A stretch of DNA of 58,851 nucleotides from Lachnospiraceae bacterium (GTDB lineage Bacteria > Bacillota > Clostridia > Lachnospirales > Lachnospiraceae): assembly GCA_015057435.1 (NCBI GenBank), contig SVEJ01000015.1, positions 1-58,851 of the forward strand, given 5' to 3'. Under the pieces are notes generated by a model, which saw only the letters and a program-made list of their open reading frames with translations, had not been told where the DNA came from and did no database searches. Shown piece by piece: positions 1-58,851 of this stretch. Each line of letters begins with the position of its first letter. The stretch's first letter is position 1. Made by a program: the position numbers and the translations under genes.

Positions 1-23
1 TTACACGGCTTTTTCTTTTGTCA

Positions 24-42
24 AAACGAAACGGTTTCGTTT
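24..42. promoter_or_regulatory. 19-bp perfect palindrome, possible operator
   Basis: Arms AAACGAAAC and GTTTCGTTT flank one central G. Symmetry of this kind is typical of LacI/GntR-class operators. It lies about 110 bp upstream of the putative purH promoter and may instead belong to a gene left of the window. A related palindrome with the same AACGAAA/TTTCGTT half-sites occurs at 58558-58579. Confidence 0.4.
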
Positions 43-150
43 AGGAATAATATAGATATAAATGTGTTTGTCAGACTAAATGCTACAACCACATTTTAAG
101 GATGCGTTTAGTTTGTCAAATAACAGCCTTCAAAAACAGGGTATTATTCA

Positions 151-179
151 TTTACAGATTTTATGAAAAGTGGTATCAT
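151..179 (+). promoter_or_regulatory. Putative purH promoter
   Basis: TTTACA (151-156) and TATCAT (174-179) are separated by 17 bp, close to the sigma-A consensus. The start site would fall near 186, leaving a leader of about 45 nt with no room for a riboswitch. Confidence 0.45.
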
Positions 180-230
180 ATTGGTAAGTACGTGTAGATA
201 AGATTTGCACAAAGATTTAGGAGGAATAAT

Positions 231-1784
231 ATGAGAGCATTAATCAGCGTATCAGACAAAACAGGTATTGTAGAATTGGCAAAGGAACTTACTGCCCTTG
301 GCATTGAAATAATTTCTACAGGTGGAACTTACAACAAGCTTAAGGAAGAAGGAATTGAAGCGATTGAGATTTCTGATTTGACAGGTTTTCCGGAATGCTT
401 GGACGGACGTGTGAAGACATTGCATCCAAAGGTGCATGCCGGCCTTTTGGCAATGCGTTCTAATGCGGAACACATGAAAACGTTAGAGGAACTTGGAATT
501 GACACGATTGATTTTGTGATTGTTAATTTATATCCATTTAAGCAAACAGTATTAAAGCCGGGTGTGACAAGAGAGGATTGCGTGGAGAATATCGATATTG
601 GTGGTCCTACTATGATTCGTGCAGCTGCTAAGAATTATCAGGATGTAGCAGTTGTGGTTGATCCGGCTGATTATGAGAAGGTTCTTTCAGAGTTGAAAGA
701 GAATGGTTCTGTATCATTAGATACAAAGTTCTATTTGATGGGTAAGGTATTCGAGCATACAGCTAATTATGATGCTATGATTAATAATTATCTTAGAAGT
801 GAAAGAGGAGATACTTCTTGGCCGAATACATTAACACTTACTTTCGAGAAAGTTCAGGAGATGCGTTATGGTGAGAATGGTCACCAACCGGCAGCATTTT
901 ATAGAGAAATTGCTAATCTTAAGGGTTCTTTAACCGGAGCAAAACAGCTTCATGGTAAGGAGTTATCTTATAATAATATTAATGATACCAATGGTGCATT
1001 AGAGTTATTGAAGGAGTTTGATGAGCCAACTGTTGTTGGATGTAAGCATGGAAATCCATGTGGTGTTGGTTCGGCAGATACAATCTATAAGGCTTGGAGA
1101 AAGGCTTATGAGGCAGATGAGACTTCAATCTTTGGTGGTATTGTAGTTGCTAACGGAACGATTGAAGAGGATATGGCAAAAGATATTTCTGAGATGTTTA
1201 TGGAGGTTGTTGTTGCGCCTGCATATACAGATAAAGCGTTAGAAATTCTTTCAGCAAAGAAGAATATCAGATTATTACAGTTAGATGATATTAAAGAGAA
1301 ACAGCCTGCCGGTGCACTTGATATGAAGAAAGTGAATGGTGGTATGGTTGTTCAGACGATTGATAGCGAGTTGTATAATGAGGAAGATTTGAAAGTTGTA
1401 ACAAAGAGACAGCCGACAGAAGCTGAGATGGAAGATCTTAAGTTTGCTTGGAAAGTTGTTAAATACGTGAAGTCTAATGGTATTGCTTATGCAAAGGATA
1501 AGCAGACAGTAGGTATCGGACCTGGACAGGTTAACCGTATCTGGGCTACAGAACAGGGTATTGAGCACGCAAGAACTCAGATTGGTGAAGATGCAATCAA
1601 AGGTGCGGTAATGGCGTCTGATGCATTTTTCCCATTTGATGATTGTGTTGAAGCTGCTGCTAAGGCAGGTATTACAGCAATCATTCAGCCGGGTGGAGCA
1701 ATGAGAGATCAGTTATCCATTGACAAAGCTGACGAATATGGAATTGCAATGGTGTTTACAGGAATGAGACATTTTAGGCACTAA
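231..1784 (+). CDS. purH: Bifunctional AICAR formyltransferase / IMP cyclohydrolase
   Basis: Catalyses the last two steps of de novo IMP synthesis in the cytoplasm: formylation of AICAR with 10-formyl-THF, then ring closure. The 517-residue product has the normal length. The N-terminal MGS-like cyclohydrolase domain (about 1-150) starts RALISVSDKTG and contains DGRVKTLHPKVHAG and IDIGGPTMIRAAAKN. The AICAR transformylase domain follows (RYGENGHQPAAFY, KHGNPCGVG, FPFDD, IIQPGGAMRD near the C-terminus). AGGAGG sits 7 nt before the ATG. No other purine genes are visible, so it appears detached from a pur operon or lies at the end of one outside the window. Confidence 0.97.
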   Translation: MRALISVSDKTGIVELAKELTALGIEIISTGGTYNKLKEEGIEAIEISDLTGFPECLDGRVKTLHPKVHAGLLAMRSNAEHMKTLEELGIDTIDFVIVNLYPFKQTVLKPGVTREDCVENIDIGGPTMIRAAAKNYQDVAVVVDPADYEKVLSELKENGSVSLDTKFYLMGKVFEHTANYDAMINNYLRSERGDTSWPNTLTLTFEKVQEMRYGENGHQPAAFYREIANLKGSLTGAKQLHGKELSYNNINDTNGALELLKEFDEPTVVGCKHGNPCGVGSADTIYKAWRKAYEADETSIFGGIVVANGTIEEDMAKDISEMFMEVVVAPAYTDKALEILSAKKNIRLLQLDDIKEKQPAGALDMKKVNGGMVVQTIDSELYNEEDLKVVTKRQPTEAEMEDLKFAWKVVKYVKSNGIAYAKDKQTVGIGPGQVNRIWATEQGIEHARTQIGEDAIKGAVMASDAFFPFDDCVEAAAKAGITAIIQPGGAMRDQLSIDKADEYGIAMVFTGMRHFRH

Positions 1785-1786
1785 AA

Positions 1787-1847
1787 TCCGTCAAGCGGAT
1801 ATATCTCGTGTAAGCTTGCTTACAAAGAGATGTATCCATTTGACGGA
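1787..1847 (+). repeat. 61-nt long hairpin after purH
   Basis: An almost continuous foldback begins 2 nt after the purH stop. The outer arms TCCGTCA (1787-1793) and TGACGGA (1841-1847) pair, continue through CGGATATATCTC against GAGATGTATCC with G-U pairs, and end in a TAAGC/GCTTA tip. No T-tract follows, so it is not a classical intrinsic terminator. It may be an mRNA-stabilising or processing structure, or a REP-like dispersed element. Confidence 0.6.
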
Positions 1848-2022
1848 CTAAACTCTATGAGCATGTAGCTCGATAGAGCGGAATGCGAATAGAGTTGTGC
1901 AATTGCGAGATGCCTGAATCCTTAGCGAGAGAATCGAGCTTAGTATGAAGGTATGCAAAGCAGTGCGGAGCACGAAGCAATTGTATTTTAGTGAAAAAAT
2001 TAAATTATTTGGGAGGTTATAT
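1848..2022 (+). other. Structured purH-glgB spacer with competing hairpins
   Basis: No gene is supported here. Segment 1853-1858 (CTCTAT) can pair with 1873-1878 as part of a compact hairpin with a GAGC/GCTC inner stem, or with the inverted copy at 1889-1896 (AACTCTAT against ATAGAGTT). The two pairings exclude each other, as in attenuator leaders, but no terminator follows. The rest resembles repetitive intergenic DNA. The glgB frame stays open back to 1945 without a ribosome binding site. Confidence 0.4.
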
Positions 2023-4338
2023 ATGAACGTTAAGATAGAACAGTGGATGAACTGGATACTATACGATGAGCTTATGGAGGGCAAGATTAACGCACCTAAG
2101 CATATCCTTGGTAATCATGATTATGGTGAAGGTCAGATGATTACCGCATATAAGCCACATTCTGTAAACTGCAAGGTGATTGCACCAACCGGAAAGACAG
2201 AGTATGACATGGAGAAGATAGATGATAGAGGTTTTTATGCACTTTATCTTCCTAAGAAAAAATTTGTTGGCAATAAGTATCGTCTGGTTACTTCGTATCA
2301 GGATGGTTCTACAGTGATTGCTGCAGATCCATATAGTTTTGATGGACAGCTTGGCGAGCTTGATGTTCATTTGTTTTCAGAAGGTAATCACTGGGATATT
2401 TATAAGAAACTTGGTGCGCATCCGATGAAGATTGACGGCGTGTCCGGTACATATTTTGCTGTATGGGCACCACGTGCAAGACGTGTTTCTGTAGTAGGCG
2501 ATTTCAATATGTGGGATGCAGCGTTGCATCCAATGCAGATTACAAGTACCGGTGGATTTTTTGAATTGTTTATTCCGGATGTGGGAGAAGATGCAGTTTA
2601 TAAGTTTAACATTTTAACCAGATATGGCGAGGAGATTTTCAAATCAGATCCGTTTGGAAATTGTGCGCAGTTCCGTCCGGATAATGCCTCAGTGGTTAAG
2701 GATATTACCAAATATCGTTGGAAAGACGATGATTGGATGGAAACACGTAGAAAGACAAGTCGTAATGATGCGATGAGAAAGCCAATGGCAATCTACGAGA
2801 TGCATCTTGGCTCTTGGAAAAAGCGTGTGGAGGATGATGATAACGGATTCTATACCTATAGAGAATTAGCTCCGATGGTTGCAGATTATGTAAAAGATAT
2901 GGGATATACTCACATTGAGTTGATGGGTATTGCAGAGTATCCTTTTGATGGTTCATGGGGATATCAGGTAACTAATTATTACGCTCCGACCAGAAGATAT
3001 GGTGATCCGGAGGATTTCATGTATTTTGTAGACTACATGCATAAGAATGGTATCAGCGTGATTTTGGACTGGGTACCGGCTCATTTTCCAAGAGATGCGC
3101 ACGGATTAGGAAAGTTTGATGGAATGCCATTATTTGAGCATCCAGACAGCAGAAGAGGAGAACATCCTGATTGGGGTACTTACATCTTTGATTTTGGAAG
3201 AACAGAAGTATCTAATTTCTTGATTGCAAATGCGTTGTTCTGGGCAAAGGAATACCACGTGGATGCACTTCGTGTAGATGCGGTTGCATCTATGCTTTAT
3301 CTTGATTACGGTAAGCAGGATGGTAACTGGTTGCCTAATGAAGATGGCGGCAATGAGAATTATGATGCAATTAAGCTTCTTATGAAGTTGAATCAGACGA
3401 TTGAAGAACAGGAGCCGGGTGTATTTGTTATTGCTGAAGAATCTACATCATGGGCAGGTGTAACTGCACCAACATCTATGGATGGTTTGGGATTTTTATT
3501 CAAATGGAACATGGGATGGATGAATGACTTTATTGAGTATATGAAGCTTGATCCATATTTCAGACAGTTTAATCATAATCGCCTTACATTTAGTTTGATG
3601 TATGCATATTCGGAGAATTTCATTTTAGTAATGTCTCATGATGAAGTAGTACATTTGAAGTGTTCTATGCTTAATAAAATGCCGGGATTGCATGATGATA
3701 AGTTTGCAAACCTTCGTACGGCTTATGGATTTATGTACGGGCATCCGGGTAAGAAATTACTGTTCATGGGTCAAGAGTTTGCACAGCTTCGTGAGTGGAG
3801 TGAAGCGAGAAGCCTTGATTGGTTCTTGATGGATGGTGAGGATGCAGAAAGTCACAAGGGCATCCAGAACTATGTGAAGGCATTGAATAAGTTATATAAT
3901 GAGAATGACGCAATGTATTACAATGACCAGGATCCAATGGGATTTGAATGGATTAATTGTAATGATCCACAGAGCAGTATTGTATCATTTATTCGTAGAG
4001 GTTCTACAGCGAAGAAACAGTTGTTATTCGTAAGTAATTTTACACCGATGGACCGTGATGGATTTATCGTTGGTGTACCATGTGCCGGTAAATATACAGA
4101 GGTGCTGAACTCTGATGCGGTAGAATTCGGTGGAAAGGGAAGAATTAATGCGACACCAGTTAAGGCCGTCAATGAGCCTTGGGATGACAGAGAGCATTCT
4201 ATTTCAATTCATTTACCACCACTTTCAACCGTAGTGTTTGAGTATGATTACAAGGAACCTGTAAAAAAAGCTCCTGTAAAGAGTACAGCGAAGAAGACAC
4301 CTGCGAAGAAGAGTGTAAGCAAGAAGAGTGAGAAATAG
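2023..4338 (+). CDS. glgB: 1,4-alpha-glucan branching enzyme, GH13
   Basis: Introduces alpha-1,6 branches into glycogen by cleaving an alpha-1,4 chain and transferring it. 771 residues from the ATG at 2023, chosen because GGGAGG lies at 2011-2016; the open frame upstream to 1945 has no such site. A CBM48-type domain lies near 140-230 (GTYFAVWAPRA, VVGDFNMWD), followed by the GH13 barrel with nucleophile D419 in LRVDAVASM, acid/base E472 in VIAEEST and D540 in MSHDEVVH. The C-terminal end (about 744-771) is an unusual Lys/Pro/Ala tail of KKAPVK/KKTPAKK type resembling a histone H1 tail. No other glg genes are adjacent; co-transcription with purH is possible. Ends in the terminator at 4384. Confidence 0.96.
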   Translation: MNVKIEQWMNWILYDELMEGKINAPKHILGNHDYGEGQMITAYKPHSVNCKVIAPTGKTEYDMEKIDDRGFYALYLPKKKFVGNKYRLVTSYQDGSTVIAADPYSFDGQLGELDVHLFSEGNHWDIYKKLGAHPMKIDGVSGTYFAVWAPRARRVSVVGDFNMWDAALHPMQITSTGGFFELFIPDVGEDAVYKFNILTRYGEEIFKSDPFGNCAQFRPDNASVVKDITKYRWKDDDWMETRRKTSRNDAMRKPMAIYEMHLGSWKKRVEDDDNGFYTYRELAPMVADYVKDMGYTHIELMGIAEYPFDGSWGYQVTNYYAPTRRYGDPEDFMYFVDYMHKNGISVILDWVPAHFPRDAHGLGKFDGMPLFEHPDSRRGEHPDWGTYIFDFGRTEVSNFLIANALFWAKEYHVDALRVDAVASMLYLDYGKQDGNWLPNEDGGNENYDAIKLLMKLNQTIEEQEPGVFVIAEESTSWAGVTAPTSMDGLGFLFKWNMGWMNDFIEYMKLDPYFRQFNHNRLTFSLMYAYSENFILVMSHDEVVHLKCSMLNKMPGLHDDKFANLRTAYGFMYGHPGKKLLFMGQEFAQLREWSEARSLDWFLMDGEDAESHKGIQNYVKALNKLYNENDAMYYNDQDPMGFEWINCNDPQSSIVSFIRRGSTAKKQLLFVSNFTPMDRDGFIVGVPCAGKYTEVLNSDAVEFGGKGRINATPVKAVNEPWDDREHSISIHLPPLSTVVFEYDYKEPVKKAPVKSTAKKTPAKKSVSKKSEK

Positions 4339-4383
4339 GTTTTGTTAAATGTTTCAACAAGTAACTACATTGTCAAATAATAT

Positions 4384-4415
4384 AAAGACACCTTGTGAAC
4401 AGGGTGTCTTTGTTC
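4384..4415 (+). terminator. Intrinsic terminator of glgB
   Basis: AAAGACACC (4384-4392) pairs with GGTGTCTTT (4403-4411) around a 10-nt loop and runs into a short T-rich tail. Confidence 0.8.
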
Positions 4416-4534
4416 TATATGTGTAATTATTTCTAAAAATTAGAAGAATGCAACGATTTCTTTACGAGAGTTGTATTATTTGCAGAGGGCATATGATGCA
4501 TATGAAAATTAAAATGAGGAGAGGTATATGAGAA

Positions 4535-5284
4535 ATGAAAGGAAATAATATGTTTAAGTTGCTATGTCTCTTGCAGGTTTGGGTGGTTATAGCATTGGTT
4601 CGATATTGTGTAGTGTTAGGAGAACAAAGCAAATTGTTTCAAGATGTAGATGAATTTTTACCGGCAAAAGCTACTTGTATTGAATCAGACAGAAGAAGAT
4701 ACGGTTCTTATAGAAATCGACGTACGAGATATAATAATACATACCGCTATACAGTCAATGAACAGACATATACGGTGACATATTATAGTGAGAGATGGAG
4801 GGGTAGTGATAAGGTTTTATATTATAATCCTACTAATCCTAACGTTGTTTCAAAGTATAGTAGTTATGCAGATGCTGCAACCGGTAATGCGATATGGATT
4901 ATATTTGTGGTAATCGGGCAAAGTGTGATTATATTCTTTGCGGTAAAAGCCACGCGCGGACAGAATGCATATCAAGAACAATCAGTAGGCGTTGTGTTGG
5001 GGGATGATTTTCAATTCGATATGAATAATGACGCGAGTCCCTACACAGACAGAATCTCTTCTTCACAGAAAGAGGAGACGCAAGAAAAAGAAACAATAGC
5101 GTTTCCGGGATGGAATTCGGAAGGAAAAGTGGAATCAATACCATTTCGTCCAAGTAAAACGATAACGGAATCGAATCAAACAGACGATGTAGAGACAATT
5201 GCTTTTACCAGAAGTACAAAACCTAAGGATGATTTCGTTTTGTATACAGAAGAGGAATACAAGCAGATGCAAAAAGAGAAATAA
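4535..5284 (+). CDS. Two-TM membrane protein, DUF3592-like
   Basis: A 249-residue protein of unknown function. One hydrophobic segment lies near residues 7-26 (LLCLLQVWVVIALVRY) and another near 119-140 (IWIIFVVIGQSVIIFFAV). Between them is an Arg/Tyr-rich domain (YRYTVNEQTYTVTYYSERW) with the layout of DUF3592 proteins, where a small beta domain sits between two helices. The C-terminal 110 residues are polar and probably cytoplasmic. AGGAGAGG (4517-4524) is 10 nt before this ATG; an alternative ATG at 4550 has its own AAAGGA, and a 6-codon ORF (MRNERK) starts at 4528 between them. The 148-residue gene at 12587 has the same architecture. Monocistronic by flanking terminators. Confidence 0.75.
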   Translation: MKGNNMFKLLCLLQVWVVIALVRYCVVLGEQSKLFQDVDEFLPAKATCIESDRRRYGSYRNRRTRYNNTYRYTVNEQTYTVTYYSERWRGSDKVLYYNPTNPNVVSKYSSYADAATGNAIWIIFVVIGQSVIIFFAVKATRGQNAYQEQSVGVVLGDDFQFDMNNDASPYTDRISSSQKEETQEKETIAFPGWNSEGKVESIPFRPSKTITESNQTDDVETIAFTRSTKPKDDFVLYTEEEYKQMQKEK

Positions 5285-5291
5285 TGAGATG

Positions 5292-5318
5292 AAAAAACAG
5301 GCGTTTTGCCTGTTTTTT
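5292..5318 (+). terminator. Intrinsic terminator
   Basis: AAAAAACAGGC pairs with GCCTGTTTTTT around GTTTT. It is followed by T/C and could act in both directions. Confidence 0.85.
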
Positions 5319-5350
5319 CTTTACGTTAATAATGAGCTTTGAAAAAAAGA

Positions 5351-5418
5351 TTGATTTAATACAAATAGAGCATAAAATGTACGTAAATACGAGTTGTGAC
5401 GGATACGCATATACGTAC
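5351..5418 (+). promoter_or_regulatory. Promoter with inverted-repeat operator before the XRE gene
   Basis: TTGATT (5351-5356) and TAAAAT (5373-5378) are spaced 16 bp. Immediately downstream, GTACGTAAATACG (5379-5391) and CGCATATACGTAC (5406-5418) form an imperfect inverted repeat matching at 11 of 13 positions and covering the expected start site. The placement fits autorepression by the XRE protein encoded next. Confidence 0.5.
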
Positions 5419-5434
5419 CATATAGGAGGACAAT

Positions 5435-5806
5435 ATGATAATTAGTGAAAGAATCTTTAAGATATTAAATGAAAAGCATATGTCACAAAGTGCATTTGCG
5501 AAAAAAGTTGGGTTGTTTGGAAGTACGATTAGTGATTGGAAAACCAAGAAGACGAATCCGTCAGCAGATAAAATTATGCGGATTTGTGAGGTGTTAGAAG
5601 TGACGCCAGAACAATTGCTGACTGGAAAAGGGATTGATGAAGACTATGATAAAGCAACTGAAAGTGTTAAAGAGGGTTTTGTGATTACGAATACAGATAA
5701 GCGTATATTAGAGGATTATCATAGCTTGAAGGATGCACAGAGAAAGAGACTTCTAAAGTATATGGAGGCGTTGAAGCAGATAGAGGAGTTGGAAGAGTTG
5801 GAGTAA
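5435..5806 (+). CDS. XRE-family DNA-binding regulator
   Basis: A 123-residue protein with an N-terminal Cro/C1-type helix-turn-helix (about 5-60): ERIFKILNEKHMSQSAFAKKVG, then recognition helix STISDWKTKKTNPSADKI and a closing VTPEQLLTGKG. The C-terminal half (about 85-123) is helical and charged (KDAQRKRLLKYMEALKQIEELEELE), likely for dimerisation. The start has TAGGAGG 7 nt upstream. An inverted repeat in its own promoter suggests autoregulation. Directly downstream lies a decayed ORF6N gene, so it may be a phage- or island-type repressor left behind by a mobile element. Confidence 0.85.
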   Translation: MIISERIFKILNEKHMSQSAFAKKVGLFGSTISDWKTKKTNPSADKIMRICEVLEVTPEQLLTGKGIDEDYDKATESVKEGFVITNTDKRILEDYHSLKDAQRKRLLKYMEALKQIEELEELE

Positions 5807-5843
5807 TGTTTCTAAGTCACAGATTGTGAACGTGCTGTGTTAA

Positions 5844-6668
5844 TTCATAGAGTTTCAAATCAAGACTTTACAAGATGAAAACTTGAAGTCGCAAATTGCG
5901 ACTTCAAGTTGGGGAGGAAAAAGAAAACCGCCATATGCTTTTATTGAACAAGGAATCTACATGCTAGCTACTGTTCTTCGTGGAGAATTAGCAGAGCAAC
6001 AGAGCATTTTTATTATGCGTGCATTTCGCGAAATGCGTCATTACATAAAGCAAAATCAACAGTTTGTCACACAATCGGAGATGCGTTTGGTGACGGCTAG
6101 AGTATCCGAACTGTCGGTGCAAGTCGCAGGCGTTGCTGATCGACAAAAGAAGACAGAACAGAATGTGGAACAGATACAGAAAAGTATCGATATTCTGAAT
6201 AATAATTTTGTGTCTGATAAAGATTATAAGAATTTTGTCATTTATAAAGGACAGAAGTTTGAGGCGGGTGTAGCTTACATTGATATATATCAACAGGCGA
6301 CGACTGGTATTTACGTGGTAGATGATTATGTGAATGTTAAGACATTACAATTGTTGTCGCAGAAGAAGAAAGATGTGGAAGTAATTTTATTTACGGAAAA
6401 TGGTCATGGGAGAAAAGGATTTTTGACTAGCGCAGTGGTAAATGATTTTAATAATGAATATCCAGTGCTTCGCATTAAGCCTAACCCAGATTGTCATGAC
6501 AGATTGATTGTGATAGACTATGGATTAGAAACAGAGCAGGCGTTTCATTGCGGAGCATCCAGTAAGGATGCTGGAAAGAAACTGTGTGCAATTAATAGAC
6601 TGGAAGATTCGTCAATTATACATCCAGTTATTAGCAAGTTGCTGTTAGCACCAGATAAAGTTATATGA
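5844..6668 (+). pseudogene. N-terminally truncated ORF6N / PLD-like protein
   Basis: The readable frame starts after a stop at 5841 and encodes the last part of an ORF6N-type DNA-binding domain (FEFQIKTLQDENLKSQIA, then GGKRKPPYAFIEQGIYMLATVL). A coiled-coil-like linker follows (VSELSVQVAGVADRQKKTEQNVEQIQ), then a C-terminal region resembling phospholipase-D-fold domains of this family (IYKGQKFEAG, CHDRLIVIDYG, FHCGASSKDAGKK). ORF6N proteins occur in phages and islands as antirepressor-like regulators. The first part of the ORF6N domain is missing and no good Shine-Dalgarno site exists, although a TTG at 5883 could give 261 residues. Probably a mobile-element remnant, though a functional short form cannot be excluded. 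Confidence 0.6.
5880..5910. repeat. 31-bp perfect palindrome inside the ORF6N remnant
   Basis: Fifteen-base arms (AACTTGAAGTCGCAA and its complement) flank a central A, all within codons of the ORF6N core. The central 16 bp TCGCAAATTGCGACTT (5889-5904) recurs at 6678-6693, just past the end of the gene. Confidence 0.7.
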
Positions 6669-6677
6669 GTTTTAAAT

Positions 6678-6693
6678 TCGCAAATTGCGACTT
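6678..6693. repeat. Second copy of the 16-bp ORF6N repeat
   Basis: TCGCAAATTGCGACTT is identical to 5889-5904 and in the same orientation, 10 bp after the stop codon of the truncated ORF6N gene. The pair brackets the C-terminal coding part and could be a recombination footprint. Confidence 0.65.
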
Positions 6694-6718
6694 TGAAGAT
6701 ATGGGAAGGTAAATGATT

Positions 6719-7552
6719 ATGGACATCATACTAAAGAAAAATGAAGCAGAGATTAATGAAAATGTAGCCAAAGGGCTTTTAGTCATCTTTGGATGTATAT
6801 TGCTAGTCGCTTTGTTTTGTTGGCTTGGTATATTTGAAATCTATTTTGATATGACAGTAGTTATGTTGTTGGTAGCACTAATCACACTGGTTATACCTGC
6901 TGTTATGATTTTAAAGCTTCATTTTTACAATAGCATTATGAAATATCTTGTTGTTATGGGAACTGCAATTATGGCAGGAACGGCATATGTTTTGTTCACC
7001 TTCCAAGCGGTAATCATTTTTATTGTACCTACTATCATCGCTGGTTTTTATTTGAACAAAAGATTGTTATATTATTCTGGGATTGTATCTGTTTTGTCGA
7101 TTATAGTAGCACATGTTATTACAGGCGTGTATTTACGACAGCCGTGGATAGAACCATTTACCGGAATAGAGGAAATTCTTAGATATGGGGCGGTACCTAG
7201 ATGCCTACAGTATCTAGGATGTTTTTTGCTTATATGCATGATGACGAATCGGTATATGCAAATTATTTTACAGATTGTTCCAAGAACGAGTGATTTATCG
7301 AAGAATAGCGCTACAGAAGTAACGGAGGACGAGCAAGCCTTTCGTGCAATATTACAGGAATTGACAGAACGGGAACAGTCAGTTTTTATGTTGCTAGTTG
7401 GTGGGTATACGAATATGCAGATTGCAGATCAATTATGTTTGTCCAATGGAACCGTTAAGAATTACATATCCACCATTTATGAGAAGATAGGAACCAAAGA
7501 AAGAAACGCTTTAATTATGAAATATAGTAGGTTTGTAAAAGAAAATGACTAA
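6719..7552 (+). CDS. Membrane-embedded LuxR-type regulator
   Basis: A 277-residue protein with about six predicted membrane segments in the first 175 residues (for example GLLVIFGCILLVALFCWLGIF and IIFIVPTIIAGFYL), then a cytoplasmic LuxR/GerE helix-turn-helix near 212-270 (LTEREQSVFMLLVGGYTNMQ and LSNGTVKNYISTIYEKIGTKER). No receiver domain is present, so the signal is presumably sensed through the membrane part. GGGAAGG (6703-6709) suits the ATG at 6719; the ATG at 6713 is an alternative. The next gene, 95 bp downstream, encodes a membrane-anchored peptidase, so the two may form a sensing unit; this is inferred from proximity only. Confidence 0.85.
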   Translation: MDIILKKNEAEINENVAKGLLVIFGCILLVALFCWLGIFEIYFDMTVVMLLVALITLVIPAVMILKLHFYNSIMKYLVVMGTAIMAGTAYVLFTFQAVIIFIVPTIIAGFYLNKRLLYYSGIVSVLSIIVAHVITGVYLRQPWIEPFTGIEEILRYGAVPRCLQYLGCFLLICMMTNRYMQIILQIVPRTSDLSKNSATEVTEDEQAFRAILQELTEREQSVFMLLVGGYTNMQIADQLCLSNGTVKNYISTIYEKIGTKERNALIMKYSRFVKEND

Positions 7553-7647
7553 AGTCATATAAAGAAATGACCACGGTAACTTCCTTTTTTGTGCAGTTTT
7601 TATACACTGACTGTGTAAATGAACACAAAGAAGGAGGTTTTTCTATT

Positions 7648-8412
7648 ATGAAGAAAAAAATAAGAAAAGGGATATTCATAGGTATGGGAATTTTGATTGG
7701 AGGTATGGTTATCAATTTTATTCCTACATTTTCTTTGGAGACAAAAGAGATGAAGCAATTCCATGGTAAGTGGGTCGATGTCTACTATGAAACAGAAAAA
7801 GCAGTAGCTAAGGATGTATTTGATTATGCAGATTCAAAAACAGAAGATATTGGAAAACAGTTAGGATTTTCTGAAAAGCCGGATGTAAATGTATATATCT
7901 ATAATAATCAAGAAACGATGCAGACAAAAAAATATGGATACGTTGCGCCACTATTAGGACTCGATTGGTATATTGGTGATAATATTGGGACGAATGTCAT
8001 TTTGACGTCTCCTGCAAATCCAGGAAAAGTACATACTTATGATAATAATAAATATGCAGTATTACATGAAATTGTTCACGCATATGTTAGTGTTATCAAT
8101 GAAGATATTGATTTGTGGTTAACAGAAGGAATGGCGCTTTATTTGAGTAATGGTGAACCATTTTATAAAGAATATGTAGAGTCACATCCAATACCGACTT
8201 ATCGAGACACCTGTTCCAATAATCCGCTTGCTTTTTCTGATTGTGGTGGATATACGTTTGCTCATACCTATATTGAGTATTTGGATAATGCATATGGATG
8301 GGATAAGGTTTTACAGCTAATAGAAACAGAAAATTACGAAGAATGCGTTGGTAAGTCCCGAAAAGAAATATATGATGAATGGGTAAAATATATTAATAAT
8401 TATCCTCGATAA
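7648..8412 (+). CDS. Membrane-anchored gluzincin (peptidase MA-like)
   Basis: A 254-residue protein. A single N-terminal hydrophobic anchor (residues 8-29, GIFIGMGILIGGMVINFIP) is followed by an extracytoplasmic domain. Zinc motif HEIVH is at 140-144 and E160 in WLTEGMALYL gives the HExxH...E gluzincin pattern of the peptidase MA family, so a zinc metallopeptidase is expected. The ATG at 7648 follows AAGGAGG (7631-7637) at ideal distance; an in-frame extension to 7567 has no site. Substrate unknown. It may act with the membrane LuxR regulator upstream. A strong terminator follows. Confidence 0.8.
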   Translation: MKKKIRKGIFIGMGILIGGMVINFIPTFSLETKEMKQFHGKWVDVYYETEKAVAKDVFDYADSKTEDIGKQLGFSEKPDVNVYIYNNQETMQTKKYGYVAPLLGLDWYIGDNIGTNVILTSPANPGKVHTYDNNKYAVLHEIVHAYVSVINEDIDLWLTEGMALYLSNGEPFYKEYVESHPIPTYRDTCSNNPLAFSDCGGYTFAHTYIEYLDNAYGWDKVLQLIETENYEECVGKSRKEIYDEWVKYINNYPR

Positions 8413-8444
8413 AGTAATCTATTGTTTATCGTGCAATATCACAA

Positions 8445-8496
8445 GAAAAGTGAAGAAATGCTATGAAATATCGGCATTTTTTCGCTTTTCTTTTTT
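8445..8496 (+). terminator. Intrinsic terminator of the peptidase gene
   Basis: GAAAAGTGAAGAAATGC (8445-8461) pairs with GCATTTTTTCGCTTTTC (8474-8490), including G-U pairs, and a run of six T follows. From 8497 to 8614 no gene or structure is seen; the short ORF at 8463 overlaps the terminator and is not supported. Confidence 0.85.
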
Positions 8497-8614
8497 CTTC
8501 GTTTTTGTTACACTATTACCCGTTGAAAAATAAGCAGAAGTATATCCTATATGTAGAAATGGCATCGGGTGTGGCGAGACATTTGATTTTGAAATGCAAA
8601 GATGAATTTTGCAA

Positions 8615-8643
8615 TTCGTTAGATTTCATTATTTGTCTATATT
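8615..8643 (+). promoter_or_regulatory. Possible promoter for the rod-like RNA
   Basis: TATATT (8638-8643) has a weak TTCGTT (8615-8620) 17 bp upstream. The predicted start near 8650 coincides with the base of the long hairpin at 8645-8779. Confidence 0.35.
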
Positions 8644-8644
8644 G

Positions 8645-8779
8645 AAGTGTCATAAAAAGTGCGACCTTTTGTGCTATGGAAACGAGACTCATGTACCCTT
8701 GAGGCCTTTGCCGAAAAGGGTACACAGGGTTTGAGGCTCGTTGGAATGATTAGCACAATCGGAGCACGGTTATGACCTT
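8645..8779 (+). ncRNA. Rod-shaped structured RNA candidate (6S-like shape)
   Basis: About 135 nt fold into one long hairpin with internal loops: GTCATAA/TTATGAC (8649-8655 with 8770-8776), GTGC/GCAC (8659-8662 with 8764-8767), TGTGCTA/TAGCACA (8670-8676 with 8751-8757), AACGAG/CTCGTT (8681-8686 with 8737-8742), TGTACCCTT/AAGGGTACA (8692-8700 with 8716-8724), and a GGC/GCC tip. Two facing internal loops near the middle recall 6S RNA. I do not recognise a named family. It lacks the SRP domain IV motif. It could also be a typA leader or a palindromic MITE. There is no T-tract at its 3' end. Confidence 0.5.
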
Positions 8780-8870
8780 CTATATAGACATTGACAAGAA
8801 AAATTGCAAAATTCATCGTCGGTTCAAATCAAATGTAGGGAAAGTTTCTACAAAGGATTAGGAGGCCAAT

Positions 8871-10700
8871 ATGACAATTTCTAGAGATGATATTCGTAAC
8901 GTAGCGATTATTGCCCATGTAGACCATGGTAAAACTACCTTGGTGGATGAGCTTTTGAAGCAGAGCGGTGTATTCCGCGAGAATCAGGAAGTGGCAGAGC
9001 GTGTCATGGATTCTAATGATATTGAGAGAGAACGTGGAATCACGATTCTTTCGAAGAATACAGCAGTGGACTACAAGGGGACAAAGATTAATATTATAGA
9101 TACACCGGGACATGCGGACTTCGGTGGTGAGGTTGAGCGTGTTCTTAAAATGGTAAATGGTGTAATTCTTGTGGTGGATGCATTTGAGGGTGCCATGCCA
9201 CAGACGAAGTTTGTATTGAAAAAAGCTTTGGAGTTAAATCTTCATGTGATTGTTTGTGTGAACAAGATTGACCGTCCGGAAGCAAGAGTGGAAGAAGTGG
9301 AAGAAGAGGTATTAGAGCTTTTGCTTGACCTTGAGGCTACGGACGAGCAGCTTGATTGTCCATTTGTCTACGCTTCTGCAAGAGAAGGTGTGGCAAAGAA
9401 GAATATGGAAGATGATGCAGTGGATATGGCACCTCTTTTTGAGACTATTATTGACTATATCCCGGCTCCAACCGGTGATCCGGAAGCGGATACACAGGTG
9501 CTCATTTCTACGATTGATTACAATGAGTATGTGGGACGTATCGGTGTAGGTAAGATTGACAATGGAACCTTGAAACTGAATCAGGATGTATTACTTGTAA
9601 ATGCCCATGATGAGAGCAAGAGCAAGAAGGTCAAGATTGGTAAGTTATATGAATTTGAAGGACTTAATAAGGTAGAAGTGAAGGAAGCGGGAATTGGTTC
9701 CATTGTGGCAATTTCAGGTATTGCTGACATTTCCATTGGTGATACTCTTTGTTCACCGGAGAATCCGCAGCCGATTCCATTCCAGAAGATTTCGGAGCCA
9801 ACCATTTCCATGAACTTTATGGTCAATGATTCCCCTCTTGCAGGTAAGGAAGGTAAGTTTGTAACCTCAAGACATTTGCGTGACCGTTTGTTTAAGGAGC
9901 TTAATACAGATGTATCCTTGCGTGTAGAGGAAACAGAAGAGACGGAAGTCTACAAGGTATCTGGCCGTGGAGAGCTTCATTTATCCGTATTAATTGAGAA
10001 TATGCGCCGTGAAGGATATGAATTTGCTGTTAGCAAGGCAGAGGTTATCTATAAGCAGGATGATAATGGTAAGAAACTTGAGCCAATGGAGATTGCTTAT
10101 GTGGATGTTCCGGAAGAGTTTTCCGGTACGGTAATCAGTATGTTAAATGAACGTAAGGGTGAGCTTCAGGCAATGACACCGGCCCATGATGGAACGGTGC
10201 GATTAGAGTTTAATATTCCATCTCGTGGTTTGATTGGTTTCCGTGGTGATTTCATGACATCTACTAAGGGTACCGGAATTATCAATACCATTTTTGATGG
10301 CTATGGACCATACAAGGGTGACATGATGTATCGTAGTCAGGGTTCTTTAATTGCATTCGAGACAGGAACATCCATTACCTATGGTTTGTTTAACGCACAG
10401 GACAGAGGAACTTTGTTCATTGGTGCAGGTGAGCAGGTATATGCAGGAATGGTTATCGGTCAGACCGGTAAAGCTGAGGATATCGAGATTAATGTGTGTA
10501 AGGCAAAGCATTTGACCAATACGCGTGCTTCTGGTTCCGATGAGGCATTAAAGCTCACTCCGCCAAGAATCTTAAGCCTAGAGCAGGCGTTAGAGTTCAT
10601 TGATACCGATGAGCTTTTGGAGATTACTCCGGAGAATATTCGTATTCGTAAGAAGATACTTGATCCAACTCTTAGAAAGAGAGCAAGGATTAATCGATAG
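8871..10700 (+). CDS. typA: Ribosome-associated translational GTPase TypA/BipA
   Basis: A ribosome-binding GTPase of the EF-G superfamily involved in ribosome assembly and stress or cold adaptation. The 609 residues match the usual size. The G domain (1-200) shows AHVDHGKT (G1), RGITILSKN (G2), DTPGHADF (G3), NKIDRPEAR (G4) and YASAREG (G5). Domain II, EF-G-like domains and the BipA-specific C-terminal domain ([31 protein letters not shown]) follow. TAGGAGG precedes the ATG by 7 nt. It is downstream of the rod-like RNA and ends in the terminator at 10774. Confidence 0.97.
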
Positions 10701-10773
10701 GATTATGAATGTTTCATAGCAAAATACAAGTAGTGTGAATTTCTAGATATAGATTAAGCATAAGTGATAAAGT

Positions 10774-10812
10774 AAGGGTTGCGACATGTGAAGGTGTTGC
10801 AACCCTTCTTTT
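10774..10812 (+). terminator. Intrinsic terminator of typA
   Basis: AAGGGTTGC (10774-10782) pairs with GCAACCCTT (10799-10807), followed by CTTTTC. Confidence 0.8.
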
Positions 10813-10828
10813 CATTTAACGGAAAGAA

Positions 10829-10837
10829 TGGTATACT
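10829..10837 (+). promoter_or_regulatory. Extended -10 promoter for the DUF362-fluC genes
   Basis: TGGTATACT is an extended -10 (TGnTATACT). The same ATGGTATACTA core appears before folC and before the gene at 56122. No clear -35 is seen. Confidence 0.4.
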
Positions 10838-10917
10838 ATTATAGGTTTTTTTATATGTGTATTTCGTTTTTATTATACAAATAGAAGCATTATGGATGCA
10901 TGAAGGAGGATTTCAAA

Positions 10918-11781
10918 ATGCGTGCAAAGGTATATTTTTCGAAGAATATCACACCGGAAATGGTGTTAGAACTTTATAAAATGGTAGGTAAAGAATTAAA
11001 TGGTAATGTAGCAGTGAAGCTTCATTCTGGTGAAAAGGGCAATCAGAATTTCTTGAAACCGAACTTTTGGAAACCAATAATTCAGCATGTAAATGGTACC
11101 GTAGTAGAATGTAATACCGCATATGAAGGTGAGCGCAATACCACAGAAAAGCACAGAAAGCTTATCTCTGCCCATGGTTGGGACCGATATTTCAAGGTGG
11201 ATTTGTTGGATGCAGAGGGTCCGGATTTGAAACTAGACATTCCGAATGGCAAAGTCATTAAGGAAAACTATGTAGGTAAGAATATTGTCAATTACGATTC
11301 CATGTTGGTGTTGTCTCATTTTAAGGGACATCCTATGGGAGGATATGGTGGAGCGTTAAAGCAGTTATCCATTGGTGTGGCATCGTCTTATGGTAAAGCG
11401 TACATTCATGGAGCTGGAGTGCCAGAACACATATGGACAGCGGACCATGATTCTTTCTTGGAATCCATGGCAGATGCAGCGGGAAGTGTAGTGGATTATT
11501 TTAAGGGTGATATTGTTTATATCAATGTGATGAAGAATATGAGTGTGGATTGTGATTGTTGTGCGGTTGCTGAAGATCCGTGTATTGCGGATATTGGTAT
11601 CTTAGCTTCTACAGATCCGATTGCGATTGACCAAGCTTGTATCGATCTGGTATATGCTTGTTCTGATCCGGGTAAGCCACATTTGTTGGAGAGAATTGAG
11701 AGTCGTAACGGTGTACATACCATTGAAGCGGCGGCGAAGCTTGGATACGGAACGAGAGAGTATGAGTTAGTTGAGGTGTAA
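10918..11781 (+). CDS. DUF362 domain protein
   Basis: A 287-residue cytoplasmic protein of the DUF362 family, whose biochemical role is not established; relatives are often linked to iron-sulfur or ferredoxin-like proteins. Visible features are KVYFSKNITPEM, VAVKLHSGEKG, the glycine-rich HFKGHPMGGYGGALKQLSIG, and CDCCAVAEDPCIADIG, a cysteine cluster that could bind a metal or cluster. The start at 10918 is preferred because AAGGAGG (10903-10909) lies just before it; the ATG at 10900 overlaps that site. It is separated by 2 bp from fluC and probably co-transcribed. Confidence 0.85.
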   Translation: MRAKVYFSKNITPEMVLELYKMVGKELNGNVAVKLHSGEKGNQNFLKPNFWKPIIQHVNGTVVECNTAYEGERNTTEKHRKLISAHGWDRYFKVDLLDAEGPDLKLDIPNGKVIKENYVGKNIVNYDSMLVLSHFKGHPMGGYGGALKQLSIGVASSYGKAYIHGAGVPEHIWTADHDSFLESMADAAGSVVDYFKGDIVYINVMKNMSVDCDCCAVAEDPCIADIGILASTDPIAIDQACIDLVYACSDPGKPHLLERIESRNGVHTIEAAAKLGYGTREYELVEV

Positions 11782-11783
11782 GG

Positions 11784-12152
11784 ATGTTGAATATAATTGC
11801 TGTTGGATTAGGCGGCTTTATAGGAGCAGTTTGCAGATATTTGATTGGGTTAATTCCCATAAATGAAGTAACCGTTTTTCCAATTAAAACATTTATTATT
11901 AATATAGTGGGATGCATAGTAATTGGTTTGATTACTGTCGCAGCAACCAAGAATAATACGCTGAACCCACAATTACTTTTGTTCTTGAAAGTCGGAGTCT
12001 GTGGTGGGTTTACTACGTTTTCTACTTTTGCGTTGGAAACTGCAGAATTGATGAAGAGTGGAAATGCATTGATTGCTTTGGTATATATGGTGGGAAGTGT
12101 ACTTGTTGGTGTCGGAGTAATCTTTGGAATCGAATATTTTGCGATAAAATAA
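11784..12152 (+). CDS. fluC: Fluoride channel FluC (CrcB)
   Basis: A four-helix membrane protein that dimerises to export fluoride. 122 residues, normal length. Typical signatures are GGFIGAVCRYLIG at the N-terminus, FIINIVGCIVIGL in helix 2 and GGFTTFSTFALET in helix 3, the latter containing the phenylalanine and sodium-site residues. Only one copy is visible; many Firmicutes carry a pair of half-genes. No fluoride riboswitch precedes it, and it lies 2 bp behind the DUF362 gene, so it is probably read from the promoter near 10829. Confidence 0.95.
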   Translation: MLNIIAVGLGGFIGAVCRYLIGLIPINEVTVFPIKTFIINIVGCIVIGLITVAATKNNTLNPQLLLFLKVGVCGGFTTFSTFALETAELMKSGNALIALVYMVGSVLVGVGVIFGIEYFAIK

Positions 12153-12177
12153 TTGTAAGTTATGAGAGGTAATTAAT

Positions 12178-12372
12178 GTGGAGCAGATTTTAACCGCGAT
12201 ACTTATATTTGGCCCCGTAATATTAGGAGCTTATCTTGGTGTATTGTTAGTGAAATATATAGAGAAACAAAGACAAGAAAAACTTATGATGGGTGAATTG
12301 AAGTTTTATATTGGTCTTCCGATAGGAGTACTTATGTTGATTTCAATCTGTATTATGTTGAATATGAAATAA
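12178..12372 (+). CDS. Small two-TM protein
   Basis: A 64-residue protein starting with GTG, with GAGAGG (12164-12169) 8 nt upstream. Two hydrophobic segments (about 4-26 and 44-63) flank a short charged loop (EKQRQEKLMMGELK). No family recognised. It follows fluC by 25 bp and is the first of three small membrane proteins before 13033. Confidence 0.6.
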   Translation: MEQILTAILIFGPVILGAYLGVLLVKYIEKQRQEKLMMGELKFYIGLPIGVLMLISICIMLNMK

Positions 12373-12403
12373 GTAATAGTTTGTAGAGAAAAGGGATTAC
12401 GAT

Positions 12404-12532
12404 ATGAAACAAGACAAAATATTTATAAGAGCAGGAATCGTCGTTGTGTTGATTGGATTGCTTCTTGTTGGATTTAGTATCTTTTTGGTGTTATTTGGGG
12501 TAGCGACTGTAAAGATAGTAAAAATGGTATAA
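12404..12532 (+). CDS. Very small single-TM protein
   Basis: A 42-residue ORF: MKQDKIFIRAG, one strongly hydrophobic stretch (about 10-35, VVVLIGLLLVGFSIFLVLFG), then a basic end (VKIVKMV). AAAGGGA lies 7 nt before the ATG. Its position among other membrane genes and its consistent composition support a real small gene, although no homology can be assessed here. Confidence 0.5.
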   Translation: MKQDKIFIRAGIVVVLIGLLLVGFSIFLVLFGVATVKIVKMV

Positions 12533-12586
12533 TTTTGAATAACGATATAGAACAAAGGATGTAATATGTTAAAAGGAGAAATTTAA

Positions 12587-13033
12587 ATGAGTATCATTGG
12601 ATATATTATAATTGGAATCATAATTATTATATTGATTCTTGTATATTTACTGTTTTTGTTATCGTATATTGGTTCGTCAAAGTCTTATCGGGAAGCAAAA
12701 AGAGTAAATGCGATGGTTGAAGAAGAGTTGGGTAATATGAAATTAGCAACAGGAAGCCATTCGATTGGTTCGCCGAGATATCGTACGTTTTACAAATATA
12801 AGGTTTCTTTTATTGTGGATGGGACAGAGTACATAGAAGAAGCAGAGCTTAAAGAAAGTGATTTAAAGGTAGGAGATAGCGTAGAGGTTCGATATAGCAT
12901 TTCTAAGAAAGGGAAGCTTAGTCTGGAATCGGAAGCATTTTTATGCTGGACGCGAGAAATGGCAATTGGCTATACTCTCGGTATTATTCTAGGAGTTGTG
13001 TTAAGCATCTTAAAGGTGAACGATATAATATAG
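12587..13033 (+). CDS. Membrane protein, DUF3592-like
   Basis: A 148-residue protein with a long N-terminal membrane helix (residues 3-27, IIGYIIIGIIIIILILVYLL), a central soluble domain with YKVSFIVDGTEYIEEAELKE and LKVGDSVEVRYS, and a C-terminal helix (about 125-143). This TM-beta domain-TM layout is that of DUF3592 proteins, and GDSVEVRYS fits their conserved end. AAAGGAGAAATTT precedes the ATG. Function unknown. The 249-residue protein at 4535 is a similar type. Confidence 0.7.
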   Translation: MSIIGYIIIGIIIIILILVYLLFLLSYIGSSKSYREAKRVNAMVEEELGNMKLATGSHSIGSPRYRTFYKYKVSFIVDGTEYIEEAELKESDLKVGDSVEVRYSISKKGKLSLESEAFLCWTREMAIGYTLGIILGVVLSILKVNDII

Positions 13034-13044
13034 GAGATATTTAG

Positions 13045-13167
13045 ATGTCAAAGAAAAATATAATAAGAAAGAAATGTAACTTAGTGGAGATTATTATACA
13101 AACTGTTTTAGTATTTGTATATGGTCATTTGACCAATTTCTCCTGTTGGATTATCAAAGGAGTTTGA
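13045..13167 (+). CDS. Possible 40-residue ORF
   Basis: MSKKNIIRKKCNLVE followed by a moderately hydrophobic stretch. TAGGAG sits 8 nt before the ATG, which is the main support. Its 3' end overlaps the DUF1349 relic in another frame, so it may simply be debris. Confidence 0.25.
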   Translation: MSKKNIIRKKCNLVEIIIQTVLVFVYGHLTNFSCWIIKGV

Positions 13168-13306
13168 CAGTAAGCATAGATTTGACCAGTGTGGTGTTGT
13201 GATGTACCTAGATAGCGAGAACTGGCTTAAGGCTACATTTACCGATATGGAGATGACGGATTGTCAGTGGCTGGCACATGATGGGCAAAAGCCGGATGCA
13301 TTGTAA
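13133..13306 (+). pseudogene. DUF1349 domain remnant
   Basis: A frame running from a stop at 13130 to the TAA at 13304 encodes PVGLSKEFDSKHRFDQCGVV then MYLDSENWLKA, which matches the core of DUF1349 (concanavalin-like, DQ.G..v..D...W.K pattern). The N-terminal part and most of the C-terminal part are missing and there is no start signal. The final residues (TDCQWLAHDGQKPDAL) do not look like that family and may be fused debris. The rest of 13034-13335 holds nothing else recognisable. Confidence 0.6.
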
Positions 13307-13335
13307 AAGATGAGAGAATATAATTAGGAGAATAG

Positions 13336-13368
13336 AGGTTTCAACACGTATGTGTTGAGACCTTTTTT
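13336..13368 (+). terminator. Intrinsic terminator before padR
   Basis: AGGTTTCAACAC (13336-13347) pairs with GTGTTGAGACCT (13352-13363) and is followed by a T-run. Confidence 0.85.
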
Positions 13369-13398
13369 GCTGTAAGTAAAAAAAAAGGAAAATACCTC

Positions 13399-13429
13399 TT
13401 GACATATAATACTATGCGAAGTATAGTAT
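13399..13429 (+). promoter_or_regulatory. padR promoter with overlapping operator
   Basis: TTGACA (13399-13404) and TATAGT (13422-13427) are spaced 17 bp. ATACTAT (13409-13415) and ATAGTAT (13423-13429) form an inverted repeat with 7-bp spacer that covers the spacer and the -10 box. This is the expected arrangement for autorepression by the PadR protein encoded 21 bp downstream. Confidence 0.75.
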
Positions 13430-13450
13430 TGTGTAAAGGAGGGTATTGAG

Positions 13451-13771
13451 ATGGATATTCAATTAAAAAGAGGCTTATTAGATGTATGTGTCCTTGCAGC
13501 CATTAAAAATGAAGATTCTTATGGTTATCAAATCATTAAAGACATGAAACCATATGTAGAGATTTCTGAATCAACACTTTATCCGATTTTGCGCAGATTG
13601 GAAAAGGCCCAGATGCTTACCGTTCGTTCAGCAGAGCATAATGGAAGACTTAGAAAGTATTATCATATTGAAGATGCAGGAGTGAAGCGTATAGAAGATT
13701 TTAAGGAAGAATGGAAAGAGATTATGTCCATATATAGTTTTGTGGCAAGGGAGGAACATGACGATGAATAA
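13451..13771 (+). CDS. PadR-family transcriptional regulator
   Basis: A 106-residue winged-helix repressor. Signatures include RGLLDVCVLAAIKNEDSYGY, the recognition helix region ISESTLYPILRRLEKAQMLT and the wing GRLRKYYHIEDAG. The short C-terminal helix is typical of PadR subfamily 2 dimers. GGAGGG precedes the ATG. Its frame overlaps the DUF1700 gene by 8 bp, so the two are translationally linked. In this common Firmicutes arrangement PadR controls the following membrane genes and itself, here probably through the operator at 13409-13429. Confidence 0.93.
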   Translation: MDIQLKRGLLDVCVLAAIKNEDSYGYQIIKDMKPYVEISESTLYPILRRLEKAQMLTVRSAEHNGRLRKYYHIEDAGVKRIEDFKEEWKEIMSIYSFVAREEHDDE

Positions 13772-14354
13772 GAGTGAATTTTTGGCAGCACTTCGAGAAA
13801 AGTTAAATGGTGTGCCGGAAGAAGATATTAATAAATCTTTGGACTTTTACGGGGAAATGATTGATGACCGGGTAGAAGACGGAATGAGTGAGGAAGAAGC
13901 TGTTGAGGTGTTAGGCAGTATGGAAGAAATCATTAACCAGATTCTTTCGGAGGTGTCATTACCAAAACTGGTAAAGGAAAAAGTAAAGCCGAAGCAGGCG
14001 TTAAAGGCTTGGGAGGTTGTCCTGATTGTTTTAGGAGCACCGATTTGGGTTCCGATTGTATTGTCTTTGTGTGTTGTGGCGTTATCTTGTTATCTGAGCG
14101 TTTGGATGATGATTATTTCGCTATATGTAATGGATTTTTCACTAGCCGTAAGCGGTTTGGCAATGGTGGTACTTGCGTTTGCTGCTTTGGTTCAAGGCAA
14201 CTTTGCAGTGTTTGGAATGATGTTTGGATGTGGCCTGATATTGCTGGGACTTTCAGTTCTTCTGTTTTTCGGATTTAACTTAGTGACGAAGGGAATCTTA
14301 TGGTTGAGCAAGAAGATATTGATTGGAATAAAAGGATTATTTATCAAGAAGTAA
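13764..14354 (+). CDS. DUF1700 (HAAS) membrane protein
   Basis: A 196-residue protein. The N-terminal HAAS domain (MNKSEFLAALREKLNGVPEE, DINKSLDFYGEMIDDRVEDG, AVEVLGSMEEI) is cytoplasmic. From about residue 80 there are three to four membrane segments (VVLIVLGAPIWVPIVLSLCV, and others to 185). The ATG at 13764 is preferred because AAGGGAGG (13747-13754) is 9 nt away; 13758 is closer and less likely. DUF1700 proteins accompany PadR regulators and DUF4097 proteins and are thought to act in envelope sensing; the precise role is unknown. Confidence 0.85.
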   Translation: MNKSEFLAALREKLNGVPEEDINKSLDFYGEMIDDRVEDGMSEEEAVEVLGSMEEIINQILSEVSLPKLVKEKVKPKQALKAWEVVLIVLGAPIWVPIVLSLCVVALSCYLSVWMMIISLYVMDFSLAVSGLAMVVLAFAALVQGNFAVFGMMFGCGLILLGLSVLLFFGFNLVTKGILWLSKKILIGIKGLFIKK

Positions 14355-14367
14355 AGGAGTTTGTGAT

Positions 14368-15450
14368 ATGAAAAAAGCAAAAAAGATTGCCCTTATTGTG
14401 GCTGTGTGTATGATTGTAGTTGGATTTATGAGTGCGTTTATATCTGCTGCATCTGTAGGATTCGATATGGCAAAGGTAGATACGGTGGAATGGAAAACGA
14501 ATACATACGAAGTTAAGGAATCGTTTGAACATATATCCATTGATGGATTGGATGCGAAAGTAAGCCTTGTTCCGTCTACAGATGGTACTTGTAAGGTAGT
14601 CTGTACGGAGAATGATAATGTATACGATGAGGTTAAGGTTACGGATAATACATTGACGGTTAAACGTATCAGCAAAGGCAAATGGCAATTCAATTTTGGC
14701 GTGTCTTTAGAGGAAGTTAAGATTACAGTATATTTACCAAAGACTGAATATAAAAAACTTGTTCTTAATAATACAAGTGGAAGATTAGAGGTACCGACAG
14801 ATTTTACTTTTGAAGAAGCAAGGGTTGCCAACAGCAGTGGTAAGATTACTTTCAAAGCAGATGTGACCGGTACATTATCCGTAGAAAATACCAGTGGAGG
14901 AATTGAAGTTGGTGAGAATCAGGTGGGTAGCCTGACTGTGCTCGGAAGCAGCGGAGGAATCCAAATAGCTTCTGTTCGCGCAGAAAATGATGTCCAAGCA
15001 AGTAGTACTAGTGGTGGAATCCAGATTTCAGATGTGGAATGCAAGAATATGATTACGAAAGGTTCCAGCGGAAGTACTCGATTGTCTTCTATTGTTGCAA
15101 AGGAAAATCTTAACGTAAATGGTACCAGTGGAAGTATTCAGCTGACCGACGTGGAGTGCGCGGATATAACAGGAGATAATTCCAGTGGTAGTATCAAGTG
15201 TGACAATGTAATTGCTTCCGGTAATATGGAACTTGAAAATTCCAGTGGTGGAATTAGTTTTGAGGCTTGTGATGCAGCCAATTTAAAACTTTCAGCAACC
15301 AGCGGAAGTATTCGCGGTAGTTTGTTGACACCGAAGAATTTCATTGCGGATGCAACCAGTGGAAGTGTAGATGTGCCCCAATCAGCAAGCGGTGGTCTGT
15401 GTGAAGCATCGACAACCAGCGGTAGTATTCACATTCGTGTGGTTGAGTAA
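14368..15450 (+). CDS. DUF4097 beta-solenoid surface protein
   Basis: A 360-residue protein with an N-terminal signal or anchor helix (residues 7-28) and no downstream membrane segment. From about residue 120 it consists of roughly a dozen repeats of 17-22 residues, each with an SSGG/TSGS core (NTSGRLEV, NSSGKITF, NTSGGIEV, GSSGGIQI, STSGGIQI and so on), predicting a right-handed beta-solenoid of the DUF4097 (adhesin-like) type exposed outside the cell. AAAGGAG precedes the ATG. It is the third gene of the padR unit, 13 bp after the HAAS gene. Confidence 0.88.
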   Translation: MKKAKKIALIVAVCMIVVGFMSAFISAASVGFDMAKVDTVEWKTNTYEVKESFEHISIDGLDAKVSLVPSTDGTCKVVCTENDNVYDEVKVTDNTLTVKRISKGKWQFNFGVSLEEVKITVYLPKTEYKKLVLNNTSGRLEVPTDFTFEEARVANSSGKITFKADVTGTLSVENTSGGIEVGENQVGSLTVLGSSGGIQIASVRAENDVQASSTSGGIQISDVECKNMITKGSSGSTRLSSIVAKENLNVNGTSGSIQLTDVECADITGDNSSGSIKCDNVIASGNMELENSSGGISFEACDAANLKLSATSGSIRGSLLTPKNFIADATSGSVDVPQSASGGLCEASTTSGSIHIRVVE

Positions 15451-15454
15451 AAGT

Positions 15455-15535
15455 TTGTTGCGATTATAGTAGCGCAACAATTCTTAAAAATTTATGAATT
15501 TTTGTGAAAAGACGTCAAAAATGGCGTCTTTTTTT
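15455..15535 (+). terminator. Tandem terminator hairpins after the DUF4097 gene
   Basis: TTGTTGCG (15455-15462) pairs with CGCAACAA (15473-15480), followed by TTCTT. A second hairpin AAAAGACG/CGTCTTTT (15507-15532) has a run of seven T. Confidence 0.75.
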
Positions 15536-15603
15536 GTGGAATTTATTGCGAAAACACAAGAGGAATGATAAAATAATACAAAATGTAGTAGGAGGGGGCA
15601 GTT

Positions 15604-16908
15604 ATGGATCAATTGAATGATAATATTATTAAAGCAGCATTTCGGGCAATGCTTGATGATACGAAGGCAATGGTTTTTGTGAAAGATATGAATCTTGTAT
15701 ATGTGGCTGCTTCCATGCCGTTTGTAAAAGCTTCCGGAAATGAATGGTTAGATGATATCGTTGGGAAAAAAGATGCACAGATATTTAAGAATCAGGAATT
15801 AGCTAAAAAGTATGTAATGGACGATTATAAATTGTTTACGAATGGTAAGAACCTGATTGATTATATTGAACCGCTTCCGGACGAAGACGGACGAGCGAGA
15901 TATGCATCTACATCTAAGTATATATTAAAAGATGACGATGGGAATAATATTGGTGTGTTAGGTGTAACTCGTGATATTACAAGGGATTACATGGCACGTC
16001 AGAGATACCAGACGGAATTGCAGTATCTTTTCGAATTGCCGGATGATACATATGCAGTTTCCTATATGGATGTAGACGATTGGCGTATTATTACACAACG
16101 TAGGCAGGATGTGGGAAATACTACATTACAATCCTGTGTGTCTGTTGAGGAACTTTATGAGGCAGCACTTGAATCAATTGTGGATTCTAATTGTAAAGCA
16201 GCAGAGTTTTATCGCAACTTTACACAGAATCATTTGAGAGAAATCTATGACAGTGGAAGAACAGGTTTATCATTTAATTATCAGAGACGATTGTTGGATG
16301 GTAGTCTGCACTGGGTTCATAATGACTTGAAGTTTTTGACCGATGTAGATAGCGGACATCTTTGTGTCATGCTTTCGGCGAAGAATATTGATTTAGAGAA
16401 AAAACAAGAAGAGAAGCTGATAGAGGCTGCGAAGCGTGATCAGATGACGATGTTATATAACAGAGAAACAACGATGGAATATATTGAGCAATTTCTAAGT
16501 GAATACCCGCAGTCTATGCATGCATTGTTCATGATTGATGTGGATAATTTTAAGAGCTTGAATGATACATTAGGACATCAGATGGGAGATGAATTCCTGA
16601 TTGAACTCGCAAAGGAAGTAAAGAGTATTTTCCGCGAGAGTGATATTGTAGGAAGAATTGGTGGAGATGAGTTCTTTGCCTTCTTGAGTAAAGTTCCTGA
16701 TATGACAATTGTTGAGAAGAAAGCAGAAGAATTGATTCAGACAATCAGAAGGGTATGTAAGAAGTATCCTGTGGTTGATTTGTCCGGAAGTATTGGAATT
16801 AGTATGTATCCGAAAGATGGTATGACGGTAGATGAAATGTATGCGAAAGCAGATGAAGCACTTTACCAGGCAAAGAATCATGGAAAGAATCAGATTGTAA
16901 TCGTGTAA
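15604..16908 (+). CDS. PAS-PAS-GGDEF diguanylate cyclase
   Basis: A 434-residue cytoplasmic signalling enzyme predicted to make cyclic di-GMP from two GTP. A PAS domain spans about 12-128 (VFVKDMNLVYVAAS, GVLGVTRDIT) and a second PAS-like region about 150-265. The GGDEF domain begins near 275 (DQMTMLYNRETTMEYI) with the intact GGDEF motif at 353-357 and the inhibitory I-site RESD at 344-347, five residues before it, so product feedback inhibition is expected. No transmembrane segments. AGGAGGGGG precedes the ATG. No cyclic di-GMP effector is visible nearby. Confidence 0.95.
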   Translation: MDQLNDNIIKAAFRAMLDDTKAMVFVKDMNLVYVAASMPFVKASGNEWLDDIVGKKDAQIFKNQELAKKYVMDDYKLFTNGKNLIDYIEPLPDEDGRARYASTSKYILKDDDGNNIGVLGVTRDITRDYMARQRYQTELQYLFELPDDTYAVSYMDVDDWRIITQRRQDVGNTTLQSCVSVEELYEAALESIVDSNCKAAEFYRNFTQNHLREIYDSGRTGLSFNYQRRLLDGSLHWVHNDLKFLTDVDSGHLCVMLSAKNIDLEKKQEEKLIEAAKRDQMTMLYNRETTMEYIEQFLSEYPQSMHALFMIDVDNFKSLNDTLGHQMGDEFLIELAKEVKSIFRESDIVGRIGGDEFFAFLSKVPDMTIVEKKAEELIQTIRRVCKKYPVVDLSGSIGISMYPKDGMTVDEMYAKADEALYQAKNHGKNQIVIV

Positions 16909-16937
16909 AATGACCAAAAAGACAGCGTAATTTCTAA

Positions 16938-16966
16938 TTGCCATTTTTTCTCATACTAGTTATAAT
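16938..16966 (+). promoter_or_regulatory. Promoter for the condensation-fold gene
   Basis: TTGCCA (16938-16943) and TATAAT (16961-16966) with 17-bp spacing, about 30 bp before the start codon. Confidence 0.6.
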
Positions 16967-16997
16967 GGAAATAGTATGGAAGAAAGGGTGTTAGGGC

Positions 16998-18281
16998 ATG
17001 GCTTACACAAAGAAAATAGTTGCGGGAATTGGAGATAAGATTCAATATCTTACGCGCGATTATAGTGATAACACAATACGTTTTATTGTTCGATATCAGG
17101 GGAGAATACATTCGGAGATTTTACGAGATGCAACTCAGAAAGTGGTTGAAAGTGTTGATGTGTTACATGCTTCGTTCCATGCTACGGATTCTCAGGCATA
17201 TTGGTTGGTTCACGAAGATTATACGGTGAACGATTATTTCCAGATGTTAGAAACCCAAGAGGATCCTATGGAAAAAGCAAATGAGCTTTCTTTGCTTTCT
17301 ATTCAGCCAAAGGATAAGACGCAGTTACGTTGTTATCTTGTTAGACGTATGACAGAAAGTGTAATTGTTTTGCTTGTAAGTCACATTTGTACAGATGGAA
17401 TAGATGCGAAGTATCTATTTGAGAAATTAACAGAGGCGTATAATAACCTTTTGGATAAAGGTAATGCATGGAATGTTAAGATTAAGAATGGTAGTAGGGC
17501 AACGGAACAGATATATAATAATGTTCCGAAGAAAGATTATCGTTCATTATTAAAGAATCCGATGTCAAAAGTGAAAACAGAGTTTCCTTATCCTACAAAA
17601 GGAAAAGGAACACCGAGAATGATTTATACGAGTATTCCGAAAGATATGACAGAGCGTGTGAACGGATTTGCGAAGTTACATAGCGTGACTTTTCACGATG
17701 TTTTGCTTGCTGCGTGTTGTTATGCGTATTCGGAATTGCCGGGTAAGAATGCAACAGAACCGATGAATCTTGTGCTTAGGAATGATTTGAGAAAATGTTG
17801 TAGGAATGGAGATTCAGAAGGTGTAAGTAATATGATGGGCTCAGTTCCGATTCAGTTACCGAATGGCTTGGGTGATAGTTTTTCGGCAACATTGATACAT
17901 ATTGCAACGCAGACAAAAGCTGCAAAGGATGCTCCTGCTGCAGGAATAGAAGGTATGCCGATTGTTCATGGGGCAGCTAAGAGTTTACCGATGAAGATGT
18001 TGACAACTTTATCGGGAAAGATGAATGGAAATTCTACGATTAGTGTAATTGACCTTGGTGACATCGATACAACGACAATTGAGCTGGGCAAGGTAATACC
18101 TGATATGGGTGTGTTTGCAGGTTCTTTAAGAAAGAAACCGGGTATGCAGATATCGGTTATGAGTGTAGATGGGAATGTAACATTGTGTATAGCAGGATTA
18201 TATTCGGAAGAAGATGAAGAACTTTTGCAGACGATGCTGAATCGTGTTGCTGATGAAGTGAAGAAACATGCATTGTTTTGA
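16998..18281 (+). CDS. Stand-alone condensation / acyltransferase-fold protein
   Basis: A 427-residue cytoplasmic protein resembling the CoA-dependent acyltransferase superfamily (chloramphenicol acetyltransferase, NRPS condensation and alcohol acetyltransferase folds). The key visible motif is SHICTDGID near residue 127, matching the HxxxDG active-site pattern with the first His of HHxxxDG replaced by Ser. Supporting parts are LRCYLVRRM before it, VTFHDVLLAACCYAY at the start of the second half, and MNLVLRNDLRKCCR. No carrier protein, adenylation domain or other NRPS gene is nearby, so it may transfer acyl groups from CoA to an unknown acceptor. It has its own promoter and terminator. Confidence 0.6.
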   Translation: MAYTKKIVAGIGDKIQYLTRDYSDNTIRFIVRYQGRIHSEILRDATQKVVESVDVLHASFHATDSQAYWLVHEDYTVNDYFQMLETQEDPMEKANELSLLSIQPKDKTQLRCYLVRRMTESVIVLLVSHICTDGIDAKYLFEKLTEAYNNLLDKGNAWNVKIKNGSRATEQIYNNVPKKDYRSLLKNPMSKVKTEFPYPTKGKGTPRMIYTSIPKDMTERVNGFAKLHSVTFHDVLLAACCYAYSELPGKNATEPMNLVLRNDLRKCCRNGDSEGVSNMMGSVPIQLPNGLGDSFSATLIHIATQTKAAKDAPAAGIEGMPIVHGAAKSLPMKMLTTLSGKMNGNSTISVIDLGDIDTTTIELGKVIPDMGVFAGSLRKKPGMQISVMSVDGNVTLCIAGLYSEEDEELLQTMLNRVADEVKKHALF

Positions 18282-18290
18282 TATTTTGAG

Positions 18291-18316
18291 GAGCCACTGG
18301 AAAGTGGCTCTTTTTT
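18291..18316 (+). terminator. Intrinsic terminator
   Basis: GAGCCACT (18291-18298) pairs with AGTGGCTC (18303-18310) around GGAA, then six T. Confidence 0.9.
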
Positions 18317-18345
18317 AAATAAATCTAGTTTGCGTATGTGTTGTA

Positions 18346-18354
18346 TGGTATACT
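18346..18354 (+). promoter_or_regulatory. Extended -10 promoter for the folate operon
   Basis: TGGTATACT fits an extended -10 element. A possible TTGCGT lies too close (13 bp) to be a normal -35. Confidence 0.4.
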
Positions 18355-18410
18355 AGAAAAGTACAGAAGCGTATTTTAAAATATTATTGTTGAGGAATCA
18401 GGTAAAGAAA

Positions 18411-19769
18411 ATGACATACCAAGAAGCACTTATATATATGGAGCAAGTTCAAAAAAAAGGTAGTGTTTTGGGATTAGAACCAATTAAAGTCTTATTACAA
18501 TATTTGGGAAATCCGCAGGATCAGCTTTCTGTCATTCATGTAGCAGGAACGAATGGAAAAGGAAGCATTTGTACTTTTTTAGAAGGCATGTATTTGGCGG
18601 AAGGTAAACGCGTTGGAAGATATATTTCACCGACAATTTATTGTTATCTCGAGCGTTTTCAGGTGAATGGTCGTTACATGCAAGAAGAACAATTTGCAGC
18701 CTTGTTAACGAATGTGGTACAAGTGTTGGAAAGAATAGAAAAAGAAAAACAACCGTTACCGACAGCGTTTGAAATTGAGACAGCAATTGCATTTTTATAT
18801 TTTGTGGAGATGGATGTTGATATTGTAATCTTAGAAACAGGTATGGGTGGAAGATTAGATGCGACCAATGTTCTTACGAATCCATTATGTACGGTTTTTG
18901 CATCGATCGGAATGGACCACATGCAATTTTTGGGAGATTCAATAGAGCAGATTGCCTATGAAAAAGCAGGAATTATGAAAAAAGGCTGTTCGGTAGTTTC
19001 TTATCCGAATATGCCGGAAGTAATGAAAGTGTTAAGAGATTCTTTTGAAAAAGTGCAGGAAGGCGTTAACTGTACCGCCATAACAGATGACACTTTGAAT
19101 TGTTTTTCGATTGATGCGATGAGTGAGTCTGCACAATTTCTTACGGTTGATAAAGATGATATTATCGTGTTGTCTGAAACGTTAGAAGGAAGTAGATTTT
19201 TATATAAGAATGAAGAGTATGCAATTGCTTTAGCAGGACACTATCAGATCTATAATGCTGTTACTGCGATAGAAGTGAAATTGATGTTAGATGGTGCTTT
19301 GAAAAAAGATGGTTTACATAATGTGAAATGGGAAGGCAGATTTGAAAAAATGTCGGAGTCACCACTATTAATTCGGGACGGAGCACATAATGTAGATGGT
19401 GTGTTGGCACTGAGAGAGAGCTTGCAAAAGCATTTTACAAACTATCATATAATATTTATAATAGGAGTGTTAGGGGATAAAGAGTACGATAGTATGATGA
19501 AACTCCTTTGCCCTATGGCGGATACCATTTTTACCATTACGCCTCCGAATGAACGAGGTCTTAGTGGGGAGAAATTAAAAGAATGTGTATCACAATACTG
19601 TGAAGATGTTCATGTCTGTGAAAATGTGAATCTTGCAATGCAATCTGCAAGAAACGTATATGATGCGTATGCGCAGATGCAAGAACCGGCTGTGATTGTA
19701 GCATGGGGGTCACTTTCTTATATAGGACAGCTTCAGTTGGAAAGTGAGAGAATAGATGGAACGTGTTGA
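18411..19769 (+). CDS. folC: Folylpolyglutamate / dihydrofolate synthase
   Basis: An ATP-dependent ligase of the Mur family that adds glutamate to dihydropteroate or folates. 452 residues. The P-loop VAGTNGKGSICTFLEG is at about 47-62, then RVGRYISPTIYCYLERFQVN, ILETGMGGRLDATNV and SIGMDHMQFLGDSIEQIAYEKAGIMK, and in the C-terminal domain WEGRFEKM and RDGAHNVDG. The ATG at 18411 begins the conserved MTYQEALIYM; a TTG at 18387 gives an 8-residue extension. First gene of the folate operon; it overlaps the HD gene by 14 bp. Confidence 0.94.
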   Translation: MTYQEALIYMEQVQKKGSVLGLEPIKVLLQYLGNPQDQLSVIHVAGTNGKGSICTFLEGMYLAEGKRVGRYISPTIYCYLERFQVNGRYMQEEQFAALLTNVVQVLERIEKEKQPLPTAFEIETAIAFLYFVEMDVDIVILETGMGGRLDATNVLTNPLCTVFASIGMDHMQFLGDSIEQIAYEKAGIMKKGCSVVSYPNMPEVMKVLRDSFEKVQEGVNCTAITDDTLNCFSIDAMSESAQFLTVDKDDIIVLSETLEGSRFLYKNEEYAIALAGHYQIYNAVTAIEVKLMLDGALKKDGLHNVKWEGRFEKMSESPLLIRDGAHNVDGVLALRESLQKHFTNYHIIFIIGVLGDKEYDSMMKLLCPMADTIFTITPPNERGLSGEKLKECVSQYCEDVHVCENVNLAMQSARNVYDAYAQMQEPAVIVAWGSLSYIGQLQLESERIDGTC

Positions 19770-20253
19770 AAAAATTCGCAACCATCCGCTGTATGTGGAG
19801 AATCAGAAGCGGATTGATGAATTGGAATTGAATCGAATATTTTGTTGCCATGGGGTGAACCATTCATTGGATGTGGCACGTATACTATATATATTTGTGT
19901 TAGAACAAGGATTGTCTTATCAAAAGGATGTTATTTATGCTACTGCACTTTTGCATGATCTTGGAAGAGGATTGGAATATGAAGCGCAGGTTTCTCATCA
20001 TGAGATGGGCGCGAATCTTGCAAGACATATTTTGAGTGAATGTGATTTTTCTGTTGAAGAAATTGCGCTTATTACCGAGGCGATAGCAGGGCATCGCACA
20101 GGAGAAATTAAGCAGACTGATAATGAAGAAAACCGTATTTTTTATGACCTTTTTTATCAGGCAGATAAGATGAGTCGGAATTGCTTTGATTGTGCAGCAA
20201 GTGAGGCATGTTATTGGGAGCAGGAAAAGAGAAATTATAGCATTCGCTATTAG
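19756..20253 (+). CDS. HD-domain phosphohydrolase in the folate operon
   Basis: A 165-residue soluble HD-superfamily metal-dependent phosphohydrolase: H in CCHGVNHSLDVAR, the HD pair in ATALLHDLGRGLEY, a further H in VSHHEMGANLARHIL and the terminal Asp in LFYQADKMSRNCFDC. It overlaps folC and is followed by folP. Its place in the operon suggests removal of phosphate from a pterin intermediate or nucleotide, but the substrate is not known from sequence. The Cys-rich end (CFDCAASEACYW) is a common feature of this subgroup. Confidence 0.85.
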   Translation: MERVEKIRNHPLYVENQKRIDELELNRIFCCHGVNHSLDVARILYIFVLEQGLSYQKDVIYATALLHDLGRGLEYEAQVSHHEMGANLARHILSECDFSVEEIALITEAIAGHRTGEIKQTDNEENRIFYDLFYQADKMSRNCFDCAASEACYWEQEKRNYSIRY

Positions 20254-20308
20254 TTTTTTGCTATGTGCATGATGATGAAAGTGACAATCTGTAAGGAGAT
20301 TGCTTGTT

Positions 20309-21115
20309 ATGAAGATTGGTAATAGGGAATTTGATTTTGCAAATCATTTTTATATGATGGGAATTTTGAATGTGACTCCGGACTCTTTTTCGGATGGAGG
20401 AAGATTCCATAGTTTGGATTCAGCGTTATATCATGCTGAACAATTAATCAATGACGGAGCGGATATCTTAGATGTGGGTGGAGAGTCTACAAGACCTGGT
20501 CATGTTATGATCTCTGAAGAGGAAGAGATTGAGCGTATATGCCAAGTTGTTGATGCATTGAATCTTCGATTTGATATTCCGATTTCTGTTGATACTTATA
20601 AAGCACCGGTTGCGAAAGTAGGGATTCAGGTTGGTGCAGATATGATTAATGACATATGGGGACTTCGCCGGGATTCGCATATGGCAGATGTGATTGCCGG
20701 TTCAGGTGTTGCATGTTGCCTTATGCATAATCGTCAAGATAATCATTATAAGGATTTGATAGAAGATGTGAAGATGGATTTACAAGAAAGTCTTGATATT
20801 GCATCAGCAGCGGGAATTGAAAAAGAAAAGATAATGATTGACCCGGGGATTGGGTTTGCAAAGGACTTAGATCAAAATCTCGCAATTATGAATAATTTGA
20901 GACAATTGCAGACACTGGGGTGTCCAATCTTACTTGGTACATCACGAAAATCTATGATTGGATTGACGCTTGACTTGCCGGTAGATCAAAGAGAAGAAGG
21001 GACAATTGCAACTTCGGTAATCGGATTCATGGCGGGTTGTAGTCTGTTTCGAGTACATGATGTAGAAAAGAATCTTCGTGCGCTGAAGATGGCAGAGGCA
21101 ATTTTGAAAGGATAG
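20309..21115 (+). CDS. folP: Dihydropteroate synthase
   Basis: Condenses 6-hydroxymethyl-dihydropterin pyrophosphate with p-aminobenzoate; target of sulfonamides. 268 residues, normal TIM-barrel length. Motifs are MMGILNVTPDSFSDGGRF, DILDVGGESTRPG, PISVDTYKAPVA, MINDIWGLRRD, MIDPGIGFAKDL, GTSRKSMIG and FRVHDVEKNL. The ATG at 20309 has AAGGAG 10 nt upstream; a TTG at 20300 is too close to that site. Third gene of the operon. Confidence 0.96.
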   Translation: MKIGNREFDFANHFYMMGILNVTPDSFSDGGRFHSLDSALYHAEQLINDGADILDVGGESTRPGHVMISEEEEIERICQVVDALNLRFDIPISVDTYKAPVAKVGIQVGADMINDIWGLRRDSHMADVIAGSGVACCLMHNRQDNHYKDLIEDVKMDLQESLDIASAAGIEKEKIMIDPGIGFAKDLDQNLAIMNNLRQLQTLGCPILLGTSRKSMIGLTLDLPVDQREEGTIATSVIGFMAGCSLFRVHDVEKNLRALKMAEAILKG

Positions 21116-21125
21116 TGAGTTTTTA

Positions 21126-22292
21126 ATGAATATGATTGCTATGATGATACTACCAATGCTGTCTGTATTGTTGATGATTGGACCATTGGTATATATCTTA
21201 TACAAACAAGATAAAAAGAAGCGGTTAATAGAAGATGGCAAGAAGAAACATAGCATTCAAAAAGCAATCTTGATACGATATGATAAAAGGCAGTTTGCTA
21301 ATAGTAAGAAAGCAAGTATTACTTTTTTGGTACTGTGGATTGTATCATTTGCGTTGACTTTTTTGGAATGGGTAGAATGGGTGCCGGATTTTGTAAGTGT
21401 GATTAGTAGGTTCCTTTTTTTGTGTAGCGGACCTGCATTTCTTTATTCTGTGTATGAAGCATTGGCTGGTCATTCATATCTGAAAAGACTTGAAAAATAT
21501 GGTTATGAGATTCCGGATAACAAAAAAGATTATGATTATCTGTTGGAAATGTTACCACGAAAGAGACAGGGAACTAAGAATCTTTCCTCTGATGGAAATT
21601 ACAATAAATGCAGTCTTATACTAGCTGTAAGTTCATTAGTGGTTTTATGCGTATTGATTGGCTATAATATATGCTTTCTTTTAGATTGGCGTTGTATGTT
21701 TCAAGGAGAAAGAATAGTTACATTTGGTATGATGTCGCCTGTAGATATTGTGCTGCTTATAAACTGTATCAAATTCTTTCGACAGGTGAATGAAAAGTAC
21801 TACAAAGATGATGTAGAGATAGATTACACAAGAAAGAATCGTATATCATTCATGGAAGGTATACTGATTATAATCGTTTTATCTGTGGGAGCCTTGATTG
21901 TGAAGGGTACATTTTCTTCTATGACGGAGTATATATTCAAATCAAGAGTGTCGGATGATATTGAGCGGGTTCAAAACATAGAACGGGTATTTGATATGGC
22001 ATATGCGACGTTAGGTGAACAAGACGATACAAGCGAGTGGGAGACAACATATAACGCTTTGATAGCAGGTGTGGAAATTACAACGTGGAAAAAACCACAG
22101 GACATTTTTCAGAAAGAAATTACAAAAGAACTAGGTATTTCAGATTTTTCTGAGTTAAAAGATGATTTTCGTACTGTTGTCGGAGATGCGAAAGTATATG
22201 TGCAATTAGAGGATGGGAATTTTGTGGTGGAAGTATTGAATCCGCCAGACAAAGTTTCGGAATTTTTTGACTATACCATTCGTGCAGAATAG
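21126..22292 (+). CDS. Polytopic membrane protein between folP and folBK
   Basis: A 388-residue protein with about five or six predicted membrane segments (near 5-24, 64-83, 93-110, 163-186, 200-216, 248-270) separated by basic cytoplasmic loops such as KQDKKKRLIEDGKKK. The C-terminal 115 residues (FKSRVSDDIERVQNIERVF to the end) are polar and probably extracytoplasmic. I recognise no family. It starts 10 bp after folP and ends 22 bp before folBK, so it is transcribed with folate biosynthesis. A transport or substrate-sensing role there is inference only. Confidence 0.7.
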   Translation: MNMIAMMILPMLSVLLMIGPLVYILYKQDKKKRLIEDGKKKHSIQKAILIRYDKRQFANSKKASITFLVLWIVSFALTFLEWVEWVPDFVSVISRFLFLCSGPAFLYSVYEALAGHSYLKRLEKYGYEIPDNKKDYDYLLEMLPRKRQGTKNLSSDGNYNKCSLILAVSSLVVLCVLIGYNICFLLDWRCMFQGERIVTFGMMSPVDIVLLINCIKFFRQVNEKYYKDDVEIDYTRKNRISFMEGILIIIVLSVGALIVKGTFSSMTEYIFKSRVSDDIERVQNIERVFDMAYATLGEQDDTSEWETTYNALIAGVEITTWKKPQDIFQKEITKELGISDFSELKDDFRTVVGDAKVYVQLEDGNFVVEVLNPPDKVSEFFDYTIRAE

Positions 22293-22314
22293 TTGTAATT
22301 AGATAGGAGCAGAG

Positions 22315-23160
22315 ATGGATACAATTATTATTAAAGATTTGGAAACATTTGGATATCATGGTGTGTTTGAAGAGGAAGCATTTCTTGGACAGAAATTTAT
22401 CGTGACCGCAGAGCTTTTTCTTGATACAAGAAAAGCCGGGAAGACGGATGATTTACAGGATTCCCTGGATTATGGAGTTGCATGCCAATTGATAAAAAAG
22501 ATTGTGAAGACAGAGCGCTATCACTTGATTGAGCGATTGGCAGAGGAGATTGCCAATCAGCTTTTGTTAACATTTAATCTGTTACAAGGAGTAGATATTA
22601 CAGTGAAAAAACCTTGGGCTCCTGTATTGCTTTCTATGGATACGGTGGCAGTTCGTATCAGTCGCAGATGGCATAAGGCATATCTTTCTATTGGTTCCAA
22701 TCTTGGTGACAAAGAAGGACATCTTGATTTTGCGATTGATCAGTTGAATGCATTACCTGATACAAAAGTGACGGCGGTTTCTGACTTTATTGTGACAGAA
22801 CCATATGGAAATGTAGACCAGGATGATTTTTTGAACGGAGCGTTAGAGATTCAGACGCTCAAGACACCGGAAGAATTGTTGGAATCGCTGATGTCGATTG
22901 AAAAACAAGCGGGCAGGGAACGCCTGATTCATTGGGGTCCAAGAACATTGGATATTGATATTTTATTTTATGATGATGTGATTGTTATGACGGAGGATTT
23001 GAAAATTCCACATGTGGAAATTCCAAAACGACAGTTTGTCTTAGAACCACTTGCGGCAATTGCACCGTATCATATCCATCCGGTGTATCGAAAGGCCGTG
23101 GTAGAATTGTTGGAAGAACTGAATGCACGTTGCGAAGATGGAAAAAAGGATGACAGATAG
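22315..23160 (+). CDS. folBK: FolB-FolK fusion: dihydroneopterin aldolase and HPPK
   Basis: A 281-residue two-domain enzyme. Residues 1-118 are dihydroneopterin aldolase (DLETFGYHGVFEEEAFLGQKF, SLDYGVACQLI, ERLAEEIANQLL, VKKPWAPVLLSMDTVAVRISR). Residues 120-281 are 6-hydroxymethyl-dihydropterin pyrophosphokinase (AYLSIGSNLGDKEGHL, FIVTEPYGNVDQDDFLNGALEI, GRERLIHWGPRTLDIDILFY, IPHVEIPKRQFVLEPLAAIAP). The fused enzyme supplies the substrate for FolP. TAGGAG precedes the ATG. The pheA start lies 11 bp downstream. Confidence 0.95.
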   Translation: MDTIIIKDLETFGYHGVFEEEAFLGQKFIVTAELFLDTRKAGKTDDLQDSLDYGVACQLIKKIVKTERYHLIERLAEEIANQLLLTFNLLQGVDITVKKPWAPVLLSMDTVAVRISRRWHKAYLSIGSNLGDKEGHLDFAIDQLNALPDTKVTAVSDFIVTEPYGNVDQDDFLNGALEIQTLKTPEELLESLMSIEKQAGRERLIHWGPRTLDIDILFYDDVIVMTEDLKIPHVEIPKRQFVLEPLAAIAPYHIHPVYRKAVVELLEELNARCEDGKKDDR

Positions 23161-23170
23161 GGAGAATGAC

Positions 23171-24316
23171 ATGGTACAAGATCTTAATGTAACGAGACAG
23201 GAAATAGATGCAGTAGATAAACAGATTGTAGAGCTGATAGAAAAAAGAATGGATTTGGCGTTGGAGGTTGCAAAATTCAAGCAGTCTACAGGGAAACCAA
23301 TCTATGATAGAGAGCGGGAATTACAGAAGTTAGAGAAACTCGGTAATATGGCAAGTACAGACTTTAATTCTAAGATTATCCAGGAGCTTTTTTTGCAAAT
23401 CATGTCGGGTTCGAGACGTTATCAATATCGTGTGATTGATAACAAAGATGATGTGGTGGATGGCATGTTCTCTGTGATTGATGCATTGGATATTACAAAG
23501 GAAACGAAGGTTGTATATGCAGGTGTTCCGGGAGCATTTGCAGAGGCTGCCATGGTTGAATATTTTGGGGAAGATATCTGTGCAAAGAATGTAAAAGAGT
23601 TTTATGAGGTTGCACAACTTGTTGCAGACGGAGAAGCTGACTATGGCGTGCTTCCGATTGAAAATTCTTCTGCAGGATTTGTGAGTGGTATCTATGATTT
23701 GTTAGAACGTTATCAGTTATCGATTGTCGGCGAACAGTTGGTTCGTGTGAATCAGTGTCTTTTAGGTATTCCGGGTACGGATTTGGATGCAGTTAAGACT
23801 GTATTTTCGCATCCGCAAGGTTTGTTACAATCGAAAGAATATCTTGAAAAGAAAGATTGGAAGCAGGTTGGTATGAATAATACTGCGTTAAGTGCCAAGA
23901 AAGTATTTGATGATGGAGACTGTACGCAGGTTGCGATTGCAAGCGAACGTGCGGCAAAACTGTATGGTCTGGCAATTTTAGAACCTCAGTTGAATGTTGC
24001 AGATAATAATACGACACGTTTTGTAATTGTTTCGAACAAGAAAGAGTATACAAGGAAGGCGAACAAGGTTAGTGTTTCATTCGCACTTTCTCATCAGTGC
24101 GGAAGTCTTTATAACGTGTTGGCACATTTCATTTTTAATAATGTGAATATGACTAGTATTGAGTCAATACCGCTTACCGGAAAACAATGGGAATATTGTT
24201 TCTTTGTGGATTTTGAGGGAAATTTGAGTGATGATGAGGTGAAAAGTGCCTTGAGAGGTATTATGGCAGAAACAGATGATTTTAGAATTCTTGGTTGTTT
24301 TGTCTCAGAAAAATAG
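23171..24316 (+). CDS. pheA: Bifunctional chorismate mutase / prephenate dehydratase
   Basis: Converts chorismate to phenylpyruvate for phenylalanine synthesis. 381 residues: an AroQ-type chorismate mutase (about 5-90, LNVTRQEIDAVDKQIVELIE, KRMDLALEVAKFKQ), a prephenate dehydratase domain (100-285, GVPGAFAEAAMVEYF, DYGVLPIENSSAGFV, NNTTRFVIVSNK with the catalytic Thr) and a C-terminal ACT domain (300-381, ESIPLTGKQWEYCFFVD) expected to bind phenylalanine for feedback. The ATG at 23171 has AGGGAGA upstream; an in-frame ATG at 23123 lies inside folBK. It is probably transcribed with the folate genes, which share chorismate as a precursor through pABA. Confidence 0.95.
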   Translation: MVQDLNVTRQEIDAVDKQIVELIEKRMDLALEVAKFKQSTGKPIYDRERELQKLEKLGNMASTDFNSKIIQELFLQIMSGSRRYQYRVIDNKDDVVDGMFSVIDALDITKETKVVYAGVPGAFAEAAMVEYFGEDICAKNVKEFYEVAQLVADGEADYGVLPIENSSAGFVSGIYDLLERYQLSIVGEQLVRVNQCLLGIPGTDLDAVKTVFSHPQGLLQSKEYLEKKDWKQVGMNNTALSAKKVFDDGDCTQVAIASERAAKLYGLAILEPQLNVADNNTTRFVIVSNKKEYTRKANKVSVSFALSHQCGSLYNVLAHFIFNNVNMTSIESIPLTGKQWEYCFFVDFEGNLSDDEVKSALRGIMAETDDFRILGCFVSEK

Positions 24317-24371
24317 AGTTCATTCAGCGAGAGTTTGAGTTATGTAAACTGAAAGAATGGAGGGGTATAAC

Positions 24372-25907
24372 ATGGCGTATAAGACATTTGCGGCAATTGA
24401 TGTAGGGTCTAATGACATTTCTATGAAAATTTTTGAAATTACAACGCGAAAGGGTTATCGTCAGATTGATTACGTGTCAAGTATTATTGAACTGGGTTCT
24501 GATACGTATGCAACGGGCTACATTTCGCAAGATTCCATAGAACGTCTTTGTGATATATTGAATGGGTTTGTTAAGAAAATGCGAGAGTACAATACACTTG
24601 ATTATTGTGCATATGCGACGAGTGCGATTCGTGAAGCTAAGAATAATATCATGGTTCTTGATTTGATAAAATTAAGAACAGGGATTACCGTTAATATTTT
24701 GAGTAATTCGGAACAGCGTTTTTTGATGTATAAGGGCTTAGCAATCAAAGCGGATTATTTTGATAAAATTGTTGAAAAGAATACAGCGATTGTTGATGTG
24801 GGTGCAGGTAGTATTCAGATTTCACTTATGAATAACGGAAAGCTTACGACTACGCAGAATATTCCGATTGGAGCACTTCGTGTAAGGGAGAGATTGAAAT
24901 CATTGCGTTTTGGAAATACGCAATTAGAGCACGTGATGGAAGAATTGATTGCTAATGAAATTAATACATTCCGTCATTATTATCTTGGTGAAAAAGAAAT
25001 AAAGAACATCATTGCTATTGGTGATGAGATTGAGAATTTGATCCGGTTGGTACCTGAACTGCAGATAGAAGATCATCTTGATGCCAATCAGCTGAACGCA
25101 ATTTACGGAAAACTGGTTAATAAGAGTGCTGTTGATATTGCAACGGAATATAAGATTCCTTATGAGAGAGCAACGTTACTATTGCCGGCAGCAATCATCT
25201 ACGGATTGTTTTTGAAACAGTCAAAAGCAGATTTGATATGGACTCCAAGTGTTGATCTGTGTGACGGAATTATTGTAGAAGAGTTAGAGAATTCTAAGAA
25301 ATTATCGTTTGAAAGAGATTTTACGGATGATATTCGTTCTTCCGTGATTCAATTGGCAAAGCGCTATCACTGTAATAATATTCATAATCATAATGTTGCT
25401 AAGATTGCATGCCAGATTTTTGATAAAACGAAAAAAATTCACGGTCTTAAGAATGAGCATAGATTACAGCTTGAGATAGCAGCAACGTTACATGATTGTG
25501 GCAAATTTATTAATATGAATAATGCAGCATTTAATTCATATTCCATTATTATGTCAACTGAGATTATGGGACTTTCTCATAAGCAAAGAGAAGAAATCGC
25601 CAATGTAGTGAGATATAATACACAGCCCCTTCCTAATTATGATGAATTAAAAGGTCAGATTGGAGAATGTGATTATATGATTATCGCAAAACTTGCAGCG
25701 ATTTTAAAAGTTGCAAATGCGATGGATCGTTCGCATAAGCAAAAAGCGAGTGCATATAGTATGGTTGTAAAAGATAAGAAACTGGTGATTACCGTTGATA
25801 CATTAGATGATTTGGCCTTGGAAAGAGGATTGTTTAAAGATAAGGCGGAGTTCTTTTTGCGCGTGTATGGAATTGAACCTGTGTTAAGACAGAAAAGGAG
25901 TATCTAG
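24372..25907 (+). CDS. ppx: Ppx/GppA exopolyphosphatase with HD domain
   Basis: Hydrolyses terminal phosphates of polyphosphate, or pppGpp in GppA relatives. 511 residues. The actin-like ATPase fold occupies 1-300 (FAAIDVGSNDISMKIFEI, YATSAIREAKN, IVDVGAGSIQISLM). A C-terminal HD-type domain spans about 320-480 (HNHNVAKIACQIFDK, AATLHDCGKFINM, AKLAAILKVANAMDRS). The ATG at 24372 follows GGAGGGG; the ATG at 24357 overlaps that site. It lies 3 bp before ppk, so synthesis and breakdown of polyphosphate are co-regulated. Confidence 0.93.
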   Translation: MAYKTFAAIDVGSNDISMKIFEITTRKGYRQIDYVSSIIELGSDTYATGYISQDSIERLCDILNGFVKKMREYNTLDYCAYATSAIREAKNNIMVLDLIKLRTGITVNILSNSEQRFLMYKGLAIKADYFDKIVEKNTAIVDVGAGSIQISLMNNGKLTTTQNIPIGALRVRERLKSLRFGNTQLEHVMEELIANEINTFRHYYLGEKEIKNIIAIGDEIENLIRLVPELQIEDHLDANQLNAIYGKLVNKSAVDIATEYKIPYERATLLLPAAIIYGLFLKQSKADLIWTPSVDLCDGIIVEELENSKKLSFERDFTDDIRSSVIQLAKRYHCNNIHNHNVAKIACQIFDKTKKIHGLKNEHRLQLEIAATLHDCGKFINMNNAAFNSYSIIMSTEIMGLSHKQREEIANVVRYNTQPLPNYDELKGQIGECDYMIIAKLAAILKVANAMDRSHKQKASAYSMVVKDKKLVITVDTLDDLALERGLFKDKAEFFLRVYGIEPVLRQKRSI

Positions 25908-25910
25908 AGT

Positions 25911-27983
25911 ATGAAAGAGAAGAATAAGTATTTAAAACCTGAATATCTGGAAAATCGAGAACTTTCATGGCTGCAATTCAATAAACGAATTCTTGCAGAA
26001 GCCAAGGATAAAGGAATATTGTTGTTCGAGCGTATGAAGTTTCTTAGTATCAGTGCATCTAACTTAGATGAGTTTTTTATGATTCGTATCGCTTCCCTAA
26101 TGGATATGGTTCATGCCGGCTATACCAAAAAGGATATTGCAGGGATGACAGCAAGACAGCAGTTAGATGCTATCTTGCCGGAAACAAAAGAATTCATGAC
26201 GGAACAGTATACAACATTTAATCGTTCCTTATTACCGCAGTTAGAAAAGGTTGGTTTGAAGATCATTCGCCATCACGAAGATTTGACAGAAGAACAGGGT
26301 GCATTTGTAGATGAATATTTTAAAAGAAATGTTTATCCGGTGTTGACACCGATGGCAGTGGACCAATCAAGACCATTTCCGCTTATTCAGAACAAAACAT
26401 TGAATATCGGAGCTTTGATTAAGGATAAGAAAAACAAGGATGTAATCGATATTGCGACAGTGCAGGTACCAAGTGTTCTTTCGAGAATTGTAGAGATTCC
26501 GTCTGAAAAAGAAGATGAAACAACGATTATTTTGTTGGAGGAAGTAATTGAACGTAACTTAGATAAACTGTTTTTGAATTATACAATTCTTAGTGCGCAT
26601 CCATATCGTATTATGAGAAATGCAGATTTAACAATCGATGAAGATGAGGCAGCGGATTTGTTGAAAGAGATTGAAAAGCAGATTAAGAAACGTCAGTGGG
26701 GAGAAGTTATTCGTCTTGAAGTTGCTGATACGATGGATAAACGTCTTCTAAAGAAGCTGATGGAGCAGTTGCATGTGGATAGCGATCATTTATACAAGAT
26801 AAAAGGTCCGTTAGATTTGACATTTTTGATGAAAGCATATGGTTTAGAGGGATTTGAAGAATACAGATTGCCAAAATTCACGCCACAACCAGTGCCGGGG
26901 ATGGAAAGAGAACGTGATATTTTTGAACAGATTAGAGAAAGAGATATTCTGTTACACCATCCGTATTATGAATTTACGCCTGTGATAGATTTTATTTCAC
27001 AAGCGGCAAATGATCCGAATGTATTGGCGATTAAGCAGACCTTGTATCGTGTAAGTGGTAATTCTCCAATCGTTGCGTCGCTTGCAAGAGCAGCTGAGAA
27101 CGGAAAACAGGTTACTGTACTTGTAGAATTAAAAGCAAGATTTGATGAAGAGAATAATATTGTATGGGCGAAAAAATTAGAGAAGGCAGGATGTCATGTA
27201 ATCTATGGTTTGGTTGGATTGAAAACGCATTCTAAGATTGCGCTTGTAGTTCGTAGGGAAGAAGATGGTATTCGAAGATATGTACATCTTGGAACCGGTA
27301 ATTACAATGATGTAACAGCTAGATTATATACCGATATGGGTCTGTTAACTTGTAACGATGCAATTGGTGAAGATGCTACGGCAGTCTTTAATATGTTGTC
27401 CGGTTATTCTGAGCCTCCGGCATGGAACAAATTGATGGTTGCCCCAATCTGGCTAAAGGACCGTTTTATCAAATTGATTGAAAGAGAAGCAGATAACGCA
27501 AGCAAAGGAAAACCGGCAAGGATTATTGCAAAGATGAATGCTATCTGTGATCCAATGATTATTGAAGCGCTTTATAAGGCGAGTGCAGCCGGTGTTCAGA
27601 TTGATTTGATTGTCAGAGGTATCTGTTGCCTGAAGGTTGGTATTCCGGGCGTTTCTGAGAATATCCGTGTCCGGTCAATTGTAGGTAACTTTTTGGAACA
27701 TTCAAGAATCTTTTATTTTTACAATGATGGTTTTGAGGATGTATATATGGGAAGTGCTGACTGGATGCCGCGTAACCTCGATAAACGTGTGGAGGTAACG
27801 TTCCCTGTGGAAGATGAGACATTGAAACAGGAAGTTATTTCGATTTTGCAATTACAGTTGAATGATACGTTAAAGGCACATATTCTGCAGCCAAACAGCA
27901 GAACCTATGCAAAACAGGATCTGCGGGGACTTGAACGGATTGGTGCACAGGATGAATTGTGTAAGCAAGCTTTAGGAAAATAA
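25911..27983 (+). CDS. ppk1: Polyphosphate kinase 1
   Basis: Reversibly transfers the ATP gamma-phosphate to polyphosphate. 690 residues, normal length. The N-terminal domain begins NRELSWLQFNKRILAEA and includes FLSISASNLDEFFMIRIASL. The two C-terminal PLD-like domains contain LKTHSKIALVVRREEDG and RYVHLGTGNYND (autophosphorylated His region), GICCLKVGIPGVSENI, and HSRIFYFYNDG with GSADWMPRNLDKRVE. It is translationally close to ppx. Transcription ends before the infC leader promoter; no clear hairpin terminator is seen in the 20 bp between. Confidence 0.97.
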   Translation: MKEKNKYLKPEYLENRELSWLQFNKRILAEAKDKGILLFERMKFLSISASNLDEFFMIRIASLMDMVHAGYTKKDIAGMTARQQLDAILPETKEFMTEQYTTFNRSLLPQLEKVGLKIIRHHEDLTEEQGAFVDEYFKRNVYPVLTPMAVDQSRPFPLIQNKTLNIGALIKDKKNKDVIDIATVQVPSVLSRIVEIPSEKEDETTIILLEEVIERNLDKLFLNYTILSAHPYRIMRNADLTIDEDEAADLLKEIEKQIKKRQWGEVIRLEVADTMDKRLLKKLMEQLHVDSDHLYKIKGPLDLTFLMKAYGLEGFEEYRLPKFTPQPVPGMERERDIFEQIRERDILLHHPYYEFTPVIDFISQAANDPNVLAIKQTLYRVSGNSPIVASLARAAENGKQVTVLVELKARFDEENNIVWAKKLEKAGCHVIYGLVGLKTHSKIALVVRREEDGIRRYVHLGTGNYNDVTARLYTDMGLLTCNDAIGEDATAVFNMLSGYSEPPAWNKLMVAPIWLKDRFIKLIEREADNASKGKPARIIAKMNAICDPMIIEALYKASAAGVQIDLIVRGICCLKVGIPGVSENIRVRSIVGNFLEHSRIFYFYNDGFEDVYMGSADWMPRNLDKRVEVTFPVEDETLKQEVISILQLQLNDTLKAHILQPNSRTYAKQDLRGLERIGAQDELCKQALGK

Positions 27984-28006
27984 ATGAAAAAAATGTAATA
28001 AATAGC

Positions 28007-28035
28007 TTGACTTTGCAATATACATATGTTAATCT
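28007..28035 (+). promoter_or_regulatory. Promoter of the infC-rpmI-rplT operon
   Basis: TTGACT (28007-28012) and TAATCT (28030-28035) are spaced 17 bp. Transcription from here includes the whole L20-type leader. Confidence 0.5.
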
Positions 28036-28172
28036 ATTCAAGTCGTGTGACAAATAACAACAAAGTAGAGTATCCACTCTCACCTTAGCGCAAGAGGCGA
28101 CTCGGGTTGAATATTAGATGATTTTAGTATGATTTCTAATAGAAGTGGGTAGTTTACTGTCCACTTCTTTTT
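28036..28172 (+). promoter_or_regulatory. L20-type autoregulatory leader with terminator
   Basis: The leader ahead of infC contains GTAGAGTATCCACTC, CACCTTAGCGCAAGAGGCGA and CGGGTTGAAT, which resemble the L20-binding pseudoknot region of Firmicutes infC leaders. A terminator hairpin follows: AGAAGTGG (28141-28148) with CCACTTCT (28161-28168) and a T-run. In Bacillus, free L20 binds such leaders and favours termination; the same mechanism is inferred here. Confidence 0.75.
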
Positions 28173-28198
28173 ATATGTATTATAGGAGGTACAAAGCC

Positions 28199-28705
28199 AT
28201 TAGCGAGTTAATGATTAATGAGCAGATTCGAGATAAGGAAATCAGATTGATAGGTTCTGATGGAGAGCAGTTGGGAATTATGTCAGCAAAAGATGCTATG
28301 AAGTTAGCAAAGGAAGCTGAACTTGATTTGGTTAAGATTGCTCCGACAGCAAAGCCACCGGTATGTAAGATTATTGACTATGGAAAATACCGTTACGAGC
28401 TTGCAAGAAAAGAGAAGGAAGCGAAGAAGAAGCAAAAAACGATTGATGTCAAGGAAGTGAGATTATCACCGAACATTGATACGAATGATTTGAATACGAA
28501 GGTTAATCAGGCAAGAAAGTTTTTAGCAAAAGGTGACAAGGTAAAAGTTACATTAAGATTCCGTGGTAGAGAACTTGCACATGTGAATTCAAGCAAAGGT
28601 ATCTTAGATGATTTTGCAAAACAGCTTGAGGATGTAGCAGTTGTAGATAAGCCTGCGAAGTTCGAAGGTAAGAGCATGATTATGTTCTTGTCAGAAAAAA
28701 AATAA
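28199..28705 (+). CDS. infC: Translation initiation factor IF-3, apparent AUU start
   Basis: Binds the 30S subunit and checks start-codon and initiator-tRNA pairing. 168 residues if started at the ATT codon at 28199: (M)SELMINEQIRDKEIRLIG. AGGAGGT (28184-28190) lies 8 nt upstream of this ATT, while the next ATG (28211) is 20 nt away and the GTG at 28145 lies in the terminator. A non-canonical AUU start is classic for infC and permits IF-3 autoregulation. Conserved parts include LVKIAPTAKPPVCKIIDYGK, VRLSPNIDTNDLNTKV and KVTLRFRGRELAH. Confidence 0.93.
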   Translation: MSELMINEQIRDKEIRLIGSDGEQLGIMSAKDAMKLAKEAELDLVKIAPTAKPPVCKIIDYGKYRYELARKEKEAKKKQKTIDVKEVRLSPNIDTNDLNTKVNQARKFLAKGDKVKVTLRFRGRELAHVNSSKGILDDFAKQLEDVAVVDKPAKFEGKSMIMFLSEKK

Positions 28706-28772
28706 TACGTTATATGCTGGAACGAGGTTCCGATTATATAAGAGATAACAGACATTTAAGGAGGAAATAACA

Positions 28773-28970
28773 ATGCCAAAATTAAAAACAAACAGAGCAG
28801 CAGCTAAGCGTTTTAAGAAAACAGGAACTGGTAAATTAAAAAGAAACAAAGCTTACAAGCGTCATATCTTAACCAAGAAGACTACTAAGAAGAAGAGAGA
28901 TCTTAGAAAAGCAACTATGATGGACAAGTCAAACGAGAAGGTAATGAAGAAGATTTTACCTTATCTATAA
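28773..28970 (+). CDS. rpmI: 50S ribosomal protein L35
   Basis: A 65-residue basic ribosomal protein of normal size: [47 protein letters not shown] precedes the ATG. Second gene of the infC operon. Confidence 0.97.
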
Positions 28971-28997
28971 GATAGATTGAATTAGGAGGAATTTGAA

Positions 28998-29354
28998 ATG
29001 GCAAGAGTTAAAGGCGGCGTAGGCGCAAAGAAGAGACATAACAGAGTTTTGAAACTCGCAAAAGGTTATAGAGGAGCAAGATCTAAGCAGTATAGAATTG
29101 CAAAGCAGTCAGTTATGAGAGCACTTACTTCTTCATATGCTGGTAGAAAGCAGAAGAAGAGACAGTTCAGACGTCTTTGGATCGCTCGTATCAATGCAGC
29201 AGCTAGAATGAATGGTTTATCATACAGCAAGTTTATGTATGGATTAAAGTTAGCTGGTGTTGACATGAACAGAAAGATGTTAGCAGAGTTAGCTGTATCT
29301 GATGCAGAAGGTTTTGCAAAATTAGCTGAGGTTGCTAAGAGCAAGTTAGCTTAA
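28998..29354 (+). CDS. rplT: 50S ribosomal protein L20
   Basis: A 118-residue 23S rRNA-binding assembly protein and probable repressor of this operon through the leader. Conserved motifs are [40 protein letters not shown] and [27 protein letters not shown] is 8 nt before the ATG. Last gene of the operon, 27 bp after rpmI. Confidence 0.97.
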
Positions 29355-29407
29355 TTATATGTATATTACGGGTGTACCGTTTATATAGGGTTGAGGGAGA
29401 ATAGGAA

Positions 29408-29426
29408 CAGGTGTCATAGACACCTG
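29408..29426 (+). other. Hairpin downstream of rplT
   Basis: CAGGTGTC pairs perfectly with GACACCTG around ATA, and outer TTGAG/CTCAA (near 29390 and 29436) can extend it. There is no T-tract, so processing or an RNA structure is as likely as termination. The remaining sequence from 29355 to 29462 holds no gene. Confidence 0.4.
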
Positions 29427-29462
29427 TATCCGCACTCTCAAGATCTAAAATAAAATTTACTA

Positions 29463-29491
29463 TTGATTTTTTTGTGAAAACGTAGTAATCT
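29463..29491 (+). promoter_or_regulatory. tRNA-Leu(AAG) promoter
   Basis: TTGATT (29463-29468) and TAATCT (29486-29491) are spaced 17 bp, about 42 bp before the tRNA. Confidence 0.45.
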
Positions 29492-29533
29492 ATACAAGGT
29501 TCTTCTTTTGAAGAACATATAATAAGAGAATAT

Positions 29534-29617
29534 GCGGAAGTGCTGGAACTGGCAGACAGGCTAGACTAAGGATCTAGTGATAGTAATATCGTGTGGGTTC
29601 AAGTCCCATCTTCCGCA
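29534..29617 (+). tRNA. tRNA-Leu(AAG)
   Basis: An 84-nt class II tRNA. The acceptor GCGGAAG pairs with CTTCCGC. The anticodon stem CTAGA/TCTAG holds the loop CTAAGGA with anticodon AAG, a long variable arm follows, and the T-loop is GGGTTCAAGTCCC. CCA is not encoded. A terminator starts 3 nt later. Confidence 0.93.
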
Positions 29618-29619
29618 GG

Positions 29620-29661
29620 TAGCACAAAAAGGTAGGTTAATGACCTACCTTTTTTGTGCTA
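29620..29661 (+). terminator. Intrinsic terminator of tRNA-Leu
   Basis: TAGCACAAAAAGGTAGGT pairs with ACCTACCTTTTTTGTGCTA around TAATG, giving an 18-bp stem with an internal T-run. Confidence 0.9.
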
Positions 29662-29663
29662 TC

Positions 29664-29705
29664 TGCGGAAGTATCTTGACCCCATGGGTTCAAATCCAAA
29701 ACGAT
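29664..29705 (+). pseudogene. Possible tRNA-Leu remnant
   Basis: Just after the terminator, CTGCGGAAGT repeats the acceptor 5' strand of tRNA-Leu(AAG), and 20 nt later TGGGTTCAAATCC looks like a T-arm. The D and anticodon regions are missing and no matching 3' acceptor strand is present. It looks like a deleted tRNA-Leu copy or an integration scar. From 29706 to 29754 nothing else is seen. Confidence 0.4.
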
Positions 29706-29754
29706 AGGTGTAACGTTATAATTATTTTATTGAAAAGGTTGGAGAGAAAGTACT

Positions 29755-30360
29755 ATGTTACAAGATAGAATAAAAAATATTGTCTTTGATGTTGGAATGG
29801 TTTTGATTGATTTTTGCTGGGTGCAGCATTGCAAGAATCTTGGTTTCGATGAAAATGTAATACAGGCATTTGATCAATATATGATTTCTTCTAGGTGTTG
29901 GTCGTTGTTAGATGAGGGACTTATTACGCAAGAGGATGCAATTAAGGAATTTATTGCATCTATGCCACAATATGAGAAAGAAATACGATTGTTTTGGAGT
30001 CAACCGGAAGGGTTTGTGAAAGAGTATGATTATGCCACACCAATGATAAAAAAGCTACAAGATAAGGGTTATAAGGTGTTTTTACTATCGAATTATCCAC
30101 TTACTATGTATGAGTTACATTGGCCGACATTTGATTTTTATAACGAAGTAGATGGATATATCGTGTCAGCAAAAGAGCGGATGAAGAAACCGGATGAGAG
30201 AATATATAGATTACTTTGCGAACGGTATGAATTAACAGCAGAATCATGCTTATTTGTTGATGACAGACAGGAAAACATTGATGCAGCATGTTCGGTTGGC
30301 ATGGATGCAATTTTGTTTGAAGATTATGAGAGATTAACGAAGTATCTTGATATTGCATAG
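29755..30360 (+). CDS. HAD-superfamily hydrolase
   Basis: A 201-residue predicted phosphatase of HAD subfamily IA. Motif I is IVFDVGMVLID (nucleophile Asp; the usual second Asp is replaced, as in glucose-1-phosphatase/YihX-like and dehalogenase-like members), motif II FLLSNYP, motif III Lys in RMKKPDERIY, and motif IV LFVDDRQENIDAA. The helical cap lies between motifs I and II. Substrate unknown; a sugar phosphate is a plausible guess. GGAGAG precedes the ATG. A bidirectional terminator follows. Confidence 0.85.
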   Translation: MLQDRIKNIVFDVGMVLIDFCWVQHCKNLGFDENVIQAFDQYMISSRCWSLLDEGLITQEDAIKEFIASMPQYEKEIRLFWSQPEGFVKEYDYATPMIKKLQDKGYKVFLLSNYPLTMYELHWPTFDFYNEVDGYIVSAKERMKKPDERIYRLLCERYELTAESCLFVDDRQENIDAACSVGMDAILFEDYERLTKYLDIA

Positions 30361-30377
30361 GTAAATATAAGATAAAA

Positions 30378-30433
30378 AATCCCCTTATACGGACAAGGTT
30401 CATATGATATGACCTGATTTATGTAAGGGGATT
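30378..30433. terminator. Bidirectional terminator
   Basis: AATCCCCTTA (30378-30387) pairs with TAAGGGGATT (30424-30433), and the loop contains a second small hairpin (AGGT...ACCT). A-runs on the left and T-runs on the right serve the convergent HAD and amidase genes. Confidence 0.75.
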
Positions 30434-30518
30434 CTTTGTAATAGTATTCAGTTGTTAATATTGTATTATAATTTTACATTATGTAAACTAAATGTGATTT
30501 ATGTAAACCAATCTATTC

Positions 30519-31514
30519 TTAATAGCCAAAATAAGCATCAATGCCGTTTACCATACCTTTTACCATTTTTTTCTGGAATGCAGCATTATTTAACTTGCGG
30601 TCTTCTGTTGGATTACTCATAAATCCGCATTCGATTAATACAGTTGGCATTTTGCTCCAATTGGTTCCGGTTAAGTCATTGCGCACAACAATTCCGCGCT
30701 TGTAAATTCCGGTAGCATCACAATATTCATCGATTAGTTTGGTTGCCAGTTTCTTGCTTTTCTTTGCGTATTTTCTTGCATAATAAGGATTAGAAGATGA
30801 AGCATACAATACACTGGCGCCTCTTGCTGACGAACTGCTGAAGCTGTCTGCGTGAATGCGGATGCAGATGTTTGCTTTTGCTTTGTTGCCTTTTTTGGCG
30901 CGTGCAACATTTCCCATTTTTACATTGTGTTTGGTTCGACTTAGTACTACTTCATACCCTTTCTTTTCTAATGCTGTCTTAAGCTTCTTTGAAATGGTTA
31001 AAGTGAATTTGTATTCCGGTATACCGGTTGCAACACCGGTTGCACCGCCGGTCATTTTCTCTTTTCGGGTAGAACTTCCCGGACCGATTGGTTCGGTACT
31101 AAGGTCAGCATACTGTTGATGACCGGGATCAATGTATATTATTTTTTTGCCTTTGATTTTAACTTTGCATTGGATCGTCTGGTCGTTATAAGTAGCACTG
31201 ACTGTAACTGTACCTGCACGTTTGCCCCTTAATACGCCGTTGGTTGTAATTGATGCGTATTTCTTGTTAGATACCTTATATGTGACCTGTCCTTGTTCAG
31301 GTGCATTTGTTTTGAAGGTGCATTTTTTGTTTACTTTAAGACTTTCTTTCTTTTTTATAAATGAAAACTCCCAATCGGTTTCGTTAGAAGTAGTTGCGTC
31401 GCTTTCTGCTTCGTTTGTGGTATCTTGTTGTGTTGCAAGAGCACATAAGCGACATGAGAAGGTTAAGCAAATAAAAGTTAAGAATAATATGCATAATTGA
31501 TATGTCTTTTTCAT
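30519..31514 (-). CDS. Secreted N-acetylmuramoyl-L-alanine amidase with Ig-like domain
   Basis: Cleaves the bond between MurNAc and L-alanine in peptidoglycan. 331 residues: a signal peptide (1-28, LCILFLTFICLTFSCRLCALA), a Thr/Ser/Glu-rich spacer, a Big_2-like Ig domain (about 50-120, YKVSNKKYASITTNGVLRGK, AGTVTVSATYNDQ), and an Amidase_3 domain (about 125-331) with zinc ligands in IYIDPGHQQY, a Glu in the PEYKFTL region and H in IRIHADSF, and the catalytic Glu in VLIECGFMSN. AAAGGGGG precedes the start on the minus strand. Probably exported for cell-wall remodelling or spore cortex lysis. Confidence 0.93.
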   Translation of the reverse strand: MKKTYQLCILFLTFICLTFSCRLCALATQQDTTNEAESDATTSNETDWEFSFIKKKESLKVNKKCTFKTNAPEQGQVTYKVSNKKYASITTNGVLRGKRAGTVTVSATYNDQTIQCKVKIKGKKIIYIDPGHQQYADLSTEPIGPGSSTRKEKMTGGATGVATGIPEYKFTLTISKKLKTALEKKGYEVVLSRTKHNVKMGNVARAKKGNKAKANICIRIHADSFSSSSARGASVLYASSSNPYYARKYAKKSKKLATKLIDEYCDATGIYKRGIVVRNDLTGTNWSKMPTVLIECGFMSNPTEDRKLNNAAFQKKMVKGMVNGIDAYFGY

Positions 31515-31543
31515 GGTATCCCCCTTTATCGTTCTTTTTCTTT

Positions 31544-31571
31544 ATTGTAGCATAGAATAATTCCTTTTCAA
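31544..31571 (-). promoter_or_regulatory. Amidase promoter
   Basis: On the minus strand TTGAAA (31571-31566) and TACAAT (31549-31544) are spaced 16 bp, 30 bp upstream of the amidase start. Confidence 0.55.
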
Positions 31572-31611
31572 GGTAGTATTTTTGGTGTATGATGGACGAA
31601 GAGGTGATATC

Positions 31612-32001
31612 GTGTTTTGGAAGCAGAAGAATAGTCAATCTAAGAGACAGCAAAAAGAAAAACGTAAGCAAGTATATGAACGTGTTTTGCAATTGCATAA
31701 ACATGCAGCGTTTTTGTTTTATGTAGATGATGTGATTTTGGAATTGTATCATGGTCAAGAATGTGTGAAATTGGTAGGAACTGTAGCAATCGGTAACGCA
31801 ACTTTGGATCAATCGTATGAATTATATAGTTGTACTGGGATAAAAAAGGCTGACATTGAAGTTGAGGAATTCTATGTTGGTGCGGATGCAGTCAAGATAC
31901 TTATGGCAGGGGATAAAACGGTTGCGATTTATCCGAGGCAAAGCGAAGTATCATATAAAGCAGGAGATGTATTATGTAAACTGCATGTTTGTGGAGAATA
32001 G
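31612..32001 (+). CDS. Hypothetical protein, possible small beta-barrel
   Basis: A 129-residue soluble protein started at GTG 31612, with GAGGTG 5 nt upstream; a TTG at 31582 would extend it by 10 residues without a site. The N-terminus is very basic (KQKNSQSKRQQKEKRKQ). The C-terminal half (VGTVAIGNATLDQSYELYSC, IKKADIEVEEF, MAGDKTVAIYPRQ, YKAGDVLCKL) has the rhythm of the domain-2 barrel of translation factors, but this resemblance is weak and by eye. It is divergent from the amidase and 51 bp before ung. Confidence 0.6.
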   Translation: MFWKQKNSQSKRQQKEKRKQVYERVLQLHKHAAFLFYVDDVILELYHGQECVKLVGTVAIGNATLDQSYELYSCTGIKKADIEVEEFYVGADAVKILMAGDKTVAIYPRQSEVSYKAGDVLCKLHVCGE

Positions 32002-32052
32002 AATTAATTTTAATAATGAGCAGATAGAATTATGTAAACAAAGGAGAAGAAA

Positions 32053-32730
32053 ATGCCACCAATTACAAATGATTGGGCACAGTACTTACAGCCCGAATAT
32101 AAAAAAGAATATTATAAAAATTTATATAAAAAGGTAAATGAAGAATATGGAAGTGGAGCAACGATTTTTCCGCCGTCTGATGATATATTCAATGCATTTC
32201 ATCTGACACCGCTTCAAGAGGTAAAGTGTGTGATTATTGGTCAGGACCCATATCACAATGTCAATCAGGCACATGGCCTTTGCTTTAGTGTAAGACCGGA
32301 GGTTGAGATTCCACCATCCTTGGTTAACATTTATAAAGAGTTACAGACAGACTTAGGGTGCGAGATACCGAATAATGGATATCTGGTAAAATGGGCGAAG
32401 CAAGGTGTTTTGTTACTTAACAGTGTGTTGACTGTGCGTGCACATCAGGCAAATTCTCATCAGGGGATTGGATGGGAGCAGTTTACAGATGCAGTGATGG
32501 ATATTTTGAATGAACAGAATCGACCAATCGTGTTTTTGCTTTGGGGAAAACCTGCGCAGAACAAAGCAGCTCGCCTTAATAATCCGAATCATCTGATTTT
32601 GAAGGCACCGCATCCAAGTCCGTTGTCAGCATATAGAGGATTCTTTGGATGCAAACATTTTAGTCAAGCCAATACTTTTTTGGAGGAGCATGGATTATCG
32701 CCGATTGATTGGCAGATTGAAAATGTCTGA
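32053..32730 (+). CDS. ung: Uracil-DNA glycosylase, family 1
   Basis: Removes uracil from DNA to start base-excision repair. 225 residues, normal length. Motif GQDPYHNVNQAHGLCFSV holds the water-activating Asp; further motifs are LLLNSVLTVR (uracil pocket), FLLWGKPAQNKA and the DNA-intercalating HPSPLSAYRGFFGCKHFS. AAAGGAGAAG precedes the ATG. Confidence 0.97.
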   Translation: MPPITNDWAQYLQPEYKKEYYKNLYKKVNEEYGSGATIFPPSDDIFNAFHLTPLQEVKCVIIGQDPYHNVNQAHGLCFSVRPEVEIPPSLVNIYKELQTDLGCEIPNNGYLVKWAKQGVLLLNSVLTVRAHQANSHQGIGWEQFTDAVMDILNEQNRPIVFLLWGKPAQNKAARLNNPNHLILKAPHPSPLSAYRGFFGCKHFSQANTFLEEHGLSPIDWQIENV

Positions 32731-32757
32731 TATGAATTATACACAGGAGGAACCAAC

Positions 32758-33345
32758 ATGAGTTGGGAGATTACATTTTTTACAACAAGTATTCTGTTAG
32801 GAGTTGGACTTGCGATGGATGCATTTTCTGTATCCTTGGCAAATGGGTTAAATGAACCAAAGATGCGGACGAATCGTATACTTACAATTGCCGGCATGTT
32901 TGCTTTTTTTCAGGCATTGATGCCCCTCATTGGATGGTTTTGCGTGCACAATCTTGCAAAGGCATTCACGGTTTTTCAAGGAATGATTCCGTGGATTGCA
33001 TTGGCACTTCTTTCTGTGATAGGTGGTAAGATGCTTTATGAGGGATTGCATCCGGAAGAAGAGCAAGTAGAGGAACAACATACACTTACTTTCAAGATGT
33101 TAGTGTTACAGGGAATTGCAACATCGATTGATGCATTATCGGTTGGTTTTACGATTTCTGAATATGATTGGTTGCATGCAACCGTGTGTGCATTGCTCAT
33201 TGCAGCAGTGACCTTTGTGATTTGTATTGCAGGTGTTATAATCGGCAAAAAGTTTGGTACGAAACTTGCGAATAAAGCATCTATCTTAGGTGGTGTAATC
33301 TTGATTGCAATCGGGATTGAGATATTTGTGACAGGTGTTTTTTGA
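32758..33345 (+). CDS. mntP: Manganese efflux pump MntP
   Basis: A 195-residue six-helix membrane exporter of Mn2+. It is an internal duplication with paired acidic motifs: GLAMDAFSVSLANGL in the first half and ATSIDALSVGFTISEYDW in the second. The central cytoplasmic loop is rich in Glu (LHPEEEQVEEQHT). AGGAGGAA precedes the ATG 27 bp after ung. The Mn riboswitch typical of this gene is not in front of it but just downstream (33409). Confidence 0.93.
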   Translation: MSWEITFFTTSILLGVGLAMDAFSVSLANGLNEPKMRTNRILTIAGMFAFFQALMPLIGWFCVHNLAKAFTVFQGMIPWIALALLSVIGGKMLYEGLHPEEEQVEEQHTLTFKMLVLQGIATSIDALSVGFTISEYDWLHATVCALLIAAVTFVICIAGVIIGKKFGTKLANKASILGGVILIAIGIEIFVTGVF

Positions 33346-33374
33346 AAAACATTTAAAAAGTTGTTAAATTGTTC

Positions 33375-33404
33375 TTGACAAATGATGGAAGATATTGTTA
33401 TTAT
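33375..33404 (+). promoter_or_regulatory. Promoter of the Mn-riboswitch transcript
   Basis: TTGACA (33375-33380) and TATTAT (33399-33404) with 18-bp spacing; the start would fall at the riboswitch 5' end. Confidence 0.6.
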
Positions 33405-33408
33405 AAGT

Positions 33409-33497
33409 TCAACAAAATCCTGTGAGGGAGTAGCAGGCGTTCTAAGAACGTGACAAGTCAACATCCTGGTCTTTGGCCTGGCTTGTATTAAATTGCG
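33409..33497 (+). ncRNA. yybP-ykoY manganese riboswitch aptamer
   Basis: The conserved core is plainly visible: GAGGGAGTAGCAGGC (first Mn-binding loop), a short hairpin GTTCTAAGAAC, ACAAGTCAACATCC, and CTTTGGCCTGGCTTG (second loop side). In this class Mn2+ holds the two internal loops together and prevents the following terminator from forming. The arrangement here is on the plus strand downstream of mntP and upstream of an ABC transporter. Confidence 0.92.
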
Positions 33498-33538
33498 AGA
33501 CTCATGTGTATCGTTAGTGTTATACATGGAGTCTTTTT
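33498..33538 (+). terminator. Riboswitch expression-platform terminator
   Basis: AGACTCATGTGTA (33498-33510) pairs with TATACATGGAGTCT (33521-33534) and is followed by five T. Confidence 0.85.
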
Positions 33539-33554
33539 ATATTGATGTAAGAAT

Positions 33555-33596
33555 GAATCCTAAGTATGACAAAGCGATTATACTTAGGATTCTTTT
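33555..33596 (+). terminator. Second terminator before the ABC genes
   Basis: GAATCCTAAGTAT (33555-33567) pairs perfectly with ATACTTAGGATTC (33580-33592), then TTTTAATTT. Only 30 bp separate it from the next ATG, so no separate promoter fits between. Confidence 0.85.
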
Positions 33597-33626
33597 AATT
33601 TACTCAAACCACAGGAGGAGAAAAAT

Positions 33627-34325
33627 ATGTTTTTAGAAATCAGTAACATCAAAAAAAGCTTTGGAGAAGGCGAAAGCAAAACAGAAGTATTGAAGGGAAT
33701 TGACGTAGGAATTGAGAAGGGCGAGATTTGTGTATTACTTGGTCCTTCCGGTTCGGGAAAATCAACCTTGTTAAACATTATCGGTGGAATTGATCAGGCT
33801 GATAGCGGCTACATTTCCATCAATGGAGAAAAGACTGCAGATATGAATGAAAAGACGCTGACATTATATCGCAGAAAGCATCTTGGCTACATCTTTCAGA
33901 TGTACAATCTAATCCCCAATTTGAATATCAAAGAAAATATTGAAGTAGGCGCATACTTGAGTGATAATCCACTGGATGTAGATGAATTGTTGCATACATT
34001 AGGTCTTTATGAGCATCGTCACAAATTGCCAAATCAGTTATCCGGCGGACAACAGCAAAGAACAGCAATTGGTCGTGCGATTGTGAAGAATCCGGATATT
34101 CTTCTCTGTGATGAGCCGACAGGTGCACTTGATTATAACACCTCAAAAGAGATTCTTAAATTGATTGAAGAAGTGAATCAAAAGTATGGTAATACAGTAG
34201 TTATGGTTACACACAACGATGCAATCAAAGATATGGCAGATCGTGTTATTAAGCTTCGTGATGGTATGATACGTAAGAATTATGTAAATGAAACAAAGAC
34301 ACCGGCTGTAGAGCTTGACTGGTAA
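33627..34325 (+). CDS. ABC transporter ATP-binding protein (MacB/LolD type)
   Basis: A 232-residue ATPase of the exporter and lipoprotein-releasing class. Walker A GPSGSGKST, Q-loop FQMYNLIPNLNIKEN, signature [15 protein letters not shown], Walker B ILLCDEPTGALD and H-loop VMVTHND are all intact. AGGAGGAG precedes the ATG. It partners the FtsX-like permease 13 bp downstream. Transcription appears to pass through the Mn riboswitch and two terminators, which suggests Mn-dependent expression. Confidence 0.95.
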   Translation: MFLEISNIKKSFGEGESKTEVLKGIDVGIEKGEICVLLGPSGSGKSTLLNIIGGIDQADSGYISINGEKTADMNEKTLTLYRRKHLGYIFQMYNLIPNLNIKENIEVGAYLSDNPLDVDELLHTLGLYEHRHKLPNQLSGGQQQRTAIGRAIVKNPDILLCDEPTGALDYNTSKEILKLIEEVNQKYGNTVVMVTHNDAIKDMADRVIKLRDGMIRKNYVNETKTPAVELDW

Positions 34326-34338
34326 GGGGGTGGACGAG

Positions 34339-36588
34339 ATGAGAAATCCACTAATCAAACGTTTGCCGCGAGAGTTGAAAAGTGAGTTTGGAAAGTATCT
34401 GGTAATCTTTCTGTTTTTTATAATGGTAATAGGATTTGTTTCAGGTTTCCTTGTAACGTCTGCCAGTCTGCAGTCAGAGTTTCATGAGACATTTGAAACA
34501 TACAACATAGAGCATGGCAATTTTGAATTGTTTTATGAAGCAGATGAAGCGCTCATTGAAACACTTGAAAAAGAGGATGTAACACTCTATGAAAATTTCT
34601 ACATAGAAAAGGACACAAAAGATTTTGAAAGTACCTTGCGCATGTTTAAAAAGCGTGGGGATGTGAATCGGGAATGCGTGCTTGAGGGAGAACTACCTAC
34701 AAAGCAGGGAGAAATCGCGATTGACAGAGTCTATGCGCAAAATAATGGTGTAGCAATCGGTGATACCTTAAAGGTTGGTTTTAAGGAATTAAAAGTAACG
34801 GGTTATGTTGCATTGCCGGATTACAGCACCATGCTTTCTAGTCCTTCAGACATGATGTTTGATGCGAATATGTTTGGTGTTGGTATTGTGACAGAGGAAA
34901 CCTTTGATAACTTCGGCAAAGGTGGTTTTCATTATAGCTATTCTTGGAAATACGACGAAGAACCAAAAGATGATGCCGAAGCCAAGAACTTATCAGAAGA
35001 GTTTTTAGAAATGTTAGCAGAACATGCTATGGTGGTAGAATATATTCCGGAATATGCAAATATGGCAATCCATTTTGCAGGTAACGATTTGGGAAATGAC
35101 TATATGGTTATAATGGTATTTCTTTATATTGTTGTGGCAATTATTGCATTTATCTTTGCGATTACTACCAATAATACGATTGCAAAGGAAGCTACTGTGA
35201 TTGGAACTCTTAGAGCATCCGGATATTCTAAAGGTGAGTTGCTGCGTCACTACATGACGATGCCGGTGCTTGTTACTTTGTTTTCTGCTTTGATTGGAAA
35301 TGTGTTAGGGTACACTTATTTTAGAACGGTAGCAGAGGATATGTATTTGGCAAGCTATAGCTTAACCCGATATGATGTATTGTGGAATGCGGATGCATTT
35401 GTTAAGACGACGGTAGTACCGGTTATCTTAATGGTTGTGATTAACTATGTAATACTGGCATACAAATTAAGATTGTCGCCGCTTAGATTCATTCGTCGCG
35501 ATTTGAGCACGAGACAGAAGAAAAAGGCAATTCGCTTGAACACGAAGATTGGAATTATGCAGCGTTTTCGAATGCGTATTATTTTCCAAAACATGCCGAA
35601 TTATATTATGATTTTTGTTGGAATCTTTTTCGCAAATATCATTTTGCTACTTGGAATTGCATTTCCTTCGTTGCTTCACAAATATGAAGATGATATTACA
35701 GATAATATGATTTGTGATTATCAATATATTTTGAAAGCACCGGCAGATACCGAAGTGGAAGATGCGGAACAGTACTGTGCGGGAAGTCTTACCTATGTGG
35801 CAGAAAGTGGTCAGGAAGAGGATGCTACGCTGTTTGGTATTATTCCTGATAGTCAGTATATTGATATTGAGTTGGAAAATGACAATGTATACATTTCTGA
35901 TGCGTTTTCCGAGAAATATCATATAGCGGAAGGTGATACCATCGAATTGAAGGAATTTGGCGGAAAGACGTATCGTTTCCATGTTGACGGTATTTATCAT
36001 TATCCATCAAGTCTTGCGGTATTTATGTCCAAGGAGTATTTCAATAAAACCTTTGATTATGAAGAGGATTATTATAGTGGGTATTTCTCTAATACAGAGA
36101 TTGATGATATTGATGAGATGTATATCGCAACACAGATTACAGTCAGTGACATGACAAAGACATCAAGACAATTAATTGATTCGATGGGATCTATGATGGA
36201 TATGTTGTTTTTGTTTGGCGTGGTAATGTTTATGTTGATTATCTATCTGCTTTCTAAGATTATTATTGAGAAGAATGCACAGTCCATCTCTATGACAAAG
36301 ATTCTTGGTTATACGAATGGTGAGATTGGCGGATTGTATATTATGTCAACTACGATTGTTGTGATTTTATCAATGCTTGTGACTTTACCGCTGGTAGATA
36401 AATTAATGGAATATGCATGTAAGATTATGTTGTCAACATTTTCCGGATGGTTCCCATACTATGTACCATCCTATGCATATATTGCCGTGGTGGCAGCGGG
36501 AATTCTTTCTTATGCAGTGATTGCATTTATTCAATTTAGAAAAGTAAAGAAAGTCCCGATGGATATGGCACTGAAGAATGTAGAGTAA
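34339..36588 (+). CDS. ABC transporter permease, FtsX/MacB family
   Basis: A 749-residue membrane protein with one N-terminal helix (about 20-42, FGKYLVIFLFFIMVIGFVSG), a large extracytoplasmic domain (45-255), three helices with an FtsX core (about 258-390, IVVAIIAFIFAITTNNTIAK, VIGTLRASGYSKGELL), a further helix at 425-450, a second external domain (460-620), and three C-terminal helices (625-740, SMTKILGYTNGEIGGLYIMS). Two FtsX cores in one chain suggest it works with an ATPase dimer as a mechanotransmission-type exporter. Substrate unknown. The ATG at 34339 is preferred over an in-frame start at 34315 inside the ATPase gene. Confidence 0.9.
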   Translation: MRNPLIKRLPRELKSEFGKYLVIFLFFIMVIGFVSGFLVTSASLQSEFHETFETYNIEHGNFELFYEADEALIETLEKEDVTLYENFYIEKDTKDFESTLRMFKKRGDVNRECVLEGELPTKQGEIAIDRVYAQNNGVAIGDTLKVGFKELKVTGYVALPDYSTMLSSPSDMMFDANMFGVGIVTEETFDNFGKGGFHYSYSWKYDEEPKDDAEAKNLSEEFLEMLAEHAMVVEYIPEYANMAIHFAGNDLGNDYMVIMVFLYIVVAIIAFIFAITTNNTIAKEATVIGTLRASGYSKGELLRHYMTMPVLVTLFSALIGNVLGYTYFRTVAEDMYLASYSLTRYDVLWNADAFVKTTVVPVILMVVINYVILAYKLRLSPLRFIRRDLSTRQKKKAIRLNTKIGIMQRFRMRIIFQNMPNYIMIFVGIFFANIILLLGIAFPSLLHKYEDDITDNMICDYQYILKAPADTEVEDAEQYCAGSLTYVAESGQEEDATLFGIIPDSQYIDIELENDNVYISDAFSEKYHIAEGDTIELKEFGGKTYRFHVDGIYHYPSSLAVFMSKEYFNKTFDYEEDYYSGYFSNTEIDDIDEMYIATQITVSDMTKTSRQLIDSMGSMMDMLFLFGVVMFMLIIYLLSKIIIEKNAQSISMTKILGYTNGEIGGLYIMSTTIVVILSMLVTLPLVDKLMEYACKIMLSTFSGWFPYYVPSYAYIAVVAAGILSYAVIAFIQFRKVKKVPMDMALKNVE

Positions 36589-36605
36589 TGGATATTGTAG
36601 GTAAA

Positions 36606-36638
36606 TGGAAGAGTCTTTTAAAAGATTCTTCCATTTTT
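36606..36638 (+). terminator. Intrinsic terminator of the ABC operon
   Basis: TGGAAGA-TCTTTT pairs with AAAAGA-TCTTCCA with single mismatches, followed by TTTTT. Confidence 0.8.
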
Positions 36639-36639
36639 A

Positions 36640-36668
36640 TTGATGTGTTTTATGGAAAGGGATATAAT
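36640..36668 (+). promoter_or_regulatory. Promoter of the 36709 gene
   Basis: TTGATG (36640-36645) and TATAAT (36663-36668) with 17-bp spacing. Confidence 0.6.
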
Positions 36669-36708
36669 AAAGCATAGGTGTTAGTAATTATTGGAAAAGA
36701 GGTTTTCT

Positions 36709-38979
36709 ATGGAGTTAGTAAAGTTTCAACGCGGACAAACAATTGCAAAGCGAAACGATATGGTGAAACATTGGTATCTGGTGCAGGAAGGAAGCATAAC
36801 ACAGAAATTTGAGTTTTCAGAAGTGTTGCTTTCTAAGAATTCTTTGATTGGACCTTCTGAGCGCGATATGTATCTTTGTGATTATATCGCAGCAGAGGAT
36901 ACTGTGCTGGCTGAATTTACCTGTGATGGTGCCAAGGACCTCAAGAAGCTACTGTCCGGTCAGGAAAAGATACGTGGAATCTTTTTGCGGGCAGCAGTAG
37001 AACAGCGTCAGCAATTATTGAAACTATATGCAGATTTAGATAATAAAACAAGACAGTTTCATATGTTTGTAGAAACAGTATTCAACGATTACAAAGCGCT
37101 TTGTTTGAAATATAAGGCAGAACAGCTGAACTTTCTTCGTATGGAATTGTTTCAACCGTTGGAAATGCAACACAAAGCTGAAGAGTGGGAAATTGATAAT
37201 AGTGCCAGTATTGCGAAAAACTATTTGCAGGACTATCTTCATTTGATGGAAAAGGATGATAGTATGACAGTTGGCGTCATTATGGAAGCATCTTTTCAGA
37301 TGCATCGTTTTGTACAGGGTATTTGGAAAATGGAGAATTACCTCGCGTATAACAAAGATATTCTGTTAAACGATATGCAAAGCGATTTGTTTCAGTTATT
37401 CTTTGACTTAGCTATTAAGATGAAATTAAAGAAATTTGATATCGAACCTGCAGCAAAAGAGATTCGGTTGATTGCAAAGGTGGCAGAGAAACTTTCTGTG
37501 TATAATCCAAGAACAATTATACGGAGAACAAAGGAATTTGAAGAGTACGATTTTGAGAATGTCGGCAAGGAGGCTATGCCTGACAATCATGTAGTTCGAA
37601 AAGAAATCAATATTCTTACGGAAGATTGTCTGGGACATATTTTGGAATTTGCGGGATATAATGATGACGAAGTTTTACACATTTGCAATATGATTCGTGA
37701 ATATCAGAGTTTACCGGATATGTCATCTATGGATAAAGAAGTCTATGAACTGCGCAAAAAGATTGCAACGAAGTATTATGAGATCTATTACAAGGTATTT
37801 ATCCGTGTTGTAAAAGATGAGAGTCTGTTGACGCCTGTATTAGAGATGTTCTTGAATTTTGGTTTTATGGATTTGTCCCTTGTGGGTGAAGAGCATGCAA
37901 AACAGCTTTATGATGCGGTGGCACATATGGACATCTGTCACTCGGACAATATATATACGATATATGAGTGGTTGAAAGCAATCTACCATGGCAAAAAAGA
38001 AACCTCCAAGAATGATTTGGAAATGGACTACCAGGTTTATATAGCCGATTTGTTGAAGTCAGGAAAACTGAATCAGCAGCAGTATGAAGCTTTGCAAGGT
38101 AATCGGGAGAAAATGGTAGAATTCGAAATTAAGAATATGTTTGTCTCTGCCAATAAGATGACCTATGGAAAAATCACCACATTCTGCCCTATATTATGTA
38201 AACAAGATTTGCTTCATTCGGTTGATAGAATGTTAGTGACGGCAGAACGATTGGAAATGGCACTGAATGAGATTCGTAAGGTGGATTATTCTATCTATTA
38301 TCGCGAGGTGATGTTTTCTGATGTGGAGCATGGAATTAACTGCGAGAGGATTATGAAGGAAGTGTTGCCGGATATCATTCTGATGCCGAATGCAGGAAGC
38401 AGAACTGCTATGTGGCAGGAGATTTCCGGTTTGAGAAGCAATACACCCGGGCGTTTTATGTTCCCGATTCTTACCGCTATGGATTTGGAGGATATGATGT
38501 TAGAAGTATGCGGACGGTTCCGATGGGAGATGTGTCGCAGATTGGAAGGTGTTCGTTGGAATGATGTGAGGGAGCATTCTTTGACGGCAGAATATTGTAC
38601 GTATCTGCAATTTTATCGAAAGAATCGTGACCTGTCAGTGGAGGCAAAGGAAAAGGTCAAGAATGCTTTGGTTCGAGCAAAGAATAATTTCAGGGAAGTA
38701 TTTGTCAGAGATTATGTTAACTGGATGAAGTTTGAGTCTAAGGGAAGTTTCCGTTTGAATAAGGTGACAAGAGCAATCCTTATTGTACATTGTCCGTTTG
38801 TAAAAGCGATTCGTAGTGAGCTTGCGTCGAATCCGCTCTATCAGAATGCAATTTTGCAATCCGAAACGGAAGTTGCAAAGAAATTACAGCGCTTCGCAGG
38901 CGTGTATGATAAGTATGAAAAAGCAGGTGGTATAATCACTGAGGAATTAAGAGATAATCTGATGTTTTATCAGATGTAA
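36709..38979 (+). CDS. Large protein with N-terminal cNMP-binding-like domain
   Basis: A 756-residue soluble protein of unknown function. Residues 1-105 look like a cyclic nucleotide-binding beta-roll (LVKFQRGQTIAKRNDMVKHW, YLVQEGSITQKFEFSEVLL, LIGPSERDMYLCDYIAAEDT). No DNA-binding HTH follows; instead there are about 600 mostly helical residues without a recognised domain, including MPNAGSRTAMWQEISGLRS, and near the end FRLNKVTRAILIVHCPFV. The ATG at 36709 has AAGAGG 6 nt upstream; a TTG at 36691 is an alternative. The next gene, 15 bp downstream, is a histidine phosphatase, suggesting a signalling role, but this is speculation. Confidence 0.7.
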   Translation: MELVKFQRGQTIAKRNDMVKHWYLVQEGSITQKFEFSEVLLSKNSLIGPSERDMYLCDYIAAEDTVLAEFTCDGAKDLKKLLSGQEKIRGIFLRAAVEQRQQLLKLYADLDNKTRQFHMFVETVFNDYKALCLKYKAEQLNFLRMELFQPLEMQHKAEEWEIDNSASIAKNYLQDYLHLMEKDDSMTVGVIMEASFQMHRFVQGIWKMENYLAYNKDILLNDMQSDLFQLFFDLAIKMKLKKFDIEPAAKEIRLIAKVAEKLSVYNPRTIIRRTKEFEEYDFENVGKEAMPDNHVVRKEINILTEDCLGHILEFAGYNDDEVLHICNMIREYQSLPDMSSMDKEVYELRKKIATKYYEIYYKVFIRVVKDESLLTPVLEMFLNFGFMDLSLVGEEHAKQLYDAVAHMDICHSDNIYTIYEWLKAIYHGKKETSKNDLEMDYQVYIADLLKSGKLNQQQYEALQGNREKMVEFEIKNMFVSANKMTYGKITTFCPILCKQDLLHSVDRMLVTAERLEMALNEIRKVDYSIYYREVMFSDVEHGINCERIMKEVLPDIILMPNAGSRTAMWQEISGLRSNTPGRFMFPILTAMDLEDMMLEVCGRFRWEMCRRLEGVRWNDVREHSLTAEYCTYLQFYRKNRDLSVEAKEKVKNALVRAKNNFREVFVRDYVNWMKFESKGSFRLNKVTRAILIVHCPFVKAIRSELASNPLYQNAILQSETEVAKKLQRFAGVYDKYEKAGGIITEELRDNLMFYQM

Positions 38980-38994
38980 AAAGGAGTTTGTAAT

Positions 38995-39612
38995 ATGGAA
39001 ATATATATTGTGCGTCATGGGCAGACTATATGGAATGCAAGTAATCTTTTGCAGGGGAATGCAGACATTGAATTGAACGAAAAGGGGCGCGCTTTAGCAG
39101 GCGAGACAGGGATGAATTTGGAGGATGTATCATTTGATAAAATATACAGCTCACCTTTGATTCGGGCATACGAAACGGCTTGTCTGATTCGCGGTCATAG
39201 AAATATTCCAATTATTAGGGATGAACGTTTGAAGGAATTGAATTTCGGCGTCAATGAGGGAAAGAACTTTAAGGCACTGTTAGAAGATACAAGTACACCA
39301 TTTCATCATTTTTTTGATGCGCCTGAGCTTTATGAGGCGCCGGAACGGGGTGAAACCTTTGAACAGATCTGTGAACGTGGCAAAGCGTTTATGAAGGAGG
39401 TCATTGAACCGCAGCAAGAACAGTTGGAGCGTGTTATGATTGTAGCGCATGGTGCAATGAACAAAGCGATGATGTGTTACATCAAAAATCATGGGATTGA
39501 GGATTATTGGTCCGGTGGCTTGCAGCGCAATTGCGGTGTGATTATTGTGCAGTTACATGCGGACGGATATCATGTGGTTGATGAGAATAAGGTGTTTTAT
39601 CAATGGGAATAG
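38995..39612 (+). CDS. Histidine phosphatase (phosphoglycerate mutase-like)
   Basis: A 205-residue branch-1 histidine phosphatase. Catalytic motif IYIVRHGQTIWN (phospho-His), second-shell residues in YSSPLIRAYETA, LKELNFGVNEGKNF (acid Glu region) and the second His in IVAHGAMNKAM. Substrate could be a phosphosugar or nucleotide; true cofactor-dependent phosphoglycerate mutase is less likely at this length and context. AAAGGAG precedes the ATG. Probably co-transcribed with the cNMP-like protein. Confidence 0.88.
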   Translation: MEIYIVRHGQTIWNASNLLQGNADIELNEKGRALAGETGMNLEDVSFDKIYSSPLIRAYETACLIRGHRNIPIIRDERLKELNFGVNEGKNFKALLEDTSTPFHHFFDAPELYEAPERGETFEQICERGKAFMKEVIEPQQEQLERVMIVAHGAMNKAMMCYIKNHGIEDYWSGGLQRNCGVIIVQLHADGYHVVDENKVFYQWE

Positions 39613-39618
39613 AATAAG

Positions 39619-39662
39619 AAAAATACTGCCGGTATTATATGTTTGATACCGGCAGTATTTTT
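39619..39662. terminator. Strong bidirectional terminator
   Basis: AAAAATACTGCCGGTAT (39619-39635) pairs perfectly with ATACCGGCAGTATTTTT (39646-39662). It lies between convergent genes and ends both transcripts. Confidence 0.92.
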
Positions 39663-39678
39663 GTTGAAATGAAGACAT

Positions 39679-41577
39679 TTACTCGGACTTGACTTCTTTC
39701 CACAAATCGTTATACATGCGATCTGCGTCTTCGCCTAAGTAACGGAATGTCTCTAAGTGTTCATATTTTGATAAATCAGGAAATGCAATCTCGCTATTTC
39801 GGATTGCCTCATCCTCAATTAATGCACGACCCTCTACATTAGGAGTAGAGTAAGTAATATACTCAAAATTAATCAGTGCAATGTCCGGACGACAGAGGAA
39901 GTTGATAAATGCTTCGGCATTTTCCTTGTTCGGTGCATCTTTTAAAATACACCATGAATCAATCCATACATTGGTTCCTTCTTTTGGAATTACATATTCC
40001 AAATCAGGATTTTCGAGTTGCGTATAGATTGCTTCACCGGAGTAAATGACGCCGATTGCAGCTTCGTTTCCGATCATCTTATCGCGAACCTGATCTACGA
40101 CGTAAGCCTGTGTAAGTGGCTTTTGTGCAATCAAGTCGTTCTTTGCTTCTTCTAACTCCTCAGGATTCGTGGAATTCATGGAATATCCTAATCTTTTTAA
40201 AGATACCATAAATGCATCCCTTACAGAATCCTGCATCAAAATGTTGTCTTTATAACGTTCATCCCAAAGTACATCCCATGAGTCAATCGGTTCATCTACC
40301 ATAGTTTTATTATAGAGGATACCGACAGTTCCTACACAGTAAGGAACACTGTATTGGTTCTCAGGGTCGAATTCTTTGGATTGAATCATATAGTTTTCAT
40401 CGATATGTTTGATGTTTGGCACATTATCAAAATTAATCTTCGCTAACATGTCGTTATCTAACATTTTCTGAATCATATAGTCCGAAGGACATACAATGTC
40501 ATACTGTGTTGCACCACTGGCAACCTTCGGATACATAACCTCGTTCGTTTCGTACTCATCGTAGATAACTTCAATTCCTGTTTCTTCCGTAAACATTTCC
40601 AAAACAATCGGATCAATATATTCACCCCAGTTGTAGACAACAACCTGTTGCGTGGCACCGCTTTTTTGGTAGAGCTGAACGGAACCAATGATCAGTGCGA
40701 TAGCAGCCAACCCTGCAACAATGCGATTCATCCATCTCTTTGTACGAGGCTTTAAGAACGATTTTTTGACAATACCGTTTTTTAAATTCTCGCGTTCTTT
40801 TGCCAGTCGTTTTTCCTTCTGGGCAGGAGCGATGTTGACAATTAATAATAGAACAAACACTGTTACGAAAATGATTGTGCTAAGCGCATACATTTCCGGC
40901 TTGATTCCCTTTCGCACTTCACTGTATATCTTCGTGGAGAGGGTGTCGACACCTGCACCTTTTGTAAAGTGTGTAATAATGAAATCATCTAATGACATCG
41001 TAAATGCCATTAAGAATCCGGCAAGAACACCCGGCATAATCTCCGGCATAATCACCTTGAAAAATGCATAGATTGGAGAAGCTCCAAGGTCGAGTGCCGC
41101 TTCGTAGGTGTTTGGATTTAACTGTCTGAACTTTGGCATTACGTTTAATATTACATAAGGAATATTAAATGTAATATGGGCAAGGAGAATGGTTTCCATA
41201 CCAAACTTAAAACCAAAGCTGATAAAAAGCAACATAAGTGAGATACCTGTTACGATATCTGCATTTAACATTGGAATGTTATTCACTGCAAGCATTGCAT
41301 TACGGGTACGGCTCTTCATATTATAAAGTGCGATACAGGTAATGGTTCCGATAATTGTCGCAATTATGGAAGATACAAGTGCAACAAACAATGTATTATA
41401 AAGTGCCTGCATAATGGCTTCATTTTCGAATAATGCTGAGTACCACTGTGTGGTAAATCCTCCCCATTTTGCACGGGTCTTGCTCTTGTTAAATGATAAT
41501 ACAATCAAAGTTATAATCGGAGCATAGAGGAATACAAAAATGATTGCCACATAAAAGCGTTCAATAAATTTCTTCAT
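39679..41577 (-). CDS. potCD: PotC-PotD fusion: spermidine/putrescine permease plus binding protein
   Basis: A 632-residue fusion. Residues 1-265 are a PotC-type permease with six helices and the EAA loop EAALDLGASPIYAFFKVIMP (159-178). A basic linker and an extra helix (about 284-302, RIVAGLAAIALIIGSV) export the following domain. Residues 312-632 are a PotD-type periplasmic-fold binding protein tethered to the membrane (VVVYNWGEYIDPIVLEMFTE, YDIVCPSDYMIQKML, VPYCVGTVGILYNK, IGVIYSGEAIYTQLE). There is no lipobox because the permease supplies the anchor. Its start overlaps the potB stop by 1 bp. It imports polyamines with PotA and PotB. Confidence 0.94.
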   Translation of the reverse strand: MKKFIERFYVAIIFVFLYAPIITLIVLSFNKSKTRAKWGGFTTQWYSALFENEAIMQALYNTLFVALVSSIIATIIGTITCIALYNMKSRTRNAMLAVNNIPMLNADIVTGISLMLLFISFGFKFGMETILLAHITFNIPYVILNVMPKFRQLNPNTYEAALDLGASPIYAFFKVIMPEIMPGVLAGFLMAFTMSLDDFIITHFTKGAGVDTLSTKIYSEVRKGIKPEMYALSTIIFVTVFVLLLIVNIAPAQKEKRLAKERENLKNGIVKKSFLKPRTKRWMNRIVAGLAAIALIIGSVQLYQKSGATQQVVVYNWGEYIDPIVLEMFTEETGIEVIYDEYETNEVMYPKVASGATQYDIVCPSDYMIQKMLDNDMLAKINFDNVPNIKHIDENYMIQSKEFDPENQYSVPYCVGTVGILYNKTMVDEPIDSWDVLWDERYKDNILMQDSVRDAFMVSLKRLGYSMNSTNPEELEEAKNDLIAQKPLTQAYVVDQVRDKMIGNEAAIGVIYSGEAIYTQLENPDLEYVIPKEGTNVWIDSWCILKDAPNKENAEAFINFLCRPDIALINFEYITYSTPNVEGRALIEDEAIRNSEIAFPDLSKYEHLETFRYLGEDADRMYNDLWKEVKSE

Positions 41578-42398
41578 CAGAACATTCCTCCTTCCGCGTC
41601 TTTATCGAAGATGGACGACAGAATCATGCTGATTATAATGAAAAGCATCATGACTGTGGATAGTCCACTTCCTAAGTGCCAGTTGCTGGCCTGCGTGAAT
41701 TCCTGTTCAATTACATTACCGATTAATAAAATCTTGCCACCGCCAAGTAAGTTGGAAATGACAAAGGTCGTAAGCGCAGGGATGAATACCATGGTAATTC
41801 CGCTGATGACACCCGGAAGTGTTAGAGGGAAGATTACTTTGGTAAAAGTCTGAGCACCATTGGCACCTAAGTCTCTTGCGGCGTTGATAACGTCTTTGTC
41901 CAATTTGATAATGGCATTGTAGATTGGCAATACCATAAATGGTAGGAAGTTATATACCATACCAAGTACGATGGCATAAGGTGTATTAATGATGTTCAGT
42001 GTTGGCAAATGCAGGAAAGAAAGAATGGAGTTGATTACACCCGTCTTTTCTAATAAGGTCTGCCATGCCAATGTACGAAGTAAAAAGTTCATCCACATCG
42101 GGAGAATAAAAATCAATACAATAAAACTGTTCTGGTTGACACCAAGTCTTGAAAGAATCATAGCAAGCGGGTAAGCCAACACCAGACAAATAACAGTTGC
42201 AATTAGGGATAACACAATTGAAATTCCCAATGCTTTCAAATGTTCCGGCTCGCCAATGGCTAAGATGTTGTCCAGGGTAAATGTTCCTTCACTATCTACA
42301 AATCCGTAATACCAAATCATAAATAACGGAATGATAATGAAGAGAATGGACCACACGGTAAAAGGCATTGCAAGCCATTTGCTGTGCTTATTCTTCAA
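41577..42398 (-). CDS. potB: Spermidine/putrescine ABC transporter permease PotB
   Basis: A 273-residue six-helix permease. N-terminal [20 protein letters not shown], and the EAA loop [20 protein letters not shown] that contacts PotA. It overlaps potA by 11 bp at its start and potCD by 1 bp at its end, so the operon is translationally coupled. Confidence 0.94.
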
Positions 42399-43461
42399 CG
42401 TATGCTACCTCCTCATCCTCGGATTCAGGTTTGTGCATAATCTGAATGTTAAACGGATCCACACTGATACCAACTTTTTCACCGACAGGGTGCATGACAG
42501 TAGAATGTACCAACCATTCAAATCCGCCGGCCATAACTTCCATTTCATAGTGAACGCCTTTGAATATTACATGCGTTACTTCTCCTGCAATCGTACCGCT
42601 CTCCGGTTTACATAACACAACATCCTCCGGTCTGATTACAACGTCTACCGGTGTGTTGTTTCCAAAACCTTCATCTACACATTGCCATTTTGCATCAAGG
42701 AAAGAAACAAGACGATCCTCTAGCATGACAGCATCAATAATATTACTTTCTCCAATAAAATCCGCAACGAAAGCATTTTCCGGCTCGTTGTAAATATCTT
42801 CAGGTGTACCAATCTGCTGGATATAACCCTGGTTCATGACTACGATGGTATCGCTCATGGTAAGCGCTTCTTCCTGGTCGTGTGTTACATAGATAAATGT
42901 GATTCCAAGCTCATTTTTCAATCGAATCAATTCGTACTGCATATCCTGACGCAGTTTTAAGTCTAAGGCACCAAGTGGTTCATCTAATAAAAGAATCTTT
43001 GGCTCATTTACAATCGCACGAGCAATCGCGATACGTTGTTGTTGACCGCCACTTAGAGAATCCGGTTTTCGATTCTCATAACCATCTAAGTTTACAAGTT
43101 TTAATGCATATTTGATCTTGTCATCGATGTAAGACTTGCTTTTATCCTTAAGTTTCAGACCGAATGCAATGTTTTCCGCAATGGTCATATGTGTGAATAA
43201 AGCGTATTTCTGAAAAACAGTGTTCAATTGTCTCTTATTAGGAGGAAGATTGGTAATATCCGTTCCCTCAAACATAATCTGACCAACATCAGGTTGCTCA
43301 AAACCTCCGATTAATCGAAGTGTAGTTGTTTTTCCGCATCCGGAAGGTCCGAGTAGTGTTAAAAATTCATTTTCTCTGATGTATAAGTTCAAGTCATCCA
43401 ATACAACGTGATCGCCGTAGGATTTTGTAATATTTACTAAGTCAATTAATTTGTTCGGCAT
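42388..43461 (-). CDS. potA: Spermidine/putrescine ABC transporter ATP-binding protein PotA
   Basis: A 357-residue ATPase. Walker [11 protein letters not shown]-loop [20 protein letters not shown], signature [16 protein letters not shown], Walker [17 protein letters not shown] and H-loop [15 protein letters not shown] are intact. The C-terminal TOBE regulatory domain (about 280-340, [24 protein letters not shown]) is present. AAGGAGG precedes the start on the minus strand, 20 bp after the regulator gene. Confidence 0.95.
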
Positions 43462-43481
43462 AATCCTAAGTCCTCCTTATA

Positions 43482-44018
43482 TTAAAAACTAGGTGGGCTT
43501 GAAACCCATATAAGTGTTGCGCCTTGTTTACCGGCCTCTAGATAATGCTTGCCGGAAGGTGTGAAATAAAATGATTCACCTTTCTTTGCCTTGTGACATG
43601 CATTACCGATATGTATCTTGATGCTACCGCTTAACACATATCCGAATTCTTCACCCTCGTGCGGTAAGTCCGGATAGGTGGAGCCGTTCGGCTGTAATGT
43701 TAATCGAATCGGTTCCATTTCGTTCTTTTGTGCATTCGGAATAATCCATTCGATTACATTTCCGAGTTCGTCATCTTTCTTTTCAAAGTAATCATCTTTT
43801 GAAAATACAATCTGTTCATCCTCTTCGTCGTTAAAGAAGTCTTTTAAGTTCGTTCCCAGACATTGTAAAATGTCAACTAAGGTGGCGATAGAAGGAGAAG
43901 TCAGATTTCTCTCTAGCTGGGATATAAATCCTTTTGATAATTCTGCACGGTCAGCAAGTTCTTCCTGTGTCAGGTTCTTGGCGACTCGCAGGGTTTTGAT
44001 TTTATAACCGATATTCAT
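43482..44018 (-). CDS. XRE-cupin regulator of the pot operon (PuuR-like)
   Basis: A 178-residue regulator. An N-terminal XRE helix-turn-helix (1-62: IGYKIKTLRVAKNLTQEELA, LSKGFISQLERNLTSPSIAT) is joined to a C-terminal cupin barrel (about 105-178: LTLQPNGSTYPDLPHEGEEF, YVLSGSIKIHIG, KGESFYFTPSGKHYLEAG) that likely senses a polyamine or related ligand. The start at 44018 is supported by AAGGAAG upstream; the frame stays open to 44135 through the promoter and operators and is not a real extension. First gene of the operon. Confidence 0.92.
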   Translation of the reverse strand: MNIGYKIKTLRVAKNLTQEELADRAELSKGFISQLERNLTSPSIATLVDILQCLGTNLKDFFNDEEDEQIVFSKDDYFEKKDDELGNVIEWIIPNAQKNEMEPIRLTLQPNGSTYPDLPHEGEEFGYVLSGSIKIHIGNACHKAKKGESFYFTPSGKHYLEAGKQGATLIWVSSPPSF

Positions 44019-44097
44019 GGCTTTCTTCCTTTCAGTAATACATCTTACTTTTGATTGGTTGTCGGTATACATAACTTCAATATATTTAAACTTAAAG

Positions 44098-44183
44098 TTT
44101 ACTTTTACTAAACAAACAACATCACTATTATACATGTTATGAGTGTGAAGTCAATACTAAACATAAAAGTTAGTAAAAGTAAA
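44098..44183 (-). promoter_or_regulatory. pot operon promoter flanked by paired operators
   Basis: Minus-strand promoter: TTGACT (44154-44149), 16-bp spacer, TATAAT (44132-44127). It is bracketed by a perfect 14-bp inverted repeat, TTTACTTTTACTAA at 44098-44111 and TTAGTAAAAGTAAA at 44170-44183. The proximal copy also contains the palindrome AAAGT-TT-ACTTT (44094-44105). One copy lies downstream of the start site and the other upstream of the -35, which suggests looping or cooperative repression, probably by the XRE-cupin protein. A 13-bp direct repeat ATGAGTGTGAAGT also occurs at 44139-44151 and 44210-44222. Confidence 0.65.
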
Positions 44184-44339
44184 TTTTTTGTGTTGCAAAA
44201 AATGAAAAAATGAGTGTGAAGTATGAAGGGAATTGTGTATAATGGATGTTGTGTGAAAGCCTACTTGTATGCATTGCCAATATTGTTCAAGAAGTTTATC
44301 TAGAAATATTTTCTGGTTGTACAAAAACTATGTACAATA

Positions 44340-44348
44340 TGGTATAAT
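44340..44348 (+). promoter_or_regulatory. Extended -10 promoter of the histidine kinase gene
   Basis: TGGTATAAT fits TGnTATAAT. A possible TTGTAC (44317-44322) is 20 bp upstream. The stretch 44184-44339 has no gene. Confidence 0.5.
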
Positions 44349-44419
44349 ATATATTTGTGATTGAGATAATGTTTGTTGGAATATTGACATAAGATAATGA
44401 TAGAAAATGGAGAGGTACA

Positions 44420-46864
44420 ATGGGATTATTAGATGCGGATACAATTGAAGATTTGATGAGAAGCTCCAGCCTGTCAAAAGGAATTGAAAAAACAATGGAG
44501 CGTTTGATTAATGAATTGGAATTAGCTAGCATATATATTGTTCGTTATGATGAGGACTTAATGCAACCGGAAGTGATGTTTGACTGGGAATATGAAGAAA
44601 AAAAGCATGCGGTTGATTTTGTTCCGTATTTTCAGAGTGTCGATGAAAGAGCGCATTTTGAAGAAAGTGATATGTTTGTTTTGATGGATACAAAGCAGCT
44701 TTCTGAAGAAGAGAGAGAATTGTATGCACATGCCGGATATGAAGCTGTCGTAGAATTTCAGATGAAAAATCATGGAAATGTGATTGGTTATATCTTACTT
44801 GGTTGGGATGAGCCAAAAGAACTTACGGCAGAAGAAGAAAGAGACCTTCATGTCTTATTGAAATTAATGAATGAGGTATTGGTTCGTCAGTTTAATAAAG
44901 AAGTGTTAGGCGAAAGTGATTGGCGAATTTCAAAACTTGCAAGTAAAGCTACCAAGACGATGGTTTATATGGTGGATGAGGAATATAAGATTCACTATTT
45001 TAATCAGTATGCAAAGGAAGAGTGTCCGAATGTTAAGCTTGGAGACTATTGTTATGAAGTTTTTCGTGGAGAAAAGCAACCTTGTAAAGATTGTCCGTTT
45101 TTTAACTTGAAGGAAGAAGAATATATGGATACGGTTATGCATTTACCGTATCTTGATGATAGTTTCCGTATAAGTTCTACGAAGGTAAAGACTGCGGACA
45201 GAGGGGATGCGATTTTTCTCGCACTACAGAAATTCGGTAATTTGCAACCGGTAGATCATCGAAATGTTGCCGGAAGAAAATTTATCTTTGCTTTACGATA
45301 TCTTTACAAAGATATTATCGCAGTAGAGATTCGAAAAGACATTTTTTATAATATGCTTGAAAAAAGGGTGGACAATAAGCATTCCTACAGCATGGAGTTT
45401 GTTTTGAAATGGTTATCTAAGGTTCACCTCGATGATAAACAAAAGTTTTTGGAATGTTTTGATATCAACTTTTTACAAAGTGCATATGAAAGCGGAACAA
45501 TGCAAAAAGAGATTGATTTTAGATATCGTACGCATGAAGGAAGCTATCATTGCATGAATGGAAGAATCTTATTTGAACATAATAGCAACAAGGAGGTTAC
45601 CGTATATATTCTGTTCCAGGATGTGGAAGCAATACGAAGCATGCAGATTGAAGAAGAGAAACAATTACGTGAGTCTTTGATGGCAGCTCGTTCTGCTGCA
45701 GAGTTAAAAGGACAGGTTTTAGCAAATATTTCGCATGAGATTCGTACCCCTATGAGTGGAATTATCAGTATGTCCAGTGTTGCAAAACAGGTATATCAGG
45801 ATGAAAAGCGATTAATAGAGTGCTTAGATAACATTGATCATTATGCAGAACATATGATGCAGGTAATGGATTCATTGTTAGAAACAGTTAAGGTCGATCA
45901 GGATTCTATTGCAATTGCAAAGCAACCATTTAATCTTGAGCATTTTATGAATCGAATTGATATTGCAGTACGTGAAAAGATTGAAAAGAAGAATGTGCAG
46001 TTAAAGTTTGAAATAAAGAGTCAGTTCAAGTATTTGCTAGGTGATGAGATACGTTTGCATCAGGCTTTGGTGGCTTTGATTCATAATGCTATTTCATACA
46101 CACCGATATCAGGAGAAATTAAAATAACTGCAAAGCAGATTGCTGCTGATCAAAAAAAGGTATTTATCAGATTTATGATTGATGATACTGGGAATGGTTT
46201 GACTGAGAAGATGAAGGAAAGTATTTTCGGATTTTCTCAAAAAGCAGGTGAAGGTGTTGTGGAAGAACAACATTTTGATCTTTCTTTGGCATCGAGAATT
46301 GTGCAGCTGATGGATGGACAGATTGGAATGGATTATAAAGAGTCAGGTACACATTTGTATTTTACAATTCCATTTGACTTGCAGGCAGATGCGAAGGTTA
46401 GCAAATCAACCAAATCCAAAACGAAAAAGTCGATTGGTGATTTTACAGGAAAGAGGATTTTGATAGCAGAAGATAGTGACATGGCACAGGATGCATTGCG
46501 CGCTGTGTTAGAAGTGGTTGGATTTACAGTGGATGCGGCTGAGAATGGAAAGAAAGCGGTTATTCAATTCATCTCTCAACCGGCATTTACGTATGATGCT
46601 GTGTTGATGGATGTGCATATGCCGATTATGGATGGACGTGAGGCAACACGTTGTATTCGAATTTCTGGAAAAGAAGATAGTGAAACGGTTCCGGTAATCG
46701 GTTTGATGGCCAACACATATGAAGAAGATGTGGAAGAATCTTTGCAGGCAGGAATGCAGGCCCACTTGCCAAAACCGGTAGATGTGGATACACTATATAA
46801 GGTTTTAGGTAAATTAATTCCGGTAGAGGAAATCGAAGAGATAACAGAGGAGGATATGACATGA
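44420..46864 (+). CDS. Soluble hybrid sensor histidine kinase
   Basis: An 814-residue kinase without membrane segments. A GAF-like domain spans about 10-155. A Cys-rich PAS region (175-270) has C202, C211, C222 and C225 in a CYEVFRGEKQPCKDCPF pattern that may bind a metal or cluster. A second PAS-like region (280-405) and a coiled coil precede HisKA with phosphoacceptor H439 (NISHEIRTPMSG). The ATPase domain has ALIHNAISYTP (N556) and DDTGNGLTE. The C-terminal receiver (678-800) has Asp731 in LMDVHMPIMDG. No separate response regulator is adjacent. It overlaps degV by 4 bp (ATGA). Confidence 0.93.
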   Translation: MGLLDADTIEDLMRSSSLSKGIEKTMERLINELELASIYIVRYDEDLMQPEVMFDWEYEEKKHAVDFVPYFQSVDERAHFEESDMFVLMDTKQLSEEERELYAHAGYEAVVEFQMKNHGNVIGYILLGWDEPKELTAEEERDLHVLLKLMNEVLVRQFNKEVLGESDWRISKLASKATKTMVYMVDEEYKIHYFNQYAKEECPNVKLGDYCYEVFRGEKQPCKDCPFFNLKEEEYMDTVMHLPYLDDSFRISSTKVKTADRGDAIFLALQKFGNLQPVDHRNVAGRKFIFALRYLYKDIIAVEIRKDIFYNMLEKRVDNKHSYSMEFVLKWLSKVHLDDKQKFLECFDINFLQSAYESGTMQKEIDFRYRTHEGSYHCMNGRILFEHNSNKEVTVYILFQDVEAIRSMQIEEEKQLRESLMAARSAAELKGQVLANISHEIRTPMSGIISMSSVAKQVYQDEKRLIECLDNIDHYAEHMMQVMDSLLETVKVDQDSIAIAKQPFNLEHFMNRIDIAVREKIEKKNVQLKFEIKSQFKYLLGDEIRLHQALVALIHNAISYTPISGEIKITAKQIAADQKKVFIRFMIDDTGNGLTEKMKESIFGFSQKAGEGVVEEQHFDLSLASRIVQLMDGQIGMDYKESGTHLYFTIPFDLQADAKVSKSTKSKTKKSIGDFTGKRILIAEDSDMAQDALRAVLEVVGFTVDAAENGKKAVIQFISQPAFTYDAVLMDVHMPIMDGREATRCIRISGKEDSETVPVIGLMANTYEEDVEESLQAGMQAHLPKPVDVDTLYKVLGKLIPVEEIEEITEEDMT

Positions 46865-47721
46865 GTTATAGATTGGCGAGTGATGCAACGCTTGATTTAC
46901 CAATTGAGTTAGTGGAAGAATATGATATATTGGTTGTGCCGATGGTATTTACATTAGACGGAGAAGAAATTACACACTATCCGGACGAGCGTAATATGAC
47001 AATAGAAGATTTCTATGCAGCATTAAAAGACGGAAAGACTTCAGTTACTTCACAGATTAATCCGACAACCTATATTGATTTGTTCCGACCGGTGTTAAAA
47101 GGCGGAGAAGATATCTTATATGTTGCATTTACATCTGGACTAAGCGGTACGTATCAATCAGCACTTTTAGCAAAAGGAATGTTAGAGGATGAATTTCCGG
47201 AAAGAAAGATTGTAGTGATTGACTCTTTGTGTGCGTCAGCCGGATTGGGATTTTTTATGTATCTGATAGGGCAGAAAAAAGAGTCCGGAATGTCGATAGA
47301 AGCATTGCAGGATTGGATATTAGAAAAGAGAAATAAGGTAGCGCATTGGTTTACTGTAGATGATTTGTTCCATTTGCAGCGTGGCGGAAGATTGTCACTG
47401 GCAGAAGCAATGCTTGGTAGTGCATTAAAGATAAAACCAATTATCAGCGTGGATCAGGAAGGAAAGCTTTATGTAGAGAATAAAGTACGTGGTAACAAAA
47501 AGGGTGAAGAATATATGATTTCTAAGATTTCAGACACGATAGATGAAGAAGAAACAACCGTTTTTGTAGCACACGGAGATTGTGAAGAACGTGCATTGGC
47601 ATTGAAAGAGAGGATTGAGAATAATACAAATGCGACAGATGTTCACATTTGTAAAATAGGGCCTGTTATCGGTTCCCATACAGGTCCGGGAATGTTGGCG
47701 GTGCTCTTTATGGAAAAGTAG
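46861..47721 (+). CDS. DegV-family fatty-acid-binding protein
   Basis: A 286-residue member of the DegV/FakB family, which binds a fatty acid and presents it to a kinase for phosphorylation. Motifs are LASDATLDLPIELVEEY at the N-terminus, TSVTSQINPTTYIDLF, YVAFTSGLSGTYQSA (ligand site) and LQRGGRLSLAEAMLGSALK, and near the end IGPVIGSHTGPGMLAV. Translationally coupled to the histidine kinase by an ATGA overlap, which is an unusual partner. No FakA-type kinase is in the window. Confidence 0.93.
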   Translation: MSYRLASDATLDLPIELVEEYDILVVPMVFTLDGEEITHYPDERNMTIEDFYAALKDGKTSVTSQINPTTYIDLFRPVLKGGEDILYVAFTSGLSGTYQSALLAKGMLEDEFPERKIVVIDSLCASAGLGFFMYLIGQKKESGMSIEALQDWILEKRNKVAHWFTVDDLFHLQRGGRLSLAEAMLGSALKIKPIISVDQEGKLYVENKVRGNKKGEEYMISKISDTIDEEETTVFVAHGDCEERALALKERIENNTNATDVHICKIGPVIGSHTGPGMLAVLFMEK

Positions 47722-47727
47722 AGTATG

Positions 47728-47757
47728 AGCGGATATGATTATCATATCCGCTTTTTT
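47728..47757 (+). terminator. Intrinsic terminator of degV
   Basis: GCGGATATGAT pairs with ATCATATCCGC around a single T, followed by six T. Confidence 0.9.
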
Positions 47758-47857
47758 ATTGTTTCAATTTAATATTACCTTTTGTTACAGAGGAATCACA
47801 GGCACCATTTTTTGCGGATTTGAATATTATATCTAGAATCAAATTATGGAGAATTAT

Positions 47858-48865
47858 ATGAAGAAGATAACAAAACGAATCATGGCACTCTTGCTTAGTT
47901 TTTTTATGGTTGCAACGGTTAATGTGGGATGTAAACAAGAAGAAACAGGTCTTACCAAAGTAACATTAAATGAAGTTGCGCATTCGATTTTTTATGCGCC
48001 GCAATATGTGGCAATTGAAAAAGGTTATTTTGAAGAGGAAGGAATAGACCTTACACTGGTAACCGGATTTGGTGCGGATAAGACAATGTCTGCAGTGATT
48101 GCCGGTGAAGCAGAAATCGGATTTATGGGAGCAGAGTCGTCAGTCTATCTCTATGCAGAAGGTGCAGATAATTATGCGGTTAATTTTGCGCAGTTGACAC
48201 AGCGTGCCGGTAATTTTTTGGTTGCAAGACAACCGATTGAGAATTTTACATGGGATATGTTAAAAGGGAAGGACGTTCTTGGCGGACGAAAAGGTGGAAT
48301 GCCACAGATGGTATTTGAGTATGTTTTGAAAAGAAATGGAATGGACCCGGCAAAAGACTTATCAATTAATCAAAGTATTGACTTTGGAAGTACGGCGGCA
48401 GCATTTTCGGGCGGACAGGGAGATTACACTGTGGAATTTGAACCGTCTGCAACAGCATTGGAATTGGCCGGTGAAGGATATGTGGTTGCTTCTTTGGGCG
48501 TTGATTCGGGATATGTTCCTTACACGTCTTATTGTGTGACAAAGGACTACCTCGAAAAGAATGGAGAAACTGTCCAGAAGTTTACAAATGCATTGCAAAA
48601 GGGAATGGAATACGTGAATACGCATACGCCGGAAGAAATTGCAAAAGTAATTGCACCGCAATTTAAGGAAACGGATATTGAGACAATTGAATTAATTGTA
48701 AAAAGATATCATGAACAGGGTTCGTGGAAGGATAATCTGATTTTTGAAGAAGAAAGCTTTGATTTGCTACAAAACATATTAGAAGATGCAGGCGAATTAA
48801 AGGAACGTACTCCGTACGATAAGTTGGTAGATACGTCATTTGCGAAGAAAGCTGCCAAAAAATAA
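47858..48865 (+). CDS. Lipoprotein substrate-binding protein, NMT1/SsuA-like
   Basis: A 335-residue lipoprotein. The signal peptide (1-25) ends in VNVGC, where Cys would be lipidated. The mature part is a type-2 periplasmic binding fold of the NMT1/ThiY/SsuA group: LNEVAHSIFYAPQYVAIEKG, YFEEEGIDLTLVTGFGAD, AVIAGEAEIGFMGAESSVYL, KGKDVLGGRKGGMPQMVFEY. Ligands in this group include thiamine precursors and sulfonates; the ligand here is unknown. The ATG at 47858 has GGAG upstream. No ABC permease or ATPase gene is adjacent, so it is an orphan in this window. Confidence 0.88.
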   Translation: MKKITKRIMALLLSFFMVATVNVGCKQEETGLTKVTLNEVAHSIFYAPQYVAIEKGYFEEEGIDLTLVTGFGADKTMSAVIAGEAEIGFMGAESSVYLYAEGADNYAVNFAQLTQRAGNFLVARQPIENFTWDMLKGKDVLGGRKGGMPQMVFEYVLKRNGMDPAKDLSINQSIDFGSTAAAFSGGQGDYTVEFEPSATALELAGEGYVVASLGVDSGYVPYTSYCVTKDYLEKNGETVQKFTNALQKGMEYVNTHTPEEIAKVIAPQFKETDIETIELIVKRYHEQGSWKDNLIFEEESFDLLQNILEDAGELKERTPYDKLVDTSFAKKAAKK

Positions 48866-48924
48866 TAGCACCAATAAAATATGCGTGCATATGATGTAAT
48901 ATACCAAGAAAAAGGAGAATGCTA

Positions 48925-49248
48925 GTGGGAGCTTATTATAATAATTGCAATTCAATGAATTGCGCTAATATGAACTCTGTAAGAAGCTGCGATATGTCGT
49001 ATGAAAGAAGACAGCAAAATGTGGCAAACAGAAGAACCAATACGGAAGTAGAATGTGTATGTCAGGTCGTATCGGCAAATGATTGTCACAGACATGATGA
49101 AATGGAAACGTTAGGTTGTCGGTTTCCGGTTGTTATGGCCTATGTACCATGGCAGCAATGGGGAGATTTGTATGACGGAGAATGTGGTTTGATGCAAGGA
49201 ACCATTTTTCAGGATTTGAACTATATCTTTTGTGGAGAGAGGTGCTAG
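48925..49248 (+). CDS. cotJA: Spore coat protein CotJA
   Basis: A 107-residue inner-coat-associated protein. The conserved CotJA core lies in the second half: VVMAYVPWQQWGDLYDGECG and GTIFQDLNYIF. The N-terminus is Asn/Cys-rich (NNCNSMNCANMNS), more Cys than in Bacillus CotJA. The GTG at 48925 is 6 nt after AAAGGAGA; the ATG at 48919 touches that site. First gene of cotJABC, which is normally expressed in the mother cell; no convincing sporulation sigma-factor promoter could be assigned. Confidence 0.85.
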   Translation: MGAYYNNCNSMNCANMNSVRSCDMSYERRQQNVANRRTNTEVECVCQVVSANDCHRHDEMETLGCRFPVVMAYVPWQQWGDLYDGECGLMQGTIFQDLNYIFCGERC

Positions 49249-49250
49249 TA

Positions 49251-49514
49251 GTGGAGAATATGTGTAGAGAAGAATTAAAAAGATTGATACAGGTTACGAA
49301 TTTTACAGTAATCGAATTAGGGTTATATCTTGACACGCATCCAACGTGCTCGTGTGCCTTGAAGAAATATCATGAATGTAATGAAACATTGCAACAGGCA
49401 ATGAAAGTATATGAAAGAAACTTTGGGCCACTTACAATGTATGGTGTAAAATGTGAAGATGAATGGACCTGGACGAATGAGCCATGGCCATGGCAGGAAG
49501 GAGGAAACTGCTAA
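49251..49514 (+). CDS. cotJB: Spore coat protein CotJB
   Basis: An 87-residue protein matching CotJB: CREELKRLIQVTNFTVIELG, LYLDTHPTCSCALKKYHECN, then YERNFGPLTMYGV and a Trp-rich end (EWTWTNEPWPWQEGG). The start is GTG 49251, 2 bp after cotJA, with GAGAGG about 8 nt upstream; ATG 49260 is an alternative. Its stop overlaps the cotJC start (TAATG). Confidence 0.87.
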   Translation: MENMCREELKRLIQVTNFTVIELGLYLDTHPTCSCALKKYHECNETLQQAMKVYERNFGPLTMYGVKCEDEWTWTNEPWPWQEGGNC

Positions 49515-50128
49515 TGTGGACATATAATAAAATGTTAGAATTTCCGGTGAAGATTAAAACAACCAATCCAAAACTTGCGATGGCAATTATGAGTCAGCTT
49601 GGTGGACCGAATGGAGAAAAAGGAGCGTCTACGAGATATTTGTCGCAGCGCTACAGCATGAAAGATAAAAAAGTCATTGGCGTCTTAACGGATATCGGAA
49701 CTGAAGAACTCAATCATGAAGAAATGGTGGCAGCAATTATTACACAGTTGACAAAGAATTTATCAATCGGTGAAATTGAAAAATCAGGTTTTTATCAATA
49801 CTATGTAGATCATACAATTGGTATATGGCCACAGGCTGCCAGCGGTACACCATTTTCAACAGCGACTCTTCAGTCTACAGGTGATCCGCTTGCTGATTTG
49901 CATGAGGATTTGGCAGCAGAACAAAAAGCACGATTGACATATGATAATATTCTTCGACTTTGTAAGGATGAACCGGATGTGTATGAGGCAATCAAATTCT
50001 TACGCGCCAGAGAAATGGTGCACTATCAAAGATTTGGTGAAAGTCTTCGATTGGTGCAGGAGAACTTAGACGCAAAGAATTTCTATGCTTTTAATCCATC
50101 ATTTGATACAAAGGCAACATGCTTATAA
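49514..50128 (+). CDS. cotJC: Spore coat protein CotJC, manganese-catalase-like
   Basis: A 204-residue four-helix-bundle protein of the manganese catalase family. MWTYNKMLEFPVKIK is the typical CotJC start, and IGTEELNHEEMVAAI and RAREMVHYQRFGESL carry the Glu/His metal ligands. It lies at the end of the cotJ operon, coupled to cotJB by overlapping stop and start codons. A G-rich hairpin near 50146-50165 follows but has no clear T-run. Confidence 0.94.
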   Translation: MWTYNKMLEFPVKIKTTNPKLAMAIMSQLGGPNGEKGASTRYLSQRYSMKDKKVIGVLTDIGTEELNHEEMVAAIITQLTKNLSIGEIEKSGFYQYYVDHTIGIWPQAASGTPFSTATLQSTGDPLADLHEDLAAEQKARLTYDNILRLCKDEPDVYEAIKFLRAREMVHYQRFGESLRLVQENLDAKNFYAFNPSFDTKATCL

Positions 50129-50186
50129 TAAAAAATAAAGTGATAGAGGGGGGGAGAAATCCCTCCTTCTTCGTATGTGCTAAAAC

Positions 50187-50215
50187 TTGCAGTTTGATAG
50201 TGGATTTGATATACT
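50187..50215 (+). promoter_or_regulatory. Alpha-amylase promoter
   Basis: TTGCAG (50187-50192) and TATACT (50210-50215) with 17-bp spacing. The pcrA promoter has the same two hexamers. Confidence 0.6.
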
Positions 50216-50287
50216 AATTATATGTGTGGGCATTCATTTGTTATATAATGAAATGTACTTTTTTTGATAATTGGAGGAATATCCAGA

Positions 50288-51745
50288 ATGAAGAATAATG
50301 GGTTGATGATGCAGTATTTTGAATGGTATATGGAAGCTGATCATTCACTTTGGAAAAATGTAGCAAAAGAAGCATCCAAGCTTAAGAATCTTGGTGTGAG
50401 TGCTTTGTGGTTGCCGCCGGCATATAAAGGTGCAGCGGGAGATAAAGATGTCGGATATGGTGTATATGATCTCTATGATTTGGGTGAATTTGATCAAAAG
50501 GGTAGCGTTCCGACTAAGTATGGTACAAAAAAAGAATACATTGAGATGATTGAACAGGTTCAGAAAATCGGAATCGACATCTATGCTGATATTGTATTGA
50601 ATCATAAGATGGGTGCTGATGAGACTGAGCTTGTTGTTGCGGAAGAATTCAATGCACAAAGCAGAAATCAGATGGTAGGAGATGCAAAGACGATTCTTGG
50701 ATGGACAAAATATACATTTCCGGGAAGAAAAGGAAAGTATTCTGACTTTACATGGAATTGGACACATTTTGACGGAATTGACTGGGATCAGCAGGCAACA
50801 AGAAATGCAATCTACCGTTTTGTTGGGAAAACCTGGGAAGAAGCTGTTGATGCGGAGAATGGCAATTATGATTATCTGATGGGAGCCGATTTGGACGTGG
50901 ATAATCAAGAGGTAAAGGATGAACTTTACAAATGGGGACAATGGTATCTTAAGATGACAGGTGTTCACGGATTCCGTCTTGATGCGGTTAAGCATATCGG
51001 CCATTATTTTTACAGAGACTGGATACCTGCTATGCGTGAAGCTTGCGGTAAGGATTTGTTCTGTGTAGGCGAATATTGGCATTGGGATGTGAATAAGTTA
51101 GATCGATATCTTGCGAATGTTAATTATGAGATGGATTTGTTTGATGTACCGTTACATATGCATTTGCATGATGCTTCGAAAGCGCACGGAGATTACAATA
51201 TGGCTACGATTTTGAATGATACGCTTGTAAGTCGTCATCCGATGTGTGCGGTAACATTTGTAGATAATCATGATACACAGCCGGGACAGGCGTTGCAATC
51301 ATGGGTTGAAGATTGGTTTAAGCCGCATGCGTATGCACTTACAATGTTGCGTAAAGATGGTTATCCATGTGTATTCTATGGAGATTATTACGGTATTGCG
51401 CATGATGGAATTGCATCTAAGAAGACGATGCTTAACAAGATGATGAAACTTCGTAAACGTTTCGCGTATGGAGAACAGCATGATTATTTTGATGATTATA
51501 ATGTGATTGGCTGGACACGTGAAGGTGATGAAGCACACAAGAAGTCAGGAATGGCCGTTGTGATGTCTGACAGCACGGGCGGAACGAAGAGAATGTATGT
51601 AGGGAAGCATTTTGCCGGACAATTTTTTAAGGATGCACTTGGTAATGCGAAGTATAATGTGAAGATTGATGAAGACGGATGCGGAGATTTCTATGTGAAT
51701 CGTGAGACGGTATCTATCTGGATTAGTGAAGAAGCAAAATTATAA
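50288..51745 (+). CDS. Cytoplasmic alpha-amylase, GH13 (AmyS-like)
   Basis: Hydrolyses internal alpha-1,4 bonds of starch, maltodextrin or glycogen. 485 residues, no signal peptide, so it acts inside the cell. Start region NGLMMQYFEWYMEADHSLWK and ALWLPPAYKG are typical of GH13 subfamily 5. Region I is YADIVLNHKMGADE. Catalytic residues are nucleophile D232 (GFRLDAVKHIGHYF), acid/base E262 (FCVGEYWHWD) and D329 (FVDNHDTQPGQ). The C-terminal domain C begins near 400. The ATG at 50288 follows GGAGG. Probably mobilises the polyglucan made with GlgB. Confidence 0.95.
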   Translation: MKNNGLMMQYFEWYMEADHSLWKNVAKEASKLKNLGVSALWLPPAYKGAAGDKDVGYGVYDLYDLGEFDQKGSVPTKYGTKKEYIEMIEQVQKIGIDIYADIVLNHKMGADETELVVAEEFNAQSRNQMVGDAKTILGWTKYTFPGRKGKYSDFTWNWTHFDGIDWDQQATRNAIYRFVGKTWEEAVDAENGNYDYLMGADLDVDNQEVKDELYKWGQWYLKMTGVHGFRLDAVKHIGHYFYRDWIPAMREACGKDLFCVGEYWHWDVNKLDRYLANVNYEMDLFDVPLHMHLHDASKAHGDYNMATILNDTLVSRHPMCAVTFVDNHDTQPGQALQSWVEDWFKPHAYALTMLRKDGYPCVFYGDYYGIAHDGIASKKTMLNKMMKLRKRFAYGEQHDYFDDYNVIGWTREGDEAHKKSGMAVVMSDSTGGTKRMYVGKHFAGQFFKDALGNAKYNVKIDEDGCGDFYVNRETVSIWISEEAKL

Positions 51746-51756
51746 TCTGTTTTTGC

Positions 51757-51785
51757 TTGCACAAATCTTTTATGTATATTATAAT
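51757..51785 (+). promoter_or_regulatory. Promoter of the TrpR-like gene
   Basis: TTGCAC (51757-51762) and TATAAT (51780-51785) with 17-bp spacing. Confidence 0.6.
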
Positions 51786-51829
51786 CACTTTAACACAGTA
51801 AAATTTTACAGTGATGGAGAGGACAATAT

Positions 51830-52132
51830 ATGGGAAAGAGTGTTAGAACCAAAGCGGTGAGCGAATTATTCGAAGCAATTTTGACATTGCGTGAAGAAGA
51901 AGAGTGTTTCGATTTTTTTGAAGATGTATGTACTGTGAATGAATTGTTATCACTTGCACAACGATTTGAAGTTGCAAAGATGTTGAAGGAAGGAAGTACC
52001 TATATGGAGGTTGCTGAACAGACCGGAGCATCTACAGCGACAATATCTCGTGTGAATCGTTCATTGAATTACGGAAAAGATGGATATGAAATGGTTTTTG
52101 CCAGAATGAAAGAAAATAGAGAAAAGCAGTAA
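51830..52132 (+). CDS. YerC/YecD-family TrpR-like regulator
   Basis: A 100-residue DNA-binding protein of the TrpR superfamily. LFEAILTLREEEECFDFFED and VCTVNELLSLAQRFEVAKML are the conserved helical region, and EVAEQTGASTATISRVNRSL is the HTH. Unlike true TrpR, this branch is not known to bind tryptophan and its regulon is unclear. GGAGAGG precedes the ATG. Its 3' end forms half of the terminator shared with the convergent DUF1836 gene. Confidence 0.9.
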   Translation: MGKSVRTKAVSELFEAILTLREEEECFDFFEDVCTVNELLSLAQRFEVAKMLKEGSTYMEVAEQTGASTATISRVNRSLNYGKDGYEMVFARMKENREKQ

Positions 52133-52148
52133 TGCTTTTCTCTATTTT
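52113..52148. terminator. Bidirectional terminator overlapping two coding ends
   Basis: AAAATAGAGAAAAGC (52113-52127) pairs perfectly with GCTTTTCTCTATTTT (52134-52148). It contains the last codons of the TrpR-like gene and the stop of the convergent DUF1836 gene. Confidence 0.88.
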
Positions 52149-52798
52149 TGTTTTTTCCTCGCGTTTTCTTTTGCTTTTTTCTCGCGTTCTTTTGCTTCTT
52201 TTTTTTCTGCTTTCGAATCTATTGGTTGTGCCATAGAATCGATGAGCTTTTCCACTAATTGCTTTTTGGCATAGATGTCATAGCTTAATAACAAAATCAT
52301 CGAAAATGTTTTTAGATAGTCGTTGTCATCTTCGTATTGCTGACACGCTGTTTCGTATATGTATTGCACACTTTCCTGAATCTTGACACCATACTCGCGC
52401 TCTAATTGAAAAATATGGCTGTATATCTCAGAAAGTGTCATGTTAACATCCTGACCAAAGTGTTGTTCGTTCATTGGTTTTAATAGATTTTGTATATCAT
52501 TGATAGATAAAAAGTTTTTCAAATAGTAAATATATATCAAAAGGATAATATGATCCTTTGAATATTTCTTTTTGTTGGAAGGCGGAAGCAGATTATTCTT
52601 GGAATAATTGTTAATCATAGTCTTTGTAAGAATCTTATCATCTTCGTTTCGTTTGTTTCCGCGTAGTCCTTTTTCCATGAAGGTAGTTATCTGATCCATG
52701 TATAATTCGATGGATGGAATATCTTCGGGCAGAATATAATCTAAGCGAATCCATTCGTTTAATACATCCTTTAAATCTTCAAATTTCTTTTGTTCCAT
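52142..52798 (-). CDS. DUF1836 protein
   Basis: A 218-residue protein of the DUF1836 family, probably a MerR-like DNA-binding protein in its first half (DDKILTKTMINNYSKNNLLP, PPSNKKKYSKDHIILLIYIYY, LSINDIQNLLKPM). The C-terminal end (about 195-218) is a Lys/Glu-rich helix (KAEKKEAKEREKKAKENARK). The start overlaps the metF stop by 1 bp, so the two are translationally coupled. Function unknown. Confidence 0.85.
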   Translation of the reverse strand: MEQKKFEDLKDVLNEWIRLDYILPEDIPSIELYMDQITTFMEKGLRGNKRNEDDKILTKTMINNYSKNNLLPPSNKKKYSKDHIILLIYIYYLKNFLSINDIQNLLKPMNEQHFGQDVNMTLSEIYSHIFQLEREYGVKIQESVQYIYETACQQYEDDNDYLKTFSMILLLSYDIYAKKQLVEKLIDSMAQPIDSKAEKKEAKEREKKAKENARKKQK

Positions 52799-53658
52799 TA
52801 TGCATTCACCCCGTTCATGATTTCACAAGCAGTAGATGCTTTGTTCATTGTGTAAATGTGGATTCCGTCAATATCATTGTCAATCAAATCGTTAATCTGA
52901 TTAATTGCATAATCAATACCTGCTTTTCTTAAGTCGGTAGGATTATCAGCATATTTTGCAACAAGATTACTTAATGCTTGCGGTACTGAAGTACCTGATA
53001 AACTAACACTTGTACCAAGCTGTCTTGCTGATGTAATAGGCATAATACCCGCTGATATTGGAATACAAATATTATGCTTATGCGCCTCTTCCCGAAAACG
53101 ATAGAATTGTGTATTGTCAAAAAACATCTGTGTAATTAGAAAGTTCACGCCGCAATCTATCTTTTGTTTTAGATATTGTAAATCTGTTTCTCTTGAAAGT
53201 GATTCAGGATGCATCTCAGGATAGCAGGCAGCCGCAACGCAAATGTCAGAGTGCTTTTTAATGATTTTGATGATATCTTCAGCATAGCGAAAATGTCTGT
53301 TTTCATAGTCTTCATCGGACATGTCTCTAGGTCGGTCACCGCGTAATGCCAATACATTGTGTATTCCCTTTTCACTCAATTCATTAAGCAACTGTGTCAA
53401 AAATGCTTCATCCATGGCAACTGCTGTCATATGAGCGATTGGCTCGATTTCGCATATATTTTTGATGTATGCTGCAATTGCAGCAGTTTTTTTGGAGTTG
53501 CTTCCGCCGGCACCATATGTCACACTGATGAAATCAGGATGTAACGTAGTAAGTGTATCGAGTGTTTTATATAAATCATATATTTCTTCGTTCTTTTTGG
53601 GAGGAAATACCTCAAATGAGAATACAGTTTTTCCGTTTTTGTAAATGTCTTTAATCAA
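52798..53658 (-). CDS. metF: Methylenetetrahydrofolate reductase
   Basis: Reduces 5,10-methylene-THF to 5-methyl-THF for methionine synthesis or the acetyl-CoA pathway. 286 residues. Motifs are VFSFEVFPPKKNEEIYDLYK, FISVTYGAGGSNSKKT, IAHMTAV, NVLALRGDRPRD, VAAACYPEMHPES and VNFLITQMFFDN. Start codon: on the minus strand AAGGAGG is followed by an in-frame ATT (53661) and TTG (53658); TTG is chosen. The nearby ATG is out of frame. An open frame extends upstream without a site. No metH or other one-carbon gene is adjacent. Confidence 0.93.
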   Translation of the reverse strand: MIKDIYKNGKTVFSFEVFPPKKNEEIYDLYKTLDTLTTLHPDFISVTYGAGGSNSKKTAAIAAYIKNICEIEPIAHMTAVAMDEAFLTQLLNELSEKGIHNVLALRGDRPRDMSDEDYENRHFRYAEDIIKIIKKHSDICVAAACYPEMHPESLSRETDLQYLKQKIDCGVNFLITQMFFDNTQFYRFREEAHKHNICIPISAGIMPITSARQLGTSVSLSGTSVPQALSNLVAKYADNPTDLRKAGIDYAINQINDLIDNDIDGIHIYTMNKASTACEIMNGVNA

Positions 53659-53724
53659 AATTGCATTGCCTCCTTTATGAATGTTTCCAATTACCAATCT
53701 TCCCCATTCTATCACATTTTTTGG

Positions 53725-53753
53725 TTGCAGGCAATTCCAAAGGAAGGTATACT
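53725..53753 (+). promoter_or_regulatory. pcrA promoter
   Basis: TTGCAG (53725-53730) and TATACT (53748-53753) with 17-bp spacing, 40 bp before the start codon. Confidence 0.6.
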
Positions 53754-53793
53754 GAATGAAAGATTGTGATAAGAAATAAAAGGGGATGAAAGA

Positions 53794-56007
53794 ATGGCAG
53801 ATTTGAATGAGAAGCAAAATGAGGGCGTGAGACAGACAGAAGGTCCGGTGCTTTTGTTAGCCGGTGCCGGCAGCGGAAAAACACGCGTTTTAACACATAG
53901 AATTGCATACCTTATCGAGAATGAAGGAGTTAATCCGTATAATATATTGGCAATAACATTTACCAATAAAGCAGCACAGGAAATGAGAGAACGTGTAGAT
54001 GCAATTGTTTCCTATGGGGCAGATCAGGTATGGGTGTCTACTTTCCACTCATTATGCGTAAGAATTTTGAGAAGATATATTAAGAATTTGGATTACGATA
54101 CGAACTTTACAATCTATGACAGTGATGATCAAAAGTCATTAATTAAGCAGTGCCTCAAGAAATTAAACATGGATCCGAAACAGTATCCGGAGAAGATGAT
54201 GATGTCTGAGATTTCAAAAGCAAAGGAACGTTTTGTTTCGCCTGCTGAATATGATAGGGAAGCGAGTGGTCAGTACCGTAAAATGCAGATTGCGAAAGTA
54301 TATACAGAGTATCAGGAACGTTTGAAACAAAATAACGCATTAGACTTTGATGATTTGCTATACAAAACGGTGGAGTTATTCCAGTTCCATCCAGAGATAC
54401 TTGATAACTATCAGGAACGTTTTCGTTATATTATGGTAGATGAGTATCAGGATACGAACCATATTCAGTTCTTATTAATTAAACAATTGGCTTCCAAATA
54501 TCGCAACTTGTGTGTCGTTGGTGATGATGACCAATCGATCTATAAGTTCCGTGGAGCGAACATTTATAATATTCTGAATTTTGAACAGGAGTATTTAGAG
54601 GCGAAGGTCATTAAGTTAGAGCAGAATTATCGTTCGAGTGGCAATATACTAAAAGCGGCCAACGGTGTAATTGCATGTAATGAAGGACGAAAAGAAAAGG
54701 CACTTTGGACGCAGGCACCGGATGGTGATAAAGTCATGTTTTCTTTATATGATACGGAATATCAGGAAGCACAGATGGTTGTTGCAACGATTGAACATCT
54801 TGCGGATACGGAGCATAGGGATTATAACGATTTTGCGATTCTTTATCGTACGAATGCACAATCCCGTATATTTGAAGAAAAGCTGTTGATGAAGAATATT
54901 CCATATAAGATTATTGGTGGGCAGAATTTCTACGGTCGAAAAGAAGTAAAAGATCTTATCTGCTACCTTAAGACGATAGAAAATGGAAGAGATGATATGG
55001 CAGTTCGTCGAATTGTCAATGTTCCAAAACGAGGAATCGGTGCTGCAAGTGTTGATAAAGTACAGGCATATGCAGATAATTTTGAAAAGAGCTTATTAGA
55101 TGCAATGTATGAGATTGGAAATGTGCCGGGAATTGGACGTGCAGCTGCTAAGATTGATGCATTTGTCGATCTGATTGACGAATTCAGAAGTATGTTAAAA
55201 AATGGCGCATTGATTAGTGAAGTGTATGATGCAATTCTTGAGAAGACAGGATATATGGATGAATTGATTTTAGAAGAAACCGAAGAAGCACAGACGAGAA
55301 TGGAGAATCTGACAGAGCTTAAGAATAAGATTGTAACGTATGAAGAAGAAGCTGAATATCCTAATCTGGCGGACCTGTTAGAAGAAATTGCACTTGTTGC
55401 AGACGTAGATGCATTGGTTGAGTCGGAAGATAAAGTGTTGCTTATGACATTGCATAGTGCAAAAGGTCTTGAGTTTCCTTGTGTTTTCTTAGGCGGAATG
55501 GAAGATCGACTCTTTCCGAGCGGTATGGCATTGAATTCAGATGATGAAGATGCACTAGAAGAAGAACGAAGACTTTGCTATGTCGGAATTACAAGAGCAA
55601 AAGAAAAGCTGTTTTTAAGTGCAGCAAAACAACGTATGATGCACGGAAGTACGAATTATAATCCGGTATCAAGATTTGTGAAAGAAATACCTGATGATGT
55701 GATTTCTATGAACGGCAATGGTTCATTTGCTGTGAAGAAGCAGTCAGATATGTTACAAAAGGCAATACAGACCAATGCTGCCGTAAGAGGAAGTGTTACA
55801 AAAACGCCATTTGGAAAAGAATTCAGAGTAGAACGATTGGAAATTGACTATACGGTTGGTGATACGGTAAGTCATGTGAAGTTTGGAACAGGAATTGTTA
55901 CTAATCTGATTTCGGGTGGAAAAGATTACGAGGTGACGGTTGATTTCGAGACTGCCGGCACGAAGCGAATGTTTGCATCATTTGCAAAATTAAAAAAGCT
56001 TTCCTAA
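53794..56007 (+). CDS. pcrA: ATP-dependent DNA helicase PcrA/UvrD
   Basis: A 737-residue 3'-5' SF1A helicase for repair and replication. Motifs are LNEKQNEGV (Q), LLAGAGSGKTRVLTHR (Walker A), ITFTNKAAQEMRERV (Ia), IMVDEYQDTN (Walker B), VVGDDDQSIYKFRGA (III), KLEQNYRSS (IV), LLMTLHSAKGLEFPCVFLGG (V) and RRLCYVGITRAKEKLFL (VI). The C-terminal PcrA tail (GDTVSHVKFGTGIVTNLISG) is the RNA-polymerase-binding Tudor-like domain. AGGGGATG precedes the ATG. Confidence 0.97.
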   Translation: MADLNEKQNEGVRQTEGPVLLLAGAGSGKTRVLTHRIAYLIENEGVNPYNILAITFTNKAAQEMRERVDAIVSYGADQVWVSTFHSLCVRILRRYIKNLDYDTNFTIYDSDDQKSLIKQCLKKLNMDPKQYPEKMMMSEISKAKERFVSPAEYDREASGQYRKMQIAKVYTEYQERLKQNNALDFDDLLYKTVELFQFHPEILDNYQERFRYIMVDEYQDTNHIQFLLIKQLASKYRNLCVVGDDDQSIYKFRGANIYNILNFEQEYLEAKVIKLEQNYRSSGNILKAANGVIACNEGRKEKALWTQAPDGDKVMFSLYDTEYQEAQMVVATIEHLADTEHRDYNDFAILYRTNAQSRIFEEKLLMKNIPYKIIGGQNFYGRKEVKDLICYLKTIENGRDDMAVRRIVNVPKRGIGAASVDKVQAYADNFEKSLLDAMYEIGNVPGIGRAAAKIDAFVDLIDEFRSMLKNGALISEVYDAILEKTGYMDELILEETEEAQTRMENLTELKNKIVTYEEEAEYPNLADLLEEIALVADVDALVESEDKVLLMTLHSAKGLEFPCVFLGGMEDRLFPSGMALNSDDEDALEEERRLCYVGITRAKEKLFLSAAKQRMMHGSTNYNPVSRFVKEIPDDVISMNGNGSFAVKKQSDMLQKAIQTNAAVRGSVTKTPFGKEFRVERLEIDYTVGDTVSHVKFGTGIVTNLISGGKDYEVTVDFETAGTKRMFASFAKLKKLS

Positions 56008-56042
56008 AATTGTATTTTTGTATAGTAAAGCAAAGGAATTTA

Positions 56043-56051
56043 TGGTATACT
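56043..56051 (+). promoter_or_regulatory. Extended -10 promoter
   Basis: TGGTATACT, an extended -10 with the same core as the folC and DUF362 promoters. Confidence 0.4.
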
Positions 56052-56121
56052 AACAATACTTGAGTGGTTTGTGAGATAAAGAATTCTTGCAAACGGATAA
56101 TATGGAAAGGATGGTAATAAT

Positions 56122-56391
56122 ATGAAGAATTTAGACGATTTTATCAATGCAGCTAAGATTCAGGAATTGATTAAGAGAGAAGATCCACAAGAGAAGGCAA
56201 CAAGAAGAGTACTTTGGGTACTTGCTATCATTGGTGCAATTGCAGCAATCGCAGGTATCGCATATGCGGTATATCGTTATTTGACACCGGACTATCTTGA
56301 TGATTTCGATGATGATTTCGATGACGATTTTGATGATGATTTTTTCGATGAGGAAGAGGCAAAGCCAGCTCCAAAGGCACCAGAAGCATAA
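56122..56391 (+). CDS. Small membrane protein with DDDF repeats
   Basis: An 89-residue protein. An N-terminal amphipathic part (MKNLDDFINAAKIQELIKRE) is followed by one membrane helix (about 30-50, VLWVLAIIGAIAAIAGIAYA), then an acidic tail of four near-perfect DDDF units (residues 60-75) and EEEAKPAPKAPEA. The repeat is also visible in the DNA as 12-bp units (56299-56350). Function unknown; small acidic membrane proteins of this kind occur in Lachnospiraceae. AAAGGATGG precedes the ATG, and it has its own promoter and terminator. Confidence 0.8.
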   Translation: MKNLDDFINAAKIQELIKREDPQEKATRRVLWVLAIIGAIAAIAGIAYAVYRYLTPDYLDDFDDDFDDDFDDDFFDEEEAKPAPKAPEA

Positions 56392-56422
56392 TATCTTTTA
56401 TTGATACAATGTATGTGAGAAC

Positions 56423-56456
56423 GGAACTGTTGCATAGCAATAGTTCCCTTTTCTTT
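56423..56456 (+). terminator. Intrinsic terminator
   Basis: GGAACTGTTGC pairs with GCAATAGTTCC around ATA, followed by CTTTTCTTTT. Confidence 0.85.
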
Positions 56457-56499
56457 TGAGATTTTTTTATTACAAATGAAACTAAAGGAGAGCAGATTC

Positions 56500-57426
56500 A
56501 TGCTATCAATTGTGTTACCGGTATATAATGAAGAAGAGAATATTGTGAGAGCGTATGAGGCAATCAGAGATGTGTTGGTTCCGAAGGATATTGCGTTTGA
56601 ACTTGTGTTTGTCAATGATGGTTCGAAGGATCATAGTTTCGATGTCATCAAGAAGTTATCGCAGGAAGTTCGTGATGCGAAGATTTTGGGATTGTCTTTT
56701 TCGAGAAATTTTGGGAAAGAAGCAGCAATCTTTACAGGCTTATCCCATGCTACCGGTGATGTGTGTGCGGTTATGGATTGCGATTTGCAACATCCACCTG
56801 AGACGTTGCTTGAGATGTATGCAATGTGGCAGGAAGGATTTGAAATTATTGAAGGTGTTAAGCATTCCAGAGGAAAAGAAAGTTTTGTGTACAAGACTTT
56901 TGCTAAGCTTTTTTATAAATTAATTAGTAAATCAACCGGTATAGAGATGTATCGCTCGTCTGATTTCAAGATGTTAGATCGTAAGGTTGTGGATGAATAC
57001 GTGAAATTGAGTGAACGTAATATTTTCTTTCGTGCATTGTCATCCTGGCTTGGCTTTAAAAGTGCCGTTGTGGAGTTTGATGTGAAAGAACGAAATGCCG
57101 GTACTACAAAATGGTCTATTAAGTCATTGGTCAGATATGCAATCGGAAGTATTACATCATTTACTACTGCACCAATGCAGTTGATTACGTTTTCCGGTGT
57201 TGTATTTTTCATTTTTGCAATTATTTTGGGTATTCAATCGGTTGTAAAGTGGGCGACAGGACACGCATTAGAAGGATTTACTACTGTGATTTTGTTATTA
57301 TTGATAACAGGTAGCTTGATTATGATTAGTCTTGGTATTATTGGATATTATCTTGCTAGAATATACGAAGAGATTAAGGGAAGACCAAGAAGTATTGTAA
57401 GAGAAATTGTAAAATCTCCAAAATAA
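56500..57426 (+). CDS. GT2 glycosyltransferase, GtrB/DPM1-like
   Basis: A 308-residue polyprenyl-phosphate glycosyltransferase. The GT-A domain (1-210) has SIVLPVYNEEENIVRAYEAI, ELVFVNDGSKDHSFDVIKKL, SFSRNFGKEAAIFTGL and the metal-binding VMDCDLQHPPETL. Two C-terminal membrane helices (about 227-250 and 263-288, VILLLLITGSLIMISLGIIGYY) and RIYEEIKGRPRSIVRE complete the GtrB architecture. It likely charges undecaprenyl phosphate with a sugar for cell-surface glycosylation. The ATG at 56500 follows AAAGGAGA; ATG 56476 lies before that site. No flippase or acceptor-transferase partner is nearby. Confidence 0.92.
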   Translation: MLSIVLPVYNEEENIVRAYEAIRDVLVPKDIAFELVFVNDGSKDHSFDVIKKLSQEVRDAKILGLSFSRNFGKEAAIFTGLSHATGDVCAVMDCDLQHPPETLLEMYAMWQEGFEIIEGVKHSRGKESFVYKTFAKLFYKLISKSTGIEMYRSSDFKMLDRKVVDEYVKLSERNIFFRALSSWLGFKSAVVEFDVKERNAGTTKWSIKSLVRYAIGSITSFTTAPMQLITFSGVVFFIFAIILGIQSVVKWATGHALEGFTTVILLLLITGSLIMISLGIIGYYLARIYEEIKGRPRSIVREIVKSPK

Positions 57427-57533
57427 TTAAAAAAGTACTTTACAAAATAGAATAAGTTTGATATGATAACAACCGTGCTGTTTGGGAAAGTTTCAAACAC
57501 ATCAATATAATTAAAAAAAAGTTGAAAAAGTGG

Positions 57534-57562
57534 TTGACAAGTCAAAAGCATTTTGTTATAGT
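57534..57562 (+). promoter_or_regulatory. tRNA cluster promoter
   Basis: TTGACA (57534-57539) and TATAGT (57557-57562) with 17-bp spacing, about 30 bp before the first tRNA. A short hairpin GTTTG/CAAAC in the preceding spacer may end the GT2 transcript. Confidence 0.75.
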
Positions 57563-57593
57563 AGTTGTTGCGTCAGCGATGACACCGTGAGAA

Positions 57594-57668
57594 CGGGGTG
57601 TGGCTCAGTTTGGCTAGAGCGCTTGATTTGGGATCAAGAGGTCGCAGGTTCGAATCCTGTCACCCCGA
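57594..57668 (+). tRNA. tRNA-Pro(TGG)
   Basis: Acceptor CGGGGTG/CACCCCG, anticodon stem CTTGA/TCAAG with loop TTTGGGA (anticodon TGG), T-loop GGTTCGAATCC. First of seven tRNAs; no encoded CCA. Confidence 0.95.
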
Positions 57669-57686
57669 CTTTTCAACTTATTACAT

Positions 57687-57757
57687 GCGGGTGTAGTTCA
57701 ATGGTAGAACACTAGCCTTCCAAGCTAGATACGTGGGTTCGATTCCCATCACCCGCT
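57687..57757 (+). tRNA. tRNA-Gly(TCC)
   Basis: Acceptor GCGGGTG/CACCCGC, anticodon stem CTAGC/GCTAG with loop CTTCCAA (anticodon TCC). Confidence 0.95.
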
Positions 57758-57780
57758 TTTGTTACGCAAAGACGTAACGT

Positions 57781-57854
<74 letters not shown>

Positions 57855-57889
57855 TTTTCTTCATGAAGAGTACTTTGTGAGGACTATAC

Positions 57890-57964
57890 GGTGGGTATAG
57901 CGCAGTTGGTTAGCGCGCCAGATTGTGGCTCTGGAGGCCAAGGGTTCGAATCCCTTTATCCACC
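57890..57964 (+). tRNA. tRNA-His(GTG)
   Basis: Acceptor GTGGGTA/TATCCAC plus the extra G-1 at 57890 opposite C73, as histidyl-tRNA synthetase requires. Anticodon stem CCAGA/TCTGG with loop TTGTGGC (anticodon GTG). Confidence 0.95.
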
Positions 57965-57989
57965 TTCATTGCCTAGATGCAGTGAGTAC

Positions 57990-58061
57990 TGGGGTATCGC
58001 CAAGCGGTAAGGCACAGGACTTTGACTCCTGCATTCGTTGGTTCGAATCCAACTACCCCAG
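57990..58061 (+). tRNA. tRNA-Gln(TTG)
   Basis: Acceptor TGGGGTA/TACCCCA, anticodon stem CAGGA/TCCTG with loop CTTTGAC (anticodon TTG). Confidence 0.95.
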
Positions 58062-58091
58062 CTAATTTTATAAAGGCAATGTAATCAATAT

Positions 58092-58164
58092 GGAGCACTA
58101 GCTCAGTCGGTAGAGCACCTGACTTTTAATCAGGTTGTCGGGGGTTCGAATCCCCCGTGCTTCA
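58092..58164 (+). tRNA. tRNA-Lys(TTT)
   Basis: Acceptor GGAGCAC/GTGCTTC with a G-U pair, anticodon stem CCTGA/TCAGG with loop CTTTTAA (anticodon TTT). Confidence 0.95.
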
Positions 58165-58229
58165 CTAGAAGCGTAAGCTTCTTTTTAATTTTATAAGGTA
58201 ACTACAGACGTTAAGTCTGATAGATACAT

Positions 58230-58309
58230 GCGGATGTGGCGGAATTGGCAGACGCACTAGACTTAGGATCTAGCGGGAGACCGTGCAGGTTCAACTCCTG
58301 TCATCCGCA
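58230..58309 (+). tRNA. tRNA-Leu(TAG)
   Basis: An 80-nt class II tRNA. Acceptor GCGGATG/CATCCGC, anticodon stem CTAGA/TCTAG with loop CTTAGGA (anticodon TAG), short variable arm. Its last 13 nt are duplicated at 58440-58452. Confidence 0.94.
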
Positions 58310-58312
58310 GTA

Positions 58313-58354
58313 GAAACAAAAAAAGAGTAGAGAAATCTACTCTTTTTTTGTTTC
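58313..58354 (+). terminator. Terminator of the tRNA cluster
   Basis: GAAACAAAAAAAGAGTAGA pairs perfectly with TCTACTCTTTTTTTGTTTC around GAAA. Confidence 0.92.
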
Positions 58355-58452
58355 TAAGCGAAGCGTCGTGAACCTGTCGGTTCAGTCTCCGCTCCGCTCC
58401 GGTCGGTGCATAACCCGAGGTCCGCAGGACCTCATGCACCCTGTCATCCGCA
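58355..58452 (+). repeat. Relatively GC-rich element ending in a tRNA-Leu 3'-end copy
   Basis: A short segment visibly richer in GC than its surroundings. It contains a hairpin GAACC/GGTTC near 58370-58382 and a strong nested hairpin at 58405-58440: GGTGCAT pairs with ATGCACC, with GAGGTCC/GGACCTC inside. It ends with CCTGTCATCCGCA (58440-58452), an exact copy of the tRNA-Leu(TAG) end at 58297-58309. No convincing gene on either strand. It looks like a dispersed tRNA-adjacent element or integration scar. Confidence 0.5.
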
Positions 58453-58469
58453 TTTTTCTTTGTAAAATT

Positions 58470-58504
58470 AAGGGGTTCAGCGTTCAAACGTTGAGGTCCT
58501 TTTT
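58470..58504 (+). terminator. Terminator-like hairpin
   Basis: AAGG..TTCA.CGTT pairs with AACG.TGA..CCTT, followed by TTTTT. Confidence 0.6.
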
Positions 58505-58557
58505 CTATATTTCCTGTTTTCGTGAATGTTGAATGAATTATATGCAAAAAAGTATGA

Positions 58558-58579
58558 AACGAAATTGACTAATTTCGTT
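58558..58579. promoter_or_regulatory. Palindrome upstream of the right-edge gene
   Basis: AACGAAATT (58558-58566) and AATTTCGTT (58571-58579) are perfect inverted copies with a GACT spacer, 65 bp before the start codon at 58644. The AACGAAA/TTTCGTT half-sites are shared with the palindrome at 24-42. An A/T-rich stretch with -10-like boxes follows (58592-58620). Confidence 0.4.
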
Positions 58580-58643
58580 GAAATACACCTTTATAATTGA
58601 TAAAATTAATATATAAATATAATTCCTACAGGGGGGTAGTATT

Positions 58644-58851
58644 ATGAATACTGTTAAAGAGTTAGATTATACACAATTAAAAGGAATCTGTAATCCTAAT
58701 GATTTTGATTTTAAAACCACTGCGGAGCTGGAAACTTGGGAAGGAATTATAGGGCAGGAGAGAGCTGTCAAAGCTTTTAATTTAGGTCTTGCTGTTAAAA
58801 TGAAGGGATATAATATTTACATGTCTGGTTCGTCTGGAACAGGTAAAACAA
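58644..58851 (+). CDS. AAA+ Lon-like protease, 5' part
   Basis: The coding region continues past the window; 69 residues are visible. MNTVKELDYTQLKGICNPND, then DFKTTAELETWEGIIGQERA, VKAFNLGLAVKMKGYNIYM and Walker A SGSSGTGKT. This start matches the AAA_32-type Lon-related proteases (LonC-like ATP-binding proteins) that carry a C-terminal Lon Ser-Lys protease domain, which cannot be checked here. GGGGGG lies 8 nt before the ATG. Confidence 0.85.
   Translation, partial: MNTVKELDYTQLKGICNPNDFDFKTTAELETWEGIIGQERAVKAFNLGLAVKMKGYNIYMSGSSGTGKT

Follow-up and report, generated by a model that had tools for sequence, protein, structure and literature searches.

The locus described here raises the question of which genes are controlled by an Mn2+ riboswitch that lies 3′ of the manganese efflux pump gene mntP and is itself followed by two successive terminators, and of how one aptamer could act on both of them. 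The window, by which we mean the whole stretch of 58,851 nt analysed from a Lachnospiraceae bacterium, contains mntP (32758..33345, + strand; PF02659, E 3e-41), then an aptamer, a terminator, a second terminator and an ABC transporter operon, and this layout, proposed in an initial annotation, is confirmed in the sequence. The gene ung ends 27 bp 5′ of mntP. No riboswitch belonging to mntP itself was found, and the genome (92.8% complete) contains one match to the covariance model R1 described below, at the window site.

All elements of the leader lie on the + strand. A putative promoter of the riboswitch-ABC transcript (33375..33404; TTGACA-18-TATTAT with a TG preceding the −10) matches at 11/12 positions and is the top match across 32000-37500 on both strands; the whole window has five matches of at least 11/12 on the + strand and four on the − strand, and the same hexamers are aligned in G003 and G004, two genomes of the same genus. 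The 89-nt aptamer of yybP-ykoY type (33418..33506) overlaps hairpin 1, read as terminator 1 (33497..33538, arms b and c), the 5′ arm of which contains the 3′ strand of P1.1, a helix of the aptamer; the stem of hairpin 1 spans 33497-33535 and its U-run 33534-33538, at −14.7 kcal/mol. Hairpin 2, read as terminator 2 (33555..33600 with its T-run, arms d and e), has a stem at 33555-33592 with TTTTAATT, at −18.0 kcal/mol. Our listing of promoter-like and terminator-like features includes hairpin 2 and omits hairpin 1. Folding and covariation further predict an antiterminator (33519..33572), in which c (33519-33535) would pair with d (33555-33569). The RNA 33409-33600 folds better than 200/200 of its shuffles (z −3.9), and 33409-33540 alone gives a weaker signal (z −1.7, 11/200 shuffles). 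From the end of hairpin 2 it is 34 bp to the ATG of the ABC ATPase gene (33627..34325), with a ribosome-binding site, CAGGAGGAG, recognised from the sequence at 33612..33620; the gene for a 749-aa permease follows (34339..36588), and a terminator-like hairpin (36603..36636) lies 3′ of the operon. That no promoter fits after hairpin 2 had been claimed before, and indeed no promoter-like match on the + strand is listed with a start within 33376-33939.

Beyond the operon, a 762-aa protein is encoded at 36691-38979, with no match in Pfam (E 0.001) or in NCBIfam (E 1e-10). A 632-aa ORF on the − strand (39679-41577) resembles, by eye, a fusion of a spermidine/putrescine permease with a solute-binding protein, and seven tRNA genes are clustered on the + strand at 57594-58309. 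The window also holds a Clostridiales-1 RNA (RF01699, 92.7 bits, 1782-1990), a family that to our knowledge has no known function, and a ribosomal protein L20 leader (RF00558, 28057-28178) that scores barely above cut-off.

The initial annotation called the yybP-ykoY core unmistakable. By eye this stands, but Rfam does not bear it out: RF00080 gives the window aptamer 14-16 bits (at best 16.0 bits, E 0.015, on 311 bases) against a gathering cut-off of 45, and a search of the window with Rfam leaves the aptamer without a gathering-level match. The model R1 was made from the window copy and four more that a DNA search located in the same genus, in an alignment that is 98.4% paired with double changes at 7 pairs versus 2.1 when shuffled. 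It has matches in 8/26 genomes of the genus (E 0.01) and in 143/299 genomes of the family (E 0.001), whereas the current Rfam model is blind to these riboswitches, with none of the 299 over the cut-off and six reaching E 0.001. R1 recovers the mntP leader of Escherichia coli K-12 (28.2 bits, E 1.2e-6, 140 nt before the start codon) and does not recover the E. coli alx leader; neither of these two leaders has an Rfam match at gathering level. The RF00080 cut-off excludes all 299 family genomes as well as the two E. coli leaders and is therefore a poor test of the class, and Rfam alone was rejected as such a test.

We classified the genes behind 89 sites, made up of the best-scoring part of the family R1 matches and nine matches of the genus, by taking as the target the first ORF for which BLASTP matched a reference protein. 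This first recognised gene was MntP at 55 sites, a P-type ATPase at 11, an ABC ATPase at 9, Na_Ca_ex at 8 and GDT1 at 2, with one site each for a glycosyltransferase and for an HlyD-type gene followed by an ABC ATPase, and two sites without a match (L030, which is MgtE by Pfam, and L065, close to a contig end). Genes of cation exporter type (MntP, P-type ATPase, Na_Ca_ex, GDT1) stand at 76/89 sites, and the window's own target is an ABC ATPase. The four-way-junction fold of P1.1, P1.2, P2, P3.1 and P3.2, with L1 GGGAGUA and L3 ACA, is found; in the 89-site alignment, which was fitted to the model, its 26 pairs are 97.0% paired with 432 double-change cells versus 118.9 when shuffled, and the motifs GGGAGTA (L1) and TCAACA are kept at 88/89 and 85/89 sites. 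In the window, P1.1 would be formed by 33421-33426 with 33501-33506, and L1 (GGAGTA) lies at 33427-33432. An invariant sensing adenosine in L3 is described as A41 in Lactococcus lactis and A48 in Xanthomonas (PMC6754395, cited here, like the other papers below, for the available part of its text), and by comparison its counterpart is A33463, in an L3 that reads ACAUCCU versus ACA48UACU in Xanthomonas. The comparison supports the class originally proposed: 33418-33506 is a riboswitch aptamer of yybP-ykoY type that most likely senses Mn2+, and Mn2+ would be the ligand of the window copy too.

Some single sites may be mentioned in passing. L087 (G014, 4523-4610) lies before a UDP-glycosyltransferase-like gene, an unusual target, with an ORF on its far side that by eye resembles a MerR-type regulator plus methyltransferase. 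L030 (G048, 1501-1588) has a two-hairpin leader before an MgtE-type divalent cation transporter identified by Pfam, and L061 (G265, another genus, 498-595) precedes a gene for an HlyD-type membrane-fusion protein and then an ABC ATPase gene.

The ATPase of the window is BceA/MacB/LolD-like by its domain and PDB sequence matches, the nearest PDB sequences being BceA (7tcg, E 2e-58) and MacB. The permease contains two FtsX stretches and, by hydropathy, about eight hydrophobic segments and two large hydrophilic stretches, and an ATPase of MacB/LolD type is combined with an FtsX permease as in a MacB-type system. In the MacB exporter, the ATPase and permease are fused, with a MacB periplasmic core and an HlyD partner. 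This classical architecture is not what we find, as the ATPase and permease are separate genes and MacB_PCD scores 20.3 bits, under its cut-off of 27; the gene next to the operon has no Pfam match. The likeness to MacB, BceAB and LolCDE lies in the type of ATPase and in the FtsX stretches of the permease, whereas the 749-aa permease itself differs from them, as neither PDB (single-sequence search, E 0.1) nor NCBIfam (E 1e-10) gives a match to it.

The initial annotation had raised the order mntP-riboswitch-ABC as one that might be conserved. In the DNA examined it is confined to the window, G003 and G004, all of one genus, and G003 has a second copy of the riboswitch before an mntP paralogue. 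What is widespread is the riboswitch-ABC arrangement without mntP. Outside the genus the riboswitch precedes ABC genes in G156, G069, G150, G141, G191 and G089, the transporters of the last two being distant relatives only, and it does so in the further genomes G213, G145, G245, G214, G029 and G318. Among 80 named homologous ABC loci, which are the best 80 of 567 relatives, R1 matches upstream of 31, at distances of 98-332 nt from the start of the ATPase gene, a proportion that should not be extended to the family at large. In the DNA examined, which at L198 comprised 120 nt upstream of the riboswitch, an mntP match was found at one of these 31 linked loci, L182 (the same as G004). At a permease identity of at least 55.6%, 27/30 loci within the same best 80 of 567 are linked to the riboswitch, and for the unlinked L194, L196 and L197 the upstream 500 nt contain no L1 motif. 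We considered and rejected the idea that the whole ABC family belongs to the Mn regulon: at 28 same-genus loci, for some of which, such as L113, L117 and L121, the sequence examined 5′ of the ATPase gene was scant or absent, R1 matches at the window, G003 and G004 only, and the other homologues are less alike, with longer permease matches at 41-47% and single stretches at up to 51%.

In the permease tree, the largest all-linked group containing the window is 27/27 linked (SH-aLRT 82), with an inner group of 21/21 (SH-aLRT 99), and the next larger group is 29/31; a second group is 5/5 linked (SH-aLRT 100), and elsewhere linked and unlinked rows are intermixed. The starred branches force at least five state changes in the first tree and at least eight in the second, both being quick trees with SH-aLRT support only, from the second of which nine loci short of upstream DNA were excluded. 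The ABC transporter is most likely an unrecognised part of the Mn response, a proposal of the initial annotation that the comparison of genomes supports, and its mRNA would be expected to respond to Mn2+. By eye, the leaders L150, L162, L183, L223, L253 and L255 carry a promoter-like stretch and a palindrome between the terminators and the ABC genes, which suggests a repressor as a second input. A plausible history would be that an ABC transporter with a promoter of its own gained the riboswitch, and that the line of the window then lost that promoter.

We consider it highly probable that the Mn2+ riboswitch, transcribed from its own promoter, controls the two-gene ABC operon via two serial terminators. 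At low Mn2+, arm c would capture arm b, which contains the 3′ strand of P1.1, and the resulting hairpin 1 would terminate transcription; polymerases that escape would reach hairpin 2 (d:e) and meet a second termination. At high Mn2+, the aptamer would keep b in P1.1 so that hairpin 1 is blocked, and the freed c could pair with d before e is transcribed, which would block hairpin 2 and allow the ABC genes to be read. A single binding event would thereby open both gates, with low leakage when they are shut. Mn2+ is described to stabilise P1.1 in L. lactis and Xanthomonas members, freeing no strand for the terminator (PMC11087558, PMC6754395). In the available text of one review, Mn2+ riboswitches are called 'OFF' switches (PMC11477304), a label that counts against the ON reading and conflicts with the L. 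lactis work. We deduce the c:d step from covariation and from folding, and the terms termination, readthrough and kinetics, as we apply them to the window leader, describe how it should behave; the transporter would have a role in Mn2+ tolerance.

By an automatic criterion, applied in two rounds with slightly different position limits for hairpin 2, this hairpin is present in 41/44 distinct ABC leaders (9 classified sites, 6 further family genomes and 29 new named loci); L186, L150 and L167 lack it by this criterion, and L167 has a second hairpin by eye. Many MntP leaders have hairpin 1 only. Arms c and d can be strikingly complementary, with ten pairs and zero mismatches in L041, GCCATAC with GTATGGC in L205, and GCTGTAC with GTACAGC in L187 and L189. 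Over 58 unique leaders the energy of the c:d duplex is −9.91 when matched versus −7.89 when permuted (z −6.6; p 5e-5, the lowest value that 20000 permutations can give), in a test where the arms are defined by folding and the permutation leaves some leader relatedness in place. The control pairings are flat in the same leaders (c:e p 0.41, b:d p 0.91, c with reversed d p 0.34). The signal is z −5.3 in the 36 ABC leaders, for which alone the reversed-d control gives p 0.075, and z −3.1 in the 22 others. The set of 58 was obtained from 63 by merging repeated c/d pairs; L084 (a duplicate of L182), L191 (a duplicate of L052) and L025 (which has no hairpin 1) were left out, and the doubtful two-hairpin leaders L032, L083 and L065 were kept. 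In a 25-row test, c:d gives p 0.00175 without L032, L083, L065, L084 and L085, and b:e gives p 0.003, a signal that is expected because b resembles d. Sequence comparison supports both hairpins as well as the covariation of b:c, c:d and d:e.

In the window, with P1.1 held, the segment from c to d reaches −14.9 kcal/mol in a fold that contains 12 c:d pairs and in which the hairpin-1 U-run is paired as well, and 0/200 shuffles are as low (z −3.6); over the 58 leaders the mean z is −2.4, and the minimum-energy fold contains at least five c:d pairs in 53/58. Taken alone, the window's c:d duplex has an energy of −7.6, no better than its c with the d of all leaders (mean −7.6), the stability of the segment being due to extra pairs in the spacer. 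The segments of G003 and G004 are weaker (z −0.3 and −1.2), and the coupling may therefore be decaying in the window's clade, in which hairpin 1 itself carries a good U-run. As hairpin 2 (−18.0 kcal/mol) exceeds the c:d hairpin (−14.9 kcal/mol) in stability, the coupling would have to be kinetic. Hairpin 1 has a poor U-run in L086, which precedes mntP, and in L087, which precedes the glycosyltransferase gene, so that hairpin 2 should carry the regulation there.

The same energies could be read in another way, namely that hairpin 2 is an ordinary terminator or attenuator uncoupled from the riboswitch, with Mn2+ opening hairpin 1 only and hairpin 2 either fixing readthrough at a low level or masking the switch. 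The greater stability of hairpin 2, the weak c:d pairing of G003 and G004 and the precedent of the c-di-GMP riboswitch Bc1 (PMC11218506) speak for this, but it would leave unaccounted for the c:d covariation in 58 leaders with flat controls, the c:d pairs predicted in 53 of them and the poor U-runs of L086 and L087, and we regard it as unlikely. We give still less credence to hairpin 2 as an independent second switch for another signal, be it a protein, an antisense RNA or a ribosome, which would make the leader an AND gate. A second input may exist in the six ABC leaders in which a promoter-like and a palindromic, operator-like stretch was seen by eye, yet no such operator-like stretch was seen in the window leader, a search of 33330-33640 with Rfam left other families far under their cut-offs, and the arms of hairpin 2 are accounted for by pairing with hairpin 1. 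The suggestion in the initial annotation that hairpin 2 might be a further switch has consequently given way to strand exchange with hairpin 1 through c:d, with hairpin 2 more probably completing the one switch than forming another, while the claim that both hairpins control the ABC genes is upheld by the comparison of leaders.

The ABC genes might instead be transcribed mainly from another promoter, with the riboswitch serving as the 3′ end of the mntP mRNA or surviving as a relic. The promoter-like stretches that by eye follow the terminators in six relatives, and the position of mntP just 5′ in three genomes, would fit such an arrangement. Set against these are the strong promoter of the riboswitch itself, aligned in G003 and G004, the empty interval 33376-33939 in the list of promoter-like matches, and the leader being kept in 30/31 named riboswitch-ABC loci (among the best 80 of 567) that have no mntP match in the DNA examined, and we find this account very improbable. 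Nor do we see much chance that the ABC-linked aptamers have drifted to a different ligand. The Rfam score is low and some targets are unusual (ABC, one glycosyltransferase, one MgtE), but the L1 and TCAACA motifs are nearly invariant over the 89 sites, the L3 of the window resembles that of Xanthomonas (PMC6754395), and the core is common to ABC and mntP copies, of which G003 has one each. Control of the ABC operon by an Mn2+ riboswitch through two coupled terminators is thus the reading that we prefer.

The linkage places a MacB/FtsX-type ABC transporter among the genes that Mn2+ riboswitches precede across a large group of bacteria from gut and rumen, and it makes the role of an uncharacterised transporter testable. 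We put forward, tentatively and as something we would not yet bet on, that clostridia of the gut and rumen possess an unrecognised Mn2+-inducible ABC system of the MacB/FtsX superfamily against excess manganese, governed by a series gate of duplicated hairpins in which the first terminator is the anti-antiterminator for the second. A link between an Mn2+ riboswitch and a MacB/FtsX ABC transporter was not found in the available text of the literature searched, the two founding papers of 2015 lying outside its scope.

Among known systems, the transcriptional yoaB riboswitch of L. lactis is similar in that the 3′ strand of P1.1 is alternatively part of a terminator hairpin (PMC11087558, PMC6754395); one terminator hairpin is described there in the text available (PMC11087558), whereas the window has two in series, linked by a predicted antiterminator, with an ABC operon downstream. 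The mntP riboswitch of E. coli shares the aptamer that R1 recovers but is described as translational (PMC11647493), while that of the window is read as transcriptional. A second terminator is also present in a tandem pair of Na+ and c-di-AMP riboswitches (PMC9337991). The closest parallel for one aptamer with two terminators is the c-di-GMP-I riboswitch Bc1 of Bacillus thuringiensis, in which two Rho-independent terminators lie 28 bp apart and T2 stays folded, so that the effect of the ligand is masked (PMC11218506). In Bc1, as described, T2 is not opened by the ligand and the second terminator defeats the switch, whereas covariation in the leaders studied here argues for a coupling of T2 to hairpin 1, and the window offers a naturally evolved leader whose two terminators both appear to be under the control of a single aptamer.
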